Shown here piece after piece: positions 1-64,000 of a DNA stretch of 64,000 nucleotides. Position 1 is the stretch's first letter; every line of letters begins with the position of its first letter. The notes under the pieces were generated by a model. The model searched no databases. It saw nothing but the letters and a program-made list of their open reading frames with translations, and was not told where the DNA came from. The DNA comes from Aromatoleum diolicum. Lineage in GTDB: Bacteria > Pseudomonadota > Gammaproteobacteria > Burkholderiales > Rhodocyclaceae. Both the position numbers and the translations under genes were made by a program. The stretch is from assembly GCF_012910955.1 (NCBI RefSeq), contig NZ_WTVQ01000003.1, positions 1 to 64,000 on the forward strand, given 5' to 3'.

Positions 1-68
1 GACCGTGAAACAGGACCGCGCCGATGATAGTGCCCTTCGTGGGTGCGAAAGTAGGTCATCGTCAGACT
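1..68 (+). rRNA. rrf: 5S ribosomal RNA, 3' part
   Basis: The first 68 bases match the 3' half of a proteobacterial 5S rRNA, with the conserved gaccgtgaaac and ccgatgatag segments and the closing gaaagtaggtcatcg. The 5' half, and presumably the 16S and 23S genes, lie left of the window. It is followed at once by a strong terminator, so this is the end of an rRNA operon. Confidence 0.93.
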
Positions 69-77
69 ACCTATGCC

Positions 78-117
78 AAAAAAGCCGCTCTTCCTCTACA
101 GGATCAGCGGCTTTTTT
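78..117 (+). terminator. rRNA operon intrinsic terminator
   Basis: A 12-bp perfect stem (78-89 with 106-117) encloses a 16-base loop and ends in a run of six T. It lies 10 bases after the 5S rRNA. The A-run on the 5' side would let it also work on the minus strand. Confidence 0.9.
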
Positions 118-309
118 ACGTCAACTCCACACAGACACCCTCCGCCAAAACGCAAAAGGCCTTGCAATCGGCGGCAAACAACGGGACGGCCGCCCCCTCC
201 CGACAACAGCATCAACGCGCGAGAGGGGCAGGGGCAATATCAACGGCCTTTTTTACGCATGCGCGAGCCGCGTTGGTATTCGCTTTGCCGTGACTTGCTT
301 CCGGGCATG

Positions 310-324
310 GTGCAGAATCTGCAC
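310..324. promoter_or_regulatory. 15-bp perfect dyad upstream of the UbiH-family gene
   Basis: GTGCAGA and TCTGCAC flank a single central base, 21 bp before the ATG at 346. It is either a small operator or a hairpin in the leader. The rest of the gap after the rRNA terminator (118-345) shows no gene and no clear promoter match. Confidence 0.35.
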
Positions 325-345
325 TCTTTGAAACAAGCGCTGCTC

Positions 346-1509
346 ATGGATTTCGACCTGATTATCGTTGGCGGAGGCTTGGCCGGTGCAAGTGTTGCCG
401 CGGCGCTGCAAGGGAGCCGGTTCCGGGTCGCGCTGGTGGAGCCGCATCCGCCGGTTGTTGCAGATGGGTGGGATTCGCGGGTGTACGCCGTGAGTCCCTC
501 GTCGGCCGAGTTCCTCCGTGAGATTGGCATCTGGCAGCACCTGGACGCGGGGCGAATTGCGCCGGTGCAGAAGATGTCGATTCATGGCGACGCCGGCGGG
601 ACGCTGGAATTTTCGGCATACGACAGCGGCTTGCCGGAACTCGCATGGATCGTGGAGTCGGGGCGCATCCATCGTGAATTGTGGGAGACGGTTCGGCGCC
701 AGCACAACGTGACGATGCTCGGCGGTTCGGTGCCGGATTCGATGACAATCGAGCGCGATGCCGTTGCGCTGGGGTTCTCGGACCGGAAGCCTGTGTACGG
801 CCGCTTGGTCGTGGGTGCTGACGGCGTGAATTCCTGGGTACGCACACGGGCCGGAATCGACGCAGAGATCACGCCCTACGAGGAGAAGGGCGTGGTGGCG
901 AATTTCCGCTGCGAACACGATCATCGCAATCGCGCATTTCAGTGGTTCCGTCCGGACGGAATCCTCGCCTTGTTGCCGTTGCCAGGACGAATGGTTTCAA
1001 TGGTGTGGTCGTGCGCAAATGGGCATGCCGACTTGCTGCTGGCGCTGGATGCGGAGACGCTGGCTCGACGTGTCGGGGAGGCGGCTGGTGGCGTGCTTGG
1101 AGCCCTCGAGCTCGTAAGCGTTGCGCAGGCGTTCCCTCTGCGTTTCATGCGTGTGGCGTCACCCGTGAAGGCGCGGGTCGCCTTGGTGGGCGATGCAGCA
1201 CATGCTATTCATCCACTTTCTGGCCACGGGATCAATCTCGGCTTCCAGGACGCTCGTGCTTTGGCGCAGGCCTTGAAGGCGCTGCCGCCGTGGCGCGATC
1301 CGGGAGACATCGCCGTGTTGCGCGGCTATGCGCGCACGCGCGCCGAGGAACCCTTCCTGCTGCAATATACGACGCATGGTTTGAATCGCTTGTTCGGGTC
1401 AGGCAACCCGATAATGTCGGCCTTGCGCAATGCTGGTCTGAACCTGACGGACCGTTTGCCGGTCGTACGCAACGCGCTTGTGCGCTATGCAGTGAGTGGC
1501 CGATTCTGA
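346..1509 (+). CDS. UbiH/UbiF/COQ6-family FAD-dependent monooxygenase
   Basis: A 387-residue flavoprotein monooxygenase of the ubiquinone-biosynthesis hydroxylase group, which hydroxylates the aromatic ring of the quinone precursor with O2 and NAD(P)H. Seen: the N-terminal FAD dinucleotide fold (GGGLAG, residues 9-14) and the second FAD motif GDAAHAIHPLSGHGIN at about 282-297, the hallmark of this family. The start is set at the ATG directly before the flavin-binding strand; the frame stays open upstream, but that part lacks family resemblance. Whether it acts as UbiH, UbiF or a multi-site UbiM-like enzyme cannot be told. dsbC follows 16 bp downstream and is probably co-transcribed. Confidence 0.85.
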   Translation: MDFDLIIVGGGLAGASVAAALQGSRFRVALVEPHPPVVADGWDSRVYAVSPSSAEFLREIGIWQHLDAGRIAPVQKMSIHGDAGGTLEFSAYDSGLPELAWIVESGRIHRELWETVRRQHNVTMLGGSVPDSMTIERDAVALGFSDRKPVYGRLVVGADGVNSWVRTRAGIDAEITPYEEKGVVANFRCEHDHRNRAFQWFRPDGILALLPLPGRMVSMVWSCANGHADLLLALDAETLARRVGEAAGGVLGALELVSVAQAFPLRFMRVASPVKARVALVGDAAHAIHPLSGHGINLGFQDARALAQALKALPPWRDPGDIAVLRGYARTRAEEPFLLQYTTHGLNRLFGSGNPIMSALRNAGLNLTDRLPVVRNALVRYAVSGRF

Positions 1510-1525
1510 TTTTCTGGAGATACTG

Positions 1526-2248
1526 ATGTTGAAAAATGTGCTTCGGCCGCTTATGGCGGCTCTCGGTGTGATGGCGCTGGCGCATGGTGCCGTGCGGGCT
1601 GACGAGGGGGATGTAAAAAAGGCAGTCGAAAGTTTCGTCGGCTCGCCGGCGGTCGAGTCGGTCACGAAAGTCCCCTACGGCGGCCTGTACGAGGTCGTGC
1701 TGAAGAGTGGCGAATTGGTTTATACGGACGAGAAGGTCACTTTCCTGGTCGATGGGAGGGTGATTGATACGAAGACGCGGCGCGACATTACCGCGGCGCG
1801 TATGGCGCAACTGTCGGCGGTCGACTTCGGTTCGCTGCCGCTTGACCAGGCGATCAAGCAGGTACGCGGCAACGGGGCTCGTGTCGTGGTTACTTTTGAG
1901 GATCCGAACTGCTCGTACTGCAAGCGTCTGGGCAAGGAGTTATCGCAGATGAAGGACGTGACGCTGTACACCTTCCTTTATCCGATTCTCAGTCCGGACT
2001 CGACAGAGAAATCACGCAATATCTGGTGTGCCAAGGACAGGGCGAAGGCGTGGAACGACTGGATTCTCGACGCGAAGGTACCTGCCGCGGCGAAGTGCGA
2101 CAGCGCAGTGGTCGATCGCAATGTGGCACTCGGACAAAAGCTTCGCATCAACGGGACGCCGACGCTGTTCCTTGCCGACGGCCGCCGCCTGGGGGGCTAT
2201 GTCCCGGCGGCGGAACTTGAACAGGCGCTGGCGAACGTTACAAAATAA
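1526..2248 (+). CDS. dsbC: DsbC-family periplasmic disulfide isomerase
   Basis: A 240-residue secreted thiol:disulfide isomerase. A hydrophobic signal peptide (about residues 1-24, ending near AHGAVRA) is followed by an N-terminal dimerisation segment and a thioredoxin-fold domain with active site CSYC (129-132) in the context EDPNCSYC. The cis-proline motif GTPTLF lies near residue 212. Start chosen at ATG 1526, with ctggaga just upstream. In the family, DsbC homodimers reshuffle wrong disulfides in the periplasm and are kept reduced by DsbD. It lies just behind the monooxygenase gene and converges on mltA. Confidence 0.88.
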   Translation: MLKNVLRPLMAALGVMALAHGAVRADEGDVKKAVESFVGSPAVESVTKVPYGGLYEVVLKSGELVYTDEKVTFLVDGRVIDTKTRRDITAARMAQLSAVDFGSLPLDQAIKQVRGNGARVVVTFEDPNCSYCKRLGKELSQMKDVTLYTFLYPILSPDSTEKSRNIWCAKDRAKAWNDWILDAKVPAAAKCDSAVVDRNVALGQKLRINGTPTLFLADGRRLGGYVPAAELEQALANVTK

Positions 2249-2260
2249 GCAGTTCCAGGT

Positions 2261-2282
2261 ACGGAGCCGCGTATGGCTCCGT
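2261..2282. terminator. hairpin between convergent dsbC and mltA
   Basis: ACGGAGCC (2261-2268) pairs with GGCTCCGT (2275-2282) across a 6-base loop, in the 41-bp gap between two convergent genes. There is no strong T-run on either side, so it is a weak or Rho-assisted terminator at best. Confidence 0.5.
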
Positions 2283-2289
2283 GCTCCGC

Positions 2290-3543
2290 TCAGGGCTTGG
2301 GGTCGTTCGGTAGGAGCACCCAGAGCTGCCCCTGTTGGCGCATTTTCCCTGCCTGAGCGCCGGCGTCGGTGCCGAATCCCCAGAAGAAGTCGCCGCGCAC
2401 CGCGCCTTTGATGGCGCCGCCTGTATCTTGTGCGAGCATCAGTCGACGCAGCGGGCGATCGGAGTTCGGTGCCGTGGTGGCCAGGAAGACCGGCGCGCCG
2501 AGGGGGATCGTGCGCGGATCGACGGCAAGACTGCGGCCGGCGGTGAGCGGCACGCCGAGCGAACCGGTCGGACCGCCCGCTGTGGCGGGCATTTCGCGAA
2601 AGAAGACGTAGCTCGGATTGCTATGCAGGAGTTCGGACAGGCGCTGCGGATTGGCGCGGGCCCAGCCCTTGATGCCGTCCATCGAGGCTTTTTCGAGGGG
2701 CAGTTCGCCCTGGGCGACGAGCCAGCGACCAATCGACTGGTAAGGGTGCCCATTCTGGTCGGCATAGCCGATGCGCACACTGGAGCCGTCAGGCAATTCG
2801 ACCCGGCCGGAACCCTGCACTTGCAGGAAAAAGAGATCGATCGGATCTGCGGCCCACAGCAGAACAGGCGCCGGTGAGCGGTCCCGCATGCCGTCGAGTT
2901 CGGCGCGGGTCCAGTAAGGTACGACCTTGTTGCCAACGATGCGTCCGCGCAGCCGCAGGTTGCGCAGATCGGGATATACATCCCCGAAGTCGATTGTCAG
3001 CATGTCGGCAGGGACGCCGTGGATCGGCCACGCGTAGCGTTCGGAGCGAGCGCGGCCGCCCTTGATGAGGGGTTCGTAATAGCCTGTGATGAGACCCTCC
3101 GACGTGCCGTCGGGGTTGCGCACCGCCCATGGGCTGAGTCGGCTCTCAAGGAACTGGCGAATCGTCGTCTGGCCGGGTTTGTCGCCAAGGGCCTTTGCAC
3201 CATCGCACACTGCCTGCCACCGAACCTGTTTGGCGAGTGCCTTGCAGGATTCGCGCAGGGCGGGCCAGGCTTGAGTGAGGTCGTCGCCGTTCCAGCCGGG
3301 GAGTTCGGTCCAGGTGACGCGCTGCAGGGGCTCGACGGAAGCGGTGAGGTCGGGCGTCGGCGCCGCGGTCGCGGGAGTTCCCGGGCAAGCAGGGCAGGCT
3401 GGGCAGGCTTTCGCCGGTGGGCAGGGCTGGGCGCCGGCGGATGTGGCGGGGGCCGGGATCTGGCTTGCGCATCCGGCGAGCAGGCCAACAGCGAGAAGAC
3501 ACAGCAGGCGCTGCGCGGACGGTGAGTGGGCGCGCCGTTTCAT
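2290..3543 (-). CDS. mltA: membrane-bound lytic murein transglycosylase A
   Basis: A 417-residue outer-membrane lipoprotein that cleaves peptidoglycan glycan strands to 1,6-anhydromuropeptides. Seen: a lipoprotein signal with lipobox LLAGC, a low-complexity Cys/Pro/Ala-rich linker, then the MltA core with GYYEP, FLQVQGSGR and GYADQNGHPY, and the 3D-type C-terminal domain with AQDTGGAIKG. Asp at about 373 matches the catalytic Asp of E. coli MltA. Start at ATG 3543; the open frame continues far upstream, but the lipoprotein signal fixes the start. The linker has repeated CPACP units, unusual in a periplasmic lipoprotein. Confidence 0.9.
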   Translation of the reverse strand: MKRRAHSPSAQRLLCLLAVGLLAGCASQIPAPATSAGAQPCPPAKACPACPACPGTPATAAPTPDLTASVEPLQRVTWTELPGWNGDDLTQAWPALRESCKALAKQVRWQAVCDGAKALGDKPGQTTIRQFLESRLSPWAVRNPDGTSEGLITGYYEPLIKGGRARSERYAWPIHGVPADMLTIDFGDVYPDLRNLRLRGRIVGNKVVPYWTRAELDGMRDRSPAPVLLWAADPIDLFFLQVQGSGRVELPDGSSVRIGYADQNGHPYQSIGRWLVAQGELPLEKASMDGIKGWARANPQRLSELLHSNPSYVFFREMPATAGGPTGSLGVPLTAGRSLAVDPRTIPLGAPVFLATTAPNSDRPLRRLMLAQDTGGAIKGAVRGDFFWGFGTDAGAQAGKMRQQGQLWVLLPNDPKP

Positions 3544-3636
3544 GGGAGGGATCGGGTAAACTCGCAGGACGAAGGGCCCACAGTATACCGGCTCGCAAGG
3601 TTCGGCCCGTAACCGCGTTCCCCGCAGGAGAGCAGA

Positions 3637-3759
3637 ATGTGGGTCATTTTTCTGGAAGCCGGCGTCGCGCTCGCCTTGTTGCTTATCATCGTGTGGGCGA
3701 CCTGGCCGAAGCGCCGTGACGCTATAACACGAGAAGGAAACAAGAGCCGCGATGAATGA
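3637..3759 (+). CDS. putative 40-residue single-span membrane miniprotein
   Basis: ATG at 3637 opens a 40-codon frame, preceded by a good ribosome site (gcaggaga, 6-8 bases upstream). The product starts MWVIFLEAG, continues with a hydrophobic stretch to about residue 23, then turns basic and charged (WPKRRD..., C-terminal KSRDE), as expected for one transmembrane helix with a cytoplasmic tail. Its stop overlaps the start of the DUF815 ATPase by 8 bases, which suggests translational coupling. I know no family for it. It could act as a membrane partner of the ATPase or only as a leader peptide. Confidence 0.6.
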   Translation: MWVIFLEAGVALALLLIIVWATWPKRRDAITREGNKSRDE

Positions 3760-4621
3760 CTTTGTCGATCTGATGGTCCGCGCCGAACGGTTGATGGATC
3801 GATTGGAGCAGTTGTTGCCGCGCGCCGCCGAGGAGCCGGACTGGTCGTCCGCAGTGGCCTTTTTGTGGCGCCGGCGCAATGGGCGCGTGAGGTTGCAGCC
3901 GGTAGCCCGTCCGCACGCGGTCCGGCTGAAGGATCTGCGCGACGTGGACGAGCAGAAGGCGCGGATTGATCTGAATACGCGCCAGTTTCTGGCCGGGCGA
4001 CGCGCCAACAACGTGTTGCTGACAGGGGCACGCGGTACCGGCAAGTCGTCGTTGGTGAAGGCCCTGTTGAATGCGTATTCGGACAAGGGCTTGCGGCTGA
4101 TCGAGGTGGATAAGGACGATCTCATGGATCTGCCGGAAATTGTCGAACTGGTGCAGGGGCGTCCGGAGCGTTTCATCCTGTTCTGCGACGATCTGTCGTT
4201 CGAGGATGCTGAGCCGGCTTACAAGGCGCTGAAGAGCGTGCTCGACGGCTCGGTCGCGGCGGTGCCGGACAACGTGCTGATCTACGCGACTTCGAACCGC
4301 CGCCATCTGATGCCCGAGTACCATGACGAAAATCTCCAGACTCGACACGTCGACGGAGAGATCCATCCGGGTGAAGCGATTGAGGAGAAAATTTCGTTGT
4401 CGGAGCGTTTCGGGCTATGGATCTCCTTCTATCCGTTCAGTCAGGACGAGTATCTGGAAATCGTGGCCTACTGGCTCAAGAATTTCGGCGTAAGCCGCAA
4501 GGCGATCGACGAGGCGCGCCAGGAGGCGCTGCAGTGGGCGCTGATGCGTGGTTCGCGCTCCGGGCGGGTGGCGTGGCAATTCGCACGCGACTGGGCCGGG
4601 CGGGCGAGTGACGGGGCGTAG
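3752..4621 (+). CDS. DUF815-family P-loop ATPase
   Basis: A 289-residue AAA-like ATPase of the DUF815 family. Seen: Walker A GARGTGKSS at about residues 92-100, Walker B-like FILFCDDLSF near 149, and the sensor-type ATSNRRHLMPE typical of the family. It resembles ATPases that load or remodel partner proteins, but its substrate is unknown. It overlaps the small membrane ORF upstream and ends 3 bp before the Nudix-ThiE gene, so the three form one transcription unit. Confidence 0.85.
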   Translation: MNDFVDLMVRAERLMDRLEQLLPRAAEEPDWSSAVAFLWRRRNGRVRLQPVARPHAVRLKDLRDVDEQKARIDLNTRQFLAGRRANNVLLTGARGTGKSSLVKALLNAYSDKGLRLIEVDKDDLMDLPEIVELVQGRPERFILFCDDLSFEDAEPAYKALKSVLDGSVAAVPDNVLIYATSNRRHLMPEYHDENLQTRHVDGEIHPGEAIEEKISLSERFGLWISFYPFSQDEYLEIVAYWLKNFGVSRKAIDEARQEALQWALMRGSRSGRVAWQFARDWAGRASDGA

Positions 4622-4624
4622 CGG

Positions 4625-5566
4625 ATGACCAAGCGGGTGGATGTGGCGGCGGGTGTGATAACACGGACAGATGGGCGTTTCCTGCTCGGACAGCGTGCGC
4701 CGGGGACGTTTTATGCCGGTTACTGGGAGTTTCCGGGCGGGAAGGTGGAGCCGGGCGAATCGCCAGCGGATGCACTGATCAGGGAGTTGGATGAGGAACT
4801 CGGGATTCGTGTGCGCAAGGTGCGTCCGTGGCTGACGCGCGAGCATGTGTACGAACACGCCCACGTGCGGCTGCATTTCTTCGATGTCGCGGAGTGGGAG
4901 GGTGAGCTGCAGGACCACGTTCACAGTGCATTGTCATGGGAGCGAAGCGATGCGCAGGGCGTCGGGCCGATGTTGCCGGCGAACGGGCCGATCCTGAAAT
5001 CACTGCGCCTGCCGCGCTGGATGGGAATCACCCACGCTGCGGAAATCGGAGTCGCTCGGCAGTTGTCGCAAATCGACGATGCGCTGAAACAGGACTTGAA
5101 GTTGATCCAGGTGCGCGAGCCGTCGATGTCCGCGGCCGATTTGACCGCTTTCGCCGGCGAGGTGGTGCGCGTGGCGCGCCCGCACGGTGCCCTGGTGATG
5201 GTGAATGGTGATGCGGACATCGCTTGTGAGGTGGGCGCGGATGGCGTTCATCTGCCAGCCGCGCAACTCCGGACCTTGTCAGTGAGACCGGAGTGCGACT
5301 GGGTCGGGGCATCCTGTCATACGCGCGCCGAACTGGAGTGCGCCGCTGCGCGGGGCCTCGATTATGCGGTGCTGGGGGCCGTGTTTCCGACGGCGACGCA
5401 TCCGGGCCAGGCGACGTTGGGGTGGGGCGGTTTCGGCGAGTTGGTGCGCGGGCTGCCTATGCCGGTGTTTGCCTTGGGGGGGCTGGCGCGTGCCGACATG
5501 GATGACGCCCGCGATGCTGGCGCGCATGGCGTCGCAGCGATTCGCGGCAGCTGGATTCAATCCTGA
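4625..5566 (+). CDS. Nudix hydrolase fused to a ThiE-like domain (MutT family)
   Basis: A 313-residue two-domain protein. The N-terminal half (about 1-130) is a MutT-type Nudix domain with a complete Nudix box at 39-61 (G-x5-E-x7-RELDEELGI), which hydrolyses oxidised dNTPs such as 8-oxo-dGTP. The C-terminal half (about 135-313) is a thiamine-phosphate-synthase-like TIM barrel, with [27 protein letters not shown] and FALGGL. Fusions of this kind are known in Proteobacteria; the ThiE part may be a sanitising or regulatory domain, not a true ThiE. The 3' end overlaps the end of convergent yacG by 10 bp. Confidence 0.88.
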
Positions 5567-5763
5567 GTGGAACTGTCGCCCGGATGCTCGGGGTCGCCGA
5601 CTTCGCCGCCGCTGGGGGCAGGGACGCGGTAATTTTCCGATGCCCATGCCCCGAGATCGATCTGCTTGCAGCGCTCGGAACAGAAGGGGCGAAAGCGGTT
5701 TTCGGGCAACCATTGAACGCTGGCGCCACACTGGGGGCATTTGACGGTACGGACCTTGGACAT
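5557..5763 (-). CDS. yacG: DNA gyrase inhibitor YacG, zinc-binding
   Basis: A 68-residue zinc-ribbon protein with the four ligands C9, C12, C28 and C32 (CPQC...FCSERC) and the typical [14 protein letters not shown] segment. In E. coli YacG binds GyrB and blocks gyrase. The C-terminus is acidic and disordered. It lies 13 bp downstream of zapD and two genes after coaE on the minus strand, the classic coaE-zapD-yacG order. Confidence 0.92.
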
Positions 5764-5776
5764 GCCTGAGGAGTCC

Positions 5777-6532
5777 TCAGAGACTGCAGAAGGTGAGTTC
5801 GAACGGTACGTCGCGTTCGGCGAGGCGCGGGCGGATGACGGTTTCCGAGAGCATGAAGCGGACATTGAGCGCGTACTTGTTGGCGCTGATCTCAGGGACC
5901 ACCGCATCGCCCGGCGCCAGACGCAGGCGCAGCATCTGGGCACTGCGGCCGGCCATCATCAATTGGTAAGTGCCGTTGCGTGCAAGTTGCGTTTCCGGGC
6001 GCCCGCTGGCGCGCAGCAGGCGCAGGACGATCGCCAGTCCCTCGCGGATCGGCAGCATTGGATGCACCCAGGCGCCGAGGTCGTGGCGGCGTTGATCGGC
6101 GTCGCGCTGTAGCCAATAGTGATAGGACGGCAGGTCGAACTGACAGACGCCGCCAGGGATCGAGGCGCGGCTGCGGATCGCCATCAGCCATTCGTTCTCG
6201 CGCAGGTACTGGCCGATCTTGCCGGCCATCGCGAGGAGGGAGGAAGACGCTTGTTCGATTTCGTACAGTGCGCCCGACAGGGCTTCTTCCGAGATTTCCG
6301 GATTATTACGGAACGAGATCAGGATCTGCCGTTGGCGTTCGAGTTCCTGTACGAGATCCACCTTGAGATCGGCACGACCCGCCACTTCGAGAATTTCGAA
6401 CAGCGTCAGGAGTGTGACATGGTGGTCCTGCGGTGCGTCGCCGCGCGAAAAGTGGGCGAGCTTCTGGTACAGATCCTCAAGGCGCAGGAGCGTGCGGATG
6501 CGCTCGTTAAGAGGATATTCGTAGCTGATCAC
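5777..6532 (-). CDS. zapD: cell division protein ZapD
   Basis: A 251-residue cytoplasmic protein of the ZapD (DUF1342) family, which binds the FtsZ C-terminal tail and bundles FtsZ filaments. Seen: the conserved start [19 protein letters not shown], the helical middle region, and [22 protein letters not shown] put the start at GTG 6532 because it gives the usual family length (about 250) and begins right before the conserved PLNERxRT motif. An in-frame ATG at 6592 would add 20 unrelated residues. Confidence 0.88.
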
Positions 6533-6651
6533 CGCGTCGCGCCTGAAAAAAATGGGGTCTCCGTTCGTTGCGGCGATGATAGCACAGGGCATATGTCACA
6601 GCCGGCCAGGATTGCGCCTGCGATGGGCCGGAAGGCGCGCGGGCTGGGGCT

Positions 6652-7269
6652 CTAGGCAGGCTGGCGCGCAGCGTCGAGGTATTTGTGGTGCAGACGGTCC
6701 ACCTGCGAGACGAGCACGTTGCGCTCGCCACTGTTGTCGATCACCTCGTCCGCGGCGGCGAGTCGTTGTTCGCGGCTGGCCTGGGTGGCCATGATTGCTC
6801 GAACCTGCGCTTCATCGAGCCCACTGCGCGACATGACTCGTGCGATCTGAACATCCGTCGGGCAGTCGACAACGCACAGGCTTTGGCAGCGCTCGCGGTA
6901 TTTTCCGGATTCCACAAGCAAGGGGACCACCAGTACGACGTAAGGCGTACGCGCTTCGCCTATCAGGCGCTCGCTTTCGGCACGGATTGCCGGGTGGAGG
7001 ATGGCTTCGAGTTGGCGGCGGATGGTCGGGTCGGCAAAGGCGCGGTCACGCATGGCCTTGCGATCGAGTGCGCCGTCGCTGGTGATGACGTCGTCGCCAA
7101 AGCTTTGGCGGATGGCTGCAATGGCGGGGCCGCCAGGTGCTGTGAGCGCGTGTGCGATGGCGTCGGTGTCCACCACCGCTATACCGAGTGCGGCAAAGCG
7201 GTCTGCTGCGGCGCTCTTGCCGCTGCCGATGCCGCCGGTCAGTCCGACTACGTAGGGGCGAGTTGTCAT
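6652..7269 (-). CDS. coaE: dephospho-CoA kinase
   Basis: A 205-residue P-loop kinase catalysing the last step of coenzyme A synthesis. Seen: GLTGGIGSGKS at residues 9-19, VVDTDAIAH, and the conserved VLVVPLLVESGKYRERCQSLCVVDCP region. The start ATG at 7269 overlaps the stop of the upstream SPOR gene in an ATGA junction, favouring it over the in-frame ATG at 7278. coaX lies about 2 kb away and coaD is also in the window, so much of CoA synthesis is encoded here. Confidence 0.93.
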   Translation of the reverse strand: MTTRPYVVGLTGGIGSGKSAAADRFAALGIAVVDTDAIAHALTAPGGPAIAAIRQSFGDDVITSDGALDRKAMRDRAFADPTIRRQLEAILHPAIRAESERLIGEARTPYVVLVVPLLVESGKYRERCQSLCVVDCPTDVQIARVMSRSGLDEAQVRAIMATQASREQRLAAADEVIDNSGERNVLVSQVDRLHHKYLDAARQPA

Positions 7270-8006
7270 GGCTTGCATTTGCTTACGGTGGCTCCGGACT
7301 GGCGTACAGGCCTTGATCTGGAAATGGTTTCTAGGCTTGTGGCCGGGCCGCTCACTTCGATGCGGTGCACAACGGCGCTGCGTGCGGCAATCCCGGCAGT
7401 CTGCACGCGCCTTTTTTGCAGGGTGGCGAGGTGCTGCTGCGCTTTGGCCTCGGTCTTGAACAGACCCAGGGATACGGCGAACTGGTTGGGGCCAGCGTCC
7501 TGGACAATGAAGAGATCGTTGATGCCCAGGGCGCGCAGTTCGGCGACGCGCCGCTCGGCAGCTTCCTTGCCGCCGGAGGGCGGAATGCGTACCCACCAGG
7601 CACTGGGTGTGCTGGTGGTTTTACGCTCGAAGCGCAAGTCGGTGCGGCCGGCGAAGGCCGTTTGCATCAGGTTTTCCGCCTGCGCCTCGGTCAGCCCGGC
7701 ATAGTTGACACAGGCGTCGGCGGGTGCGAGGGCCGTAGATGCGGGGGTTTCTGGTCGGTCGGCTTCCGCTTGTGCGCGCTCGTCGGCGGCCGGAATGGCT
7801 TCGGCCGGGAGGGGCGAGTTCGCCTGCGATGTGCCTGCGGCGACGGGATCCGTCGGGCGCAGCACGATGCGGCCCGGGTTGAGCTGATTGCTGAGCCGCT
7901 CCGGTTCGCCTTGTGGCGTGGAGGTGCCCAGCCAGCCCCGGGCGGAAGCCAGGGCCAGCAGGTTGAGCAGGACCAGAACGACGAACAGAACACGCATTGC
8001 AGGCAT
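7266..8006 (-). CDS. SPOR-domain membrane protein
   Basis: A 246-residue protein with an N-terminal transmembrane anchor (about residues 4-24), a Pro/Ala-rich periplasmic linker, and a C-terminal SPOR-like domain (about 165-230: WWVRIPPSGGKEAAERRVAEL, then FAVSLGLFKTEAKAQQHL). SPOR domains bind denuded peptidoglycan at division septa. It could start at 8006 or at ATG 7997 (MRVLFVV); neither has a clear ribosome site. Its stop overlaps the coaE start by 4 bases. Confidence 0.75.
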   Translation of the reverse strand: MPAMRVLFVVLVLLNLLALASARGWLGTSTPQGEPERLSNQLNPGRIVLRPTDPVAAGTSQANSPLPAEAIPAADERAQAEADRPETPASTALAPADACVNYAGLTEAQAENLMQTAFAGRTDLRFERKTTSTPSAWWVRIPPSGGKEAAERRVAELRALGINDLFIVQDAGPNQFAVSLGLFKTEAKAQQHLATLQKRRVQTAGIAARSAVVHRIEVSGPATSLETISRSRPVRQSGATVSKCKP

Positions 8007-8051
8007 GGACCGAAGCTTACCGGATTGGATGCAAATCCATCACCGTCGTGT

Positions 8052-9419
8052 TCAGCCGAATTTCGGCAGGTGCGCGAGCGACTGCGCCACGGCTTCGGCC
8101 GGGTACTCGTAGTTTTCCAGCTGGCCTGAGAAGTAGCGGTCGTAGGAGCTCATGTCGAAGTGGCCGTGTCCGGTCAGGTTGAACAGGATGACTCTCGGTT
8201 CGCCGCTGACCTTGCACTTCAGTGCTTCGTCGATGGCCGCGCGGATTGCGTGGCAGGATTCGGGAGCGGGAATGATGCCTTCGTTGCGCGCGAACATCAC
8301 GCCCGCCTCGAAGGTTGCCAACTGAGGCACCGCGACGGCTTCGAGCAGGCCTTCGTGGTAGAGCTGCGACACCAGCGGCGAGTCGCCATGGTAGCGCAGC
8401 CCGCCGGCATGGATGCCGGGAGGCATGAAGTCGTGGCCTAGCGTGTACATCTTCATCATCGGGGTGAAGCCGGAGGCATCGCCGAAGTCGTAGGCGTACT
8501 GGCCCTTGGTCAGCGTCGGGCAGGAGGTGGGTTCGACGGCGACGCAACGCAGGTTCTGTGCGCGCTTGTCACCGGCGGCCTTGTCGGCAAGGAAGGGGAA
8601 GGCGATGCCGCCGAAGCTCGAGCCGCCGCCGCAGGGGCCGAGGATCACGTCGGGGTACAGGCCGATCTTGTCGAACTGCTTCTTCGCTTCGAGGCCGATG
8701 ATGCTCTGGTGCAGCAGTACGTGGTTGAGAACCGAGCCCAGCGTGTAGTTGGTGTCGGCACGGCCGGCGGCTTCCTCGACCGCCTCGGAGATCGCCAGGC
8801 CGAGCGAGCCCTGGTTGTCCGGATCCTTGGCGAGTGCGTCGCGGCCGGTCTGCGTGATCTCGGAGGGGCTGGCGAACACTTCGGCGCCCCAAGTCTGCAT
8901 CATCAGGCGCCGGTACGGTTTCTGGTGGTAGCTGACTTTGACCATGTAGACGCGCACTTCGAGGCCGAACATCTGGCCGGCGAAGGAAATCGACGAGCCC
9001 CACTGGCCGGCGCCGGTTTCGGTGGTCAGGCGCTTGATGCCGGCCTGCTTGTTGTAGAAGGCTTGCGGCACAGCGGAGTTGGGCTTGTGCGAGCCGGCCG
9101 GGGAAACGCCCTCGTACTTGAAGAAGATCTTTGCCGGCGTGCCGAGGGCGCGCTCGAGACGCACCGCACGCATCAGCGGGCTGGGACGCCAGATCTTGTA
9201 GATCTCGCGTACTTCGTCGGGGATCGGGATCCAGCGTTCCTCGCTCATCTCCTGTTCCAGAATCTGGCCGGGGAAGATCGCCAGCATCTGCTCGGGGCTG
9301 ACCGGCTTGCCATCCGGTGCGAGTGAGGGCGTCGGCGCATTGGGCATGTCGGCCACGACGTTGTACCAGTGCGTCGGGATTTCGCTTTCTTCGAGCTGGA
9401 TGCGGGTCGGTTCGGTCAC
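8052..9419 (-). CDS. TrpB2-type PLP-dependent tryptophan synthase beta-like enzyme
   Basis: A 455-residue fold-type II PLP enzyme of the TrpB2 branch, longer than classical TrpB (about 400). Seen: the PLP lysine in AGSHKPNSA (K112), GAGQWGSS, the phosphate loop [11 protein letters not shown], and [13 protein letters not shown]. TrpB2 enzymes make tryptophan from indole and serine, often without TrpA. Start GTG at 9419 has an AGGGAG ribosome site upstream; the open frame beyond is not homologous. No trpA or other trp gene is nearby; it sits between coaX and the SPOR gene. Confidence 0.87.
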
Positions 9420-9481
9420 GTTGTTTTCTCCCTCGGTGATTCCAGGTGGAAATACGGATTGGGCTGCTGGTATGTTCGGGA

Positions 9482-10210
9482 CTAAGTTGCTGCAGTACCG
9501 GTGGCGACGACGGCGAGACCTTTCAGAACCAGATTGTCGACACGGCTGAAGGGGACATCGAGCAGTTCGGCAAGTGCGTCTGCGCCGCCTCCGCTGAGGA
9601 GGCAGCGTGAGAGTGGCTCCCGGGCGATCTGGCGGAACATGCGCTCGACGGCGCCGGCCTGGGCGTTGCGGCAGCCTGAGGTAATGGCGTCGGCGGTGTT
9701 GCGCGGGGCGGCCGCATAGTGGCCGTCGGCAAGTGGCAACTGGGCGGTGTCGCGCGCCAGTGAGCGCCGCATCAGGTGTTCGCCCGGCAGGATGATGCCG
9801 CCTTGGAAGGTACCGGCCGCGTCGAGCACGTCGACCGTTGTTGCCGTGCCGGCGTTCACGACCAGGCAGGCGGCCGGTTGCAGGGCGCGGGCGCCGATCA
9901 GCGCGGCCCAGCGGTCGCTGCCGAGTTGTGCCGGGGTGTCGTAGGCGTTGCGCACACCGCAGCATTCCGCCGATGAGTGCAGCCATTGCGGAGCGGGAGC
10001 GCTGTCACCCAGTGCCTCGGCGATGCCGGCGGCAGTCCGCAGGCCCGCGACGTTGCTGCCGAATACGCGGCGGATGCCCACGTGCGCGGCTGCGAGAGCG
10101 TGCAACTGGTCAAGCTGGTCGTGGCGCAGTGCCCCTTCCGCGAGCCATTGCCCGTCACGCACGATGCCCCACTTGATCCGTGTGTTGCCGGCATCAATGA
10201 GCAGGATCAC
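9482..10210 (-). CDS. coaX: type III pantothenate kinase
   Basis: A 242-residue ASKHA-fold kinase, the first step of CoA synthesis. Seen: N-terminal [13 protein letters not shown] with the catalytic Asp at 6, the [12 protein letters not shown] motif, and [13 protein letters not shown]. Type III enzymes need a monovalent cation and are not feedback-inhibited by CoA. The start overlaps the birA stop by 4 bases (ATGA type), so birA-coaX are co-translated. Confidence 0.93.
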
Positions 10211-11016
10211 TTCGCGGACCTCAGCGAGACTTCGCCAGACAGGATGCGCACCAGCGCGGTGTCGGTGCGGATGAGCAGTGCGCCATCATCATCGACGCCG
10301 GCGCAGATTCCGGCGATTTCCTGGACCTCGCCGGTGATGCGCACCGGCAAGTCGGCAAAGGCGTTGCGCTGCTGCCACGCGCCGCGCAACGCCGCAAAGC
10401 CGGCGGCGGCATATGTGTCGAAGAGGGCGTGGAGTTCAGCCAGAAGCTGTGCCAAGAGTTGGTTGCGCTCAGGTAATGGGCTCACGTGATGGCCGAGATC
10501 GGTGACGCCGGGCTGGTCAGCAATTTGCGCGTCGGCCGGCAGTTGCAGATTGACGCCGATGCCGACCACTGCGGCAGGCGTGCGTCCACGCCCCGGCAGT
10601 AGTTCGACGAGGATGCCAGCGAGCTTGTGGCCATTGACCAGCACGTCATTGGGCCATTTAAGCTGCAGTCCCGAGACCCCAAGCTTTTCGAGGGCGCGCA
10701 CGACGGCAAGGCCGGCGACCAGCGACAGGCCAGCGGGCACCGGTGCGCCGGGGGCGAAGCGCCACAATGTGGAAAAGGTCAGGCTGGCGCCGGGCCAGGA
10801 CTGCCATTGGCGCCCGCGTCGTCCGCGACCTGCAGTCTGTCGCTCGGTGACGACGACATGAACGCGACCGTCGTCAGCGGGTGGTGTGTCCAGCAATACA
10901 CTGTTGGTGGAGGCGCATTCGTCGAGGATCTGAAGAGCGAATGCGCTGGAGCGGTCACCAAGGTGCAGGTTGACGGATGCTGCGCTCAGCGGTGTGTCGG
11001 AGATGGAGGCACTCAA
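10207..11016 (-). CDS. birA: biotin-[acetyl-CoA-carboxylase] ligase, catalytic-only type
   Basis: A 269-residue biotin protein ligase that biotinylates AccB. Seen: the GRGRRGRQW adenylate-binding loop, KWPNDVLVNGHKLAGIL, and the C-terminal SH3-like cap domain. There is no N-terminal helix-turn-helix, so it is a class I enzyme and not a biotin repressor. The only plausible start is TTG at 11016; no in-frame ATG lies near the N-terminus. It forms an operon with coaX. Confidence 0.9.
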   Translation of the reverse strand: MSASISDTPLSAASVNLHLGDRSSAFALQILDECASTNSVLLDTPPADDGRVHVVVTERQTAGRGRRGRQWQSWPGASLTFSTLWRFAPGAPVPAGLSLVAGLAVVRALEKLGVSGLQLKWPNDVLVNGHKLAGILVELLPGRGRTPAAVVGIGVNLQLPADAQIADQPGVTDLGHHVSPLPERNQLLAQLLAELHALFDTYAAAGFAALRGAWQQRNAFADLPVRITGEVQEIAGICAGVDDDGALLIRTDTALVRILSGEVSLRSAK

Positions 11017-11147
11017 GCCGGTCTTCCCGTTTCAAGGCGTGAAAACCTGCATTATCCTACATTGGGCTCTCGCGCACGAGTCTGGTGCAGTGCGCGTGGG
11101 GGCCGTCGGCCCCTGGGCACGTCATGCGCGTCAGCTGCGACGACCCG

Positions 11148-12560
<1,413 letters not shown>

Positions 12561-12607
12561 TGGCTCTGCACTATTTTGGTGCGACTGCGCATTGCTTCTT
12601 GTTCAAG

Positions 12608-13678
12608 TTATGCGCGGTCGATGATGGGCAACAGGATGGTGAAGCAGGTGCGCCCCTTGCGGCTCTCCACATCGATCATCCCCTGGTGCTGCTCTACGAA
12701 GCTCTGTGCCAGCGACAGGCCCAGTCCGCTTCCGCCTTCGCGCCCGGATACCAACGGATAGAAGATCTTGTCGCGGATCTCATCCGGGATACCTGGACCG
12801 TTGTCGATCACTTGCAATTCCAGTGCCAGTTTGAAACGCCGCTTCGCGAGCGTGACCTGCCGCGCCACTCGCGTGCGCAGGCGGATCTCGCCGCAGCCAT
12901 CCATCGCTTGCGCAGCATTGCGGGCGATGTTGAGGATGGCCTGGATGAGCTGCTCGCGGTCGGCCGTTATCTCTGGCAGGCTGGTGTCGTAGTCGCGGCG
13001 CACGGTCAGCTCGGGAAACTCGGCGAGTACCAGACGCCGCACGCGTTCGAGCACGTCGTGGATGTTCAGCTGGCCGGGGCGCATCATGCAGTGCGAGGTC
13101 AGCAGGCGGTTCATCAGGTCCTGCAGACGGTCCGCTTCGGCGATGATGACTTCGGTGTATTCGCGCAATTGCGGGTCGGCAAGTTCGCGTTCCAGCAATT
13201 GGGCCGAGCCACGGATGCCTCCCAGCGGATTCTTGATTTCGTGCGCCAGGTTTCGGATCAGCTCGCGGTTGGCCTGTTGTTGTTGCAGCAACTGTTCCTC
13301 GCGGGCAACGCGTAGTTGCGCGTCGATTGGCCGGAACTCCAGCAGTAGTCGCACCCCGGCCGCCTCGGCAGGGCTGACAGTGCAGTCGAGATGCAGCGCT
13401 TCCGCATTGGTGCGCGGAATCTTCAGATCCTGCCCGGTGTAGCTCCAGTTCTTGAGCAGGGCGTTGTTCAGCGCCGAGGTGAGTCCGGGCGGGTCGCCGA
13501 GAAGTTGCGACAGCCGGGCGCCGATCAGGCGGCGATGGCTGACTGCGAAGAGATTTTCGGCGCCCGCGTTCAAGTAGCGGATGACGAGGTTCTCATCCAC
13601 CAGAACGACTGCGGACGAAAGCAGATCGAGCCCCGAAAAGGGGCTGTCGTAACCGGGAGCTTTGGGCGTATTGGGCAT
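12608..13678 (-). CDS. ntrB: nitrogen regulation sensor kinase NtrB
   Basis: A 356-residue soluble histidine kinase with an N-terminal PAS domain (about 10-125), a dimerisation/phosphoacceptor helix with H146 in LAHEIKNPLGGIRG, and a HATPase domain (N box NIARNAAQAM, G1 box DNGPGIP, G2 box GGSGLGLS). It has no membrane span, as expected for NtrB, which is controlled by PII proteins. It is followed directly by ntrC. Confidence 0.95.
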   Translation of the reverse strand: MPNTPKAPGYDSPFSGLDLLSSAVVLVDENLVIRYLNAGAENLFAVSHRRLIGARLSQLLGDPPGLTSALNNALLKNWSYTGQDLKIPRTNAEALHLDCTVSPAEAAGVRLLLEFRPIDAQLRVAREEQLLQQQQANRELIRNLAHEIKNPLGGIRGSAQLLERELADPQLREYTEVIIAEADRLQDLMNRLLTSHCMMRPGQLNIHDVLERVRRLVLAEFPELTVRRDYDTSLPEITADREQLIQAILNIARNAAQAMDGCGEIRLRTRVARQVTLAKRRFKLALELQVIDNGPGIPDEIRDKIFYPLVSGREGGSGLGLSLAQSFVEQHQGMIDVESRKGRTCFTILLPIIDRA

Positions 13679-13738
13679 GGGCGTTTTTTAGGAATCCGGA
13701 ATAGGTCTCGCAAAAAACACGCCAGCTTCGATATGCCC

Positions 13739-14209
13739 CTACTTCAGGTTGCCGATTTCCTTCTTCAAGGCGTCAACATTGCGCGAATGCAATTCGACCT
13801 TGTCCTTGTGCGCCTGAATCCGGTTCTGCACGACCGGCAACCGGCGATCGGCGCCCTGATGCAGATTTTCCTCGTCGGCGAGAGCCTTCTGGGCTTCGGC
13901 AAGGGCGGATTCCTCGGTCGCGAGTTCCTTTTCGAGCACCTGCCGGCGTGTGTCGTCGCGGGCGCGTTGGGCTTCGGGGGCAACACGAGGGAAATTGCCC
14001 GGCGACTGCGTTGCGGGTGCACGCTTGCTGGGCGCCGGAACTGACGAGACCGGCTGGTCTTCGCTCATCTGCTTGCAGCTGCGCCCGAGGTTACGGTCGT
14101 TGGTATAGGTGATGGCACCATTTGCGTCCACGCACTTATAGACTTGGGCATGTGCAAGAAGGGGCGACAGAAACAGGATCAGGAGTGCCGGAAGTGTTCG
14201 CATGTCCAT
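13739..14209 (-). CDS. DUF4124-domain secreted protein
   Basis: A 156-residue protein with a signal peptide (cleavage likely after AHA, about residue 21), then a DUF4124 domain with VYKCVDANGAITYTND, a Pro/Ala linker and a long charged coiled-coil helix (about 85-150). DUF4124 proteins are common cell-envelope proteins of Beta- and Gammaproteobacteria with unknown role. ATG 14209 and ATG 14203 are equally possible starts. It lies between glnA and ntrB, downstream of the glnA terminator. Confidence 0.8.
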   Translation of the reverse strand: MDMRTLPALLILFLSPLLAHAQVYKCVDANGAITYTNDRNLGRSCKQMSEDQPVSSVPAPSKRAPATQSPGNFPRVAPEAQRARDDTRRQVLEKELATEESALAEAQKALADEENLHQGADRRLPVVQNRIQAHKDKVELHSRNVDALKKEIGNLK

Positions 14210-14289
14210 CGATAGGGCGTGTCGGGGAATCCCGCGGGGTCTTGGCGAGTGTGCCCGCGAGACGTGATTCGAAGGGCATTAGACCGCAT

Positions 14290-14323
14290 AAAAAAGGGAC
14301 GGGCAATGCCCGTCCCTTTTTTT
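14290..14323 (-). terminator. glnA intrinsic terminator
   Basis: A 9-bp stem GGGACGGGC/GCCCGTCCC with a 3-base loop is flanked by an A-run (14290-14295) and a T-run (14317-14323). On the minus strand it terminates glnA transcription 21 bases after the stop; the T-run also allows plus-strand use. Confidence 0.9.
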
Positions 14324-14344
14324 GACCTCAGTGCAATCCGGAGA

Positions 14345-15754
14345 TTACAGGCTGTAGTACATGTCGAATTCGACCGGATGGGTCGTGATGCGCATGCGGT
14401 CGACTTCTTCCATCTTGAGCGCAATGTAGGCGTCGATGAAGTCGTTCGAGAAAACGCCGCCACGGGTCAGGAACTCGCGATCCTTGTCGAGGTACTCCAG
14501 CGCCTGGTCGAGGCTGGTGCACACGGTCGGGATCAGCGCGTCCTCTTCCGGCGGCAGGTCGTACAGGTTCTTGTCGGCCGGGTCGCCCGGGTGAATCTTG
14601 TTCTGGATGCCGTCCAGGCCCGCCATCATGAGTGCGGAGAAGCACAGGTAGGGGTTGGCCAGCGGGTCCGGGAAGCGCGATTCGATGCGGCGGCCTTTCG
14701 GGTTCGCGACATACGGAATGCGGATCGAAGCGGAACGGTTGCGGGCCGAGTAGGCCAGCTTGGTCGGTGCTTCGTAGTGCGGGACCAGGCGCTTGTACGA
14801 GTTGGTGCCGGGGTTGGTGATGGCATTCAGCGCGCGCGCGTGCTTGATGATGCCGCCGATGTAGTACAGGGCCAGTTCCGACAGGCCGGCGTAGCCGTTA
14901 CCCGCGAACAGGTTCTGGCCGTCCTTCCAGATCGACTGGTGCACGTGCATGCCGGAGCCGTTGTCGCCGACGATCGGCTTGGGCATGAAAGTCGCGGTCT
15001 TGCCGTACTGGTGCGCGACGTTGTGCACGATGTACTTCAGGACCTGGGTCCAGTCAGCGCGCTGGGTCAGGGTGCTGAACTTGGTGCCGATTTCGCACTG
15101 GCCGGCATTCGCCACTTCGTGGTGATGCACTTCGACGGGGACCCCGCAGGATTCGAGTGCGATGACCATGGCGGCGCGGATGTCATTCAGGCTGTCGACC
15201 GGCGGAACCGGGAAGTAGCCGCCCTTGACGCGCGGCCGGTGGCCGGTGTTGCCGCCTTCGAACTTGTCGGCGGTCGACCACGCGGCTTCTTCCGAAATGA
15301 TCTTGCTATACACGCCCGACATGTCGACCGACCACTCGACGGAGTCGAAAATGAAAAACTCGGGTTCCGGGCCGAAGAATGCGGTGTCGCCGATGCCGGT
15401 GCTCTTCAGGTAGGCCTCGGCGCGTTTGGCGATCGAGCGCGGGTCGCGGTCATAGCCCTTGCCGTCCGACGGTTCAATGACGTCGCAGGTCAGCACCAGG
15501 GTGGTTTCGTCGAAGAACGGGTCGATGTAGGCGGAACCGGCTTCCGGCAGAAGGATCATGTCGGAGGCCTGGATGCCTTTCCAGCCAGCAAGCGAGGAGC
15601 CGTCAAACGGGTGACCGTGTTCGAAGTGGTCTTCCTCGAACGCCGAGACGGGCAGGCCAACGTGGTGTTCCTTGCCACGGGTATCGGTAAAGCGCAGGTC
15701 AATGAAGCGGACTTCGTTTTCCTGGATCATCTTCATGACGTCTTGAGCGTTCAT
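14345..15754 (-). CDS. glnA: type I glutamine synthetase
   Basis: A 469-residue GSI-beta enzyme that makes glutamine from glutamate, ammonia and ATP. Seen: [12 protein letters not shown], the latch and metal-binding segments, and the adenylylation site Tyr398 in NLYDLPPEE, so activity is controlled by GlnE adenylylation. Start ATG 15754 has AGGAG at ideal spacing; the frame is open upstream but not homologous. Transcription likely starts from the sigma-54 promoter at 15820-15835 under NtrC control. Confidence 0.97.
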
Positions 15755-15819
15755 TTTCACTCCTGGTGAGATGAGGCGATAGCGGTTAATAACGGTGAAA
15801 CTTCCGTTGCGCAGCGTTA

Positions 15820-15835
15820 AGCAGTATTTGTGCCA
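15820..15835 (-). promoter_or_regulatory. sigma-54 (-24/-12) promoter of glnA
   Basis: On the minus strand, TGGCACAAATACTGCT matches the sigma-54 consensus TGGCACGN4TTGCW with full -24 and TGC -12 cores and exact spacing. It is 66 bp upstream of the glnA start, as expected for an NtrC-activated promoter. Confidence 0.8.
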
Positions 15836-15991
15836 CGTTTTTTTTCGTGTGTGCGGCATTGTGCCATAAGGGCGCGGTGCCGTATCGCGCGCTTGAGCTC
15901 TCACCGCCGGTAAAAATAATAGGCCGCGCATGGCGCGCCGGTGCCCGGTTCGTATCGTGGGGTTCGGCTGCGATCGAACAGTCCGTCGGTG

Positions 15992-16006
15992 GCACTAAAA
16001 CGGTGC
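15992..16006. promoter_or_regulatory. NtrC-like enhancer site
   Basis: GCACT-N5-GGTGC (GCACTAAAACGGTGC) is one mismatch from the NtrC dyad core GCACC-N5-GGTGC. It is about 160 bp upstream of the sigma-54 promoter, a normal enhancer distance, and just past the stop of the cation-efflux gene. Confidence 0.6.
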
Positions 16007-16028
16007 GCGGCGGTTTGTTTGTGCCCTG

Positions 16029-17207
16029 TTATGGTGCGATGTGCACCAGGACGCTGACCGTGCGATATTGCGGTTGTGCCGCGAGGAGTTCATCGATGCG
16101 CAGCCCGAGCGCTTTGTGGTCGACCCCTGTGATGTCATTGGCGGTGATGATGATCTCGGCTTCGATGCGGTCGCCAAGGTAATGGATCTGCACGCGCGGG
16201 GGCGTCGATAGCTTGCCTTCGAGCAGGCTGCTGAGCGTTTGCACGATTTCGGTGCGTTCGGGTAGCCGGCCAATCGGGGCAGTCTGCATCGTGGCGTCGT
16301 TCTCGGCGTCGACATGCACCAGTACGTCCTGCACTTCGGGATGGGCGGCGCGCACACGCAGATACACGGCATCCGAAATCTGGTGCCCCTCGGAAACGGT
16401 GATGCGCGGATCAACCTGAATATGGGCGTCGCACAGCACACGGTCGGCCATGCGGCGCGTGCGCAGGTCGTGCAGGCCGATCACGCCCGGCGTTGCGCGA
16501 ATGGTGGCGCGGATGCGGGCGACGTCCTGCTCGGAAAGTCCGGTGTCGATCAGTTCGCGCACGGCCTTCCACGCCAGCCGCACACCCATGTGCAAGATCA
16601 GGAAGCCCACCACGGCGGCAGCGAGCGGCTCGAGGAAAGGGTAGCCGGCCAGGCTGCCGCCGATACCGGCCGCGACGACAAGCGACGAAGCCGCGTCGGA
16701 GCGTGCATGCCAGGCATTGGCTTCAAGCAGCGGGGCCTTGAGGCGCCGGCTCGCAGCGAGGGTGTAGCGGAACAGCACTTCCTTGGCTAGCAGGGTCGCA
16801 AGCGCCATGTAGAGCGCGGCCGGGTGCACCGAGGGCGCGACATCCATGTGCTGCAGACGCAGGCCGGAACTCCAGAGGAATCCGGTGCCGACGCCCGCGA
16901 GGATCGCCCCGAGCAGCAGCGTGGTGACGGTTTCGATGCGGCCGTGGCCGTAGGGGTGGTCGCGGTCTGCCGGTTCGGCGCCACGGCGCCCGGCGACCAG
17001 AACCAGCAGGTCGGTAATCAGGTCCGAGAGGGTATGGGCGGAATCCGCCACCAGGCTGAACGCGTTGGCGAACAGACCGATCACGATCTGGCCGATGGTG
17101 AGGCAGGTATTGGTGATGATGGCGACCAGCGCGGTGCGCTGAATCCCGCGGGAGCGCTCGCTTTCGTCGGCGTGTCGGGCAGTCGCGCGTGTTGTTGGGT
17201 GGTGCAT
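16029..17207 (-). CDS. cation diffusion facilitator (CDF) metal efflux protein
   Basis: A 392-residue inner-membrane divalent-cation/proton antiporter. Seen: about six membrane spans in the N-terminal 220 residues, the CDF signature in SLVADSAHTLSDLITD (metal-site Asp and His), HPYGHGR in the TM2-TM3 loop, and the cytoplasmic C-terminal domain with two ferredoxin-like repeats (about 230-392), longer than in small CDFs. Substrate cannot be assigned. ATG 17207 lacks a clear ribosome site; an in-frame ATG at 17243 is an alternative but runs into the divergent rhodanese promoter region. Confidence 0.85.
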   Translation of the reverse strand: MHHPTTRATARHADESERSRGIQRTALVAIITNTCLTIGQIVIGLFANAFSLVADSAHTLSDLITDLLVLVAGRRGAEPADRDHPYGHGRIETVTTLLLGAILAGVGTGFLWSSGLRLQHMDVAPSVHPAALYMALATLLAKEVLFRYTLAASRRLKAPLLEANAWHARSDAASSLVVAAGIGGSLAGYPFLEPLAAAVVGFLILHMGVRLAWKAVRELIDTGLSEQDVARIRATIRATPGVIGLHDLRTRRMADRVLCDAHIQVDPRITVSEGHQISDAVYLRVRAAHPEVQDVLVHVDAENDATMQTAPIGRLPERTEIVQTLSSLLEGKLSTPPRVQIHYLGDRIEAEIIITANDITGVDHKALGLRIDELLAAQPQYRTVSVLVHIAP

Positions 17208-17231
17208 CGCGGGAGCGGTATACTCGTAACT

Positions 17232-17242
17232 TGATTGAATCA
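17232..17242. promoter_or_regulatory. short palindrome between divergent CDF and rhodanese genes
   Basis: TGATT-G-AATCA is a perfect 11-bp dyad in the short gap between the two divergent genes, within possible promoter space. It may be a coincidence; no matching copy was noticed elsewhere. Confidence 0.2.
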
Positions 17243-17261
17243 TTCTATCCGGATGGCCGTC

Positions 17262-17714
17262 ATGGGAAAATTGACCGACCTGCTCACGCTCGCGCAGCAG
17301 CGGGCGCAGGAGATGAACCTGCCTTATGCAGGGGCGCTGACGCCGGCCGAAGCCTGGGAGGTGTGGCAGCTTGCGCCGGGCGCGAAGCTGGTGGATGTGC
17401 GCACGCGCGCCGAATGGGACTGGGTCGGGCGGGTGCCGGGTGCGGTGGAGATCGAATGGATGAGCTATCCGGGCAATCAGCCGAATCCGCACTTCATCAC
17501 GCAGTTCACGCGCGAAGTCGATGCCGAGGCACTGGTGATGTTCATGTGCCGCTCCGGCGCGCGCTCCGACAAGGCCGCGCGTGCGGCCACCGAGGCCGGG
17601 CGCCGAGCCTGCTACAACGTGCTGGAAGGTTTTGAGGGCGACCGCGATGCCCACGGCCAGCGCAACCATATCGGCGGCTGGCGTCATGCGGGCTTGCCGT
17701 GGCAGCAGGGATGA
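17262..17714 (+). CDS. rhodanese-like domain protein
   Basis: A 150-residue single-domain rhodanese. Seen: KLVDVRTRAEWDWVGRVPGA and the six-residue active-site loop with its cysteine in MCRSGARSDKAA. Such proteins carry sulfane sulfur on the cysteine and transfer it to acceptors. The start may be ATG 17262 (MGKLTDLL) or ATG 17253, three codons upstream. nadA follows after 109 bp. Confidence 0.8.
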   Translation: MGKLTDLLTLAQQRAQEMNLPYAGALTPAEAWEVWQLAPGAKLVDVRTRAEWDWVGRVPGAVEIEWMSYPGNQPNPHFITQFTREVDAEALVMFMCRSGARSDKAARAATEAGRRACYNVLEGFEGDRDAHGQRNHIGGWRHAGLPWQQG

Positions 17715-17823
17715 CAATCACCTGTCCCCGCGTCGGGGCAACCGAACTTGGCCCAGGCGCTGCGATTGACAGGTCGATCGACACTCGCTTTGATTGATAC
17801 TTCCTCCGACTGAGTTACCAACG

Positions 17824-18927
17824 ATGCAAACCGCCACCATCAGCTTCGATCGTTTCAATGCACTGCGCGACGATGAGGCCCAGGAGCGCATCCGTGCCGC
17901 ACGTGCCCGGCTGGGCGACCGCGCAGTGCTGTTGTGCCACCATTACCAGCGTGCCGACGTGTATAAGCATGCCGACCTGACCGGGGATTCGCTGAAGCTG
18001 TCGCGCCTCGCCTCGCAGACCGATGCCGAGTTCATCGTCTTCTGCGGCGTGCATTTCATGGCGGAAGTCGCGGACATCATGTCGCAGCCGCACCAGAAGG
18101 CGATCCTGCCGGATTTGGCCGCGGGTTGTTCGATGGCCGACATGGCGAACCTGGCGAAGGTCACGCGCTGTTGGCGCGAACTCACCGACGTGCTCGGCAC
18201 TCGACCGGATGAAGTGATCACGCCGGTCACCTACATCAACTCGGCGGCCGACCTGAAGGCCTTCTGCGGCGAGCACGGCGGCATCGTGTGTACCTCGACC
18301 AACGCGCCGACGATTCTGGACTGGGCATTCGCGCAACGCGAGAAGGTGCTGTTCTTCCCGGATCAGCATCTGGGGCGCTGGACCGGCTATAAGAAGGGCA
18401 TTCCGCTCGAGCAGATGGTGGTGTGGGATCCGGATCTGGAATACGGCGGCCTGACTCCGGCGCAAATCCGCAATGCGAAGATCCTGCTGTGGAAGGGGCA
18501 TTGTTCGGTGCATCAGATGTTCCAGGAAAGCCACATCCGCCGCTGGCGCATGCAGCACCCGGAGGGGCTGGTGATCTCGCACCCGGAGAGCAGTCTCGAG
18601 GTGTGCATCAATTCCGATTACGTCGGGTCGACCGAGTACATCATCAACACCATCAAGGCCGGCGCGCCGAATACCCACTGGCTGGTCGGCACCGAGCTGA
18701 ACCTGGTTAACCGCCTCGCCGAGGAGGTGAAGCCGGAAGGCAAGATCGTGCAGTTCATGGCGCCGACAGTGTGTATGTGTTCGACGATGCAGCGCATCGA
18801 TCCGCAACATCTGGCGTGGACGCTGGAAAACCTCGCGGACGGCAGGATCGTCAATCACATCCAGGTGCCGCCCCACGAGGCTGAACTCGCGAAGGTGGCG
18901 CTGGACCGGATGCTGGCGGTATCTTGA
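17824..18927 (+). CDS. nadA: quinolinate synthase A
   Basis: A 367-residue [4Fe-4S] enzyme that condenses iminoaspartate with dihydroxyacetone phosphate to quinolinate in NAD synthesis. Seen: the three ligand cysteines in AAGCSMAD, KGHCSVH and PTVCMCSTMQ, and the LLCHHYQRADVYKHAD motif. Start at ATG 17824 (MQTATIS); an upstream TTG is less likely. nadB and nadC are not nearby. Confidence 0.95.
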   Translation: MQTATISFDRFNALRDDEAQERIRAARARLGDRAVLLCHHYQRADVYKHADLTGDSLKLSRLASQTDAEFIVFCGVHFMAEVADIMSQPHQKAILPDLAAGCSMADMANLAKVTRCWRELTDVLGTRPDEVITPVTYINSAADLKAFCGEHGGIVCTSTNAPTILDWAFAQREKVLFFPDQHLGRWTGYKKGIPLEQMVVWDPDLEYGGLTPAQIRNAKILLWKGHCSVHQMFQESHIRRWRMQHPEGLVISHPESSLEVCINSDYVGSTEYIINTIKAGAPNTHWLVGTELNLVNRLAEEVKPEGKIVQFMAPTVCMCSTMQRIDPQHLAWTLENLADGRIVNHIQVPPHEAELAKVALDRMLAVS

Positions 18928-18949
18928 GAAACGGTGCGGAGGCCTGGCG

Positions 18950-19699
18950 ATGAACCTGCGCATCTGCACCTACAACATCCACAAGGGCTTCTCGCAGTTC
19001 AATCGGCGCATGGTGATTCACGATTTGCGCGAGCGCCTGCGCAGTCTCGAAGTGGATCTGGTGTTCCTGCAGGAGGTGCAGGGGCTGCACCTCGAACATG
19101 CAACGCGCCACGCCAACTGGCCCGCGCCGCCGCAACACGAATTTCTCGCCGAGGACGTCTGGCACGAGACTGCCTACGGCGGCAATGCGGTGTATGACCA
19201 TGGTCACCACGGCAACGCCATCCTGAGCCGGTTTCCGATCGTGTCGTCGAGCAATCAGGATGTCTCCGACCATCGCTTCGAGCGGCGCGGATTGCTGCAC
19301 TGCGAAGTGCAGGTGCCGCAGCTCGACCGCCCGGTGCATTGCGTGTGCGCACACCTCGGGTTGATGGCCGGGAGCCGGCGACGCCAGATGGAGGCGCTGG
19401 CCGAACGCATGGAGCGCTTGGCCCCGGATGGTGCGCCGCTGATCATCGCGGGCGATTTCAACGACTGGCGCAATCGTGCCGAGGTGCTGTTGGGCGGACG
19501 GCTCGGGGTGAAAGAGGCCTTCGACGGCGGACGCGGCCGGCCGGCGCGCAGTTATCCCAGCACGCTGCCGCTGTTTCGTCTTGATCGGATTTATGTGCGC
19601 GGCTTTACGGTGCGCCGCGCCGAAGTGCACGCCGGGCCGCCGTGGTCGCGCATTTCCGATCATGCGGCGCTGACGGCGGACCTGGAGCCCGTTGTGTGA
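18950..19699 (+). CDS. endonuclease/exonuclease/phosphatase-family protein
   Basis: A 249-residue EEP-fold metal-dependent phosphodiesterase. Seen: CTYNIHKG at the N-terminus, FLQEVQG with the catalytic Glu, GNAILSRFP, IIAGDFNDWRN and the C-terminal ISDHAALTADL. It has no signal peptide. A cggagg ribosome site precedes ATG 18950. Its stop overlaps the start of clsB (GTGA), and the two are a recurrent pair, so it may act on a phospholipid or its head group; that is inference. Confidence 0.85.
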   Translation: MNLRICTYNIHKGFSQFNRRMVIHDLRERLRSLEVDLVFLQEVQGLHLEHATRHANWPAPPQHEFLAEDVWHETAYGGNAVYDHGHHGNAILSRFPIVSSSNQDVSDHRFERRGLLHCEVQVPQLDRPVHCVCAHLGLMAGSRRRQMEALAERMERLAPDGAPLIIAGDFNDWRNRAEVLLGGRLGVKEAFDGGRGRPARSYPSTLPLFRLDRIYVRGFTVRRAEVHAGPPWSRISDHAALTADLEPVV

Positions 19700-20853
19700 G
19701 CGCCTTCGTAGGCGGCAATGCGATCACCTTGCTCGAGAATGGCGCAGATTATTTTCCTGCGCTGCTGCAGGCCATCGATACCGCCGAGCGCGAGATCTAT
19801 TTCGAAACCTACATTTTCGAAAACGACGCGACCGGCAGACGGATTGCATCCGCGCTGGCGCATGCGGCACGGCGCGGCGTAGCGGTGAGGGTGCTGGTGG
19901 ATGGCTTCGGCGGGCGAAGTTTCGTGCGCGCATTGATGCCCGGATTGGTCACCGATGGCGTTACGGTGATGATCTACCGGCGCGAGCTGCGTATCTTCGC
20001 ATTGCGTCGCCATCGCTTGCGCCGACTGCATCGCAAGCTCGTGGTGGTCGATGGAGGGGTGGCTTTTGTCGGCGGCATCAACATTGTTGATGACTTGACG
20101 CGGGGGGGGCCCGAACACCCCCGCTACGATTATTCGGTGCGTATCGAAGGCCCGCTGCTTGAGCCGGTGCTCGATTCGATGCACCGGCTGTGGCGGCTGG
20201 TCGCCTGGGCGAGCCTGCGACGGCGTCAGCCGCAGCCACTGCTGGCGCCGCCGCGCGTAGATGTGGTGGGCGCGGTGCGCGCGGCATTCCTGACCCGCGA
20301 TAATCTGCGCCACCGTCGCGACATCGAGGACGCCTACCTCGATGCGATTTTGCGCGCACGGCGCGAGGTGGTGATCGCGTGCGCGTATTTTTTTCCGGGG
20401 CGGCGCTTTCGTCAGGCACTGGTCGATGCGGCCGAGCGCGGGGTCGAAGTGATCCTGTTGCTGCAAGGACTGTCCGATCACCCGATGCAGTTCTATGCGA
20501 CGCGTGCGCTGTATCCGTTTTTTCTTGATCGCGGCATCCGTCTGTTCGAGTACCACCAGAGCTACCTGCATGCGAAGGTGGCGGTGATTGACGCGCGCTG
20601 GGCGACGGTCGGTTCGAGCAATATCGATCCTTTCAGTCTCCTCCTGGCGCGCGAGGCGAATGTGGTGATCGAGGACGTCGAATTTTCCTCCCGTCTGCGG
20701 TCCAGTCTGGAGCTGGCGCGGTCGGTGGGCGCGTACGAGCTGCGCCAGGAAGACTGGCGCCGCTTGCCGCGATTGCGCCGTGCGGCGAGCTGGTTCGCGT
20801 ACCAGCTGGTACGTCTGGCGATCGGTGTGGCGGGCTACGGCCGCAAGCACTGA
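19696..20853 (+). CDS. clsB: cardiolipin synthase B (phospholipase D family)
   Basis: A 385-residue member of the PLD superfamily with two HKD motifs: HRKLVVVDGGVAFVGGIN near residue 113 and HAKVAVIDARWATVGSSNID near 294. ClsB transfers phosphatidyl groups to make cardiolipin or phosphatidylglycerol at the inner membrane. Start GTG 19696 overlaps the upstream stop by 4 bases. The C-terminal segment is basic and amphipathic, fitting peripheral membrane binding. Confidence 0.9.
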   Translation: MSAFVGGNAITLLENGADYFPALLQAIDTAEREIYFETYIFENDATGRRIASALAHAARRGVAVRVLVDGFGGRSFVRALMPGLVTDGVTVMIYRRELRIFALRRHRLRRLHRKLVVVDGGVAFVGGINIVDDLTRGGPEHPRYDYSVRIEGPLLEPVLDSMHRLWRLVAWASLRRRQPQPLLAPPRVDVVGAVRAAFLTRDNLRHRRDIEDAYLDAILRARREVVIACAYFFPGRRFRQALVDAAERGVEVILLLQGLSDHPMQFYATRALYPFFLDRGIRLFEYHQSYLHAKVAVIDARWATVGSSNIDPFSLLLAREANVVIEDVEFSSRLRSSLELARSVGAYELRQEDWRRLPRLRRAASWFAYQLVRLAIGVAGYGRKH

Positions 20854-20868
20854 GGGCGGTGTGGCGCG

Positions 20869-20886
20869 GCGCATGAACTCATGCGC
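20869..20886. repeat. perfect 8-bp inverted repeat after clsB
   Basis: GCGCATGA and TCATGCGC are separated by two bases, 15 bp after the clsB stop and upstream of the DUF2789 gene. No T-run follows, so it could be a Rho-assisted terminator or an RNA-stability hairpin. Confidence 0.4.
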
Positions 20887-20978
20887 GGGTCGGGCACTCT
20901 ATAAACGATGTGTGGCAGCGGGTTTGAGTATACGAATCCGCTGTGCGCTCCGACTTTCCGACGTCAAGGAGGTGTGTC

Positions 20979-21212
20979 ATGGAACTCCCGCTCCATACGA
21001 TGAGCAATCTGTTTGCCCAGCTCGGTCTGCCGTCCGACGAGTCCGCAATCGACCGCTTCATCGCCAACCATGCGCCACTGCCTGAGACGGTGACCTTGGC
21101 CAGTGCGCCATTCTGGACCCAGTCCCAGGCGGCCTTCTTGCGCGAGGAGATCGGCGAGGATGCGGACTGGGCAGAAGTCGTCGATCAGCTCAATCTGCGC
21201 CTGCGCTCCTGA
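20979..21212 (+). CDS. DUF2789-family protein
   Basis: A 77-residue acidic cytoplasmic protein of the DUF2789 family, of unknown function. Seen: the family-type N-terminus LHTMSNLFAQLGLPSDESAI, the HAPLPE motif and FLREEIGEDADWAEVVDQLN. Ribosome site aaggaggt (20966-20973) is an exact match to the anti-Shine-Dalgarno sequence, which suggests strong translation. The gene stands alone upstream of an SDR. Confidence 0.85.
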   Translation: MELPLHTMSNLFAQLGLPSDESAIDRFIANHAPLPETVTLASAPFWTQSQAAFLREEIGEDADWAEVVDQLNLRLRS

Positions 21213-21287
21213 TTCATCACATGCGGATATTTTGCCCGGTTCCGCGGGGGGCTCGATGCCCTGCGAACTGGAGCAAGGGGGCGCATC

Positions 21288-21998
21288 ATGGAAAGTCGAA
21301 CCATCTCGGTTATCAGCGGTGCAAGCCGCGGACTGGGCCGTGCGGCCGCACAGCGGCTGGCGACCATGGAAGGGCAGTTGGTGATTGCGACTGCACGCAA
21401 TCCGGCAGATCTCGCACCCCTGAGCTCGAAGCTCGGGATGAGCGGCCATGTCGTCGAAACGCATCAACTGGATGTCACCGACGACGACTCGGTTAAGGCC
21501 TTGCGCGACTGGCTCGCCGAGCGGTTCGGCCGCATCGACGTGCTGATCAACAATGCCGGGATTCTCGTCGACCGTTACTCGACGAGCGTGCTGGAATTGC
21601 CGCTCGACACGCTGCGTGAGACGCTGGAGACCAATCTGATCGGGACCTTGCGCGTCACCCAGGCTTTGTTGCCGCTGATGCGCGCGAGTCGTGCCGGGCG
21701 TGTCGTCAATCTCGCGTCCAGGATGGGGCAGCTTACCGAAATGGATGCCGGGGCACCCGCCTATCGCATGTCCAAGACTGCACTGAACGCGCTCACCCGA
21801 ATCCTCGCGGTCGAAACGGCAGGGAGTCACATCAAGGTCAATTCCGTGTGTCCGGGCTGGTGTCGTACCGATCTCGGCGGTATCGAGGCCCCGCGAACGC
21901 CGGAGGAGGGCGTCGATACGGTTATCTGGCTCGCGACCTTGCCGGACGACGGGCCGAGTGGTGGCTTCTTCCGTGACCGTGAGCCAATTCCCTGGTGA
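21288..21998 (+). CDS. short-chain dehydrogenase/reductase
   Basis: A 236-residue classical SDR. Seen: the Rossmann motif SGASRGLGRA, NNAG, and the catalytic YRMSKTA (YxxxK). NAD(P)-dependent; the substrate is unknown. The C-terminal FFRDREPIPW resembles carbonyl-reductase-like SDRs. A caaggggg ribosome site precedes the ATG. It converges on gluQRS with a 45-bp gap. Confidence 0.85.
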   Translation: MESRTISVISGASRGLGRAAAQRLATMEGQLVIATARNPADLAPLSSKLGMSGHVVETHQLDVTDDDSVKALRDWLAERFGRIDVLINNAGILVDRYSTSVLELPLDTLRETLETNLIGTLRVTQALLPLMRASRAGRVVNLASRMGQLTEMDAGAPAYRMSKTALNALTRILAVETAGSHIKVNSVCPGWCRTDLGGIEAPRTPEEGVDTVIWLATLPDDGPSGGFFRDREPIPW

Positions 21999-22043
21999 CG
22001 CGCGGGACCGTCGGCGGGCGTGGGGTCGCGTTCACGCGGGAGC

Positions 22044-22979
22044 TCAGGCTGGCTGGCCGGCCAAGGTGCTCAGTGTCGTCGGAGCAGCGGCTTGGGTTTG
22101 ACGGGGAACATCGGCGATCGACCAGTGCGTGTGCGCCCATCGCCATAGCTCGGTGAGCGGGGCATTGACCAGTTCTGCAGGGGGAGACTGGCCGAGAAAC
22201 ACGAGTGCGGCACGGAGCGCTGCGGCCGGCGGCAGGGTGTCAATCGGCGCGGCGAGCGTCTGCTTGGACAGCTTCTCGCCGGCGGCATTGACGACCACCG
22301 GGAGATGCGCGTAGGTGGGCGTGGGGGCGTGGAGCAGATGTTGCAGGTGGATCTGGCGTCCCGTCGAGCCGAGCAGGTCGGCGCCGCGGACGATGTCGGA
22401 GATGCCCGCGGCGGCGTCGTCGACGACGACCGCAAGCTGGTATGCGAATTGGCCATCGCCGCGCAGGACCACGTAGTCGCCGACGTCGCGCGCGAGTTCT
22501 TCTTCCTGCCAGCCCTGCACGCGGTCTTCGAAGCGGATCAGGCCTTTCGCGCGCACCCGCCAGGCATGGGCGCTGCGACCGGGAGGCAGGCCTTCGCGGC
22601 AGGTGCCGGGATAGATGCGCGAGCCGTCGCGGGCGAGCGCCGAGTCGGCCATCTCGCGGCGGGTGCAGCAGCAGGGAAAGACGTCGCCGGCAGCCTTGAG
22701 TTGCTCGAAGGCGGCGATATAGGCATCCCCTCGCGCGCTCTGCCACACGATGTCGCCGTCCCATTCGAAGCCGAAGTCCGCCAGCGTCGCAAGGATGCTT
22801 TCGGCGGCGCCGGCAACGGTGCGCGGCGCGTCGACGTCCTCGATGCGCAGCAGCCAGCGACCGCGATGAGCACGGGCGTCCAGATAGCTGCCGGTGGCCG
22901 CGACCAGCGAGCCGAAGTGCAGCGGGCCGGTCGGCGAGGGGGCGAAGCGGCCGATGTACGGGGGTGATGCGTCGGTCAT
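22044..22979 (-). CDS. gluQ: glutamyl-Q tRNA(Asp) synthetase
   Basis: A 311-residue paralog of the glutamyl-tRNA synthetase catalytic core, lacking the anticodon-binding domain. It attaches glutamate to queuosine in tRNA-Asp. Seen: IGRFAPSPTGPLHFGSL (class I HIGH-type), the zinc-site residues CCCTRREM and YPGTC, and the KLSKQT (KMSKS-type) loop. The start at ATG 22979 is directly before the conserved N-terminus. Confidence 0.93.
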   Translation of the reverse strand: MTDASPPYIGRFAPSPTGPLHFGSLVAATGSYLDARAHRGRWLLRIEDVDAPRTVAGAAESILATLADFGFEWDGDIVWQSARGDAYIAAFEQLKAAGDVFPCCCTRREMADSALARDGSRIYPGTCREGLPPGRSAHAWRVRAKGLIRFEDRVQGWQEEELARDVGDYVVLRGDGQFAYQLAVVVDDAAAGISDIVRGADLLGSTGRQIHLQHLLHAPTPTYAHLPVVVNAAGEKLSKQTLAAPIDTLPPAAALRAALVFLGQSPPAELVNAPLTELWRWAHTHWSIADVPRQTQAAAPTTLSTLAGQPA

Positions 22980-23201
22980 GGGCGTGGGCCTGGGCAGGCG
23001 CCGGGCGCAATGCTCCCGGGCTTGGGCGGTTGCATCGCATGATAACATTGCGCACCCTGACAACCCGCCGGTGCCGCGGTACGTGACAGGCGGCTGACGG
23101 CGGGGCTCGCGCATCCGTCCGTCGTCTTGTCGATCGCAGCCCCGTCTTTCCCGGACTCCACCCTCCCCTCCGCAGCGGAGGCTTCCGCGCCCTGATCCAT
23201 C

Positions 23202-24839
23202 GTGACGTCCGACCTCCGAAAATATTCCGTTTTCTACCTTCTGTTGGGCGTGGTGTACCTCGGTGGCGTGCTGGTGCCGCTGATGAACAACGATTCGGCA
23301 CACCACGCGACGATCGCGCTGCACATGTACCTGACGGGCGATTACGCTTCGCTGGTGACGCAGGGCAAAGCCTACCTCGACAAACCGCATCTGCTGTTCT
23401 GGCTGGCGGCGGGCGCATACCAGTTGCTGGGGGTGTCGACCCTGGCGTTCAAGCTGCCGTCGCTGCTGTTCAGCGGGCTCGGCGTGTATGCGACCTATCG
23501 GCTCGGGCGTCTGCTGTACTCACGCGAAGTGGGGCGGCTGGCGGCGCTGATCCTCGCGAGTTCGCTCGCCTTCATCCTCGCGAACAACGATGTGCGCATG
23601 GATGCGGTGCTGACCGCGGCGATCGTGTTCGCGATCTGGCAACTTGCCGAATTCGTCGAATATCGGCGCTGGCGCAACCTGCTGCTTGGCGGACTCGGGC
23701 TGGCGCTGGGGTTTGCCACCAAGGGGATGATCGGCGTGGCCATGCCGGGCATCGCGATCTTCGTCCATCTGCTCTACCGGCGCGACTGGCGCGGCCTGTT
23801 CGACCCGCGCTGGATGGTGTTGGCGTTGATCACGCTGGTGTTCGCGACACCGGTGCTATGGGCGTATTACCAGCAGTTCGGTGCCGATGGCGTGAAATTC
23901 ATCCTATGGTCGCAGAACTTCGAGCGGCTTGCAGGAGCGCGTTTCGGCTCCGCCGGGGCGAGCGATCCGCTGTTCTTCTTCCACACCTTCGTGTGGGCCT
24001 TCCTGCCTTGGTGTCTGCTCGGGGCGGCCGCCGTGTGGTCGCGGGGGCGAGAAGTGATAGACGCCAGGCTGCGGCCGATCGCCGGCCAGGAGATGCTGAC
24101 GCTCGGCACGATCGTGGCGATGTTCGCGGTCATTTCCAGTTCCGGCTTCAAGCTGCCGCATTACCTGAATATTCTGCTGCCCTTGTTTTCGGTGCTGCTC
24201 GCGGCCTGGCTGGCGCCGCGAATGGCGCAGCCGGCGGCCAGGGGGGCGTCGATCGCGCAGGGTCTTGTATGGTCACTGATGGCGCTGCTGGCGCTGGCGA
24301 TCTGTGGCTGGGCCTTCCCCGTCGCGAGCGCTGTGGTCGGCGCGGGCGCGCTGTTGCTGGCGGTGGTGGGGGTGTGGCGGGTGCGTTGCGAACGCGGCAT
24401 GGCGCGCTTGGTGCTGACATCCGTGGTCGTCGCAGTGGTATTCAATTACCTGCTGAATTTCAATTTTTACCCGCAGTTGCTGCGATACCAGGCGGGCAAC
24501 AATCTTGCCGCGGCGGCGCGCGAGCAGGCACTGGATCTGTCGCAGATTGCTTACCTCGAAGGCTTCGCGCGGGCCAACAGCTTCGATTTCTATACCGGAC
24601 GGCTGACGCCTGCCGTCGCGCTGGACGCATTGAAAGCAAGTCCGACGTCCACGCTGATCTACACCTCGGATGCCGGTCGCGAGGCGATCTCGGCGGCGGG
24701 GCTGCGCGTCGAGGAGCTGGCGAGCAATCGGGAGTTTCGTGTCACGCGGCTCAACATACGCTTTCTCGATCCGCGGCGGCGTGAGGAAACCCTGTCCAGG
24801 CACCACATCCTGCGGGTCAGTCGAGGAACTAATCAATGA
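23202..24839 (+). CDS. GT39/ArnT-like membrane glycosyltransferase
   Basis: A 545-residue polytopic membrane protein of the PMT/ArnT (GT-C) class. Seen: about a dozen hydrophobic spans and an early acidic pair, LMNNDSAHHATIALHMYLTGDY, as in the first periplasmic loop of GT-C enzymes, followed by YLDKPHLLFW, which is typical of ArnT relatives. Such enzymes move a sugar from a polyprenyl-phosphate donor to lipid or protein. Start GTG 23202 has only a distant ribosome site. Its stop overlaps the next gene by 4 bases. Confidence 0.85.
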   Translation: MTSDLRKYSVFYLLLGVVYLGGVLVPLMNNDSAHHATIALHMYLTGDYASLVTQGKAYLDKPHLLFWLAAGAYQLLGVSTLAFKLPSLLFSGLGVYATYRLGRLLYSREVGRLAALILASSLAFILANNDVRMDAVLTAAIVFAIWQLAEFVEYRRWRNLLLGGLGLALGFATKGMIGVAMPGIAIFVHLLYRRDWRGLFDPRWMVLALITLVFATPVLWAYYQQFGADGVKFILWSQNFERLAGARFGSAGASDPLFFFHTFVWAFLPWCLLGAAAVWSRGREVIDARLRPIAGQEMLTLGTIVAMFAVISSSGFKLPHYLNILLPLFSVLLAAWLAPRMAQPAARGASIAQGLVWSLMALLALAICGWAFPVASAVVGAGALLLAVVGVWRVRCERGMARLVLTSVVVAVVFNYLLNFNFYPQLLRYQAGNNLAAAAREQALDLSQIAYLEGFARANSFDFYTGRLTPAVALDALKASPTSTLIYTSDAGREAISAAGLRVEELASNREFRVTRLNIRFLDPRRREETLSRHHILRVSRGTNQ

Positions 24840-26122
24840 GTTGTAAAAGCAGGCGCTTATGGCGCGGCGCGGGCCTGGCGGCGATTCTGGCGGTGACTGT
24901 CTGGGCGGCCTGGCCCGGGTTCCAGAGGACACCGCAGCCCGGGTTTGTCGTTCCCTCCGCGGGGGCGAGCGTGCAGGATTCCAGGCCGCGGCTTGCCAGC
25001 GCGATCGTCAACGCCGCTGAACCGCCGCGCGTGCATGCGGCGTCGGTGGCCGCACTGCCGGACGGGCGCCTGTTCGCGGCCTGGTTTGGTGGCGAGCGCG
25101 AGGGCTCGACGGACGTGAACGTGTACGGCGCCTTCTATCGCCCGGAATCAGGCTCCTGGAGCGATCAGGCGGTGGTCGCATCGCCGGAGCAGACTTCGAG
25201 CGACCTGGGCCATTTGGTGCGCAAGATGGGCAATCCGGTAGCCTTCATGGTGCCCTCGGGCGAACTGTGGGTGGTGTACGTCAGCGTCACGCTGGGGGGC
25301 TGGGCAACGAGCCACCTCAATCTGATTCGCTCGGCCGATCTCGGCCGCAGCTGGATGCCCGCGACGCGGCTTGTGACTTCGCCGTTCTTCAATCTGAGCA
25401 CGCTGGCGAAGGGGGCTCCGGTGGCCTTTGACAACGGCGACATCGGCCTGCCCGTGTATCACGAGATGGCGGGCAAGTTTGGCGAGCTGCTGGTCCTGTC
25501 TGCGACGGGCGAGGTGCGGCGCAAGGTCCGGCTGGATCATGGCAGTCGCTCGCTGCAGCCGGTGATCCTGGTGAAGGATGCCCGGCATGCGGTGGCGCTG
25601 CAGCGTTTTGCCGGCGAAACGAAGCCGCCGCGTGCATGGCGCAGCGAGACGCGCGATGGTGGGCGATCCTGGTCACCGGTCGAGGCGACCGATCTGGCCA
25701 ATCCGAACTCGGCGCTGGCGGCCCTGGCGCTGGATGACGGCCGTCTGATAGCGGTCGCCAATGACACCGAGGACGAACGCCTGCGCCTGTCGCTGCTGGC
25801 AAGTGAGGACGACGGGCGGCACTGGCGCGTGATCCATCGCTTCGAGGACCGTGAGGAATTTCTCGGTAACAATGTGTCGCCGGAAACCCTGCGCCCGTTG
25901 CTTGCTGCCGATGTCGCAACACTCGGGCCGGGGCCGCAGCCCGAAGCGGTCGCGCGCAATGCCGAACAGAATCTGTGCCGCGGCGAAACCTGCTCTTGGC
26001 AGTACGACTATCCCTATCTGATACGCGGCGCGGACGGCGATTTCCATCTTGTTTACACATGGAACCGTTCCTTCATTCGCCATCTGCGTTTCAATCAGGC
26101 CTGGCTGGAGGCACGACTGTGA
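24836..26122 (+). CDS. sialidase-like BNR-repeat exported protein
   Basis: A 428-residue protein with an N-terminal signal/anchor (about 8-27) and a six-bladed beta-propeller of the sialidase type. Asp-box repeats are visible: SADLGRSW, TRDGGRSW and SEDDGRHW. The early ALPDGRLFAAWFGGEREGS and the C-terminal QYDYPYLIRGADGDFHLVYTWNR fit the sialidase-like family often found beside GT-C transferases. True neuraminidase activity is not shown; it may bind or trim another sugar. It is translationally coupled on both sides. Confidence 0.82.
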   Translation: MSCKSRRLWRGAGLAAILAVTVWAAWPGFQRTPQPGFVVPSAGASVQDSRPRLASAIVNAAEPPRVHAASVAALPDGRLFAAWFGGEREGSTDVNVYGAFYRPESGSWSDQAVVASPEQTSSDLGHLVRKMGNPVAFMVPSGELWVVYVSVTLGGWATSHLNLIRSADLGRSWMPATRLVTSPFFNLSTLAKGAPVAFDNGDIGLPVYHEMAGKFGELLVLSATGEVRRKVRLDHGSRSLQPVILVKDARHAVALQRFAGETKPPRAWRSETRDGGRSWSPVEATDLANPNSALAALALDDGRLIAVANDTEDERLRLSLLASEDDGRHWRVIHRFEDREEFLGNNVSPETLRPLLAADVATLGPGPQPEAVARNAEQNLCRGETCSWQYDYPYLIRGADGDFHLVYTWNRSFIRHLRFNQAWLEARL

Positions 26123-26751
26123 TCGCCGAGGTCTTCGATACGCTGGTGTGGGTGCTGGCGGTCACGCTGTGTGTGCCCGGGCTTCGCGGACGGCCGGGAC
26201 GCGCGGCTGCTGCGATGGCGGTAACGGCGGCGATGTTGTGGATCCCCATGGGGGGGAGCAGCGGGCTTGCCGTTTTGCGCGGCGCGGTCGCCTCGCCGGC
26301 CGTGACGACGCTGGCAATCCTCGCGGTCTTGCTAGTCTCGCGCTGTGGCGGCGCGTCGCTGTTCGCGTGCGGCGAACGCGTGCAGATCGCGGCGCTGGTG
26401 GCGCTGACCGGCCTGTTGTTCTACCCGCCCGCGCTGGGCCTTGGGGTGGTCGATCCGTATGCCTGGGGGTATGGATCGGCAGCGCTGCCGCTGGCGGCGG
26501 GTGCGCTCGCATTGACTTGTGGCGCGGCTGGACGCTGGGTGCTTGCGGCGGCCCTGACGGCTGCGCTCGCGGCGTGGCGCCTGAAACTGCTCGATTCGCC
26601 GAACCTGTGGGACTACCTCATCGATCCGTTGCTGGCGATCGGGGGGCTGCTGGCGCTAGCGCTCTACGCGGTGCGGCGAAAGTCCGCAAAGCGCGCCGGC
26701 TGCACCCTCGCGGTGGCGAGATCGGCAGCGAAGTCAGGCGAAGCGAGATAG
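26119..26751 (+). CDS. hypothetical polytopic membrane protein
   Basis: A 210-residue, very hydrophobic protein with about six membrane spans. Start GTG 26119 overlaps the sialidase stop (GTGA). I do not recognise the family; similar small membrane proteins often follow sialidase-like genes in glycosylation clusters. The last 29 codons (from 26664) lie over the 3' end of the convergent deacetylase gene and encode a basic tail (RRKSAKRAG...) that may be only read-through to the first stop. Confidence 0.65.
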   Translation: MIAEVFDTLVWVLAVTLCVPGLRGRPGRAAAAMAVTAAMLWIPMGGSSGLAVLRGAVASPAVTTLAILAVLLVSRCGGASLFACGERVQIAALVALTGLLFYPPALGLGVVDPYAWGYGSAALPLAAGALALTCGAAGRWVLAAALTAALAAWRLKLLDSPNLWDYLIDPLLAIGGLLALALYAVRRKSAKRAGCTLAVARSAAKSGEAR

Positions 26752-27554
26752 GCGAGCTCGGTTTCGCGCGGGGTGGTCAGGCTGTCGCAGGCGAGCAATT
26801 CGGTGTCGACGCGCCCGGGGTGCACGTGCACCAGCGGCCGTGGCCCGGACGCGCTCAGGAAGGCCTGCATCAGCGTGCGAAACGGGATGCGTCCGGAAAA
26901 GTCGTGCAGGCCGGCGAAGCCGTCGTTGGCCGGCACGCCATGCTTGCGCAGCAGGCGCCGCAGGCCGAAGCCGAGGGTCGAGATCAACAGGGCCTTCGGT
27001 AGCGCGACGCGGCGGCGCACGCAACGCGTCAGCGGCTCGACACAGTCGCGCACCCAGACGCGTTCGGCCGGGTAACGTCGCAGCAATTCCTCGACCAGCA
27101 CCTCACGAACGCCCGGCAACACATGCACATGCTGGTGCCCGTCCACATAGTCCGGGGGCGCGCCCCAGGCGTCCTCGAAGGCATTGAGCTGGGCGCGCAA
27201 TTCGTCGCGCACCGTAGCGCGAGGCAGCGCGTGCGCCAGCGCCCGCGGCAGCAGGCGACCGAGAGATGGCAGCCGGCCGGCCTGTGCCAGTCCAGGCGCA
27301 GCCGTCAGCGGCGCGTGGTCGGTGAGCGTCAGGTGCAGGCCGACATCCGCTGGATGCCGTGTCACGACATCGCGCAATCGGCCGGCGCGGCGGCGCCAGT
27401 CGGGTAGCGGCGTCATGCAGCTGGTCGCGGACAGGCGGCCGGCGGCGATGAGGTCGGCGATCGCCTCGCTGACGCCGGCAGCCAGGCCGAAGTCGTCGGC
27501 ACACACGATGATCGGGCGGGAGCAGGGAGTGGAATGGTCGTGCATGGTCGGCAC
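26664..27554 (-). CDS. ChbG/HpnK-family carbohydrate deacetylase
   Basis: A 296-residue YdjC/HpnK-type metal-dependent deacetylase. Seen: VCADDFGLAAGVSEAI with the metal-binding Asp pair, DVGLHLTL, and YVDGHQHVHVLPGV with the histidine pair. Family members remove N-acetyl groups from glycans (ChbG) or from hopanoid glucosamine (HpnK). No hopanoid genes are here, so a role in the adjacent surface-glycan cluster is likelier. It starts at 27554 or at ATG 27545, divergent from a GT2 gene. Confidence 0.83.
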   Translation of the reverse strand: MPTMHDHSTPCSRPIIVCADDFGLAAGVSEAIADLIAAGRLSATSCMTPLPDWRRRAGRLRDVVTRHPADVGLHLTLTDHAPLTAAPGLAQAGRLPSLGRLLPRALAHALPRATVRDELRAQLNAFEDAWGAPPDYVDGHQHVHVLPGVREVLVEELLRRYPAERVWVRDCVEPLTRCVRRRVALPKALLISTLGFGLRRLLRKHGVPANDGFAGLHDFSGRIPFRTLMQAFLSASGPRPLVHVHPGRVDTELLACDSLTTPRETELAYLASPDFAADLATARVQPARFADFRRTA

Positions 27555-27646
27555 TTATAGCGGGTCGGCCGTCAACGCACCAGAGGGGATTTGCGTTTAC
27601 CCTGCGATATCTCCGGTTCCGGAAAACTACTGCAAAGCGGATTAAC

Positions 27647-28645
27647 GTGTCCTCTCCCTTTCCCGGCGTCGCGCCTGCCGCCGCGCCCGTTCAAGTCACA
27701 CTGCCGCGGCTGTCGGTAGTCATCCCGCTTTACAACGAGAGTGGCTCCCTTGGCCCTCTGCACGAACGGCTCAAGGCCGTGATTGCCACACTTCCGGTTG
27801 CCGGTCATGAAGTCGTGTTCGTCGATGACGGCAGCCGCGACACCACCTTCGCCGAGGTTGCCGCGTTGTGCGCCATCGACCCTGCGCTGCGTGCGATCCG
27901 TTTTGCGCGCAATTTCGGCAAGGAAGCGGCGATGGCTGCGGGCCTGCGCGCCGCGGACGGCGACGTCATCGTGCTGATGGACGGCGATCTGCAGCACCCG
28001 CCGGAGCTGATCCCCGAGATGCTCGCGCGTTGGCAGGCCGGCGCGAAAATGGTGACCGCGGTGCGGCGCTCGCGCGATACCGACCCGTGGTTGCGGCGCC
28101 AGCTGTCACGTGGCTTCTACGGCGTCTTCAAGCGCGTATCGGAAGTGGCGCTGGCCGAAGGTGGCGGGGATTTTCGCCTGTTCGATCGTGCGGTCGTCGA
28201 TGCGATCAACAGCCTGCCCGAGCGTACGCGTTTCATGAAAGGCATCACCAGCTGGGTCGGCTTCCGTCAGGAAGAGATCGATTTCGACCCCGCGGAGCGC
28301 GCCGCGGGCGCCTCCGCCTGGTCGCTGCTGCGCTTGCTGCGCTATGCGATTGACGGGCTGTCGGCGTTCAGTACGCTGCCGCTGCGGGTTTGGTCGCTGG
28401 TCGGCATCGGGATGGCGATGATTTCCGGACTGTACGGGGGCTGGCTGGTGCTGCGCACTATCATCTGGGGGATCGACGTGCCCGGCTACGCCTCGGTGAT
28501 GGTGTCGGTGCTGTTCATGTCGGGCATCCAGCTCATCAGCCTCGGCGTGCTCGGCGAGTACGTCGGACGGATCTTCACCGAAGTCAAGGCGCGGCCGCTG
28601 TACCTCGTCGCCGAGCGGAAGGGCTTCGACGAGGCCAGGAAGTGA
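27647..28645 (+). CDS. GT2 polyprenyl-phosphate glycosyltransferase (DPM1/ArnC-like)
   Basis: A 332-residue GT-A family 2 transferase. Seen: SVVIPLYNESGSL, VFVDDGSRD, the catalytic DGDLQHPPE (DxD type), then GGGDFRLFDR and two C-terminal membrane spans (about 245-310). Such enzymes load a sugar onto undecaprenyl phosphate at the inner membrane. Start GTG 27647. Its stop overlaps the next gene by 4 bases, and the operon ends with a GtrA flippase, forming a three-gene sugar-transfer system. Confidence 0.9.
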   Translation: MSSPFPGVAPAAAPVQVTLPRLSVVIPLYNESGSLGPLHERLKAVIATLPVAGHEVVFVDDGSRDTTFAEVAALCAIDPALRAIRFARNFGKEAAMAAGLRAADGDVIVLMDGDLQHPPELIPEMLARWQAGAKMVTAVRRSRDTDPWLRRQLSRGFYGVFKRVSEVALAEGGGDFRLFDRAVVDAINSLPERTRFMKGITSWVGFRQEEIDFDPAERAAGASAWSLLRLLRYAIDGLSAFSTLPLRVWSLVGIGMAMISGLYGGWLVLRTIIWGIDVPGYASVMVSVLFMSGIQLISLGVLGEYVGRIFTEVKARPLYLVAERKGFDEARK

Positions 28646-30285
28646 GCCGCCCGCTCCATATGGCCGCCGGCGTCGCGTCGCCGGGCGGGCTGGGCGCGAT
28701 TTCGCCGGGCCTGGCGCAGCGGCTGGCCGTGGCGCTGCTGGCCGGCGTCGGGCTGTTCATCCTGCTGACGTTCGACCAGCACGGCATCAGCAACGACGAA
28801 GAAGTGCAACATGTCTACGGCCGCCTGCTGGTCGATTTCTACGCCTCCGGTTTCGCTGATCACAGCGCCTTTGCGTACAAGAACCTGTACCTTTACGGCG
28901 GTCTCTTCGACCTGATCGCTGCCACGCTCGAACGCGTGCTGCCAATGAATGTTTGGGATCTGCGCCACCTGCTGTCGGCGGGCTTCGGGCTGCTGGGCCT
29001 GACGGGGACCTGGCTGCTCGCGCGCCTCCTGATGGGTGAGCGCGCGGCGCTCGTCGCTCTCGTATTGCTGACGCTTACCGGCGCGTGGTCGGGCGCGATG
29101 TTCACGCACACGAAGGACGTGCCATTCGCCACCACGATGGTGTGGGCGCTGTATTTCACGACGCGCTTCACGCTGCGTCTACCGGAAGTACGCTCGACGG
29201 ACATTACCGGGCTGGGGATCGCCATCGGCTGCGCCTTCGGACTGCGCGTCGGAGCCGTGTTCGCGGTGTTCTACCTCGGTGTCGCGGTGCTCGCGGTGGC
29301 ATGGTTGCGCGGCGCGGACATCCCGGCGCGTATCGTGATGCTGCGCCGCGCGGTGCTCGCCCTGTTGCCGGCCGGCCTGCTCGCCTTCGTGCTGATGGGC
29401 GTCTTCTGGCCGTGGGCGGTGCTGTCGCCGGGCAATCTCGTGAAGGCGATGACGACCTTCTCGCACTTCTCCTTCCAGCTCGACACCATACTCGCCGGGG
29501 CCGTGATGAAGAACGGCGAGGTCCCCGGGCATTACCTCGCGAGCTACCTGCTGGTGCGTCTGCCCGAATTGTTCCTGCTCGGCATCGCGTTCGCACTGCT
29601 GGCCGGTCTGCGGGCCTTGCCGACGCTGTTTCAGTCGGACGCGGGGCGCCGCGCCGCGCTGCCGTGGCTGCCGGTCGTCCTGGCGGCCGCGTTCCCGCTG
29701 ACCTACACGCTTCTCGCGGCGCCGCCGCTGTACAACGGCATCCGACATTTCACCTTTGTGCTGCCGCCGTTCGCGGTGCTCGCTGCGGCTGGATTGCGAC
29801 AAGCCTGGGAACGTGCCAGCCAGTGGCCGCGTGCGCGCCTCGGCGCGGTGGTGGGCTGCGCCTTGCTGGGGCTGGTGCATGTCGTCACGCTTGCGCGCCT
29901 GCATCCTTACGAATACGTCTTCTACAATGGCTTCGTCGGCGGTCTGCGCGGCACCGTCGATCGTTGGGAGCAGGACTATTGGGGCGACAGCCTGCGTGAA
30001 GCCGCCGGTCTGCTCAACGCCTATGTCGCGGGCGAGGGGCCGGCGGCGCGGCCATACAGCGTCGCCGTGTGCGCGGAATCACTGCAGGGGACGGTGTGGC
30101 TTGCGCCGGGGCTCGAAGTGACACGCGACTGGCGCGTCGCCGACTTTTTCCTGTCGCCGACGCATATGGACTGCCATACGGCAGTGAAAGGCAGGATCAT
30201 CGGCGCCATTGCCCGCGAAGGCGTCACGCTCGCCATCGTGCGCGATCGCCGCATGCTGACCGGCGCCGACCGGGAGCCACGATGA
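28642..30285 (+). CDS. GT39/PMT-like membrane glycosyltransferase
   Basis: A 547-residue GT-C membrane protein with about 11 hydrophobic spans. Seen: FDQHGISNDEEVQHVYG in the first loop, with the acidic residues expected at the GT-C active site, and a C-terminal soluble part near 460-547. It would use the lipid-linked sugar made by the upstream GT2. Start GTG 28642 (GTGA junction). The acceptor is unknown. Confidence 0.82.
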   Translation: MSRPLHMAAGVASPGGLGAISPGLAQRLAVALLAGVGLFILLTFDQHGISNDEEVQHVYGRLLVDFYASGFADHSAFAYKNLYLYGGLFDLIAATLERVLPMNVWDLRHLLSAGFGLLGLTGTWLLARLLMGERAALVALVLLTLTGAWSGAMFTHTKDVPFATTMVWALYFTTRFTLRLPEVRSTDITGLGIAIGCAFGLRVGAVFAVFYLGVAVLAVAWLRGADIPARIVMLRRAVLALLPAGLLAFVLMGVFWPWAVLSPGNLVKAMTTFSHFSFQLDTILAGAVMKNGEVPGHYLASYLLVRLPELFLLGIAFALLAGLRALPTLFQSDAGRRAALPWLPVVLAAAFPLTYTLLAAPPLYNGIRHFTFVLPPFAVLAAAGLRQAWERASQWPRARLGAVVGCALLGLVHVVTLARLHPYEYVFYNGFVGGLRGTVDRWEQDYWGDSLREAAGLLNAYVAGEGPAARPYSVAVCAESLQGTVWLAPGLEVTRDWRVADFFLSPTHMDCHTAVKGRIIGAIAREGVTLAIVRDRRMLTGADREPR

Positions 30286-30689
30286 AGGACTCCGGTCACG
30301 CAAGGCGTTTCCTGCGTTTCGCCGTCGTTGGTGCCGTTGGCACTGCCGCCCACTACGCCCTGCTGCTCGCGCTCGTGGAAGGTGTCGGCGTCGACCCCGT
30401 TGCCGGCTCGGTCGCCGGCTTCCTGCTCGGCGCGCTGGTCAATTACACGCTCAATCGCACGCTCGTCTTCGGCTCCGACCGCGCGCATGTCGAAGCCCTG
30501 CCGCGTTTCCTCGCCATCGCCGGCATGGGGCTGTGCTGGAATGCACTGCTGATGTACGTCCTCGTCGATGTGCTGGGGGTGCATTACTTCATCGCGCAAG
30601 TCTTCACCACCGGCCTGCTTTTGGGCTGGCATTACGTTGGGAATGCGCTGTGGACCTTCCGCACGCGCGCAACGCCACCCGAACAGTGA
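30282..30689 (+). CDS. GtrA-family membrane protein
   Basis: A 135-residue protein with four membrane helices. Seen: RFLRFAVVGAVGTAAHYALL, GALVNYTLNRTLVF and the C-terminal NALWTFR, classic GtrA signatures. GtrA proteins are thought to flip polyprenyl-phosphate-linked sugars to the periplasmic side. It overlaps the upstream transferase by 4 bases and completes the GT2-GT39-GtrA operon. Confidence 0.9.
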   Translation: MKDSGHARRFLRFAVVGAVGTAAHYALLLALVEGVGVDPVAGSVAGFLLGALVNYTLNRTLVFGSDRAHVEALPRFLAIAGMGLCWNALLMYVLVDVLGVHYFIAQVFTTGLLLGWHYVGNALWTFRTRATPPEQ

Positions 30690-30701
30690 ATCCGGTCGTC
30701 G

Positions 30702-30740
30702 GAAAAGAAAAAGCCCCGCAGGCGAGTCGCCTGGCGGGGC
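30702..30740 (-). terminator. ychF intrinsic terminator
   Basis: A GC-rich stem (30713-30725 with 30728-30740, one bulge) is followed on the minus strand by a T-rich run (TTTTTCTTTTC). It lies between convergent gtrA and ychF and most likely ends the pth-ychF transcript. Confidence 0.85.
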
Positions 30741-30764
30741 CTTGCGGTGTATTGCGAGAAGCGC

Positions 30765-31856
30765 TTAGACGTTGAACAGGAAGTTCAGTACGTCGCCGTC
30801 CTTGACGACGTAGTCCTTGCCTTCGGCGCGCATCTTGCCGGCTTCCTTGGCGCCCGCTTCGCCCCTGTAGGCAATGAAGTCATCGTAAGCGATGGTCTGC
30901 GCACGGATGAAGCCGCGCTCGAAGTCGGTGTGGATCACACCTGCCGCCTGCGGCGCGGTGTCGCCGACGTGGATCGTCCAGGCGCGCACTTCCTTCACTC
31001 CGGCGGTGAAGTAGGTCTGCAGGCCGAGCAGTGTATAACCGGCACGGATCAGGCGGTCGAGTCCGGGTTCCTCGAGCCCCATGGACGCGAGGAAGTCCAG
31101 CTTGTCGGCGTCGTCGAGATCGGCGATTTCCGCTTCGATCGCCGCGCACAGCGCCACCACCTGGGCGCCTTCGGCTGCCGCATGTTCGCGCACGGCGTCC
31201 AGATGCGGGTTGTTCTCGAAGCCGTCCTCGGCGACGTTCGCGGCGTACAGCACCGGCTTCGCGGTGATCAGGCACAGGGGTTTGAGGCTCGCCCACTCGT
31301 CCTTGCCGAGGTCGAGCGCACGCACCGGTTTCGCTTCATTGAGCTGAGCGAGACATTTCTCCAGCACCGCGACAAGGACCTTTGCTTCCTTGTCGCCTGC
31401 CGCCGCCGGACGCTTGTAGCGGTTGATGGCTTTCTCCACCGTGGCCATGTCGGCGAGCGCGAGTTCGGTGTCGATGATTTCAATGTCGCGGAGCGGATCG
31501 ACGCTGCCGGAAACGTGTACCACGTTGTCGTCGGCGAAGCAGCGCACGACATGCACGATCGCGTCGGTTTCGCGGATGTTGGCGAGGAACTGGTTGCCCA
31601 GTCCTTCACCCTTCGAGGCTCCGGCGACGAGACCGGCGATGTCGACGAACTCGACGATGGCCGGTTGTACCTTCTGCGGCTTGACGATTTCGGACAGCGC
31701 AGCGAGGCGCGGATCCGGCACTTCGACGATGCCGACGTTGGGCTCGATGGTGCAGAACGGATAGTTGGCCGCTTCGATGCCGGCTTTGGTGAGGGCGTTG
31801 AACAGGGTCGACTTGCCGACGTTCGGCAGGCCGACGATTCCGCATTTGAGGCTCAT
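30765..31856 (-). CDS. ychF: ribosome-binding ATPase YchF
   Basis: A 363-residue Obg-family P-loop protein (OLA1/YchF). Seen: [15 protein letters not shown] at residues 9-23, [16 protein letters not shown], the altered G4 motif NVAED (which explains ATP over GTP preference), and the C-terminal TGS-type domain ending in [10 protein letters not shown]. It links ribosome binding with stress control. It overlaps pth by 4 bases, the common pth-ychF pair. Confidence 0.96.
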
Positions 31857-32473
31857 GGGCGCGATTCGTCCTTGGGTTTTGCCGGCTTCGGCGCGGCCGG
31901 GCGGGCATTGAGTCGGGTGGTGGCGGCGTTCCAGTCACCGCGGGCGATCGTCGGCCAGGTGGCCAGCGCGCGATCGAGTGCTTCGTCGATCAGCGACTGC
32001 TCCTCGCGGCGCGCGGGTTTCAGCACGAAGTTGACCACTTCGTTGCGGTCGCCCGGATGGCCGATGCCGATGCGCAGGCGCCAGTAGTCGTTGGTGTTCA
32101 GATGCGCGGAAGTGTCCTTGAGCCCGTTGTGGCCACCCAGTCCGCCGCCGAATTTCAGACGCAACTGGCCGGGCGGAATGTCGAGTTCGTCATGCACGAC
32201 GAGGATCTCGGCTGGCGCGATACGGTAGAAACGTGCCAGTGCGCCGACGGCCTGACCCGAGCGGTTCATGAAGGTCTGTGGCATCAGCAGCCACACGCCG
32301 GCATCGCGCGCATTGGCCACCAGGCCGTGGAAGCGGGATTCGTGGTTGAAACGCACGCCGAGCTTGTCGGCGAGGCGCTCACAAAACCAAAACCCGGCGT
32401 TGTGCCGGGTTTCGGTGTATTCGGCGCCGGGATTACCGAGGCCGACAATCAGACGCGGTGCTACGGCGGTCAT
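31853..32473 (-). CDS. pth: peptidyl-tRNA hydrolase
   Basis: A 206-residue enzyme that recycles peptidyl-tRNA. Seen: [17 protein letters not shown] with the catalytic His at 23 or so, [15 protein letters not shown] and [11 protein letters not shown]. The C-terminal 20 residues are a basic, Pro-rich tail. It sits between L25 and ychF. Confidence 0.95.
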
Positions 32474-32522
32474 CGTGTCGGTGTCTCCGTCATCCCGGCT
32501 TGCAGCAACCCGAGGCAGGGCC

Positions 32523-33128
32523 TCAGGCAGCGGCGCCTTCGGCGGCTTCGTCAGTGGCAGCGCCCTTGACGGTCAGCGCGGTCGCCACAACCGGGTCGCC
32601 TTCGCCGTGCTGGGCGAGTTCGACGCCTTCCGGCAACGTGAGCTGCGAAACGTGCATCGACTGACCCGCTTCCAGATCCTTCAGGTCGACTTCGACGTAC
32701 TCGGGCAAATTGGCCGGCAGGCACTGCACGTCGAGTTCGGTAATCGTGTGCGAGATCATGCAGCCGCCGAGCTTGACCGCCGGGTTAGTGTCGCCGTTGA
32801 TGAAGTGCAGCGGCACCTTCAGGTGGATCTTCTGGTTCGCGTCGACGCGCTGAAAGTCCAGGTGCAGCACTTGCTGGCGGAACGGATGCCATTGGGTGTC
32901 GCGCAGCAGGACGGCCTGCTTGGCGCCTTCAACGTCGACCGACAGAATCGAAGCGTGGAAAGCTTCCTTCTTGAGCAGGTGGTAGAGCTCGTTGTGGTCC
33001 AGAGTGATCGCCTGGGCGTCGGTGTCGGCGCCGTAGATGATGCCCGGGATCTGGCCAGCGCGACGCAGGCGGCGGCTCGCACCCGTGCCCTGTTCCACGC
33101 GCTTGGTGGCCTTGAATACGATTTGCAT
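32523..33128 (-). CDS. rplY: 50S ribosomal protein L25 / general stress protein Ctc
   Basis: A 201-residue two-domain L25 (Ctc type): the N-terminal 5S-rRNA-binding domain (about 1-90) and a C-terminal beta domain with the sequence GDPVV near the end and an Ala/Glu-rich tail. Start ATG 33128 has AGGAG at good spacing; the upstream open frame is an artefact of GC-rich sequence. Confidence 0.94.
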
Positions 33129-33207
33129 TGTGATACTCCTGGTTGAAACGATCCGTCCGCGACCAGACGGATGGGTTGAGCCCCCGGCACACGCTCGGGG
33201 CGAAATT

Positions 33208-34158
33208 TCATTCCATGAACAGCGAGCTGACCGACTCTTCGTTGCTGATGCGCAGCACCGTGTCGGCCAGCAGCGAGGCAACGGACACCTGGCGGATGCG
33301 CGAACAGGCCTTGGCGTCCTCGCGCAGCGGAATGGTGTCGGTGACGACCAGTTCGTCGAGGTCGGAATCGGCGATGCGTGCGGCCGCCGAGCCCGACAGC
33401 ACCGCATGGGTGCAGTAGGACAGGACGCGGCGGGCGCCATGTTCCTTGAGTGCGGTGGCGGCCTTGCACAGGGTGCCGGCGGTGTCGACGATGTCATCCA
33501 TGATGACGCAGGTGCGGTCCTTGACCTCGCCGATGATGTTCATCACTTCGGAGACGTTGGCCTTGGGACGGCGCTTGTCGATGATCGCCAGGTCGCACTC
33601 CATGCGCTTGGCGAATGCGCGGGCGCGCACCACGCCGCCAACGTCGGGCGAGACGACCAGCAGATCGTCGTATTTCTGCTTGTCCAGGTCGGCCAGCAGC
33701 ACCGGCGCGGCGTATACGTTATCGACCGCGATATCGAAGAAGCCCTGGATCTGGTCGGCGTGCAGGTCCATCGTCAGCAGGCGTTGAACGCCCACGGCCT
33801 GCAGCATGTTGGCGACGACCTTGGCGGTGATCGGCACGCGGGCCGAGCGCGGACGGCGGTCCTGGCGAGCGTAGCCGAAGTAGGGAATCGCTGCGGTGAT
33901 GCGTCCGGCCGACGCACGTTTCAGCGCATCGACGAGCACCAGCAGTTCCATCAGATTTTCGTTGGTCGGCGAACAGGTCGGCTGCAGGACGAAGACGTCC
34001 TTGCCCCGCACGTTCTCGAGCAACTCGATATTGACTTCGCCGTCGGAGAAGCGACCCACCGTGGCCGAACCGATGGAAATGCCCAGTCTGCGCACGACAT
34101 CCGCCGCGAGTTTGGGGTTGGCGTTGCCGGTGAAGACCATCAGGCTGCCGTAGGCCAT
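33208..34158 (-). CDS. prs: ribose-phosphate pyrophosphokinase
   Basis: A 316-residue PRPP synthase, supplying nucleotide, histidine, tryptophan and NAD synthesis. Seen: the flexible-loop region [17 protein letters not shown], the metal-binding [13 protein letters not shown] and the PRPP loop [16 protein letters not shown] precedes ATG 34158. It lies between tRNA-Gln and rplY, a very common order in Betaproteobacteria. Confidence 0.96.
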
Positions 34159-34193
34159 GTCCGAATCTCCGATGCCGATAGGATGGCGGCGAT

Positions 34194-34226
34194 AAAAACG
34201 ACTCGGGCAGGCGCGCGGCCTGCCCG
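34194..34226 (-). terminator. hairpin between tRNA-Gln and prs
   Basis: A 9-bp stem (34204-34212 with 34218-34226), loop of five, is followed on the minus strand by a T5 run five bases later. It could end or attenuate transcription from the ispE/tRNA side before prs, or mark tRNA processing. Confidence 0.5.
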
Positions 34227-34233
34227 GTTTTGT

Positions 34234-34310
34234 TGGCTGGGGAAGAAGGATTCGAACCTTCGAATGCCGGAATCAAAATCCGGTGCCTTGACCAACTTGG
34301 CGACTCCCCA
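34234..34310 (-). tRNA. tRNA-Gln (TTG anticodon)
   Basis: A 77-base cloverleaf: acceptor stem TGGGGAG/CTTCCCC, anticodon stem CCGGA/TCCGG with loop TTTTGAT (anticodon TTG), T-arm with GGTTCGAATCC, and an encoded CCA end. It is the only tRNA gene seen in the window. Confidence 0.95.
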
Positions 34311-34330
34311 ATGAAACCTTTTTCGCCCGC

Positions 34331-35185
34331 TCAATCGATCCAGCCGCTCAACGGATGTTGCGCCAGACTCTTTGCTTTCCAGGCCCGCAGCGGTGCGGGG
34401 CAGGATTGCACGACGTCGTTCGCTTCCATCTCGCTGGCAAGCTCGGCAAACACGCAGGCGCCTGATCCGGTCATCCGCGCGGGCGCATACTGCGCCAGCC
34501 AATCGATTGCTGCACCAATCTCCGGGTACCGGCTGCAGGCTACTGATTGCAGATCGTTCCGGGTGGTGCTTGCTGCGAAGTCCGTTATTTTCATGGGTTC
34601 GGTATCGCGCGTCAAGTCCTTCGCAGCGAAAATTTCTGCGGTGGGTACCGTGACGGGGGGCGCCACGATGACGTACCACGTCGGCGGTAGCGTCAGCGCC
34701 TGCAGTTTTTCGCCCACTCCCTCAGCGAACGCATCACTCCCGAAAATGAAGAACGGGACATCCGCGCCCAGTTGCAGGCCCAGGGCTGCGAGCGCCGCGC
34801 GGTTGAGCCCGGTGTGCCACAGCCGGTTGAGGGCGATCAGCGTGGTTGCGGCATCGGAGCTGCCGCCGCCGAGTCCGCCACCCATCGGCAGCTGCTTGTC
34901 GATCGCGATGTCGGCGCCGAGCCGGCAACCGCTGGCCTGCTGCAGGAGTCGCGCCGCGCGAACGACCAGATCCTGATCCTCGGGCACGCCGGGAACATCG
35001 CCCAGGCGATGGACTTCACTGTCCCCGCGCAGCGCGAAGGACAAGCTGTCGCCCCAGTCGAGCAGACGGAATGCGGTCTGCAGCAGGTGGTAGCCGTCGG
35101 CGCGGCGTCCGATGACGTGCAGGAACAGGTTGAGCTTGGCCGGCGCCGGGCAGTGGTCGAGGCGGGTCAGGGTAGGGGTGTCCAT
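34331..35185 (-). CDS. ispE: 4-diphosphocytidyl-2-C-methyl-D-erythritol kinase
   Basis: A 284-residue GHMP kinase, fourth enzyme of the MEP isoprenoid pathway. Seen: PAPAKLNLFLHVIGRRADGYH, the GHMP ATP motif LPMGGGLGGGSSDAA, and ARMTGSGACVFAE. The start overlaps the lolB 3' end by 19 bases, so lolB-ispE are coupled; tRNA-Gln and prs follow. Confidence 0.95.
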   Translation of the reverse strand: MDTPTLTRLDHCPAPAKLNLFLHVIGRRADGYHLLQTAFRLLDWGDSLSFALRGDSEVHRLGDVPGVPEDQDLVVRAARLLQQASGCRLGADIAIDKQLPMGGGLGGGSSDAATTLIALNRLWHTGLNRAALAALGLQLGADVPFFIFGSDAFAEGVGEKLQALTLPPTWYVIVAPPVTVPTAEIFAAKDLTRDTEPMKITDFAASTTRNDLQSVACSRYPEIGAAIDWLAQYAPARMTGSGACVFAELASEMEANDVVQSCPAPLRAWKAKSLAQHPLSGWID

Positions 35186-35751
35186 TGGTCGATGATCAGA
35201 CGGATGCGGGCCTCACCCCAGGCGGCGTCGATGCGGCGCGGTGGGGCGTCGGCAGTGTCGCCGGCGTATTCGGGATAGTCGATGATCCAGCCGGCGTCGG
35301 ATACGCGGGCCGGACGGCCGGCGTCATCCAGGCTCAATACCCGGGCGCCGGCGCGCGGCGATGCCTGTACCCAGTGTTTCAGACCATCCAGCGGGGCGGA
35401 AACGCCAAGAAGTTGCGGCAGGATGGTGTTGGCGTCCTCGGCGTGCTGGGTGCGTCCGTCTGCGGTCAGCAGCGTCGCCCCCTTGGGCGTGCGCACGAGT
35501 TGCGCGACGATCTGGCCGAGCGGGCTATACACCGTCCATTCGTCCGATGCGGGGCCGTGGGTCCATGTCAGCGCGCCGCTGGCGCCGCGTTCGCCGTCGC
35601 TGGCCGAAAGGCGCCCTTCGAGTTCGAAGGCCTTTGCGTTGGGACGGGCGACCGCCGTGAGTTCGGGCGTTATGGGACGCACTGCGCAGCCCGACAGTGC
35701 GGTCGCGGCGAGGGTGGCGAGCAGCGCGCCGCGAACGGAGATGCGGCGCAT
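35167..35751 (-). CDS. lolB: outer-membrane lipoprotein LolB
   Basis: A 194-residue lipoprotein receptor that takes lipoproteins from LolA and inserts them in the outer membrane. Seen: signal peptide with lipobox ALSGC, FELEGRLSASDG, and the LolB-type beta-barrel half with DGLKHWVQASP. Start ATG 35751 shares one base with the stop of the upstream TPR gene (TGATG). Confidence 0.9.
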   Translation of the reverse strand: MRRISVRGALLATLAATALSGCAVRPITPELTAVARPNAKAFELEGRLSASDGERGASGALTWTHGPASDEWTVYSPLGQIVAQLVRTPKGATLLTADGRTQHAEDANTILPQLLGVSAPLDGLKHWVQASPRAGARVLSLDDAGRPARVSDAGWIIDYPEYAGDTADAPPRRIDAAWGEARIRLIIDQWTPLP

Positions 35752-37466
35752 CACTGACCGCGCAGGCGCTTGATGACGGCCTTCAGCGCGGTGTTGTCCG
35801 GGGACGCCTTCAAGGCTTCGTCCCAGATGCGCGCGGCATCCGTCTGGCGATTGAGGGCCCACAGGACCTCGCCAAGATGGGCGGCGATTTCGGGATCCTG
35901 CCGCATTCCGTATGCCCGTTCGAGGTGGTTCAGAGCACCGGGCAGGTCACTGCGGCGAAACCGCACCCAGCCCATGCTGTCGAGGATGAAGGGGTCGTTC
36001 GGGGTCAGCTCGAGTGCGCGCGCAATCAGTGTCTCCGCTTCGTCGAGGCGTTCGCCACGGTCGGCCAGCGAGTAGCCGAGCGCGTTGTAGGCGTGGGCAT
36101 GGTCAGGCTGCAAGGCGATCAGCTTGCGCAGGCGCCCTTCCATGACGTCCAGCCTGCCGAGGCTCTCGGCCAGCATCGATGACTCGTACAGCAGGTCGCT
36201 GTCGTCCGGACTCTTGCGTAGCGCCTCGTCGATCAGCGCGAACGCGTCCGCCTGATGCCCGGCGCTGCGCAGTAATTGGGATTCCGCCAGCAGCAGCCGC
36301 TTGCGGTCGTCGCCATCGACCTTGACCGACTGGAGATGTTCGCGGGCCTCTTTCAGCTTGCCTTGTCGGACGAGTACGGTGGCGACGCGCAGTTGCGCGT
36401 CGAAATGCTGCGCACCCGGTTGCACGGCGCGATACCAACGCAGCGCGCCGTCCGGGTCGTTGCGACGTTCCGCGATCTGCCCGAGATTGAGCCGGATGCC
36501 GTCAGCTTCCGGATGGCCCGCCTGGAGTGCACGTTCGAGTTGCGTGACCGCCGTGTCGTAGTCGTCGAGTTGTGCCGACAGCAGTCCGACGGCGTACATC
36601 AGCTCGCGGTCGTCCGGTGCGGCTTCGAGCAGGCTGCGGAATTCGCTGCGCGCGGCGTCGAACTGCCGTGAGGACACCAGTGCCCGGGCATGGGCGAGAC
36701 GCGCATTGCGACTTTCGGGGTGGCGTTCGAGGTAGCCTTTGACCAGCTGCATGGCCTCCTGCATCGCACCCGATTGCGACATCAGTTGTGCCTTGAACAG
36801 GACGGCCGGTTCCCAATCCGGGCGCAGGCGGAGGGCGGTTTCGATGGCCGCGAGCGACTCCATCGTGTCGGCGGCTGCGACGGCCGCCTGGGCGCGCGCG
36901 AAGTGAGCCTCGGGGCGCTCAGTGTAGGGTTCCGTCAGCCGGGCGATGATGGTTTTGACGGCCTGCTTGTCCTCCACCCGTGCGAAGGCGCGATTCAATC
37001 CCATCAGGTGGTTTTCGATATGCTCGGGGGACTGGGCCAGCAGGCGCGCGAGCTGGTTCTGCACCTGTTCGAGCTGGCCGTCTCCACCTGCCAGCAGGCC
37101 GGACAGGACACGGCGGGCCTCGTCCGATGACGGGTCGGCTTCGGTCCAGATCCGCGCCGCTTCGATGGCGGCGGGCATGTTGCGTGCGAACAGCGAAATT
37201 TCCACCGCGCGGCGCGCGATGCGTGGATCACGGGTGCGCTGTGCCAGATCGATGTAAGCCTGTACGGAAATGCCGATTTCACCGCGCGCACCGGCGATTT
37301 CTGCGAGCAGGAAGGTGTACAGCGTGCGCGCGGTGAGGGCCTGCTCCGGCAGGGCCGTTGTTTCCGGCGGCTTCTCTGCGGCGGGCGCCGTCTGCGCCAC
37401 GGCGGGAAATGCCAGCGCGATGGCCAGACCGAGGCCGGTGGTAAGCGAGGAAAAGGTGCGATTCAT
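35751..37466 (-). CDS. TPR-repeat periplasmic protein
   Basis: A 571-residue secreted protein: a signal peptide (cleavage near VAQTA, about residue 25) and a long array of tetratricopeptide repeats over almost all the rest, clearest in the C-terminal half (AYNALGYSLADRGERLDEAE..., FILDSMGWVRFRRSDLPGALNHLERAY). No catalytic motif is visible. It sits upstream of lolB-ispE, a conserved betaproteobacterial order, and may serve as a scaffold in envelope assembly; its exact role is unknown. Confidence 0.85.
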   Translation of the reverse strand: MNRTFSSLTTGLGLAIALAFPAVAQTAPAAEKPPETTALPEQALTARTLYTFLLAEIAGARGEIGISVQAYIDLAQRTRDPRIARRAVEISLFARNMPAAIEAARIWTEADPSSDEARRVLSGLLAGGDGQLEQVQNQLARLLAQSPEHIENHLMGLNRAFARVEDKQAVKTIIARLTEPYTERPEAHFARAQAAVAAADTMESLAAIETALRLRPDWEPAVLFKAQLMSQSGAMQEAMQLVKGYLERHPESRNARLAHARALVSSRQFDAARSEFRSLLEAAPDDRELMYAVGLLSAQLDDYDTAVTQLERALQAGHPEADGIRLNLGQIAERRNDPDGALRWYRAVQPGAQHFDAQLRVATVLVRQGKLKEAREHLQSVKVDGDDRKRLLLAESQLLRSAGHQADAFALIDEALRKSPDDSDLLYESSMLAESLGRLDVMEGRLRKLIALQPDHAHAYNALGYSLADRGERLDEAETLIARALELTPNDPFILDSMGWVRFRRSDLPGALNHLERAYGMRQDPEIAAHLGEVLWALNRQTDAARIWDEALKASPDNTALKAVIKRLRGQ

Positions 37467-37673
37467 TTGTGTTGGCCCAGAGGGGAATTGCGCGAAACTT
37501 CAAACCGGCCCTGCGGTCGTGTCTGACGTATGCTTTTGCTGCAGTGCGTTGGCGGTCGTCCGTTAGAAGGGCTGAATGCAATTGCGTTCGCCCGATGTTA
37601 TGCAGTTTCGCCATGCGTGGGCAAGCGCGCCGCACCGTATTGCTGCGCTGGATCGTTCCCGAGAGTGTGCCGA

Positions 37674-38489
37674 ATGCCTGAATTGCCCGAAGTGGAAACC
37701 ACCTGCCGGGGTATTCGCCCGGTCGTTAGCGGCCAGATCCTGACCGCCGTGCGCGTGCGCAACGCGCGTCTGCGCCTGCCGGTGCCGGACGACCTCGGCG
37801 TACGTGCCGCCGGCAGTCAGTTGCAGGCGGTGCGGCGGCGCGCCAAGTATCTGCTGCTCGACTTTCCGGCAGGCAGCGTGATCGTGCATCTGGGCATGTC
37901 CGGCAGCCTCCGGGTCGTCGACAGCGATCAGCCGCCTGGCGCACACGACCACGTGGATCTGGTGTTTGGCGAACATGCGCTGCGTCTGCGCGATCCGCGA
38001 CGTTTCGGTCTGGTGGTGTGGCAGGCCGGCGATGCCCTGGCGCATCCGCTGCTCGCGGGGCTGGGAATGGAGCCGCTGGAGGACGAATTTACCGGGCGCT
38101 GGTTGCGCCAGGCCCTGCAGGGGGTGCGTGCCCCGATCAAACAGGCCCTGATGGATGGCCGTCGCGTCGTCGGTGTCGGCAACATCTATGCGTCGGAAAG
38201 CCTGTTCCGTGCGCGCATCCATCCGCTTGGGCCAGCGGGTGAGGTCGGGCCGCGGCGCATCGAACGCCTTGTCGCGGCGGTGCGCGAAACCCTGCAACTG
38301 GCGATCGCGGCGGGCGGCAGTAGTCTGCGCGACTTTGTTGGCGGCGACGGCCGCAAGGGCTACTTCCAGCAGGACTATTTCGTCTACGGCCGCGAAGGCA
38401 TGCCGTGCAGGGTGTGTGCGACACCGGTGCGGCGGGTGGTATGCGGTCAGCGGTCGACCTTCTACTGCCCGCGCTGCCAGCGCCTGTGA
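37674..38489 (+). CDS. mutM: formamidopyrimidine-DNA glycosylase
   Basis: A 271-residue DNA repair glycosylase/AP lyase for 8-oxoguanine. Seen: MPELPEVE with the catalytic Pro2 and Glu3, Lys in RRAKYLLLDF, HLGMSG, VGVGNIYASESLF, and the C-terminal zinc finger CRVC...CPRC. Start ATG 37674 is fixed by the needed N-terminal proline; upstream codons in frame are not coding. The 207-bp gap to the divergent TPR gene shows no clear feature. Confidence 0.96.
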   Translation: MPELPEVETTCRGIRPVVSGQILTAVRVRNARLRLPVPDDLGVRAAGSQLQAVRRRAKYLLLDFPAGSVIVHLGMSGSLRVVDSDQPPGAHDHVDLVFGEHALRLRDPRRFGLVVWQAGDALAHPLLAGLGMEPLEDEFTGRWLRQALQGVRAPIKQALMDGRRVVGVGNIYASESLFRARIHPLGPAGEVGPRRIERLVAAVRETLQLAIAAGGSSLRDFVGGDGRKGYFQQDYFVYGREGMPCRVCATPVRRVVCGQRSTFYCPRCQRL

Positions 38490-38672
38490 AGGCTGCGGTC
38501 TTGCGCCGGCGCGCGCGTGCTGCGGCGATGCGGGCTTCGCGCCGGTCGTGAGCAGTGCACCATGGCCGACCCCTTGTTTTCACGCATTGGAGGGCGCGGC
38601 AATCGGCGCTATGCTGATGCCGTTTGAAACCATTGCACTGCCGGCAGCCGGACGTGCGCGAACGAGACCCTC

Positions 38673-40646
38673 ATGACTCTTCTGGATCAGTTTTCAGCCT
38701 ATAGCCAATGGCGTGCTGGCGCGGCTTCGGCGGTCGGACGCCTGCGGCAGTGGCTGTCGCGCAACGAAATCGGCGACGTCCAGGGCGATCTGCGCCTGCA
38801 GTACGTACTCGAGCGTCTGCGCGACGACAAGCTGACCGTGGCGTTCGTCGCGGAGTTCTCGCGCGGCAAGTCCGAGCTGATCAATGCGATCTTCTTCTCG
38901 GATTACGGCGACCGGGTGCTGCCGTCGAGCGCCGGACGCACGACGATGTGCCCGACCGAGCTGAAATGGAGCCCCGGGGCGCGCGCCGAGATCCGCATGC
39001 TGTCGATCCGCACGCGCGCGACGCACGCCAGTGTCACCGAGCTCAAGCAGTTTCCCGAAGAATGGCTGGTGCTGCCGCTCGACGCGGGCTCCGTCGCCAG
39101 CTTGCAGCAGGCCTTTTCGCGTGTCGGCGAAACCGAGCGTGTGGCGCCCGAGGAGGCGGGGCGCTTCGGCTTCGAAGTCGATGCGAAGGGCGAGACCGGA
39201 CTCAAGCCGGGTGCTGACGGGCTGGTCGAGATTCCGAGCTGGCGCCATGCGGTGATCCAGTTTCCGCATCCGCTGCTCGAACAGGGGCTGGTGGTGCTGG
39301 ATACGCCGGGACTCAACGCGATTGGTGCCGAACCCGAATTGACTCTGTCGCTGCTGCCCAACGCGCACGCGGTGCTGTTCGTGCTGGCGGCCGATACGGG
39401 TGTGACGCAGAGTGATCTGGCGGTGTGGCGCGAATATGTGCACGCGGGCCAGAATCGCCAGAAGGGCCGGCTCGTCGTGCTCAACAAGATCGACGGGTTG
39501 TGGGACGGGCTGCGCGACGAGGCCCAGATCGAAAGCGAAATCGCGCGTCAGGTGCATTCGGTCGCCGAAACGCTGGAGGTGCCGAGTAGCAGCGTGTTCC
39601 CGGTGTCGGCGCAAAAGGGGCTGGTCGGGCGTATCGGCGGCGATGCGGCGCTCGTCGAGCGCAGCCGGCTGGGCGAACTCGAGCGTGCGCTGACGCAGGA
39701 TCTGTTGCCGACCAAGCAGGAGATCGTGCGCGAAAGCACATTGGTCGAAACCGACGACCTCGTCTTCCAGACGCGCGAAATCCTCAATGCGCGCCTGTCG
39801 GGCCTGCGCGAGCAATTGCAGGAACTGACCGATCTGCGCGGCAAGAACCAGAGCGTCATCGAGTACATGATGCGCAAGATCCGGTCCGAGAAGTCCGAGT
39901 TCGAGCAGGGGCTGCAGAAGTATTACGCGGTGCGCAGCGTGTTTTCGACGCTGACCAACAGCCTGCTCGGGCATCTGGGCATGGACGCGCTGCGCGACGA
40001 GACGCGGCGCACGCGCGAGGCGATGCTGGAGTCGACGTTCTCGAAAGGTCTGCGCCAGGCGATGGAGAGTTATTTTCAGCACCTGCGCCACAATCTGGCG
40101 CGTTCCTCCGACGAAATTGCCGAGATCACGCGCATGCTCGACAGCATGTACAGGCGCTTCAGCGTCGAGCACGGGCTCAAGCTGACCGCGCCCGAAGCGT
40201 TCTCGACCCTGCGCTACGAGCGCGAACTGGAGCGGCTGGAGAAAGCCTTCAATCGCCAGATCAATTCCGCGCTGGTGCTGGTGACCACCGAGAAGCACAC
40301 ACTGACGCAGAAATTCTTCGAAACCGTGGCGGTCGAGGCGCGGCGCACCTTCGAAGTGGCCAATCGCGATGTCGAGCAGTGGCTGCGCGCGGTGATGTCG
40401 CCGCTGGAAACACAGGTGCGGGAATACCAGTTGCAACTCAAGCGCCGGCTGGAAAGCGTCAAGCGCATCCACCAGGCGACCGATACGCTGGAAGAGCGCG
40501 TCGCAGAGCTGGAGCAGGCGGAGACGGCGATGCTCGCGCAGCTCGACGAGCTGGTCGGATTGGAGACTGGAATTCGCGACGCATTGGGCGCGTGTGCGGC
40601 GGACGCATCCGACACGCAGGTCGAGTCCGCGCATCGGGCGGCCTGA
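38673..40646 (+). CDS. bacterial dynamin-like GTPase
   Basis: A 657-residue dynamin-superfamily GTPase. Seen: G1 AEFSRGKSELIN (about 61-72), G2-region Thr in AGRTTMCPTEL, G3 DTPGLN near 210, G4 NKIDG near 271, then long helical segments (about 350-640) typical of the stalk. The N-terminal helix region (1-55) precedes the G domain. Bacterial dynamins remodel or protect membranes; no transmembrane segment is clear. It stands alone after mutM, whereas many bacterial dynamins occur as pairs. Confidence 0.85.
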   Translation: MTLLDQFSAYSQWRAGAASAVGRLRQWLSRNEIGDVQGDLRLQYVLERLRDDKLTVAFVAEFSRGKSELINAIFFSDYGDRVLPSSAGRTTMCPTELKWSPGARAEIRMLSIRTRATHASVTELKQFPEEWLVLPLDAGSVASLQQAFSRVGETERVAPEEAGRFGFEVDAKGETGLKPGADGLVEIPSWRHAVIQFPHPLLEQGLVVLDTPGLNAIGAEPELTLSLLPNAHAVLFVLAADTGVTQSDLAVWREYVHAGQNRQKGRLVVLNKIDGLWDGLRDEAQIESEIARQVHSVAETLEVPSSSVFPVSAQKGLVGRIGGDAALVERSRLGELERALTQDLLPTKQEIVRESTLVETDDLVFQTREILNARLSGLREQLQELTDLRGKNQSVIEYMMRKIRSEKSEFEQGLQKYYAVRSVFSTLTNSLLGHLGMDALRDETRRTREAMLESTFSKGLRQAMESYFQHLRHNLARSSDEIAEITRMLDSMYRRFSVEHGLKLTAPEAFSTLRYERELERLEKAFNRQINSALVLVTTEKHTLTQKFFETVAVEARRTFEVANRDVEQWLRAVMSPLETQVREYQLQLKRRLESVKRIHQATDTLEERVAELEQAETAMLAQLDELVGLETGIRDALGACAADASDTQVESAHRAA

Positions 40647-40693
40647 GTAGCGATCGGGTATCGCAGCCGCCTGCGAGGCGGGAAGCAGTGGTA

Positions 40694-40729
40694 AACGATA
40701 AAGCGGACCTCAGGGTCCGCTTTATCGTT
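40694..40729. terminator. bidirectional terminator between the dynamin gene and the ferredoxin
   Basis: A perfect 16-bp stem (40694-40709 with 40714-40729) with a 4-base loop lies 47 bp after the dynamin stop and 67 bp from the convergent ferredoxin. The AT-rich stem ends act as short T-tracts on both strands. Confidence 0.8.
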
Positions 40730-40796
40730 GTTGGCAAGGCAATGTCCGGCGCGCAGCGGCGATGGATGTCGCTCGCCGTCGGCGCGTCGCGCCTGC

Positions 40797-41054
<258 letters not shown>

Positions 41055-41065
41055 TCAATCCCTCG

Positions 41066-41557
41066 TTATCGCTTCAAAGACACTTTTTGCAGCAGCCGCG
41101 CATTCACTGTCGGCTGCACGAACTTGCTGACATCTCCACCCAGGCGGGCGATTTCGCGCACCATCGTGGCGGAGATGAACATGTATTCGTCGGCCGGCGT
41201 CAGGAATACGGTTTCGACGTCCGGAAACAGCTTTCGGTTCATTCCGGCCATCTGGAACTCGTATTCGAAGTCGGAAACCGCCCGCAGGCCGCGCAGGATC
41301 AGCCGGGCATCCTTCACCCGCAGAAAATCCATCAGCAGCCCGTCGAATCCCGTGACTTCCACGTTCGGAAAGGGCGCAAGCACTTCCCGCGCGATCTCGA
41401 CCCGCTCGTCAAGGGTAAAGATCGGCGCTTTGCCGTGGCTCTCGGCCACCGCCACCACCACTTTGTTGAACAGTAATGATGCGCGCCGCACGAGATCCTC
41501 ATGCCCGCGCGTAAACGGATCGAACGTACCCGGGTAAATTGCCACCCCTTCCTTCAT
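41066..41557 (-). CDS. coaD: phosphopantetheine adenylyltransferase
   Basis: A 163-residue nucleotidyltransferase, fourth step of CoA synthesis. Seen: [18 protein letters not shown] (T/HxGH motif), [15 protein letters not shown] and [14 protein letters not shown]. Start ATG 41557 has GGGAGG upstream and overlaps the rsmD stop by 4 bases; the longer frame is not homologous. Confidence 0.96.
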
Positions 41558-42093
41558 TCTTGCCTCCCTTGCAAGAGATGAAAATGCACCTGCCCGGCCT
41601 GGCCGCGTTTCGTCGTGTGCCATCCGGCCAGGCTCGTTACCGCTGCTTCAGACTCGGCGTAAAGCCACCCATCCGGCTTCAGAACCCGCTCCAGCATGGG
41701 TTCCAGCCGTTCGAGCCAGCCCTTGTTGTAGGGCGGATCGAGGAACACCACGTCGAACCTGTCTGAGGTGGTCTGCGCGAATTTTACCGCATCGCCGCGA
41801 ATCATCTCTACTTGTGACGCGTGTAGGGTCATTGCGGCCTGTTTCAGTGCGCCATACGCGCGTGCGTCGGACTCGACAATGACGACTCGTGCCGCGCCGC
41901 GCGACGCCGCTTCGAAGCCGAGGATGCCCGAGCCGCCGAAGAGATCGAGGCAGGTGAGGCCGCTCAGATCCTGCCCCAGCCAGTTGAACACGGTTTCGCG
42001 CACCCGGTCGGGCGTCGGGCGCAGGCCGGGAACCTTGGCGACGTCGAGCAGGCGCGAGCGCCAGGCGCCGCCGACGATGCGTACCCGGCTCAA
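41554..42093 (-). CDS. rsmD: 16S rRNA (guanine(966)-N2)-methyltransferase
   Basis: A 179-residue class I SAM-dependent methyltransferase. Seen: [27 protein letters not shown], the SAM site [14 protein letters not shown] and the catalytic motif DPPYNKG. It modifies 16S rRNA in the 30S subunit. It overlaps coaD and the upstream M16 peptidase by 4 bases each. Confidence 0.95.
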
Positions 42094-43502
42094 TTGCCGT
42101 GACCCGCTTTCCCGGCGGCGGGGGGGGCGCCATTGCCGCTCGTGCCACCGGTGCCACCGGTGTCGCCGTCGCCGCCGGCGATCACGGTGACGAGGTTCTC
42201 ATCTCGCACGCGCCGTGCGAAGGCGTCGCGGACAGCCTCCGCGGTGACTGCGGCAACGCGTTTCGGATAGGTCTCGAGCCAATCCAGCGGCAATTGGTAG
42301 AAACCGATCATCGCGACGTGATCGAGGATCTTGCGGTTCGAGTCGAGGCGCAGGCCGAAACCGTTGACGATGTTGTCGCGCGCCGCCTTGAGTTCCGTTG
42401 CGGTGGGCCCTTTGGCGACGAATTCGTCGAGCACCGCCTGGGTGACCTGCAGTGCTTCCTGCGCCTGGCTGCCGCGCGTCTGCAGGCCGATTTCGAACGG
42501 GCCGGCGACGCGCTGCGGCTGGAAGTAGCTGGAGACGCTGTAGGCGAAGCCGCGCTTTTCGCGTACTTCCTTGGTCAGGCGCGACACGAAGCCGCCGCCG
42601 CCGAGCACGTAGTTGCCGACCAGCAGCGGGAAGTAGTCGGGGTCGTCGCGGCTCATGCCGGGCATGCCGAGCAGGATGTGCGCCTGTGCCGACGGGTGGG
42701 CGATGCGCTCGGTGGTGCGCGCCGGAAGTTGCGGCTGGGCGAGCGGCGCGGCGGGCGTGCCGGCGGGCAGGCCTTCGGTAAGGCGCCTTGCGATCGCGTC
42801 GGCCTGGTCGCGGCTGACGTCGCCGACGACCGTCACGGCGGCGCTGCCGGCGGTGTAATAGGTGCGATGGAAGGCTTGCAGTTGCTCGCGCGTGATGCGC
42901 TGGAGCGACTCGACGGTGATGGAGCGGCCATACGGGTGCGTGCCGTAGATCGTTGCCATGAAGCGGCGCGCGGCCAGTGTGTCGGGGCGCGTGAGCGCCT
43001 CGCGCAGGCCGACGATGCTGCGGGCGCGTTCGCGTTCGAGTACGTCGGCGGGGAAGTCCGGCTTGGCGAGCAGGCGCGCGGCCAGCGCGATCGCGGCGTC
43101 GCGTTCGGTCGCGCTCGACAGTGTGCGTACCGACAGAGTGGCTTGGTCCATGTCGGCACCGCCGCCGATGCGTGCGCCGGTGTCGGCGATGCGTTCGGCG
43201 ATTTCCTGCTCGTTGAGGCCGTCGGCGCCGGCGTCGAGCAGGCCGCGCGTGAGGCTTGCAACGCCGGCGCTATCCTGCGGGTCGAAGGCGCTGCCGGCGG
43301 GGAAGGAGATCTGGATGTCGACGAGCGGTAGCGCATGGCTTTCGACGAAATACACGCGTGTGCCGGTCGCGGTGTTCCAGTGCTGGATGTCGGGGCCGGC
43401 GGCCGTGGCGTGGAAGCTCACCAGGGGGCTCAGCAACGCGGTCAGTGCAGCCAGTGTGCGGAAGGAGTGGATACGGAAGGGAATCATGGCCTTGATATGC
43501 AT
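42090..43502 (-). CDS. M16-family peptidase-like protein, catalytically degenerate
   Basis: A 470-residue secreted M16 (pitrilysin-type) protein with a signal peptide (about 1-35). The zinc motif HxxEH is absent; the matching position reads DSAGVASLTRGLLDAG. The C-terminal R/Y region typical of the non-catalytic subunit is present (GGGGFVSRLTKEVREKRGFAYSV). It ends in a Gly/Thr/Asp-rich tail (about 445-470) coded by a short imperfect 9-bp repeat. It lies directly after the active M16 gene, so the two likely form a heterodimeric periplasmic protease, as in known M16B pairs. Confidence 0.88.
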   Translation of the reverse strand: MHIKAMIPFRIHSFRTLAALTALLSPLVSFHATAAGPDIQHWNTATGTRVYFVESHALPLVDIQISFPAGSAFDPQDSAGVASLTRGLLDAGADGLNEQEIAERIADTGARIGGGADMDQATLSVRTLSSATERDAAIALAARLLAKPDFPADVLERERARSIVGLREALTRPDTLAARRFMATIYGTHPYGRSITVESLQRITREQLQAFHRTYYTAGSAAVTVVGDVSRDQADAIARRLTEGLPAGTPAAPLAQPQLPARTTERIAHPSAQAHILLGMPGMSRDDPDYFPLLVGNYVLGGGGFVSRLTKEVREKRGFAYSVSSYFQPQRVAGPFEIGLQTRGSQAQEALQVTQAVLDEFVAKGPTATELKAARDNIVNGFGLRLDSNRKILDHVAMIGFYQLPLDWLETYPKRVAAVTAEAVRDAFARRVRDENLVTVIAGGDGDTGGTGGTSGNGAPPAAGKAGHGN

Positions 43503-43503
43503 G

Positions 43504-44880
43504 TCAGTGCCTCATCGCGGGCATCGTGGCGCGCGGCTTTGCGTCGGCGGGTAGCGGCAGCGGGTCGAGCTGCGCGCGGGTAAGAGTGGTGTCGGTGAAG
43601 TACTTGCGTGCGACCGCCTGCACGTCGTCGGCAGAGACGCGGCGGATGCCTTCGAGCAGCTTGGCGTCATCGCGCCACGACAGGCCGGTCGCTTCGAGGA
43701 AGCCGATTTCCATCGCCTGGCCCATCAGCGAGTCGCGCTTGTATACCTGGCCGGCGAGCGTCTGGGTCTTGACGCGGCGCAGTTCGTCCTCGGCGACGCC
43801 GTCCTTCTGGATGCGTTCGATTTCGGCGCGCAGCGCGGCTTCGACGTCGGCAACGGTCTTGCCGGCAGCCGGTGAGCCGTCGAGCGTGAACAGCGAGGGG
43901 CCGCGGCCGCTGCCGTCGTAGCCGGCGCCGACCGACACCGCGACCTGGCTTTCGCGCACCAGCCGGCGCGTCAGGCGCGCACCGTCGTAGCCGTCGAGCA
44001 CCGCGGCGAGCACCTTGAGGGCATGGACATCGCGGTCGGCGTCGGGGTTGCGCAGGCTCGGCGCCTGCCAGGCGAGCGCCACGTAGGGCAGATCCGCAGG
44101 GGCCTTGACGACGGTTTCGCGCGGGCCGCGCTGCTCGGGCTCGGCGGTGATGCGCCGTGCCGGCAGCGGACGCGCCTTGATCGGGCCGTAGTGCTTGCGT
44201 GCCATTTCGAACACGGTCTTGTGATCGACGTCGCCGACGACGACGAGGCGGGCGTTGTTGGGCGTGTACCAGTGCTTGTGCCAGGCGCGCGCGTCGGCAG
44301 CGGTCATGGTGTCGAGGTCGGTCATCCAGCCGATGATCGGGCGCCGGTAGGGATGGGCCTGGAAAGCGGTTGCCGACAGTTGCTCATACACCAGTGCGCG
44401 CGGCTGGTCGTCGGTGCGCAGGCGCCGTTCTTCCTTGACCACCTCGAGTTCCGGCTTGAAATTCGCGTCGCTGATCTTCAGGTTGATCATGCGATCGGCT
44501 TCGAGCTGCATCATGTCGGCGAGGCGCGAGGACGGGATCTGCTGGAAGTAGGCGGTGTAGTCGTGCGACGTGAAGGCGTTGTCACGCCCGCCGACGGCCG
44601 CGACGCGCTTGTTGAACTCGCCCGGGCCCACCTTCTCGGTGCCCTTGAACATCATGTGTTCGAGCATATGGGCGATACCGGACACGCCTTCGGGCTCGTC
44701 CATCGCACCGACGCCGTACCACAGCATGTGGACGACGGACGGCGCGCGGCGGTCTTCCTTGACGATGACTTTCATGCCGTTGGCGAGGGTGGTCTCGAAC
44801 GGATTCGCGTGCAGCGGGCCGGCCCCGAGTGCGAGCGCAGCGACCAGCAGGGTGGTGCGGGGAAAGGTCTGGCGAAACAT
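43504..44880 (-). CDS. M16-family zinc peptidase
   Basis: A 458-residue secreted insulinase-type metallopeptidase. Seen: signal peptide (about 1-25, ALALGAGPLHA), the inverted zinc motif HMLEH in GIAHMLEHMMFKGTE, and the distal Glu in ELEVVKEERRLR. Start ATG 44880 has an upstream GGA; ATG 44895 is also possible. The catalytic partner of the degenerate M16 gene 1 bp downstream; divergent from ftsY. Confidence 0.9.
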   Translation of the reverse strand: MFRQTFPRTTLLVAALALGAGPLHANPFETTLANGMKVIVKEDRRAPSVVHMLWYGVGAMDEPEGVSGIAHMLEHMMFKGTEKVGPGEFNKRVAAVGGRDNAFTSHDYTAYFQQIPSSRLADMMQLEADRMINLKISDANFKPELEVVKEERRLRTDDQPRALVYEQLSATAFQAHPYRRPIIGWMTDLDTMTAADARAWHKHWYTPNNARLVVVGDVDHKTVFEMARKHYGPIKARPLPARRITAEPEQRGPRETVVKAPADLPYVALAWQAPSLRNPDADRDVHALKVLAAVLDGYDGARLTRRLVRESQVAVSVGAGYDGSGRGPSLFTLDGSPAAGKTVADVEAALRAEIERIQKDGVAEDELRRVKTQTLAGQVYKRDSLMGQAMEIGFLEATGLSWRDDAKLLEGIRRVSADDVQAVARKYFTDTTLTRAQLDPLPLPADAKPRATMPAMRH

Positions 44881-45021
44881 GGAGATGTCCTGCATCTGGT
44901 AGAATTGACGGTTCACGACGCCCGGTATCCGGGCAGCGGATTCAACGCGCAGCCGCATCTTAGCGTTATTGGGATTTCGGCGCCGCCCGAAGTTCGAACG
45001 TCACAAGAGACCCGAGTATCC

Positions 45022-46089
45022 ATGTTTGGTTTCCTGAAAAAATCCGTAAAACCCGAACCGGCGGCAGAACCGGCCCGCGCGGCGGAGCCTGCCGCTGCCC
45101 CGGCCGCCGTCGAGGCGCTGCAGGACACGGCCGCCGCGCCTGTCGCAAAGCGCTCCTGGACCGAGCGCCTGAAGGCGGGCCTCAGCCGCACGCGCCAGCA
45201 GCTTGGGGGCGGTCTGGCGAGTTTGTTCGGCCTGCGCAAGATCGACGAGGATCTGCTCGAAGAGCTGGAAGCAACGCTGCTGATGGCCGATTGCGGCGTC
45301 GAGGCGACGCATCACCTGCTCGGCGAACTGCGCAAGCGCTGGAAGCGTGACAAGCTGGAAACCGCCGATCAGTTGCAGAAGGCGCTGGCGGAGGAGCTGC
45401 ATGCGATCCTCGCGCCGCTCGAGCAGCCGCTCGACGTGTCCGGCCACATGCCCTACATCATCATGATTGCGGGGGTGAATGGTTCGGGCAAGACGACCTC
45501 GATCGGCAAGCTCGCGAAGTATTTCCAGTCGCAGGGCAAGAGCGTGCTGCTGGCGGCCGGTGACACCTTCCGTGCTGCTGCGCGCGAGCAATTGACGACC
45601 TGGGGCGAGCGCAACAACGTCACGGTGATCGCGCAGGACGGCGGCGATTCGGCGGCGGTGATCTTCGATGCGATCAACGCGGCCAAGGCGCGCCGCATCG
45701 ACGTCGTGCTCGCCGACACCGCGGGACGCCTGCCGACGCAGCTGCACCTGATGGAAGAGATCGCCAAGGTGCGCCGCGTGATCGCGAAGGCTGACCCGAG
45801 CGGGCCGCACGAGGTGCTGCTGGTGCTCGACGCGAACATCGGCCAGAACGCGCTGGCGCAGGTCAAGGCCTTCGACAGCGCGATCGGCGTGACCGGGCTG
45901 GTCGTGACCAAGCTCGACGGTACCGCCAAGGGTGGCGTCATTGCCGCGATCGCGCGCCAGTTCCCACGCCCGCTGCGTTTCATCGGCGTCGGCGAGGGCA
46001 TCGACGATCTGCAGCCCTTCCATGCGCGCGAGTTCGTCGATGCGCTGTTCGAGCCCTTGCCGGGTTCGGGAGCCGACGGCGCGGCATGA
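45022..46089 (+). CDS. ftsY: signal recognition particle receptor FtsY
   Basis: A 355-residue SRP-type GTPase. Domains: a short Ala/Pro/Glu-rich A region (about 1-50), N domain (about 50-145) and G domain with GVNGSGKTTSIGKLA, DTAGRLPTQ and TKLDGTAKGG, ending in the conserved GEGIDDLQPF. It docks ribosome-SRP complexes at the inner membrane. It overlaps ftsE by 4 bases. Confidence 0.97.
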   Translation: MFGFLKKSVKPEPAAEPARAAEPAAAPAAVEALQDTAAAPVAKRSWTERLKAGLSRTRQQLGGGLASLFGLRKIDEDLLEELEATLLMADCGVEATHHLLGELRKRWKRDKLETADQLQKALAEELHAILAPLEQPLDVSGHMPYIIMIAGVNGSGKTTSIGKLAKYFQSQGKSVLLAAGDTFRAAAREQLTTWGERNNVTVIAQDGGDSAAVIFDAINAAKARRIDVVLADTAGRLPTQLHLMEEIAKVRRVIAKADPSGPHEVLLVLDANIGQNALAQVKAFDSAIGVTGLVVTKLDGTAKGGVIAAIARQFPRPLRFIGVGEGIDDLQPFHAREFVDALFEPLPGSGADGAA

Positions 46090-46748
46090 TCGTCTTCGAC
46101 GAAGTCGTCAAGCGTTACCCGGGCGGTTACACCGCGCTCGCCGGGGTCAGCTTCGAGATCCGCCATGGTGAATTGGCCGTGCTGTCAGGGCATTCCGGGG
46201 CGGGCAAGAGCACCTTGCTGAAACTGATCGCGGCGATCGAGCGGCCGACGTCGGGGGCGGTGAAGATCAATGGGCAGGACGTCTCCAGCCTGCGTCCGCG
46301 CGCAATTCCCTATCTGCGCCGCAATCTTGGGCTGGTGCTGCAGGAGAGCCGCCTGCTTTACGACCGCAAGGTGTTCGACAACGTGATGTTGCCGCTGGTC
46401 ATCACCGGTCATCCGCCGCGCGATGCGGCCAAGCGGGTGGCGGCGGCACTGGAGCGTGTCGGACTGGCGGGGCGCGAGCGCGAGATGCCGGCGGGCCTTT
46501 CGGGAGGCGAGCAGCAGCGCGTCGCGATCGCGCGCGCGATCGTCAATCGTCCGTCGATCCTGATCGCCGATGAGCCGACCGCACATCTCGACACCGCCTA
46601 CGCGGACGAGATCGCGAACCTGTTCAAATCCTTTAATGCGGCGGGGGTCACGGTGCTGGTGTCGACCCATGACGAGCGTCTGTTCGCGCAGCACAAACCG
46701 CGCCGGCTGGTGCTGGGCAAGGGGCTGCTGGTGGGGGACGCGGCATGA
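46086..46748 (+). CDS. ftsE: cell division ATP-binding protein FtsE
   Basis: A 220-residue ABC ATPase. Seen: Walker [11 protein letters not shown]-loop, signature [14 protein letters not shown], Walker [13 protein letters not shown] and H-loop STHDE. With FtsX it activates periplasmic amidases during cell division. It overlaps both neighbours by 4 bases (ATGA). Confidence 0.96.
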
Positions 46749-47647
46749 GCAATTGGTTCTATCTGCACGGCCGCGCGTTCGTCCAGGCGCTGTGGCGTCT
46801 GGGCTCGCAGCCGCTCGGCACCTTGCTGTCGGCGCTGGTCGTCGGTATCGCGTTGTCGCTGCCCGCGGCGGGTTACCTGTTGCTCGACAACGTCGCCTCG
46901 CTTGCGCGCGGCGTGTCGGGCGCGCCGGAAATCAGCGTGTTCATGGCGCAGGATGCGTCCGCGTCCGATATCGCGGCGTTCGAAAGGCGCCTGCGTGGCG
47001 ATGCCGAACTGGCGGGCTATCGCCATGTGTCCAAGGACGAGGCCTTGCAGCAGCTCGAGCGCAGCGGCCTGGGCGACGTGCTCGGCGGGCTGACGAGCAA
47101 TCCCTTGCCGGACGCCTTTATCGTCACGCCGCGCGGTGAGGACCCGGCGGTCTACGATGCCTTGCATGCGCGCTTTGCGGCATTGCCGGGGGTGGCTCAT
47201 GTGCAGCTCGATTCGGCCTGGGTCAAGCGCCTGAACGCGCTGCTCGGGCTGGGGCGCTCTGCCGTGCTGCTGCTCGCGGCCCTGTTGGGCTTCGCGCTGG
47301 TGATCGTCACTTTCAACACCATCCGCCTGCAGATCCTGACGCAGCGTCACGAGATCGACGTCAGCCGCCTGCTCGGTGCGACCGACCCCTTCATCCGGCG
47401 GCCGTTCTACTGGTTCGGCAGTCTGCAGGGCCTGCTCGGCGGCGGCGTTGCGCTGGCGACGGTGTGGGCGACGGTGCACGCGCTGGGTGGGCCGGTCGCA
47501 AGTCTGGCCGAAACGTATGGCGCGGTGTTTGCGCTGAGCGGGCCGGGTCCGCGCGAGAGTGCGGCGATCCTCGGTTTCGCGGCCTTCCTCGGCTGGTTCG
47601 GCAGCGCGATCTCGGTGCGCCGTCATCTGGCCGAGCGCCTCAGTTGA
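46745..47647 (+). CDS. ftsX: cell division protein FtsX
   Basis: A 300-residue inner-membrane protein with four spans (near 20-45, 175-200, 225-245, 270-290) and a periplasmic loop (about 50-165) that contacts murein-hydrolase activators. Seen: the FtsX-type EISVFMAQDAS and LQILTQRHEIDVSRLLGATD. Last gene of ftsY-ftsE-ftsX. Confidence 0.94.
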   Translation: MSNWFYLHGRAFVQALWRLGSQPLGTLLSALVVGIALSLPAAGYLLLDNVASLARGVSGAPEISVFMAQDASASDIAAFERRLRGDAELAGYRHVSKDEALQQLERSGLGDVLGGLTSNPLPDAFIVTPRGEDPAVYDALHARFAALPGVAHVQLDSAWVKRLNALLGLGRSAVLLLAALLGFALVIVTFNTIRLQILTQRHEIDVSRLLGATDPFIRRPFYWFGSLQGLLGGGVALATVWATVHALGGPVASLAETYGAVFALSGPGPRESAAILGFAAFLGWFGSAISVRRHLAERLS

Positions 47648-47741
47648 TCCCTGATCTGATACCTCGCGCCGGGCGAATGTCCCCGCTATAATCCCGCGCC
47701 CCAGTTGGGGTCAATTCACTTCGGATCAGCCACCGCACACC

Positions 47742-48872
47742 ATGAATGCGCCGGAACTGCGTTCGCCGATCGTCGGCAATCGCGTCGAACTCAACATCTT
47801 CACGACGCTGACCTGCAACCTGAAATGCTCCTACTGCTCGATCGCGGTCGGCGATGTCGTCGGCTCGCAGGGCAAGGCCGAGTACTCGCTCGACACGCTC
47901 GACGCCTTCGTCGCGACGTATCTCGCCGACAAGGAGATCTACGTGACCTTCTATGGCGGCGAGCCGACGCTGAACATCCCCTTCATCGTCGGGCTGATGG
48001 AGCGTCATCCGACCTGGCGTTACCAGCTGCAGACCAACGGCACGCTGTTGCACCGGCTGCCCGATGCGGTGCTGGCGAAGCTGTCGAACGTGCTGGTGTC
48101 GGTCGACGGCGCCGAGCATACGACCGACCACTATCGCGGCCGTGGCGTGTTTCGCAAGGTGACGGCCAACATCGAGAAGATCCGCCCGAAGCTCGGCGGC
48201 AAGCTGACCGCGCGGGTGACCTGGGGGCACGAGGACATCAGCTTCGACGAACTCGACAGCCTGCTGCCGACCTTCGACTATGTTTACTGGCAGTTCGCGC
48301 AGGCCGAGGGCTTCTACGATGCGGAGAACATGCGGCGCAAGAAAGCCGCGCTGACGCAGCTGATCGACAGGTTCTTCGCGACCGACGGGCTCTACCCCTT
48401 CATTCCGCTGATGGGCACGGTGCGCAACAAGGTGCTGCCGTCACGCGCGCGCGAAGCCTGCAGCGGGCACACGCAGTGCCGTTCATCGACGCACATCCTC
48501 AACATCCTGCCCGATGGGCGCATCTTCCCGTGCCCGGATCTCACGCATCTGCCGGAGCTGCAGAGCGGCGATCTGAACGGCAACTGGCTCAGGGCGAGCC
48601 CGCTGCAGCCTGCGCCGGAGATGCCGTGCGAGGGCTGCGAGGCGCTGTCGTTCTGCCGCCGCAACTGCATGAAGAACCTGTACGTCGGCTACGTGCTCGA
48701 CGATGCGCCCTACCGCGAGCAGGTGGTCGAGCCGATCTGCGAGCTGGTGAAGTTCATGGGCGCCGAGATCGACCGGCGTGATCCGCACGCGTGGTACGCG
48801 CAGGCGACTATCCCGGTGCGGCGCGAGATCTCCGACTGTGAGATCTACGAGTACGTCGAAGTGATGCCTTGA
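47742..48872 (+). CDS. radical SAM/SPASM-type peptide-modifying enzyme candidate
   Basis: A 376-residue radical SAM enzyme. Seen: the cluster motif CNLKCSYC (C25, C29, C32), the SAM-binding FYGGEPTLN, and a C-terminal cysteine-rich SPASM-like region (CSGHTQCRSSTHILNILPDGRIFPCPD, then CEGCEALSFCRRNC) able to hold auxiliary Fe-S clusters. This architecture is used to modify ribosomal peptides or to mature enzymes. No precursor peptide or transporter is visible in the flanking 200 bp. Target unknown. Confidence 0.8.
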   Translation: MNAPELRSPIVGNRVELNIFTTLTCNLKCSYCSIAVGDVVGSQGKAEYSLDTLDAFVATYLADKEIYVTFYGGEPTLNIPFIVGLMERHPTWRYQLQTNGTLLHRLPDAVLAKLSNVLVSVDGAEHTTDHYRGRGVFRKVTANIEKIRPKLGGKLTARVTWGHEDISFDELDSLLPTFDYVYWQFAQAEGFYDAENMRRKKAALTQLIDRFFATDGLYPFIPLMGTVRNKVLPSRAREACSGHTQCRSSTHILNILPDGRIFPCPDLTHLPELQSGDLNGNWLRASPLQPAPEMPCEGCEALSFCRRNCMKNLYVGYVLDDAPYREQVVEPICELVKFMGAEIDRRDPHAWYAQATIPVRREISDCEIYEYVEVMP

Positions 48873-48927
48873 GCGCGGGGCGGCGCCGTTCGGGTGCCGC
48901 TGCGTCCGGCCCGATGAGGTCGCGCCG

Positions 48928-49770
48928 TCAGGACTGAGGCGCGGCCTTTTTCTTGCCGCGTGTCGGGCGACTGGCGCTGGTCGCCACATCCTGCGCCGTT
49001 CTCGCGAGCCGCTGTGCGATCTCGCCGGCCTGGCCGGTCCAGAAGGACGGGTCCGCCTCACGCACGCGTTTCGCGGTGTTTTCCATGTGTTCCAGTGCCG
49101 CCGCGCGCGCCGCCGCGACGTCCTTGCGCGCGATCGCGTCGACGAGCTGCGCGTGTTCGCTGCGCGTGTGCTGCGCCAGGTCGTCGCGCTGCGCCTCGTT
49201 GGTCCGTGTGACGCGGATCGCTGCCTGGATGAACTGCGTCAGGAAGTTCAGCAGCGAGGTGTAGAGCGAGTTGCCGGTCGCCTGCGAGATTGCGGTGTGC
49301 AGCGCGAGGTCTTCGGCGACGCCGTCGCCGCCCGCCTGCGTTGCGTGGTCGATCGCCGCGAGCGCCTTGCGGATCTGCGCGAGCTGGGTGGCCGTGCGGC
49401 GTTCCGCGGCGAGCGCCGCCATCTCCGCCTCGATGCCGCGCCGCAGTTCGATGACGCGCAGCACTGCCGCGGCCGAGTCGCGCACGTCGACGTCGATGCG
49501 GAAGGGCGTCGCGAGGTTGGGTTCGAGCACGATCGTGCCACTGCCGCGGCGCGTCTCGACGAGGCCCTCCGACTTCAGCCGTGACACCGCTTCGCGGATC
49601 ACCGTGCGGCTGACGCGAAAGCGTTCCGCGAGCACCGGTTCGGACGGCAGGTGGGAATGCGGCGGGAACTCGCCACCCTTGATGCGCTGTTCGAGGATCG
49701 TGCGCACCCGGTCCGCGAGCGTGCCGTCCACGGTCAGGGACTCGGGCCGGAAATTCGTGCTGTCGTTCAT
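48928..49770 (-). CDS. GntR/FadR-family transcriptional regulator
   Basis: A 280-residue regulator. N-terminal winged helix (about 10-80) with FPPHSHLPSEPVLAERFRVSRTVIREAVSRL, then a helical FCD effector domain with the metal-site type ELRRGIEAEMAALAAER, LALHTAISQATGN and SEHAQLVDAI. The C-terminus is basic (RGKKKAAPQS). Start ATG 49770 has AGGAA upstream. It is divergent from the SDR-ALDH-dehydrogenase operon, with predicted operators between them; likely a ligand-released repressor. Confidence 0.9.
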   Translation of the reverse strand: MNDSTNFRPESLTVDGTLADRVRTILEQRIKGGEFPPHSHLPSEPVLAERFRVSRTVIREAVSRLKSEGLVETRRGSGTIVLEPNLATPFRIDVDVRDSAAAVLRVIELRRGIEAEMAALAAERRTATQLAQIRKALAAIDHATQAGGDGVAEDLALHTAISQATGNSLYTSLLNFLTQFIQAAIRVTRTNEAQRDDLAQHTRSEHAQLVDAIARKDVAAARAAALEHMENTAKRVREADPSFWTGQAGEIAQRLARTAQDVATSASRPTRGKKKAAPQS

Positions 49771-49836
49771 CGGCGTTCCTCGGTCGTCCGGACGCGCGGG
49801 TCGCAGCCGGCGGGCGATCGTTGTTGGTGGTGTTGA

Positions 49837-49848
49837 CATCATACAACT
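49837..49848. promoter_or_regulatory. operator copy 1 for the first GntR regulator
   Basis: CATCATACAACT, an exact copy of the right arm of the palindrome at 49869-49897, lies 66 bp upstream of the gntR start. It contains the GTATGATG half-site (reverse strand) typical of FadR-subfamily operators. Confidence 0.6.
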
Positions 49849-49868
49849 CGCTCCGTACGCTTGCATCA

Positions 49869-49897
49869 AGTTGTCAGATGTAGAACATCATACAACT
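49869..49897. promoter_or_regulatory. operator copy 2 (29-bp imperfect palindrome)
   Basis: AGTTGTCAGATG and CATCATACAACT (10 of 12 bases complementary) flank a 5-base spacer, 61 bp upstream of the SDR start. Position, symmetry and the repeat at 49837 make it the likely main operator for the divergent regulator. Confidence 0.7.
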
Positions 49898-49958
49898 TGG
49901 CGATTCAGAAGTGCAGGTGCGGCCGTTCCGCACCGCGGACAATCACGAGGAGACCAGG

Positions 49959-50717
49959 ATGCGGATGAAGGATTTGGTGGCGGTCGTCACCGGCGGTGGT
50001 TCGGGATTCGGCGAAGGGATCTGCCATGCGTATGCGGCGGAGGGCGCGAAGATCGTCGTCGCCGACATCAACGACGAGAATGGCGAGCGCGTTGCTGCGG
50101 CGCTGCGCGACGGCGGTGCCGAGGCGGTGTATTGCCGCGCCGACGTGAGCCGCTCGGGCGACATGAAGCTGCTCGTCGAGACCGCGGTGGGTCGTTTCGG
50201 GCGCCTCGACGTGATGGTGAACAACGCCGGTACGAGCCACGCAAACCAGCCGATGCTGAACATCAGCGAGGAGCAGTTCGACCGCATCTACGACGTCAAC
50301 GTGAAGAGCATCTACCACTCGGCGATGCACTGCGTGCCGGTGTTCCGCAAGCAGGGCGGCGGGGTGTTCGTTAACGTCGCCTCGACCGCCGGCATCCGTC
50401 CGCGCCCCGGTCTGTGCTGGTACAGCGGCAGCAAGGGCGCGGTGATTGCGCTGACCAAGGCGATGGCGATCGAGCTGGCGCCGGACCGGATTCGCGTCAA
50501 TGGCATCAACCCGGTGATGGGCGAGACCGCGCTGCTGACGACTTTCATGGGCAAGGAGGACACGCCGGAGAACCGCGAGAAGTTCATCGCGACGATCCCG
50601 CTCGGGCGCATGAGCCGGCCTTCAGACATCGCCAATGCGGCGCTCTTCCTCGCGGACCCGGCCTCGGAGCTGGTGACCGGGATCTGCGTCGAGGTCGATG
50701 GCGGACGCTGCATCTGA
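49959..50717 (+). CDS. SDR-family oxidoreductase
   Basis: A 252-residue classical SDR. Seen: VVTGGGSGFGEGI (cofactor), Asp in VVADIND suggesting NAD preference, NNAGTSHANQP, catalytic WYSGSKGA, and the C-terminal TGICVEVDGGRCI. Start ATG 49959 has aggag 7 bases upstream. First gene of an operon with an aldehyde dehydrogenase and a TtuC-like dehydrogenase; it probably oxidises a hydroxyl of an organic or sugar acid. Substrate not known. Confidence 0.88.
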   Translation: MRMKDLVAVVTGGGSGFGEGICHAYAAEGAKIVVADINDENGERVAAALRDGGAEAVYCRADVSRSGDMKLLVETAVGRFGRLDVMVNNAGTSHANQPMLNISEEQFDRIYDVNVKSIYHSAMHCVPVFRKQGGGVFVNVASTAGIRPRPGLCWYSGSKGAVIALTKAMAIELAPDRIRVNGINPVMGETALLTTFMGKEDTPENREKFIATIPLGRMSRPSDIANAALFLADPASELVTGICVEVDGGRCI

Positions 50718-50730
50718 GGGAGGCGCGGAC

Positions 50731-52185
50731 ATGCTGGAGCTGAAGGAATACCGACTTTTCCGCAATCAATGCTACGTCGATGGCGTGTGGTGCGACGCCG
50801 ATTCGGGGCGGCGTGACGCGGTGTTCAACCCCGCGACCGGCGAGGAACTCGGCACGGTGCCGACGATGGGCGTCGCCGAGACGCGCCGCGCGATCGACGC
50901 CGCGGCGCGCGCACTGCCAGCCTGGCGCGCGAAACCCGCGCACGAGCGTAGCGCGGTGCTGCGGCGCTGGTTCGAACTGGTGATGCGCCATCAGGAGGAT
51001 CTCGCGCGCATCATGACCGCAGAGCAGGGCAAGCCGCTCAGCGAGGCGCGCGGCGAGATCGCCTACGCGGCGTCCTTCCTCGAATGGTTCGCCGAGGAAG
51101 GCAAGCGCGTGTATGGCGACACCATCCCGTCGAAGAGCGCCGACACGCGCCTCGTCGTCATCAAGGATCCGATCGGCGTGTGCGCGGCGATCACGCCGTG
51201 GAATTTCCCATCGGCGATGATCACCAAGAAGGCCGGCCCGGCGCTCGCGGCCGGCTGCACGATGGTGCTGAAACCCGCGCCGGACACGCCGTTCTCGGCG
51301 CTGGCGATGGTCGAGCTGGCGGTCGAGGCGGGGGTGCCGCCGGGTGTGTTGTCGGTCGTCACCGGCCCGGCTGCGGAGATCGGCGGCGAGCTGACGTCCA
51401 ACCCGACGGTGAGGAAGCTCACCTTCACCGGCTCGACCGCGACCGGGCGGCTGCTGATGCGCCAGTGCGCCGACACGGTGAAGAAGCTGTCGCTGGAACT
51501 CGGCGGCAATGCGCCCTTCATCGTGTTCGACGACGCCGATCTCGACGCCGCGGTCACCGGGGCGATGCAGTCCAAGTTCCGCAACAATGGCCAGACCTGT
51601 GTGTGCGCGAACCGCATCCTCGTGCAGGACGGTGTCTATGACGCCTTCGCCGACAAATTCACGCGCGCGGTGATGGAGTTGCGGGTCGGCGACGGCTTTG
51701 CACCCGGCGTGCAGCAGGGGCCGCTGATCAACGACGCGGCGGTGAGGAAGGTCGAGCGGCATCTCGCCGATGCGGCGGCGAAGGGCGCGCGCGTGCTCAC
51801 GGGCGGCAAGCGCCATGTGCTGGGCGGCACCTTCTTCGAGCCCACGGTACTCGCCGACGCGACGCCCGACATGTCGATCGCGAAGGAAGAGATCTTCGGC
51901 CCGGTTGCGCCGCTGTACCGCTTCCGCAGCGAGGACGAGGCGATCAGTCTCGCCAACGACACCGAGTACGGGCTGGCCGCGTACTTCTACGGCCGCGACA
52001 TCGGCCGCATCTGGCGCGTTGCCGAGGCGCTCGAATACGGCCTCGTCGGCATCAACGCCGGCCTGATGGCGAACGAGGTCGCGCCCTTCGGCGGCGTCAA
52101 GCAGTCGGGCATCGGCCGCGAAGGCTCGAAATACGGGATCGAGGAATTCCTCGAAGTGAAATATTTGTGCATGGGCGGACTGTGA
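50731..52185 (+). CDS. NAD(P)-dependent aldehyde dehydrogenase (succinate-semialdehyde dehydrogenase-like)
   Basis: A 484-residue ALDH of the GabD-like group. Seen: TPWNFPSAMITKKAGPALAAGC, FTGSTATGRLL, the catalytic Glu in LSLELGGNAPF and the catalytic Cys in NNGQTCVCANR. Start at ATG 50731 with gggagg upstream, 13 bp after the SDR. In this operon it may oxidise a C4 semialdehyde or a related product. Confidence 0.9.
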   Translation: MLELKEYRLFRNQCYVDGVWCDADSGRRDAVFNPATGEELGTVPTMGVAETRRAIDAAARALPAWRAKPAHERSAVLRRWFELVMRHQEDLARIMTAEQGKPLSEARGEIAYAASFLEWFAEEGKRVYGDTIPSKSADTRLVVIKDPIGVCAAITPWNFPSAMITKKAGPALAAGCTMVLKPAPDTPFSALAMVELAVEAGVPPGVLSVVTGPAAEIGGELTSNPTVRKLTFTGSTATGRLLMRQCADTVKKLSLELGGNAPFIVFDDADLDAAVTGAMQSKFRNNGQTCVCANRILVQDGVYDAFADKFTRAVMELRVGDGFAPGVQQGPLINDAAVRKVERHLADAAAKGARVLTGGKRHVLGGTFFEPTVLADATPDMSIAKEEIFGPVAPLYRFRSEDEAISLANDTEYGLAAYFYGRDIGRIWRVAEALEYGLVGINAGLMANEVAPFGGVKQSGIGREGSKYGIEEFLEVKYLCMGGL

Positions 52186-52214
52186 CGCCCGCCGAGCAGG
52201 AGAGTGAATAGACC

Positions 52215-53288
52215 ATGACCATCCATCGTATTGCAGTGATCGCCGGCGACGGCATCGGCAAGGAAGTGATGCCCGAAGGGCTGCGCGTCGTCGAGGCGGC
52301 CGCACGCAAGTTCGGCATCGCGCTCGCGTTCGACCACTTCGACTTCGCCAACTGCGACTACTACGCGAAGCACGGCAAGATGATGCCGGACGACTGGAAG
52401 GAGCGCATCGGCGGCCACGACGCGATCTTCTTCGGCGCGGTCGGCTGGCCGGCGACGGTGCCCGACCACGTGTCGGTGTGGGGCTCGCTGATCACGATGC
52501 GGCGCGAGTTCGACCAGTATGTGAACCTGCGCCCGGCGCGGCTGATGCCCGGTATTCCGTCGCCGCTCGCGAACCGCAAGCCGGGCGACATCGACTTCTA
52601 CGTCGTGCGCGAGAACACCGAAGGCGAGTATTCGACCATCGGCGGGCGCATGTTCCCCGGCACCGAGCGCGAGTTCGCGGTGCAGGAAACGATCATGACG
52701 CGCACCGGCGTCGACCGCGTCGCGAAGTTCGCCTTCGAGCTTGCGGCGAGCCGGCCGAAGAAGCACCTGACCTCCGCGACCAAGTCGAACGGCATCTCGA
52801 TCACGATGCCCTACTGGGACGAGCGCGTCGCCGAGATGGCGAAGAGCTTCCCCGATGTTCGTGTCGACAAGTACCACATCGACATCCTCACCGCGCACTT
52901 CGTGCAGCACCCGGACTGGTTCGACGTGGTTGTCGCGAGCAACCTGTTCGGCGACATTCTTTCGGACCTCGGCCCGGCCTGCACTGGCACGATCGGCATC
53001 GCGCCGTCGGCGAACCTGAATCCGGAACGCAAGTTTCCTAGCCTCTTCGAGCCGGTGCATGGTTCGGCGCCGGACATCGCCGGCAAAGGCATCGCCAACC
53101 CGATCGGCCAGATCTGGTCGGGCGCGCTGATGCTCGAATTTCTCGGCCACAAGGACGCGCACGACGCCATCCTCGGCGCAATCGAGCGCACGCTGGAGGC
53201 GGGGCCCGCGCACGCGCCGCTGACTGCCGACATGGGCGGCAAGGGCAATACCGTGGCGCTCGGCAAGGCGATCGCCGAGGCGGTGTAA
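52215..53288 (+). CDS. tartrate/D-malate dehydrogenase (TtuC-like)
   Basis: A 357-residue beta-decarboxylating dehydrogenase of the isocitrate/isopropylmalate family. Seen: VIAGDGIGKEVMPEGL, the substrate-binding Arg segment TMRREFDQYVNLRP, VVRENTEGEYS, the catalytic Lys in VDKYHIDILTAHFV, and the NAD-binding EPVHGSAPDIAGKGIANP. The size and RENTEGEYS fit tartrate dehydrogenase/D-malate dehydrogenase. NAD-dependent, needs Mn2+ and K+ in characterised members. Third gene of the operon. Confidence 0.87.
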   Translation: MTIHRIAVIAGDGIGKEVMPEGLRVVEAAARKFGIALAFDHFDFANCDYYAKHGKMMPDDWKERIGGHDAIFFGAVGWPATVPDHVSVWGSLITMRREFDQYVNLRPARLMPGIPSPLANRKPGDIDFYVVRENTEGEYSTIGGRMFPGTEREFAVQETIMTRTGVDRVAKFAFELAASRPKKHLTSATKSNGISITMPYWDERVAEMAKSFPDVRVDKYHIDILTAHFVQHPDWFDVVVASNLFGDILSDLGPACTGTIGIAPSANLNPERKFPSLFEPVHGSAPDIAGKGIANPIGQIWSGALMLEFLGHKDAHDAILGAIERTLEAGPAHAPLTADMGGKGNTVALGKAIAEAV

Positions 53289-53345
53289 CACGCGAGTAAA
53301 ACTGCGCCGGCCGGTGTGCGCCCGGTGCCGCCGGCCGCGCGGCAT

Positions 53346-53373
53346 TTGACGGGAATCGGGTGCAGAATACAAA
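53346..53373 (+). promoter_or_regulatory. possible sigma-70 promoter for the cytochrome gene
   Basis: TTGACG and TACAAA are separated by 16 bases, 95 bp upstream of the cytochrome ATG. Between it and the gene (53374-53467) lies a structured, GC-rich leader with no ORF. Confidence 0.4.
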
Positions 53374-53467
53374 GCGCCAATGCGTCAGCGAAGCCCCGCG
53401 AGGCAGCGGGTTGCCGCAGACGGGATGAGACCGAGTCGTCGGAACCCGACATGAAGAGCGTACCGCG

Positions 53468-54466
53468 ATGAATTCCGCAATCAACGCACCCGCCAGGCCG
53501 CTCGAGGACGCCCCCCGTGCGTCGACGAGCGACCTTGCTCGGGCCACGTGGCGGCGTTGGCTTGCGGCGGTATTGACGCTCCTGCTCGTCGCGTTGGCGC
53601 CGCAGGCGAGGGCTCAGGCAGGCGGCAGCGAGACGTATGCCGACCTCGTGCCGATCCTCGCGCAACACTGCATCGTGTGCCATTCCGGTGACGCCGCGCC
53701 CCGCGGTCTTCGGCTGGACAGCTTCGAATCGATGCTGAAAGGCAGCACCACGGGCCCGGTGTTGAAAGCCGGCGATCCGTCGGCGAGCGAACTGATTCGC
53801 CGTATCAAGGGCATCAGTCTGCCGCGCATGCCGATGACCGGGCCGCCGTTCTTGCCCGACAGCCAGATCGCGATGTTTGAGCGCTGGGTGGTGGCCGGTC
53901 TGCGCAAGGGCGATCCGGTTCGGGCGGAGGCGCCGGCCGTCGCCCCGCGGCCTGCGCCGGGCGAGTCGGTCACCTATCGCCATGTCGCGCCGATCCTTGC
54001 CACGCGTTGTGCCAAGTGCCACACGGACAAAGGCTTGATGGGGGCGGCTCCGGAAGGTTTTCGCCTGACCTCGTACGAAGCGACGCTATCGACTGCCGAT
54101 CGCGTGCGCGTGGTGCCGGGAAATCCGGACGCAAGCGAGCTGGTCCGGCGCATCCGCGGCCAGGCGCGCCCGAGGATGCCCTTCGACGGCCCTCCCTACC
54201 TCACAAGCGACGAGATCCGGCTGATTGAAGACTGGATCGCCCAAGGGGCGCGCGACACCGCAGGCAGGGTTGCGGCCGTCCCGGCGGGGGCGAGCGTGCG
54301 CTTGCACGGGACTCTCGGGCAGGGATCGCAACTGGACGGACTCGATCTTGCGATCGGTCGGCGCACCCGCGTGGACAAGGCGCCGGCACCGGGCGACTAC
54401 GTCGAGGTCCGGGGCAGACTGGATGAGGCTGGCAAGGTCGAGGTAGAGCGGCTCAGGCGCCGGTGA
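53468..54466 (+). CDS. secreted di-haem c-type cytochrome
   Basis: A 332-residue periplasmic protein: an N-terminal twin-Arg-preceded hydrophobic signal (about 27-50, cleavage near ARAQA), then two similar cytochrome domains, each with one haem motif (CIVCH near 71, CAKCH near 183) and repeated blocks (RLDSFESMLKG / RLTSYEATLST, LPRMPMTGPPFLP / RPRMPFDGPPYLT). This is an internal duplication of a planctomycete-type (PSCyt1-like) cytochrome domain. The last 70 residues form a small beta domain (VRLHGTLGQGSQLDGLDLAIG). Electron partner unknown. Confidence 0.82.
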   Translation: MNSAINAPARPLEDAPRASTSDLARATWRRWLAAVLTLLLVALAPQARAQAGGSETYADLVPILAQHCIVCHSGDAAPRGLRLDSFESMLKGSTTGPVLKAGDPSASELIRRIKGISLPRMPMTGPPFLPDSQIAMFERWVVAGLRKGDPVRAEAPAVAPRPAPGESVTYRHVAPILATRCAKCHTDKGLMGAAPEGFRLTSYEATLSTADRVRVVPGNPDASELVRRIRGQARPRMPFDGPPYLTSDEIRLIEDWIAQGARDTAGRVAAVPAGASVRLHGTLGQGSQLDGLDLAIGRRTRVDKAPAPGDYVEVRGRLDEAGKVEVERLRRR

Positions 54467-54484
54467 GTCGGGCGCCGCCGCGAC

Positions 54485-55396
54485 CTAGACCGGTTGCTCA
54501 GCCGGCGCCGGACGGCCTTCCAGCAGCCTGACCAGCGTGTGCAGCACGCGATTGACCGGTGTCGCGATGCCGCGCGCCGCGCCCTTGCGCAACACATAGC
54601 CGTTGAGATGGTCGATCTCGCTGCGCTTGTGGCGTGCGAGGTCCTGTGCGGTCGATGAGAATTGGGTCGGCATCGTGCGTGCGATGCGCTGCACCGCGTC
54701 CCACGTGTCGCCGGGCACGCTCACGCCTTCGGCCTGCGCCACCGCCAGGCATTCCAGCACCGCGTCGCGCATCACGTCCTCGACGCCTTGCCCCTGCACC
54801 AGCAGGCCGTACGGCAGTTGCGTGATCGCGGACAGCGCGTTGTAGGCGCAGTTCAGGATCAGCTTGGCCCACAGCGCACCCATCACGTTGTCGGACACCT
54901 GCACCGGCACGCCGGCGTCGGCAAACAGCTTGACCAGGTTCGCGCTCGCCGCCGACGGCCCGATCACCAGTTCGCCGCGTCCGTGGTGCTTGACGTGGCC
55001 CGGGCCCGCCATTTCGGTCGCGACATAGACCACCGCCGGCGCGACTTCGCGACCGAGCAGCGCCTGCAGACGCTCGGCATTGTCGACGCCGTTCTGCAGG
55101 CTCAGCACCTGCGCGCCCGGCGCGAGATGCGGCGCCATGTCCGCGGCGGCGCTTTCGCTATCGGTCGACTTCACGCAGCACAGCACCAGCGCCGCGCCGC
55201 GCACGCCGCTGGCGTCGGTGCTCGCCTGCATCGGCACGTGCGCCTGGAACGTCTGCGTATCCAGATAAAGCCCATCGCGCCGCACTGCCTCCACGTGCGC
55301 CGGCCGCCCGATCAGGACGACTTCATGACCCGCGCGCGCCACCATCCCGCCGTAGTAGCAGCCGACCGCGCCGGCACCCATCACCGCAATTTTCAT
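54485..55396 (-). CDS. panE: 2-dehydropantoate 2-reductase family protein
   Basis: A 303-residue ketopantoate reductase (ApbA/PanE). Seen: MGAGAVGCYYGG at 6-17, the catalytic Lys in WAKLILNCAYNALSAI and Glu/Asp region SEIDHLNGYVLRKG. Classically it reduces 2-dehydropantoate to pantoate with NADPH; family members in catabolic regions may reduce other 2-keto acids. It is a single gene here, convergent with the cytochrome. Confidence 0.85.
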   Translation of the reverse strand: MKIAVMGAGAVGCYYGGMVARAGHEVVLIGRPAHVEAVRRDGLYLDTQTFQAHVPMQASTDASGVRGAALVLCCVKSTDSESAAADMAPHLAPGAQVLSLQNGVDNAERLQALLGREVAPAVVYVATEMAGPGHVKHHGRGELVIGPSAASANLVKLFADAGVPVQVSDNVMGALWAKLILNCAYNALSAITQLPYGLLVQGQGVEDVMRDAVLECLAVAQAEGVSVPGDTWDAVQRIARTMPTQFSSTAQDLARHKRSEIDHLNGYVLRKGAARGIATPVNRVLHTLVRLLEGRPAPAEQPV

Positions 55397-55487
55397 GTCG
55401 TTCGTTCCGGATGTGACTCAGCGAAATTCCCGGTCTTCGGGGTACGTGCCTGGCCGGACCATGTTGTCGTGCCAGGGACGAAGTGCA

Positions 55488-56216
55488 TCATGTCGACAGC
55501 GCGCCGGCAAGGGCTCGCAGCAGTTGTGCCCCGTCGCCACGCCAGGCGCTGCCGTGCATGCAGGCCAACGTCGTCGGCTTCGTCGCGGCCAGTTTCTCGA
55601 GCAATTCGCGCGAATTCTGCGCGTGCGCGAAGTAATCCATCGCGTGGCGAAAGGCTTCGCTCGGCCCGAGAATGTCGGCCTCGGTCATGGCCGGAAGGTC
55701 GGCGCCGGGCTGTGTGAACAGGTCGCCGCACAGCAGGGTGGCGGTCAGGTCTTCCGTCAGAAAACCGCAATCCCACCCGTGTGGCAGATGCGGTGCGTCG
55801 AGCCAGCGCACGGCGTGCCGGCCCAGCGCGAGCCGCTCGCCATCGGCCAGCGCGCGCGGCGCCCGGTCGGCAAGGTCGCCGATGGACACCATCGCCGCCA
55901 CGGTCCCGCAGACCGGCACGGACTGCGGCGCGGCGCCGAGCCATTCGTTGAGCGAGCCGCACTCGTCCGCTTCCACATGGGAGAACGCGATGTAGCGAAG
56001 CTTCTCGATCGGCAAAACGCTCGCCAGCGCCTCGCGCACGAGCGGAAACATCTTCCGCGGGCCGGTGTGGAAGAGCAGCGGCTCATCGTCCGCGATGAGG
56101 TACTGGTTGAACGAGAAGCCGCCCGCTCCGTCGATGGCGAGCGGCGTGTTGATGCGATAAATCCCGTCCGCAATCTCATGCACATTCGTTCCGGACTGGC
56201 TGTTCGTAATGCTCAT
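55488..56216 (-). CDS. MBL-fold diiron oxygen-binding (ODP-type) protein
   Basis: A 242-residue metallo-beta-lactamase-fold protein. The first metal motif reads FSHVEADECG (HxExD), the diiron type of flavodiiron and ODP proteins, not the zinc HxHxDH type. Further ligands are visible in LPHGWDCGF, CGDLFTQPG and ACMHGSAW. It lacks a flavodoxin domain. ODP proteins bind O2 and can act as oxygen sensors or reductases. Start ATG 56216 chosen over the in-frame ATG at 56270. A hemerythrin gene lies directly upstream on the same strand. Confidence 0.8.
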   Translation of the reverse strand: MSITNSQSGTNVHEIADGIYRINTPLAIDGAGGFSFNQYLIADDEPLLFHTGPRKMFPLVREALASVLPIEKLRYIAFSHVEADECGSLNEWLGAAPQSVPVCGTVAAMVSIGDLADRAPRALADGERLALGRHAVRWLDAPHLPHGWDCGFLTEDLTATLLCGDLFTQPGADLPAMTEADILGPSEAFRHAMDYFAHAQNSRELLEKLAATKPTTLACMHGSAWRGDGAQLLRALAGALST

Positions 56217-56323
56217 AAGGCTCTCCTTGACGTGCGTGGGGCAGGAATGGCGTTCTGGAGTGGACAGCATTTCTTTATAGCCGCCGGCCGTGGGGCGAGC
56301 CCGAGGCGCAGCGAGCTCGAAGC

Positions 56324-56348
56324 AAAAAAAAGCCCGGGCGAACCGGGC
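56324..56348 (-). terminator. hemerythrin gene terminator
   Basis: GCCCGG (56332-56337) pairs with CCGGGC (56343-56348), followed on the minus strand by eight T. It lies 27 bases after the hemerythrin stop, so the ODP gene downstream needs its own promoter or read-through. Confidence 0.85.
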
Positions 56349-56374
56349 AGGACCAACGCGACGGCTTCAGCCGC

Positions 56375-56860
56375 TTACCAGAACTTCCACCACCATTTCT
56401 TCTTCTGCATCGTCGTCTTGACCTCATCCGACCACTGCGCGTAGCCCTGCAGGTTTGTCGATTTGGCGAAATGCTGGCCGAAGCGCTTGTCGCTTTCGTT
56501 GATGTGTTTCGTCAGCCACACCTGCAGGAAGTGCAGCAGCTCGAAGCTGATCGCCGCCTGCCCGGTGTCGAGTTTGTCCTGCAGCGCCTTGACCTGGGAG
56601 ATCAGGTCTTCGTGCTGCTGCTTGTGCAGTTCGAAGCCACCGTAGTGGGAGACGCGCATCAGGCTTTCTTCAAGCAGGAAGTGCGTGCGCGTGTATTCGG
56701 CGAGCTGGTCGAGGATTGCGCGGCTGGCCTGGCTGCCCTTGTGGTCGCGGATCGCGGCGTGGAGCTGGTTGAGCAGATCAACCAGGGTGCGGTGTTGTTC
56801 GTCGATCTCCTGGATACCGACGTTGAAGGTGTCGGACCATTCGAACAGGACTGCGCTCAT
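56375..56860 (-). CDS. bacteriohemerythrin
   Basis: A 161-residue four-helix O2-binding protein. All diiron ligands are visible: His in EIDEQHRTL, His and Glu in THFLLEESLM, two His in LHKQQHEDL, His and Asp in TKHINESDKRF. It is longer than typical (about 130) by a C-terminal basic, Trp-rich tail (KKKWWWKFW), which may dock to a membrane or partner. Likely an O2 carrier or sensor for microaerobic life. Confidence 0.93.
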   Translation of the reverse strand: MSAVLFEWSDTFNVGIQEIDEQHRTLVDLLNQLHAAIRDHKGSQASRAILDQLAEYTRTHFLLEESLMRVSHYGGFELHKQQHEDLISQVKALQDKLDTGQAAISFELLHFLQVWLTKHINESDKRFGQHFAKSTNLQGYAQWSDEVKTTMQKKKWWWKFW

Positions 56861-57028
56861 GAAAACTCTCCCGGAGAATCAAGGAATTGTCGTGCGCTAC
56901 GGAGGGGGGCCGTGCTGGCCGCAGGGCTGCTCCGGCGCATAGGCCAATTGATTATGCGCTGCAGGAGTCGAGTTGTCATGCGCGCGGCGTCGGGGGCACG
57001 CGGAGATCGGCCGACATCCCCGCGCCAA

Positions 57029-57811
57029 TCACGGGGAGTCACCGAGCAGGAAGGCGATTGCCTCGCGCCACCAGGTGTCGTCGATGTGCTCGATCCAGTC
57101 GTTATGGTCAGCCGCCTTCACCACTGCGAGTCGTTTGGGGGCCGCCAGCCCGTCATAAAGCGCGGTGCCGAAACGGGCGGGAACGATGCTGTCCCGTTCG
57201 GCGACCATCACCAGAACAGGGCGGTCGAACGACGCCAGGTGGGTCGCGCTGTCGTAGCGGTCGTTCAGCAGCCATTGCACGGGCAGCCATGGATAGTGGA
57301 GCGTGGCAACGTTCGCGAGCCGATCCCATGGCGTGATCAGCAGCAGACCGGCCGTCGCGTCGCGTTGGCTCGCGCTGGCCGCAGCCACCACGCCGGCCCC
57401 GAGTGATTCGCCGATGAGCAGCATGGGCGCATCATAAAGGCGATGGGCGAGCGCGACGGTCTGTTCGGCGTCGGCGACCAGATTCTTTTCGCCGACCGCG
57501 CCGTCGCGCGGACCATAGCCCGGATACTCGGCAAGGATCACCCGCAGCCCCAGCCGTGTGAGCGCGGCGGCGTAGAATTCGCGGTGACCGGCATGCCCGG
57601 CGTTGCCGTGAAAGACGACGGCCGTGCCGCGCACGACGCCGGCCGGTTCCGCCACGAGACCGCGAAAGTCCTGTGGCGTCGGCCAGGCGCGAAGCCGCTC
57701 GGAAGCGATGTCTGCGACGGCGGCCTTGTCAGGGAAGTAGAGCCAACGGTCCTGGAGCATGACGATCCCGGTCAGCATGATCAGGCAGGTGATAGCGAGC
57801 CGCAGCATCAT
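57029..57811 (-). CDS. alpha/beta hydrolase, membrane-anchored
   Basis: A 260-residue serine hydrolase (BEM46/YfhR-like). N-terminal hydrophobic anchor (about 1-20), then AVVFHGNAGHAGHREFY, the nucleophile elbow GESLGAG, the acid Asp in VMVAERDSIVP and the catalytic His in KAADHNDWIEH. The substrate is unknown. It stands alone, 140 bp from the ApnO-like gene. Confidence 0.85.
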   Translation of the reverse strand: MMLRLAITCLIMLTGIVMLQDRWLYFPDKAAVADIASERLRAWPTPQDFRGLVAEPAGVVRGTAVVFHGNAGHAGHREFYAAALTRLGLRVILAEYPGYGPRDGAVGEKNLVADAEQTVALAHRLYDAPMLLIGESLGAGVVAAASASQRDATAGLLLITPWDRLANVATLHYPWLPVQWLLNDRYDSATHLASFDRPVLVMVAERDSIVPARFGTALYDGLAAPKRLAVVKAADHNDWIEHIDDTWWREAIAFLLGDSP

Positions 57812-57889
57812 TTTGCCGAGTTTAGACCTTCAGTGAGCCGCATGCACCGTATGGTTCAGAGTCACACATCAGCTGTGCTTATCGTTGAA

Positions 57890-57914
57890 CCGGGGCCGCT
57901 CAGGACGGCCCCGG
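57890..57914 (-). terminator. hairpin after the ApnO-like gene
   Basis: A 9-bp GC stem (57890-57898 with 57906-57914), loop of seven, lies 37 bases after the ApnO-like stop. No T-run follows, so termination may need Rho. Confidence 0.45.
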
Positions 57915-57951
57915 CGCCTATGGCCCGGCCGCCGGGGCCGGACGAGGGGTT

Positions 57952-58782
57952 TCAGGTAATCCGCGCGATGCTCGCGGCGATCTCTTCGGGTTCGAACACG
58001 CGCTTCCAGTCGGGCTGCATCAGCTGCGCCTTGCCGTAGGTGATCGCCTTGTTGCAGGCGTCCGAGAAGGCGCCGGGCTGTTCTTCGAAGATCACGGCGC
58101 CGAGGATGTTCATGTGGCCGAGCAGGAAGTCGCGCGCGCATTCCTTGGGGATGCCGCCGCGGGTGATGACTTCGTCCATCGCCTCGCGCATGACGGCGAG
58201 CAGCGTGGCGCAGATGGTTTCCGACAGGCCCGGTTCGAGCAGCGCCATCTGTTCGACGGTGACGCGGTGGGCGCGGCCGACCGGGGCGTAGATGGTGCGG
58301 GCGATCTTCTCGCCGAGCTCGAAGGCTTCCGCGGGGCCCTGCATCAGCGCGCTGACGATGTGCTGCGTCGCCTTGACGCCACCGAAGTAGTCCTTCTTCG
58401 CGGCGAGATCGGTCTCGTCGTTGAAGATCGACGGATGGCAGGGATGGGTGACGAAGTAGGTGAGGTCGGGGCGCGCGGGCAGATGGCCGGCGAAGGGCGC
58501 GGCGGCGTCGAGCGCGATCACCATCGTGCCGCTTTCCATCATCGGGCTGAGGCCGGCGGCGATCTTGCCGATGAGGTTGTCGGGCACGGCGAGGATCACG
58601 ACGTCGGCGCCGGGCACGGCTTCCTCGGCGGCCACGCAGGTGACGCCGAGTTCGGTGGCGAGCCGCTGGCGGCCGGCTTCGCCGACTTCGACGTGGCGCA
58701 CCCTGAAGTCCGAGTTCTTGAGGTTGCTCGACAGGCGGAAACCCATCTTTCCGCCGGCGCCGATCAGCGCAATTGTGGTCAT
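57952..58782 (-). CDS. apnO: D-apionate oxidoisomerase-like dehydrogenase (PGDH C-terminal domain)
   Basis: A 276-residue NAD(P)-dependent enzyme. Seen: the Rossmann motif LIGAGGKMG (6-14), AVPDNLIGKIA, and a C-terminal helical domain of the phosphogluconate-dehydrogenase-C type with PVGRAHRVTVEQMALLEPGLSET. Members of this family include D-apionate oxidoisomerase (ApnO), which makes 3-oxo-isoapionate. The start at ATG 58782 has a GGAG upstream; three more in-frame ATGs lie within 18 bp. Divergent from the second GntR gene, whose operator overlaps its promoter. Confidence 0.72.
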   Translation of the reverse strand: MTTIALIGAGGKMGFRLSSNLKNSDFRVRHVEVGEAGRQRLATELGVTCVAAEEAVPGADVVILAVPDNLIGKIAAGLSPMMESGTMVIALDAAAPFAGHLPARPDLTYFVTHPCHPSIFNDETDLAAKKDYFGGVKATQHIVSALMQGPAEAFELGEKIARTIYAPVGRAHRVTVEQMALLEPGLSETICATLLAVMREAMDEVITRGGIPKECARDFLLGHMNILGAVIFEEQPGAFSDACNKAITYGKAQLMQPDWKRVFEPEEIAASIARIT

Positions 58783-59110
58783 TTCATCCATCTCCATCAT
58801 CGGTGTCGGGTGGCAGCCGTCCGGTGACGGGAAGGCTGTCATGTTGTTCTCTGAGAAACTGGTATAATGACATCCTAACGAGACCAGCAAGTCAAGGCCT
58901 GAGACGAAATTTGTGCGCTCGGGAGGCGCTTCGGGGGGCGTGCGAGGTGCGCAGGCGGGAAAACTGGCAGGGGGCGCCGAGTTTCGGGACAATCGCGACG
59001 GCGGCGCGGGCGCGGGCGTGGGGGTGGGCGTGGAGTCGGCGATGCGCGCGGCAAGGAAACGGCAGACTGCGAGGGCGCAGGTGCGTGACAACGATGGGGT
59101 GGGCTCGACG
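58783..59110. other. 328-bp intergenic region between divergent apnO-like and gntR genes
   Basis: It holds a possible minus-strand promoter for the apnO-like gene (TTGACT at 58890-58895, TGTCAT at 58867-58872) and an operator (58858-58879). On the plus strand there is a TATAAT at 58863-58868 without a clear -35. From 58913 the gntR frame stays open, but the encoded Gly/Arg-rich stretch does not resemble a regulator, so it is taken as leader. Confidence 0.5.
58858..58879. promoter_or_regulatory. operator for the second GntR regulator, copy 1
   Basis: Starts ACTGGTATAATGAC and, after a 3-base insert, ends CTAAC. It shares these two blocks with the site upstream of the RuBisCO-like gene and overlaps the predicted -10 of the apnO-like gene, consistent with repression. 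Confidence 0.62.
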
Positions 59111-59860
59111 ATGGGCGGTACGGGAAAAATAGTGAAGCGCAAGCTCTCGAACGAGGTCTTCGACCGGCTCTACGAGCTGATCCGCAGCGGCGATTACCCG
59201 CCGGGCGAATCGCTGCCGTCCGAACGCGAGCTGATGGAAAGCCTCGGCGTCGGACGGCCGGCGATCCGTGAGGCGATGCAGTCGCTGGAGCGCCAGGGGC
59301 TGATTTCGATCCAGCACGGACAGCGACCGAAGGTGCTGCAGCCGACCGCGTCGGGGCTGATCTCGCAGCTCGACCTGACGGCGCGCCACATGCTGATGCA
59401 GTCCCCCGAGTCGCTGGAGCACCTGAAGGAGGCGCGCACCTTCTTCGAGGTCGGCATGGCGCAGCGCGCGGCAGAGCTGGCCGATGCGGCGGATGTCGCG
59501 CGGCTCGCGGCGCTGCTGCAACGACAGCGCAGCGCCCTGAACGAGGATTGCGAGGCCTTCATCGCGGCCGATATGGCTTTTCACCGCGGCATCGCGGCGG
59601 TCACGCGCAATCCGATCTTCACCGCGACGAGCGAGGCGATGCTGGGCTGGCTGGCGCGCTTCCATTCGAAGGTGCTGCACTGGGAAGGCAACGAGCAGAC
59701 GACCTTGACGGAGCACGAGGGGATCCTGCGCGCGATCGAGGCGCATGACCCGGCCGCCGCCGCGCAGCGCATGGCGGATCACCTGCGGCGCGCCCGCGCG
59801 CTGTACCAGTCCGCGGCGAAAGAAGCCGGCGCGCGTGCGGGGGAGTCTCTGCTGACCTGA
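59111..59860 (+). CDS. GntR/FadR-family regulator (NanR-like)
   Basis: A 249-residue regulator. Winged helix (about 10-75) with YPPGESLPSERELMESLGVGRPAIREAMQSLERQG, then the FCD domain with FIAADMAFHRGIAAVTRNP and LTEHEGILRAIEAHD carrying the metal-binding histidines. Resembles NanR more than FadR in the ISIQHGQRP wing. Start is uncertain: ATG 59111 is the first one close to the conserved part. Predicted to repress the apnO-like gene and the kinase/RuBisCO-like operon. Confidence 0.85.
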   Translation: MGGTGKIVKRKLSNEVFDRLYELIRSGDYPPGESLPSERELMESLGVGRPAIREAMQSLERQGLISIQHGQRPKVLQPTASGLISQLDLTARHMLMQSPESLEHLKEARTFFEVGMAQRAAELADAADVARLAALLQRQRSALNEDCEAFIAADMAFHRGIAAVTRNPIFTATSEAMLGWLARFHSKVLHWEGNEQTTLTEHEGILRAIEAHDPAAAAQRMADHLRRARALYQSAAKEAGARAGESLLT

Positions 59861-59867
59861 GCGCCGT

Positions 59868-61220
59868 TCAGCGGCGTCCGTCGCGGATGTTGCCGAAGTA
59901 GGCTTCGCTGCCGATCTGGCCGCCTTTGAGCGCGATCTGCAGGCCGTCGAAGCGGGCTTCCTCGCTGTGCGCGGTGCACAGCGGCGAGCCCGGCGTTTCG
60001 GGCAGCGGCAGGCGCGTCGTCAGCGCGAATACGCCCAACTGCTGCAAGGCGTGGCTGGACGTGTCGCCGCCCGCAATCACGACGCGTTTCAGCGATTCGC
60101 GTTCGATCAGGCGTTTGAGGAGCCCGCCGAGCTGCTGACCGATGCGATGGCGGAAACTTTCATCGCAATCGGCCGCGTCAACGAGGTTCGAGTCCGGTCC
60201 GAGCGCGGTGTACAGCACGACGCTCTGCCCGCGCTTGAGCGCCGCGACGCCGTCGGCGAGGGCCGCGTCGAAGGTCTCGGGGCCATGGATCGTGCTCGCG
60301 AGGCGGCGCGCGTCGAGTGCGATCGCGGCGAAACCGTTGTGCTCGGCCCAGCGGATCTGGCGCGCGGTGACTTCGGAGCAACTGCCGGAGACGACCGCGA
60401 TGCGCTCGACGGCACCGGGCGATGCGAACTCGGCGGAGCCGGGGATCATGCGCTCGGCGATCCATTGCTGGATCAGCGCGTATTCGACGCCGGACGAGCC
60501 GACGACGAAGCTGCCGCCGGGGCGGCGATGGCGCCACAGCTGGCGGCCGACGGCTTTCTGGATCGCGCGGTCGGGCACGTCGAAGAGCAGCACTTCATCC
60601 TTGCCGTCCATCAGGCGCGCGATCGCCGTGTCGGCATCGTCGGCGCCGAGCATCACGTAGTCGGCGAGCGCGATGCGCTTCGTCGTCTGCTTGCCGAGAT
60701 GGAGGGTGAGGTCGGCGTCGTCCATCGGCGTGACCGGATGGCGGCTCATCACCGGGTGGCGGTCGAGGCGGTGCACGACGCCATTGACGGCGGCGAAGTG
60801 GTTGCCGAACACCGTGTAGCGGCGCATCTGCGGCACGCCGACGACGACCGGGGTGACTTTCTGTGCGAAAGCGGCGGCGCCGAGGTCGAGCGCGCGGCCG
60901 ATGCTGCCGACCGTGGGCGCGCTGTCGAAGGTCGAGCACACCTTGTAATGGCACAGCGCGGCGCCGAGGCCCTTGAGCCACGCGAACGCCTCGGGCAGCT
61001 GCGCATCCATCCACGCCGGCGATTCGCTGCGGCTGGTGCCGGCGAGCCCGATCGCGCGGACGTCGGGGAAGCGCGCGCGCTGCGCGTCGTTCGGGCGCTT
61101 CACGAACAGCACGGTCGGCACGCCGTGCATCGCGAGCGATTCCATGACGTCGGTCGAGCCGGTGAGGTCGTCGCCGTAATAGGAAAGCAGCAGGTCGTCG
61201 TTCATCGCGGCGTCACTCAT
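59868..61220 (-). CDS. oiaK: DUF1537 sugar-acid kinase, 3-oxo-isoapionate kinase-like
   Basis: A 450-residue four-carbon-acid-sugar kinase family protein. Seen: N-terminal substrate domain with LSYYGDDLTGSTDVMESL, HYKVCSTFDSAPTVGSIG, and the C-terminal ATP domain with SGSCSEVTARQI and VVIAGGDTSSHAL. The family includes OtnK/DtnK (threonate, erythronate) and OiaK. Its start overlaps the stop of the RuBisCO-like gene (ATGA), and kinase plus RuBisCO-like protein points to OiaK. ATG 61205 is a second in-frame start. Confidence 0.75.
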   Translation of the reverse strand: MSDAAMNDDLLLSYYGDDLTGSTDVMESLAMHGVPTVLFVKRPNDAQRARFPDVRAIGLAGTSRSESPAWMDAQLPEAFAWLKGLGAALCHYKVCSTFDSAPTVGSIGRALDLGAAAFAQKVTPVVVGVPQMRRYTVFGNHFAAVNGVVHRLDRHPVMSRHPVTPMDDADLTLHLGKQTTKRIALADYVMLGADDADTAIARLMDGKDEVLLFDVPDRAIQKAVGRQLWRHRRPGGSFVVGSSGVEYALIQQWIAERMIPGSAEFASPGAVERIAVVSGSCSEVTARQIRWAEHNGFAAIALDARRLASTIHGPETFDAALADGVAALKRGQSVVLYTALGPDSNLVDAADCDESFRHRIGQQLGGLLKRLIERESLKRVVIAGGDTSSHALQQLGVFALTTRLPLPETPGSPLCTAHSEEARFDGLQIALKGGQIGSEAYFGNIRDGRR

Positions 61221-62488
61221 TTGCGGAAGGTGCGGATCGCCTGGGCGAGTTCGGGGTGGCGTTCGGCATGCACGTCGAGCGGCACGCCCAGCGCAGCCGC
61301 TTCCCACGCCTGGCGCAGGCTCGCGATGCCGCCGGCGACGCCGCCCGGGTGGGCGAAAATGCCGCCGCCACAGCAGTAGATGAGGTCCGTGTTGCCGAGC
61401 GCGGCGTAGGTGTCGGCGGCCTGTTCGGCGCTCTGCGCGGACGAGAACACCGGCATCACCGTGCAGCCGGGCTTGGGGGCGGCGAACATTGGCGTCTGGC
61501 ATTCGCGCGCGGAGGCGATCACCGAATCGTCGGGCTCGCTGAACTTGTTGCGCAGGCCGTTCACGTGCAGATGATCGACACCGGCGAGTCGCCATAGCTT
61601 CTGGTAGGCGATATAGCTGATGCCGATGTGTGGCGAGCGGCTGAAGAGTCCCCAGCCGGCGCGGTGGCCGTGGATCGGCACTTCGCTGTGACTGCGCAGT
61701 GCGGCGACGCCCGGCAGGCCGACGGCGTTCAGGGTCGCCATCACGCAGCTGCCGCCGGCGGCGACGACGTAGTCGTGGTGGCGGCGCATCTCGTCGATCT
61801 CGCCGGTGATGTTGAAGGCGTACATCGCCTTCTTGCCGCTGCGCTCGGCGTGCTCGTTGATGACGCGCATCACCGCGTCGACGCGTTCAGTGAGCGGATT
61901 GTGCGGGCCGTTGGCCTGCAATTCGTCGTCCTTGATGAAGTCGATGCCGGCCTCGACGAGCTCACGCACCAGCCCCGCGGTCTGCGCGGGAGAGAGACCG
62001 ACGCTGGGCTTGATGATGGTGCCGATCAGCGGGCCGCTGGCGACGCCGACCAGCTCGCGCGTGCCGCTGATGCCGAACTGCGGCCCGCGGTACGCGTCGG
62101 CGAAGGCCGGCGGCAGGGTCAGGTCGAGCAGGCGCAGGCCGGAGAACTCGCGCAGCTCGAAGAGGTTGCCGGCGACGGTCGCGAGCAGGTTCGGCAGCGA
62201 GGGGCCGAGGTTTGCGAGCGGCCACGACAGCACGACCTCGGCGCGGCGGAAACGGGCGGACCCGCGCATGTCGGCCGGCAGCGGGCGGATCGGCAGCGAG
62301 GGGTCGGCGACGTCATCGAGTTCGACGATGCTTTCGACACGCGCGCCATGCGCCGCGCGCAGCTCGTCGGTCTCGTTCGCAAGGCGCGTGAAGGTGCCCG
62401 ACGACTGCTCGCCGGCCATCACTTCGGCCGCCATCGCGACCGGGAAGGGGGTTTCGATCCAGTACTTCGCGTAGATGCGCTCGGTCAT
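61217..62488 (-). CDS. RuBisCO-like protein (form IV), 3-oxo-isoapionate-4-phosphate-processing type
   Basis: A 423-residue RuBisCO large-chain homologue. Seen: an N-terminal alpha/beta domain, then the barrel with GTIIKPSVGL, the metal/carbamate motif DFIKDDE (Lys, Asp, Glu kept), GHRAGWGLFSRSPHIG and CCGGGIFAHPGG (phosphate site). Loop 6 reads HVNGLRNKFSEPDD and differs from carboxylating RuBisCO, so CO2 fixation is unlikely. Known enzymes next to OiaK either decarboxylate 3-oxo-isoapionate 4-phosphate or split it to 3-phosphoglycerate and glycolate; I cannot tell which. Start ATG 62488, GGAG upstream. Confidence 0.8.
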   Translation of the reverse strand: MTERIYAKYWIETPFPVAMAAEVMAGEQSSGTFTRLANETDELRAAHGARVESIVELDDVADPSLPIRPLPADMRGSARFRRAEVVLSWPLANLGPSLPNLLATVAGNLFELREFSGLRLLDLTLPPAFADAYRGPQFGISGTRELVGVASGPLIGTIIKPSVGLSPAQTAGLVRELVEAGIDFIKDDELQANGPHNPLTERVDAVMRVINEHAERSGKKAMYAFNITGEIDEMRRHHDYVVAAGGSCVMATLNAVGLPGVAALRSHSEVPIHGHRAGWGLFSRSPHIGISYIAYQKLWRLAGVDHLHVNGLRNKFSEPDDSVIASARECQTPMFAAPKPGCTVMPVFSSAQSAEQAADTYAALGNTDLIYCCGGGIFAHPGGVAGGIASLRQAWEAAALGVPLDVHAERHPELAQAIRTFRK

Positions 62489-62523
62489 GAAGAGGGTCTC
62501 CGTTACCACCGGGGCGGGTTAAG

Positions 62524-62552
62524 TGGTATAGATGTTAGGTCATCATACCAGT
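62524..62552. promoter_or_regulatory. operator for the second GntR regulator, copy 2
   Basis: The minus strand reads ACTGGTATGATGACCTAAC (62534-62552). TGGTATAGATG (62524-62534) and CATCATACCA (62541-62550) form an inverted repeat. It lies 36 bp upstream of the RuBisCO-like gene and shares its core with the site at 58858. Confidence 0.68.
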
Positions 62553-62626
62553 AAAGGGAAGCGGTCTTTTGCGCCTGCCCGTCTCGGCCGGTACGACTCG
62601 AGCGGGTGAAGAAATCGCGCGGAAAC

Positions 62627-62673
62627 GAAAAGGGCCGGTATCTGAAAGGTCTGGAGAGCGGCGATACCGGCCC
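62627..62673 (-). terminator. terminator of the GapN-like gene
   Basis: GGGCCGGTA (62632-62640) and TACCGGCCC (62665-62673) form a 9-bp stem with a long 24-base loop, followed on the minus strand by TTTTCGTTT. It lies 22 bases after the aldehyde dehydrogenase stop. Confidence 0.7.
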
Positions 62674-62695
62674 GGAGAGGAAGCGCTAGCGCGTC

Positions 62696-64000
62696 TTACA
62701 GGATGAAACGCGTATTGACGAAGTTCGACTTGTTGCCGAGCACGATGCTGTCGAGGAGCTTCTTCGACGCCGGGCTCTGCTTCGCCGCGACCATCGTGCG
62801 GATCGAGAACGAGCGCAGCGCGTCATGCACCGACAGCGTCCCCTCGGCCGAATCCTTGCGCCCGGCGAAGGGGAACACGTCGGGGCTGCGCTGGCATTGC
62901 GCGTTGAGGTTCACGCGGCACACCTGGTTCACCAGCGGATCGACGAGGTTCGCGATCTGGTCCGGATTGGTGCCGAAGATCGACACCTGCTGACCGTGAT
63001 TCGAGGTGATCACGTACTCCAGCGCGGTCTCGATGTCCTCGAAGGGCGCGACCGGCACCACCGGGCCGAACTGCTCCTCGCGGTAGAGCTTCATGCCGTC
63101 CTTCACCGGGAACACCACCGCCGGGAAGAACAGCGTCTCGACCGAGGCGCCGCCGTTCTCGTTGAGCACCTTGGCACCCTTGGCGACGGCATCGCTGATG
63201 CATTCGTCCATGTAGGCGACCTTCGCCATCTCGGGTAGCGGCGTGAGCGTCACGCCCTTTTCCCACGGCATGCCGATCTTGAGTTTGCCGATCTCCTCGC
63301 AGAAACGGCGCAGGAACTGGTCGGCGATCGCCTGATGCACCAGGATCATCTTGATCGCGGTGCAGCGCTGGCCGTTGAAGGACAGCGACCCCGCGATGCA
63401 CTCCTTGACGGTGAGTTCGATGTCGGCATCCGGCAGGATGATCGCCGCGTTCTTCGCCTCCAGCCCCAGCACCGCGCGCAGGCGGTTGGTCTTCGGGTGC
63501 GCCTTCTTCAACTGGTCGGCGACCTTGCTGGTGCCGATCAGCGCCAGCACGTTCACCTTGCCCGAACTCATGATGTGCGGCACGACCACGTGGCCCTGGC
63601 CATACACGATGTTGATCACGCCCGCCGGGAAGGCACTGCGGAACGCCTCCAGCATCGGGTAATACAGCAGCACGCCGAAGCGCGGCGGCTTGAACAGCAC
63701 CACGTTGCCCATGATCAGCGCCGGGATCAGCGTGCAGAAGGTCTCGTTCATCGGGTAGTTGTACGGCCCCATGCACAACACGATCCCGAGCGGCGAGCGG
63801 CGGATCTGCGCGATCGTGCCGTCGACGATCTGGAAGCGCGAGTTCGCGTTGTCGAGGTTCTTCAACTCGGCGATGGTCGCCTTGATGTAGTCGATCGTGC
63901 GGTCGAACTCCTTCTCGGAGTCCGCGAGGCTCTTGCCGATCTCCCACATGATCAGGTTCACGATCTCGTGCCGGCGCGCGACGATCTGGTTGGTGAAGTT
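62696..64000 (-). CDS. GapN-like aldehyde dehydrogenase, 5' end outside the window
   Basis: At least 434 residues of an ALDH; the frame runs unbroken to the window edge (visible start NFTNQIVARRHEI), so the N-terminus is missing. Seen: GPYNYPMNETFCTLIPAL, GTSKVADQL, and catalytic Cys in FNGQRCTAIKMILV, the motif of non-phosphorylating glyceraldehyde-3-phosphate dehydrogenases. The usual ELGGK catalytic-Glu motif reads GLEAKN, a clear deviation. It is on the same strand and upstream of the RuBisCO-like operon, separated by a terminator. Confidence 0.82.
   Translation of the reverse strand, partial: NFTNQIVARRHEIVNLIMWEIGKSLADSEKEFDRTIDYIKATIAELKNLDNANSRFQIVDGTIAQIRRSPLGIVLCMGPYNYPMNETFCTLIPALIMGNVVLFKPPRFGVLLYYPMLEAFRSAFPAGVINIVYGQGHVVVPHIMSSGKVNVLALIGTSKVADQLKKAHPKTNRLRAVLGLEAKNAAIILPDADIELTVKECIAGSLSFNGQRCTAIKMILVHQAIADQFLRRFCEEIGKLKIGMPWEKGVTLTPLPEMAKVAYMDECISDAVAKGAKVLNENGGASVETLFFPAVVFPVKDGMKLYREEQFGPVVPVAPFEDIETALEYVITSNHGQQVSIFGTNPDQIANLVDPLVNQVCRVNLNAQCQRSPDVFPFAGRKDSAEGTLSVHDALRSFSIRTMVAAKQSPASKKLLDSIVLGNKSNFVNTRFIL

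Follow-up and report, generated by a model that had tools for sequence, protein, structure and literature searches.

A four-gene locus with a RuBisCO-like protein in an Azoarcus-related bacterium is a probable D-apionate catabolic locus of the acid-entry type

RuBisCO is the CO2-fixing enzyme; what, then, would a RuBisCO-like protein do in a bacterium where its gene, the only RuBisCO_large match in the whole genome, lies with genes for a dehydrogenase, a kinase and a regulator? An earlier note on the 64,000-nucleotide stretch of DNA analyzed here (the window) had grouped three enzyme families around one GntR regulator and proposed a D-apionate or apiose locus with a route to 3-phosphoglycerate and glycolate. 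The four-gene locus was verified in this Azoarcus-related bacterium, and Pfam matches to all four genes bore out the grouping. The features are as follows.

49911-53288, plus strand: associated operon of SDR (49911-50717), succinate-semialdehyde-type ALDH (50698-52185) and tartrate dehydrogenase TTC (52215-53288; 571 bits, cut-off 470)
57952-58782, minus strand: candidate ApnO-like D-apionate oxidoisomerase, a PGDH_C family dehydrogenase of 276 amino acids (Pfam PGDH_C; identity to apiose-cluster dehydrogenases)
58859-58871, plus strand: operator CTGGTATAATGAC between the divergent dehydrogenase and regulator genes (exact match; kept before the dehydrogenase gene in relatives)
about 59111-59860, plus strand: GntR/FCD regulator, NanR subfamily (NCBIfam PRK03837, 303 bits, cut-off 260)
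59868-61220, minus strand: OiaK-like DUF1537 kinase, 450 amino acids (NCBIfam OiaK, 506 bits, cut-off 700)
61217-62509, minus strand: RuBisCO-like protein, probable OiaT-type 3-oxo-isoapionate-4-phosphate transcarboxylase/hydrolase, 430 amino acids from GTG (Pfam, NCBIfam, trees, active-site comparison)
62539-62551, minus strand: operator CTGGTATGATGAC upstream of the RuBisCO-like gene (exact match; conserved in Azoarcus sp. Aa7, L003)
62696-64000, continuing to 64333 outside the window, minus strand: GapN-like aldehyde dehydrogenase (pathway membership unsure)

Pfam scores were 234 bits for PGDH_C in the dehydrogenase, 70/79 bits for GntR/FCD in the regulator, 174/104 bits for SBD_N/NBD_C in the kinase, and 223 bits for RuBisCO_large. 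The most likely N terminus of the dehydrogenase is MTTIALIG, giving 57952-58782 and not a start at 59142. The N terminus of the kinase is MSDAAMNDD, and its gene overlaps the RuBisCO-like gene by 4 bases; the latter starts with GTG and has an alternative ATG 7 codons downstream. The 13-base operator has two exact sites in the 64-kb window, at both expected promoters (dehydrogenase and RuBisCO-like gene). Written as CTGGTATRATGAS, it was found at 25 sites among 23 clade loci and was present in 20 of them (shuffle mean, 0.03), and it is also common to complete apiose clusters. Since the operator precedes both the dehydrogenase and the RuBisCO-like gene, the three enzymes likely belong to a single regulon, in which the GntR protein would control both transcription units via the CTGGTATRATGAC operators. 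An ApnO-family dehydrogenase, an OiaK-family kinase and a RuBisCO-like protein, the core looked for in a D-apionate locus, were thus found under a shared operator.

The gene grouping exceeds chance. The kinase gene was nearby in 78 of 80 loci with related RuBisCO-like genes, the dehydrogenase in 57 and the GntR regulator in 44, counts that depend on set score limits and include some loci that end at contig ends. In 23 of the 80 loci, some of them shortened by contig ends, no dehydrogenase was seen, so some proteins related to the query RuBisCO-like protein may act on other substrates. Complete apiose clusters of P. sprentiae (L084) and Roseibium (L090) contain a regulator of this type together with the dehydrogenase, the kinase and a RuBisCO-like protein of this clade; the P. 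sprentiae cluster comprises PGDH_C, OiaK (822 bits, cut-off 700), NanR, an ABC transporter, Gfo/Idh and ApnL (770 bits, cut-off 750). Compact GntR-ApnO-TRAP-RLP-OiaK units were found in four halomonad loci (L006, L007, L011 and L012). Identity to the query in L084, L090 and R. phaseoli (L136) is 67 to 70% for the dehydrogenase and 48 to 59% for the kinase. Although the kinase scored under the cut-off of the OiaK equivalog NF042436, so did four of the six complete-apiose-cluster kinases examined (426 to 473 bits); the other two scored 822 and 840.

Which reaction the RuBisCO-like protein might catalyze was approached through its relatives. If it were a decarboxylase of the OiaX kind, the products would be L-erythrulose 1-phosphate and CO2. 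Its best NCBIfam match is indeed OiaX (NF042437, 454 bits), and an OiaX cluster has a closely related kinase and dehydrogenase (R. phaseoli L136: dehydrogenase 70%, kinase 59% and GntR 55% identical). However, this score lies below the 700-bit cut-off (R. phaseoli OiaX reaches 786), the RuBisCO-like protein is only 44% identical to that of L136 and carries other active-site residues, and the phylogeny for which the earlier note had called placed it outside OiaX: one clade with named OiaX was rejected (p-AU 1.7e-7, in a test chosen after the tree was seen). The trees took in named OiaX and no characterized OiaT. No TPI/RpiB-like isomerase genes were present in the 19 kb read, unlike in L136; an RpiB-like isomerase from an OiaX cluster had no match in the genome (a search with no positive control), and among the 80 loci a TPI-like gene was found in none and an RpiB-like gene in one. 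The isomerase argument is weak evidence, since two of the four OiaX loci read (L086 and L138) likewise have no such genes nearby. On balance, we consider OiaX-type decarboxylation improbable. Identity with MtnW, the methionine salvage enolase, which would have spoken against the D-apionate reading, was rejected on model score: the protein scored 139.5 bits against the MtnW model (cut-off, 513.6), and the trees took in no MtnW.

In a 54-row tree, a subset of a 133-row tree, the query instead fell in a 13-row clade (support, 100/99) that holds both complete-apiose and TRAP-type members and lies within a 38-row clade around the query. Dropped from the rows compared were L142 (too short) and nine loci removed by hand (L002, L091, L092 and L109-L114), which were the window itself, copies of included loci, or loci fetched for their lactonase. 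All 15 RuBisCO active-site positions are retained in 24 of 24 query-clade rows, while the four named OiaX rows have changes at four of the 15, equivalent to E60, N123, H327 and S379, none of which is changed in the query. The retained active site is not specific, because all nine rows of a VOC/TRAP-associated sister group, with no ApnO-like gene in the DNA around them, also keep all 15 positions. It is compatible with the OiaT (transcarboxylase/hydrolase) route, a step that the sequence suggests. Among 149 sampled genomes of Xanthobacteraceae, the family of Ancylobacter lacus, 22 matches were 50 to 64% or 35 to 37% identical to the query, and none was near the 43 to 45% identity of OiaX to the query. 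The best match of known structure was PDB 3nwr (441 bits), which we take to be a Paraburkholderia fungorum RuBisCO-like protein. Its group keeps all 15 positions (nine relatives counted, 3nwr itself outside the count), but it groups with RuBisCO-like genes that neighbor VOC and TRAP genes and near which no ApnO-like gene was seen, and grouping with the query was rejected (p-AU 0.017), as was its candidacy as a functional twin.

An OiaT-type D-apiose pathway has reportedly been described by Carter et al. in 2018 (Nat Chem Biol 14:696). The locus shares with this pathway the dehydrogenase, DUF1537 kinase and RuBisCO-like protein together, the last in the complete-apiose-cluster clade and outside OiaX. 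Unlike in this pathway, the locus lies in an acid-sugar island, and the genome gave no match to apionolactonase ApnL, including right of the window, with either the P. sprentiae protein or model NF049900; both queries do match in other genomes (L048 being left out of six loci). One apiose-dehydrogenase candidate, the P. sprentiae Gfo/Idh protein, likewise had no match in the genome (no positive control), and sugar ABC transporter binding-protein queries had none in 19 kb of the window locus. The D-apiose half of the earlier reading was thus not upheld. The OiaT-type pathway is treated in PMC6302742, and PMC11747546 describes growth on D-apiose by a Rhodobacteraceae strain whose annotation includes a lactonase, a dehydrogenase, an oxidoisomerase, a kinase and a decarboxylase. 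A literature search found nothing joining apionate with RuBisCO-like proteins, nor apiose with a TRAP transporter.

A transporter, apiose dehydrogenase and lactonase had been suspected right of the window. A TRAP transporter is there, but it is part of an adjoining L-threonate/D-erythronate cluster with its own GntR gene, and no apionolactonase was found there. This adjacency raises the question of whether the four genes are an appendage of that cluster, acting on C4 acids. In the nearest relative, contig ends within gapN point to the same gene order, and several halomonads have TRAP and DenD-like genes close to the core. The two systems share a DUF1537 kinase and the logic of oxidation, phosphorylation and decarboxylation. 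The neighboring cluster, however, already has LtnD (465 bits, cut-off 350), OtnK (645, cut-off 350), OtnI (401, cut-off 325), DenD (493, cut-off 325) and its own decarboxylase OtnC (335, cut-off 250), of the class II aldolase type rather than RuBisCO-like. We regard such an appendage as highly improbable. The gapN gene, a name read from sequence with no NCBIfam model at its cut-off, is one of two genome copies (DNA 96.5% identical over 1,679 bases); the second lies on contig C84 beside genes that by eye are enolase- and pyruvate kinase-like. No close copy was found among the loci compared from other genomes, save fragments at the nearest relative's two contig ends.

How the acid might enter was examined through the TRAP transporters. 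The right-hand TRAP binding protein shares 50 to 54% identity with its counterparts in eight halomonad, Stappia and Pararhizobium loci and 63% with the one in L061. A binding protein from a D-erythronate plasmid cluster also reaches 54%, and others reach 61 to 67%; of these, the one whose surroundings were read (L146, 61%) has neither gene set annotated nearby. No operator was found at this transporter with up to one mismatch. Elsewhere, an exact copy of the core operator adjoins the TRAP binding-protein gene in L009, L010 and L026, and a copy with one mismatch does so in Stappia (L051, L054 and L073) and Pararhizobium (L062). Of the loci that span at least 19 kb and carry both dehydrogenase and regulator (36 in all), 15 had the TRAP and no lactonase, 17 a lactonase and no such TRAP, and 4 neither (Fisher p 7e-7, counting kin as independent); TRAP changes twice on the tree, too few to test this exclusion. 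Ancylobacter L065 has a lactonase plus a TRAP transporter of another subfamily. Model NF049900 matched in none of the 18 genomes with lactonase-free loci and in 9 of 9 controls (L062 being left out of 28 loci). The locus resembles the TRAP-associated, lactonase-free loci of halomonads and Stappia and probably serves D-apionate catabolism by acid entry; rather than wholly new, it appears to be a form of the known pathway restricted to the acid.

The same results bear on whether the substrate of the three-step chemistry is a different, undescribed sugar acid, either branched or C4-C5, with tartrate dehydrogenase, ALDH and SDR/HIBADH genes feeding the pathway. The missing lactonase and the operator by the TRAP gene would suit this, as would the placement of TTC, ALDH and TRAP genes adjoining the core in halomonads and Stappia and of TTC and ALDH in Azoarcus; TTC relatives (59 to 95% identity) occur in 12 lactonase-free loci. 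The SDR/ALDH/TTC operon is associated with the locus, in a putative pathway role. The four compact loci with TRAP and the three enzymes, however, have no TTC in the DNA around them, and both the dehydrogenase identity and the operator tie the locus to complete apiose clusters. We find another acid unlikely. Somewhat tentatively, we propose that the TRAP-associated, lactonase-free loci may form an acid-entry branch acting on free D-apionate or a branched relative that has yet to be named, that several lineages add a co-regulated tartrate-dehydrogenase/ALDH module to it, and that the RuBisCO-like protein, with its nearly whole RuBisCO active site, would perform decarboxylation, recarboxylation and hydrolytic cleavage, all in one enzyme.

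For the query itself, we favor, with reasonable confidence, a locus for D-apionate catabolism with acid entry and OiaT-style products, inferring substrate, products, mode of regulation and TRAP import. The ApnO-like dehydrogenase would oxidize and rearrange D-apionate, a branched plant sugar acid presumably imported by a TRAP transporter, to 3-oxo-isoapionate, which the DUF1537 kinase would convert to 3-oxo-isoapionate-4-phosphate. The RuBisCO-like protein would decarboxylate this to an enediolate and recarboxylate it at the neighboring carbon; hydration and cleavage in RuBisCO fashion would then yield 3-phosphoglycerate and glycolate. A GlcD-like protein in the genome (530 bits, under the 568 cut-off) adjoins a second GlcD-model match and offers weak support, since such matches occur in 11 of 14 control genomes. 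Of the earlier proposal, support was found in the enzyme families, the shared operator, the apiose-cluster kinship and an active site compatible with the route to 3-phosphoglycerate and glycolate, while the apiose half found none.

Four residues set the named OiaX decarboxylases apart from the remaining RuBisCO-like proteins in such loci, and the query-type protein is a natural enzyme for studying RuBisCO-like chemistry outside CO2 fixation. The locus also leads to the prediction of a regulator acting at a defined operator, and the ligands of the TRAP transporters of Vreelandella, Billgrantia and Stappia are open to direct testing. RuBisCO-like apiose chemistry would thereby be extended to bacteria that seemingly live on the acid, not the sugar.

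The window forms the first 64 kb of the 206,062-base contig C80 of a 5.15-Mb genome. The dehydrogenase, GntR regulator, DUF1537 kinase and RuBisCO-like genes reported in the earlier note all exist; their extents are shorter than the raw reading frames:

57952-58782, minus strand, ApnO-like dehydrogenase (PGDH_C)
about 59111-59860, plus strand, GntR/FCD regulator
59868-61220, minus strand, DUF1537 OiaK-like kinase
61217-62509, minus strand, RuBisCO-like protein

The kinase and RuBisCO-like genes overlap by four bases, and a search of the whole genome returned the latter as its sole RuBisCO_large match.

Among named genomes, Azoarcus sp. Aa7 is the closest, its RuBisCO-like protein being 89% identical. 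Among the best 80 of 565 loci from a scan of named genomes, the flanking DNA of the RuBisCO-like gene contained, at set score limits, the kinase in 78, the dehydrogenase in 57, the regulator in 44 and an apionolactonase-like protein in 23, counts in which contig ends shorten some loci. This kind of RuBisCO-like protein also occurs in complete apiose clusters. The Paraburkholderia sprentiae locus L084 encodes a PGDH_C dehydrogenase, a NanR-type regulator, a ribose-type ABC transporter, a Gfo/Idh dehydrogenase, OiaK (822 bits; cut-off, 700) and apionolactonase (770 bits; cut-off, 750), and a complete cluster in Roseibium (L090) resembles it. Identities to L084 were 67% (dehydrogenase), 48% (kinase) and 61% (RuBisCO-like protein). 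In Rhizobium phaseoli, the OiaX-type cluster L136 contains a related regulator, kinase and dehydrogenase but differs in its extra TPI-like and RpiB-like genes; identities to L136 were 70% (dehydrogenase), 59% (kinase) and 44% (RuBisCO-like protein).

The RuBisCO-like protein was then placed phylogenetically. In a 133-row tree (quick method, LG+G4, with warnings on a few long branches), it paired with the Azoarcus Aa7 protein (support, 100) within a 24-row clade (support, 97) of halomonads, Stappia, Pararhizobium, Mesorhizobium, Phyllobacterium, Roseibium and one Comamonadaceae genome. A careful 54-row tree was concordant: the protein fell in a 13-row clade (100/99) nested in a 38-row clade (98/93), with OiaX outside the latter. 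The phylogeny proposed in the earlier note was run with named OiaX proteins, the RuBisCO-like decarboxylases, and set the protein apart from them; grouping with OiaX was rejected at p-AU 1.7e-7, and grouping with the VOC-associated proteins that include PDB 3nwr was rejected at p-AU 0.017, the choice of both groups having followed inspection of the tree. MtnW, the methionine salvage enolase named in the earlier note as a competing identity, was also rejected, as the MtnW model scored 139.5 bits versus a cut-off of 513.6; the trees contained no MtnW rows.

Active-site residues were compared in spinach RuBisCO numbering; two form II-like RuBisCO rows in this comparison seem misaligned at loop 6. 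The protein retains E60, T65, N123, K175, K201, D203, E204, H292, H294, R295, H327, K334, S379, G403 and G404, and is unlike RuBisCO at K177, W66, H298, G380 and G381. These 15 positions were identical in all 24 clade rows, and the sole departures in 77 other related rows were four with A for S379. The four named OiaX rows have D for E60, G for N123, Q for H327, and G or C for S379. All nine VOC-associated rows likewise retain the 15 residues, which therefore argue against OiaX without singling out OiaT. Retention of residues from the carboxylation, hydration and cleavage steps of RuBisCO is compatible with a transcarboxylase/hydrolase (OiaT). The characterized OiaT comes from Xanthobacter autotrophicus (PMC6302742). 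In 149 sampled genomes of the family of this species, 22 matches were 50 to 64% or 35 to 37% identical to the A. diolicum protein, none within the 43 to 45% range of OiaX; the 50 to 64% band covers both the protein's own group and the VOC-associated group, which makes the support for OiaT from these identities indirect.

Other RuBisCO-like loci differed in gene content. In the sister group joined by 3nwr (L089, L123-L128, L135 and L139), VOC-family and TRAP genes and a divergent DUF1537 kinase adjoin, and no ApnO-like gene was seen (about 1.5 kb of flank covered in L123-L128 and L135). An Asp/Glu racemase-family gene lies nearby in acidobacterial, sphingomonad and Rufibacter loci (L017, L020, L022, L027, L040, L046, L085 and others); plasmid loci L085 and L083 (no racemase seen) have pectin- or glycan-degrading genes. 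Agrobacterium and Bradyrhizobium plasmids (L137 and L140) combine RuBisCO-like and DUF1537 genes with aldo/keto reductase, BKACE-family and SDR genes, with no ApnO-like gene seen; their substrate is probably a different one. The protein of L137 carries the annotation OiaX.

The earlier note allowed that a transporter, an apiose dehydrogenase and a lactonase might lie to the right of the window. A TRAP transporter is indeed there, beside L-threonate/D-erythronate-type genes. No apionolactonase was found in the genome, and the P. sprentiae Gfo/Idh protein matched nothing in it (a search without a positive control). The lactonase model NF049900 gave no match in any of 18 genomes picked for lactonase-free loci (16 with the close TRAP type, Azoarcus Aa7, and that of L014, which has another TRAP type and no dehydrogenase seen) and matched all nine control genomes, picked for having the gene; L062 was left out of this comparison. 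Compact halomonad loci (L006, L007, L011 and L012) contain regulator, dehydrogenase, TRAP, RuBisCO-like and kinase genes. Together, lactonase absence and these compact loci suggest uptake of the acid. The split between TRAP and lactonase is not absolute, because Ancylobacter L065 has a lactonase plus a different TRAP, and the exclusion amounts to only two TRAP changes on the tree.

A candidate operator was found twice in the window: one copy, CTGGTATAATGAC, in the intergenic region that separates dehydrogenase and regulator, and the other, CTGGTATGATGAC, ahead of the RuBisCO-like gene. Both are exact and are the only matches in the 64 kb at up to two mismatches; at least two such matches arose in 17 of 100 shuffles, and no CTGGTATRATGAS site arose in 30 window shuffles. 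Across 23 clade loci, CTGGTATRATGAS had 25 sites, with at least one in 20 loci (shuffle mean, 0.03; maximum, 1). Outside the clade, 16 sites occurred in 12 of 58 loci, all 12 with dehydrogenase and regulator nearby. Next to the gene for the TRAP binding protein, the operator occurs as an exact copy in Billgrantia/Halomonas (L009, L010 and L026) and with one mismatch in both Stappia (L051, L054 and L073) and Pararhizobium (L062), and an exact copy precedes a sugar ABC gene in Paraburkholderia L048. No further operator was found right of the window at up to one mismatch; promoters there carry TATGATGAC-containing sites instead. Sites resembling TTGTATGATG lie at about 49830-49900, ahead of the left SDR operon, and outside the window at C80 position 64403 and L002 (the extended locus) about 13360-13425, around the gapN/LtnD and GntR/DenD promoters, which suggests FCD regulators with related operators.

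The surroundings include the following features:

49911-53288, SDR-ALDH-tartrate dehydrogenase operon
52215-53288, tartrate dehydrogenase, left of the core genes
62696-64000, gapN, continuing outside the window to contig position 64333
22115-23734 of contig C84 (same genome, G000), second gapN copy

Right of the window, the rest of gapN is followed by LtnD, OtnK, OtnC, OtnI, a second GntR, DenD and the TRAP transporter; LtnD, OtnK, OtnC, OtnI and DenD exceeded equivalog cut-offs. The gapN copies are 96.5% identical over 1,679 bases, and the second adjoins, as read by eye, enolase- and pyruvate kinase-like genes. Two contigs of G004, the closest relative and presumably Azoarcus Aa7, break off within gapN at matching places, as expected from a repeat, so the order of both gene sets is probably the same there. 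A close RuBisCO-like gene and a close DenD occur together in these two genomes alone among the 17 of the genus; another has a 54% RuBisCO-like protein, and yet another a 62% DenD. Relatives of the tartrate dehydrogenase (95% in Aa7, 71 to 74% in seven halomonad loci and 59 to 62% in four Stappia loci) adjoin lactonase-free RuBisCO-like loci. In a search without a positive control, the genome yielded no match to the OiaX cluster's RpiB-like isomerase. Contig C68 encodes a GlcD-like protein (530 bits; cut-off, 568) beside a second GlcD-model match; such proteins also match in 11 of 14 control genomes, so this one alone says little.

No literature joining "apiose" and "TRAP transporter" was found in a search that did not cover the 2018 source paper, and novelty in print is thus not established. 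The chemistry is already known; what is new is an arrangement that lacks the lactonase, is associated with TRAP genes and has this operator. Most likely, the locus represents an acid-entry version of an OiaT-type regulon for D-apionate catabolism.
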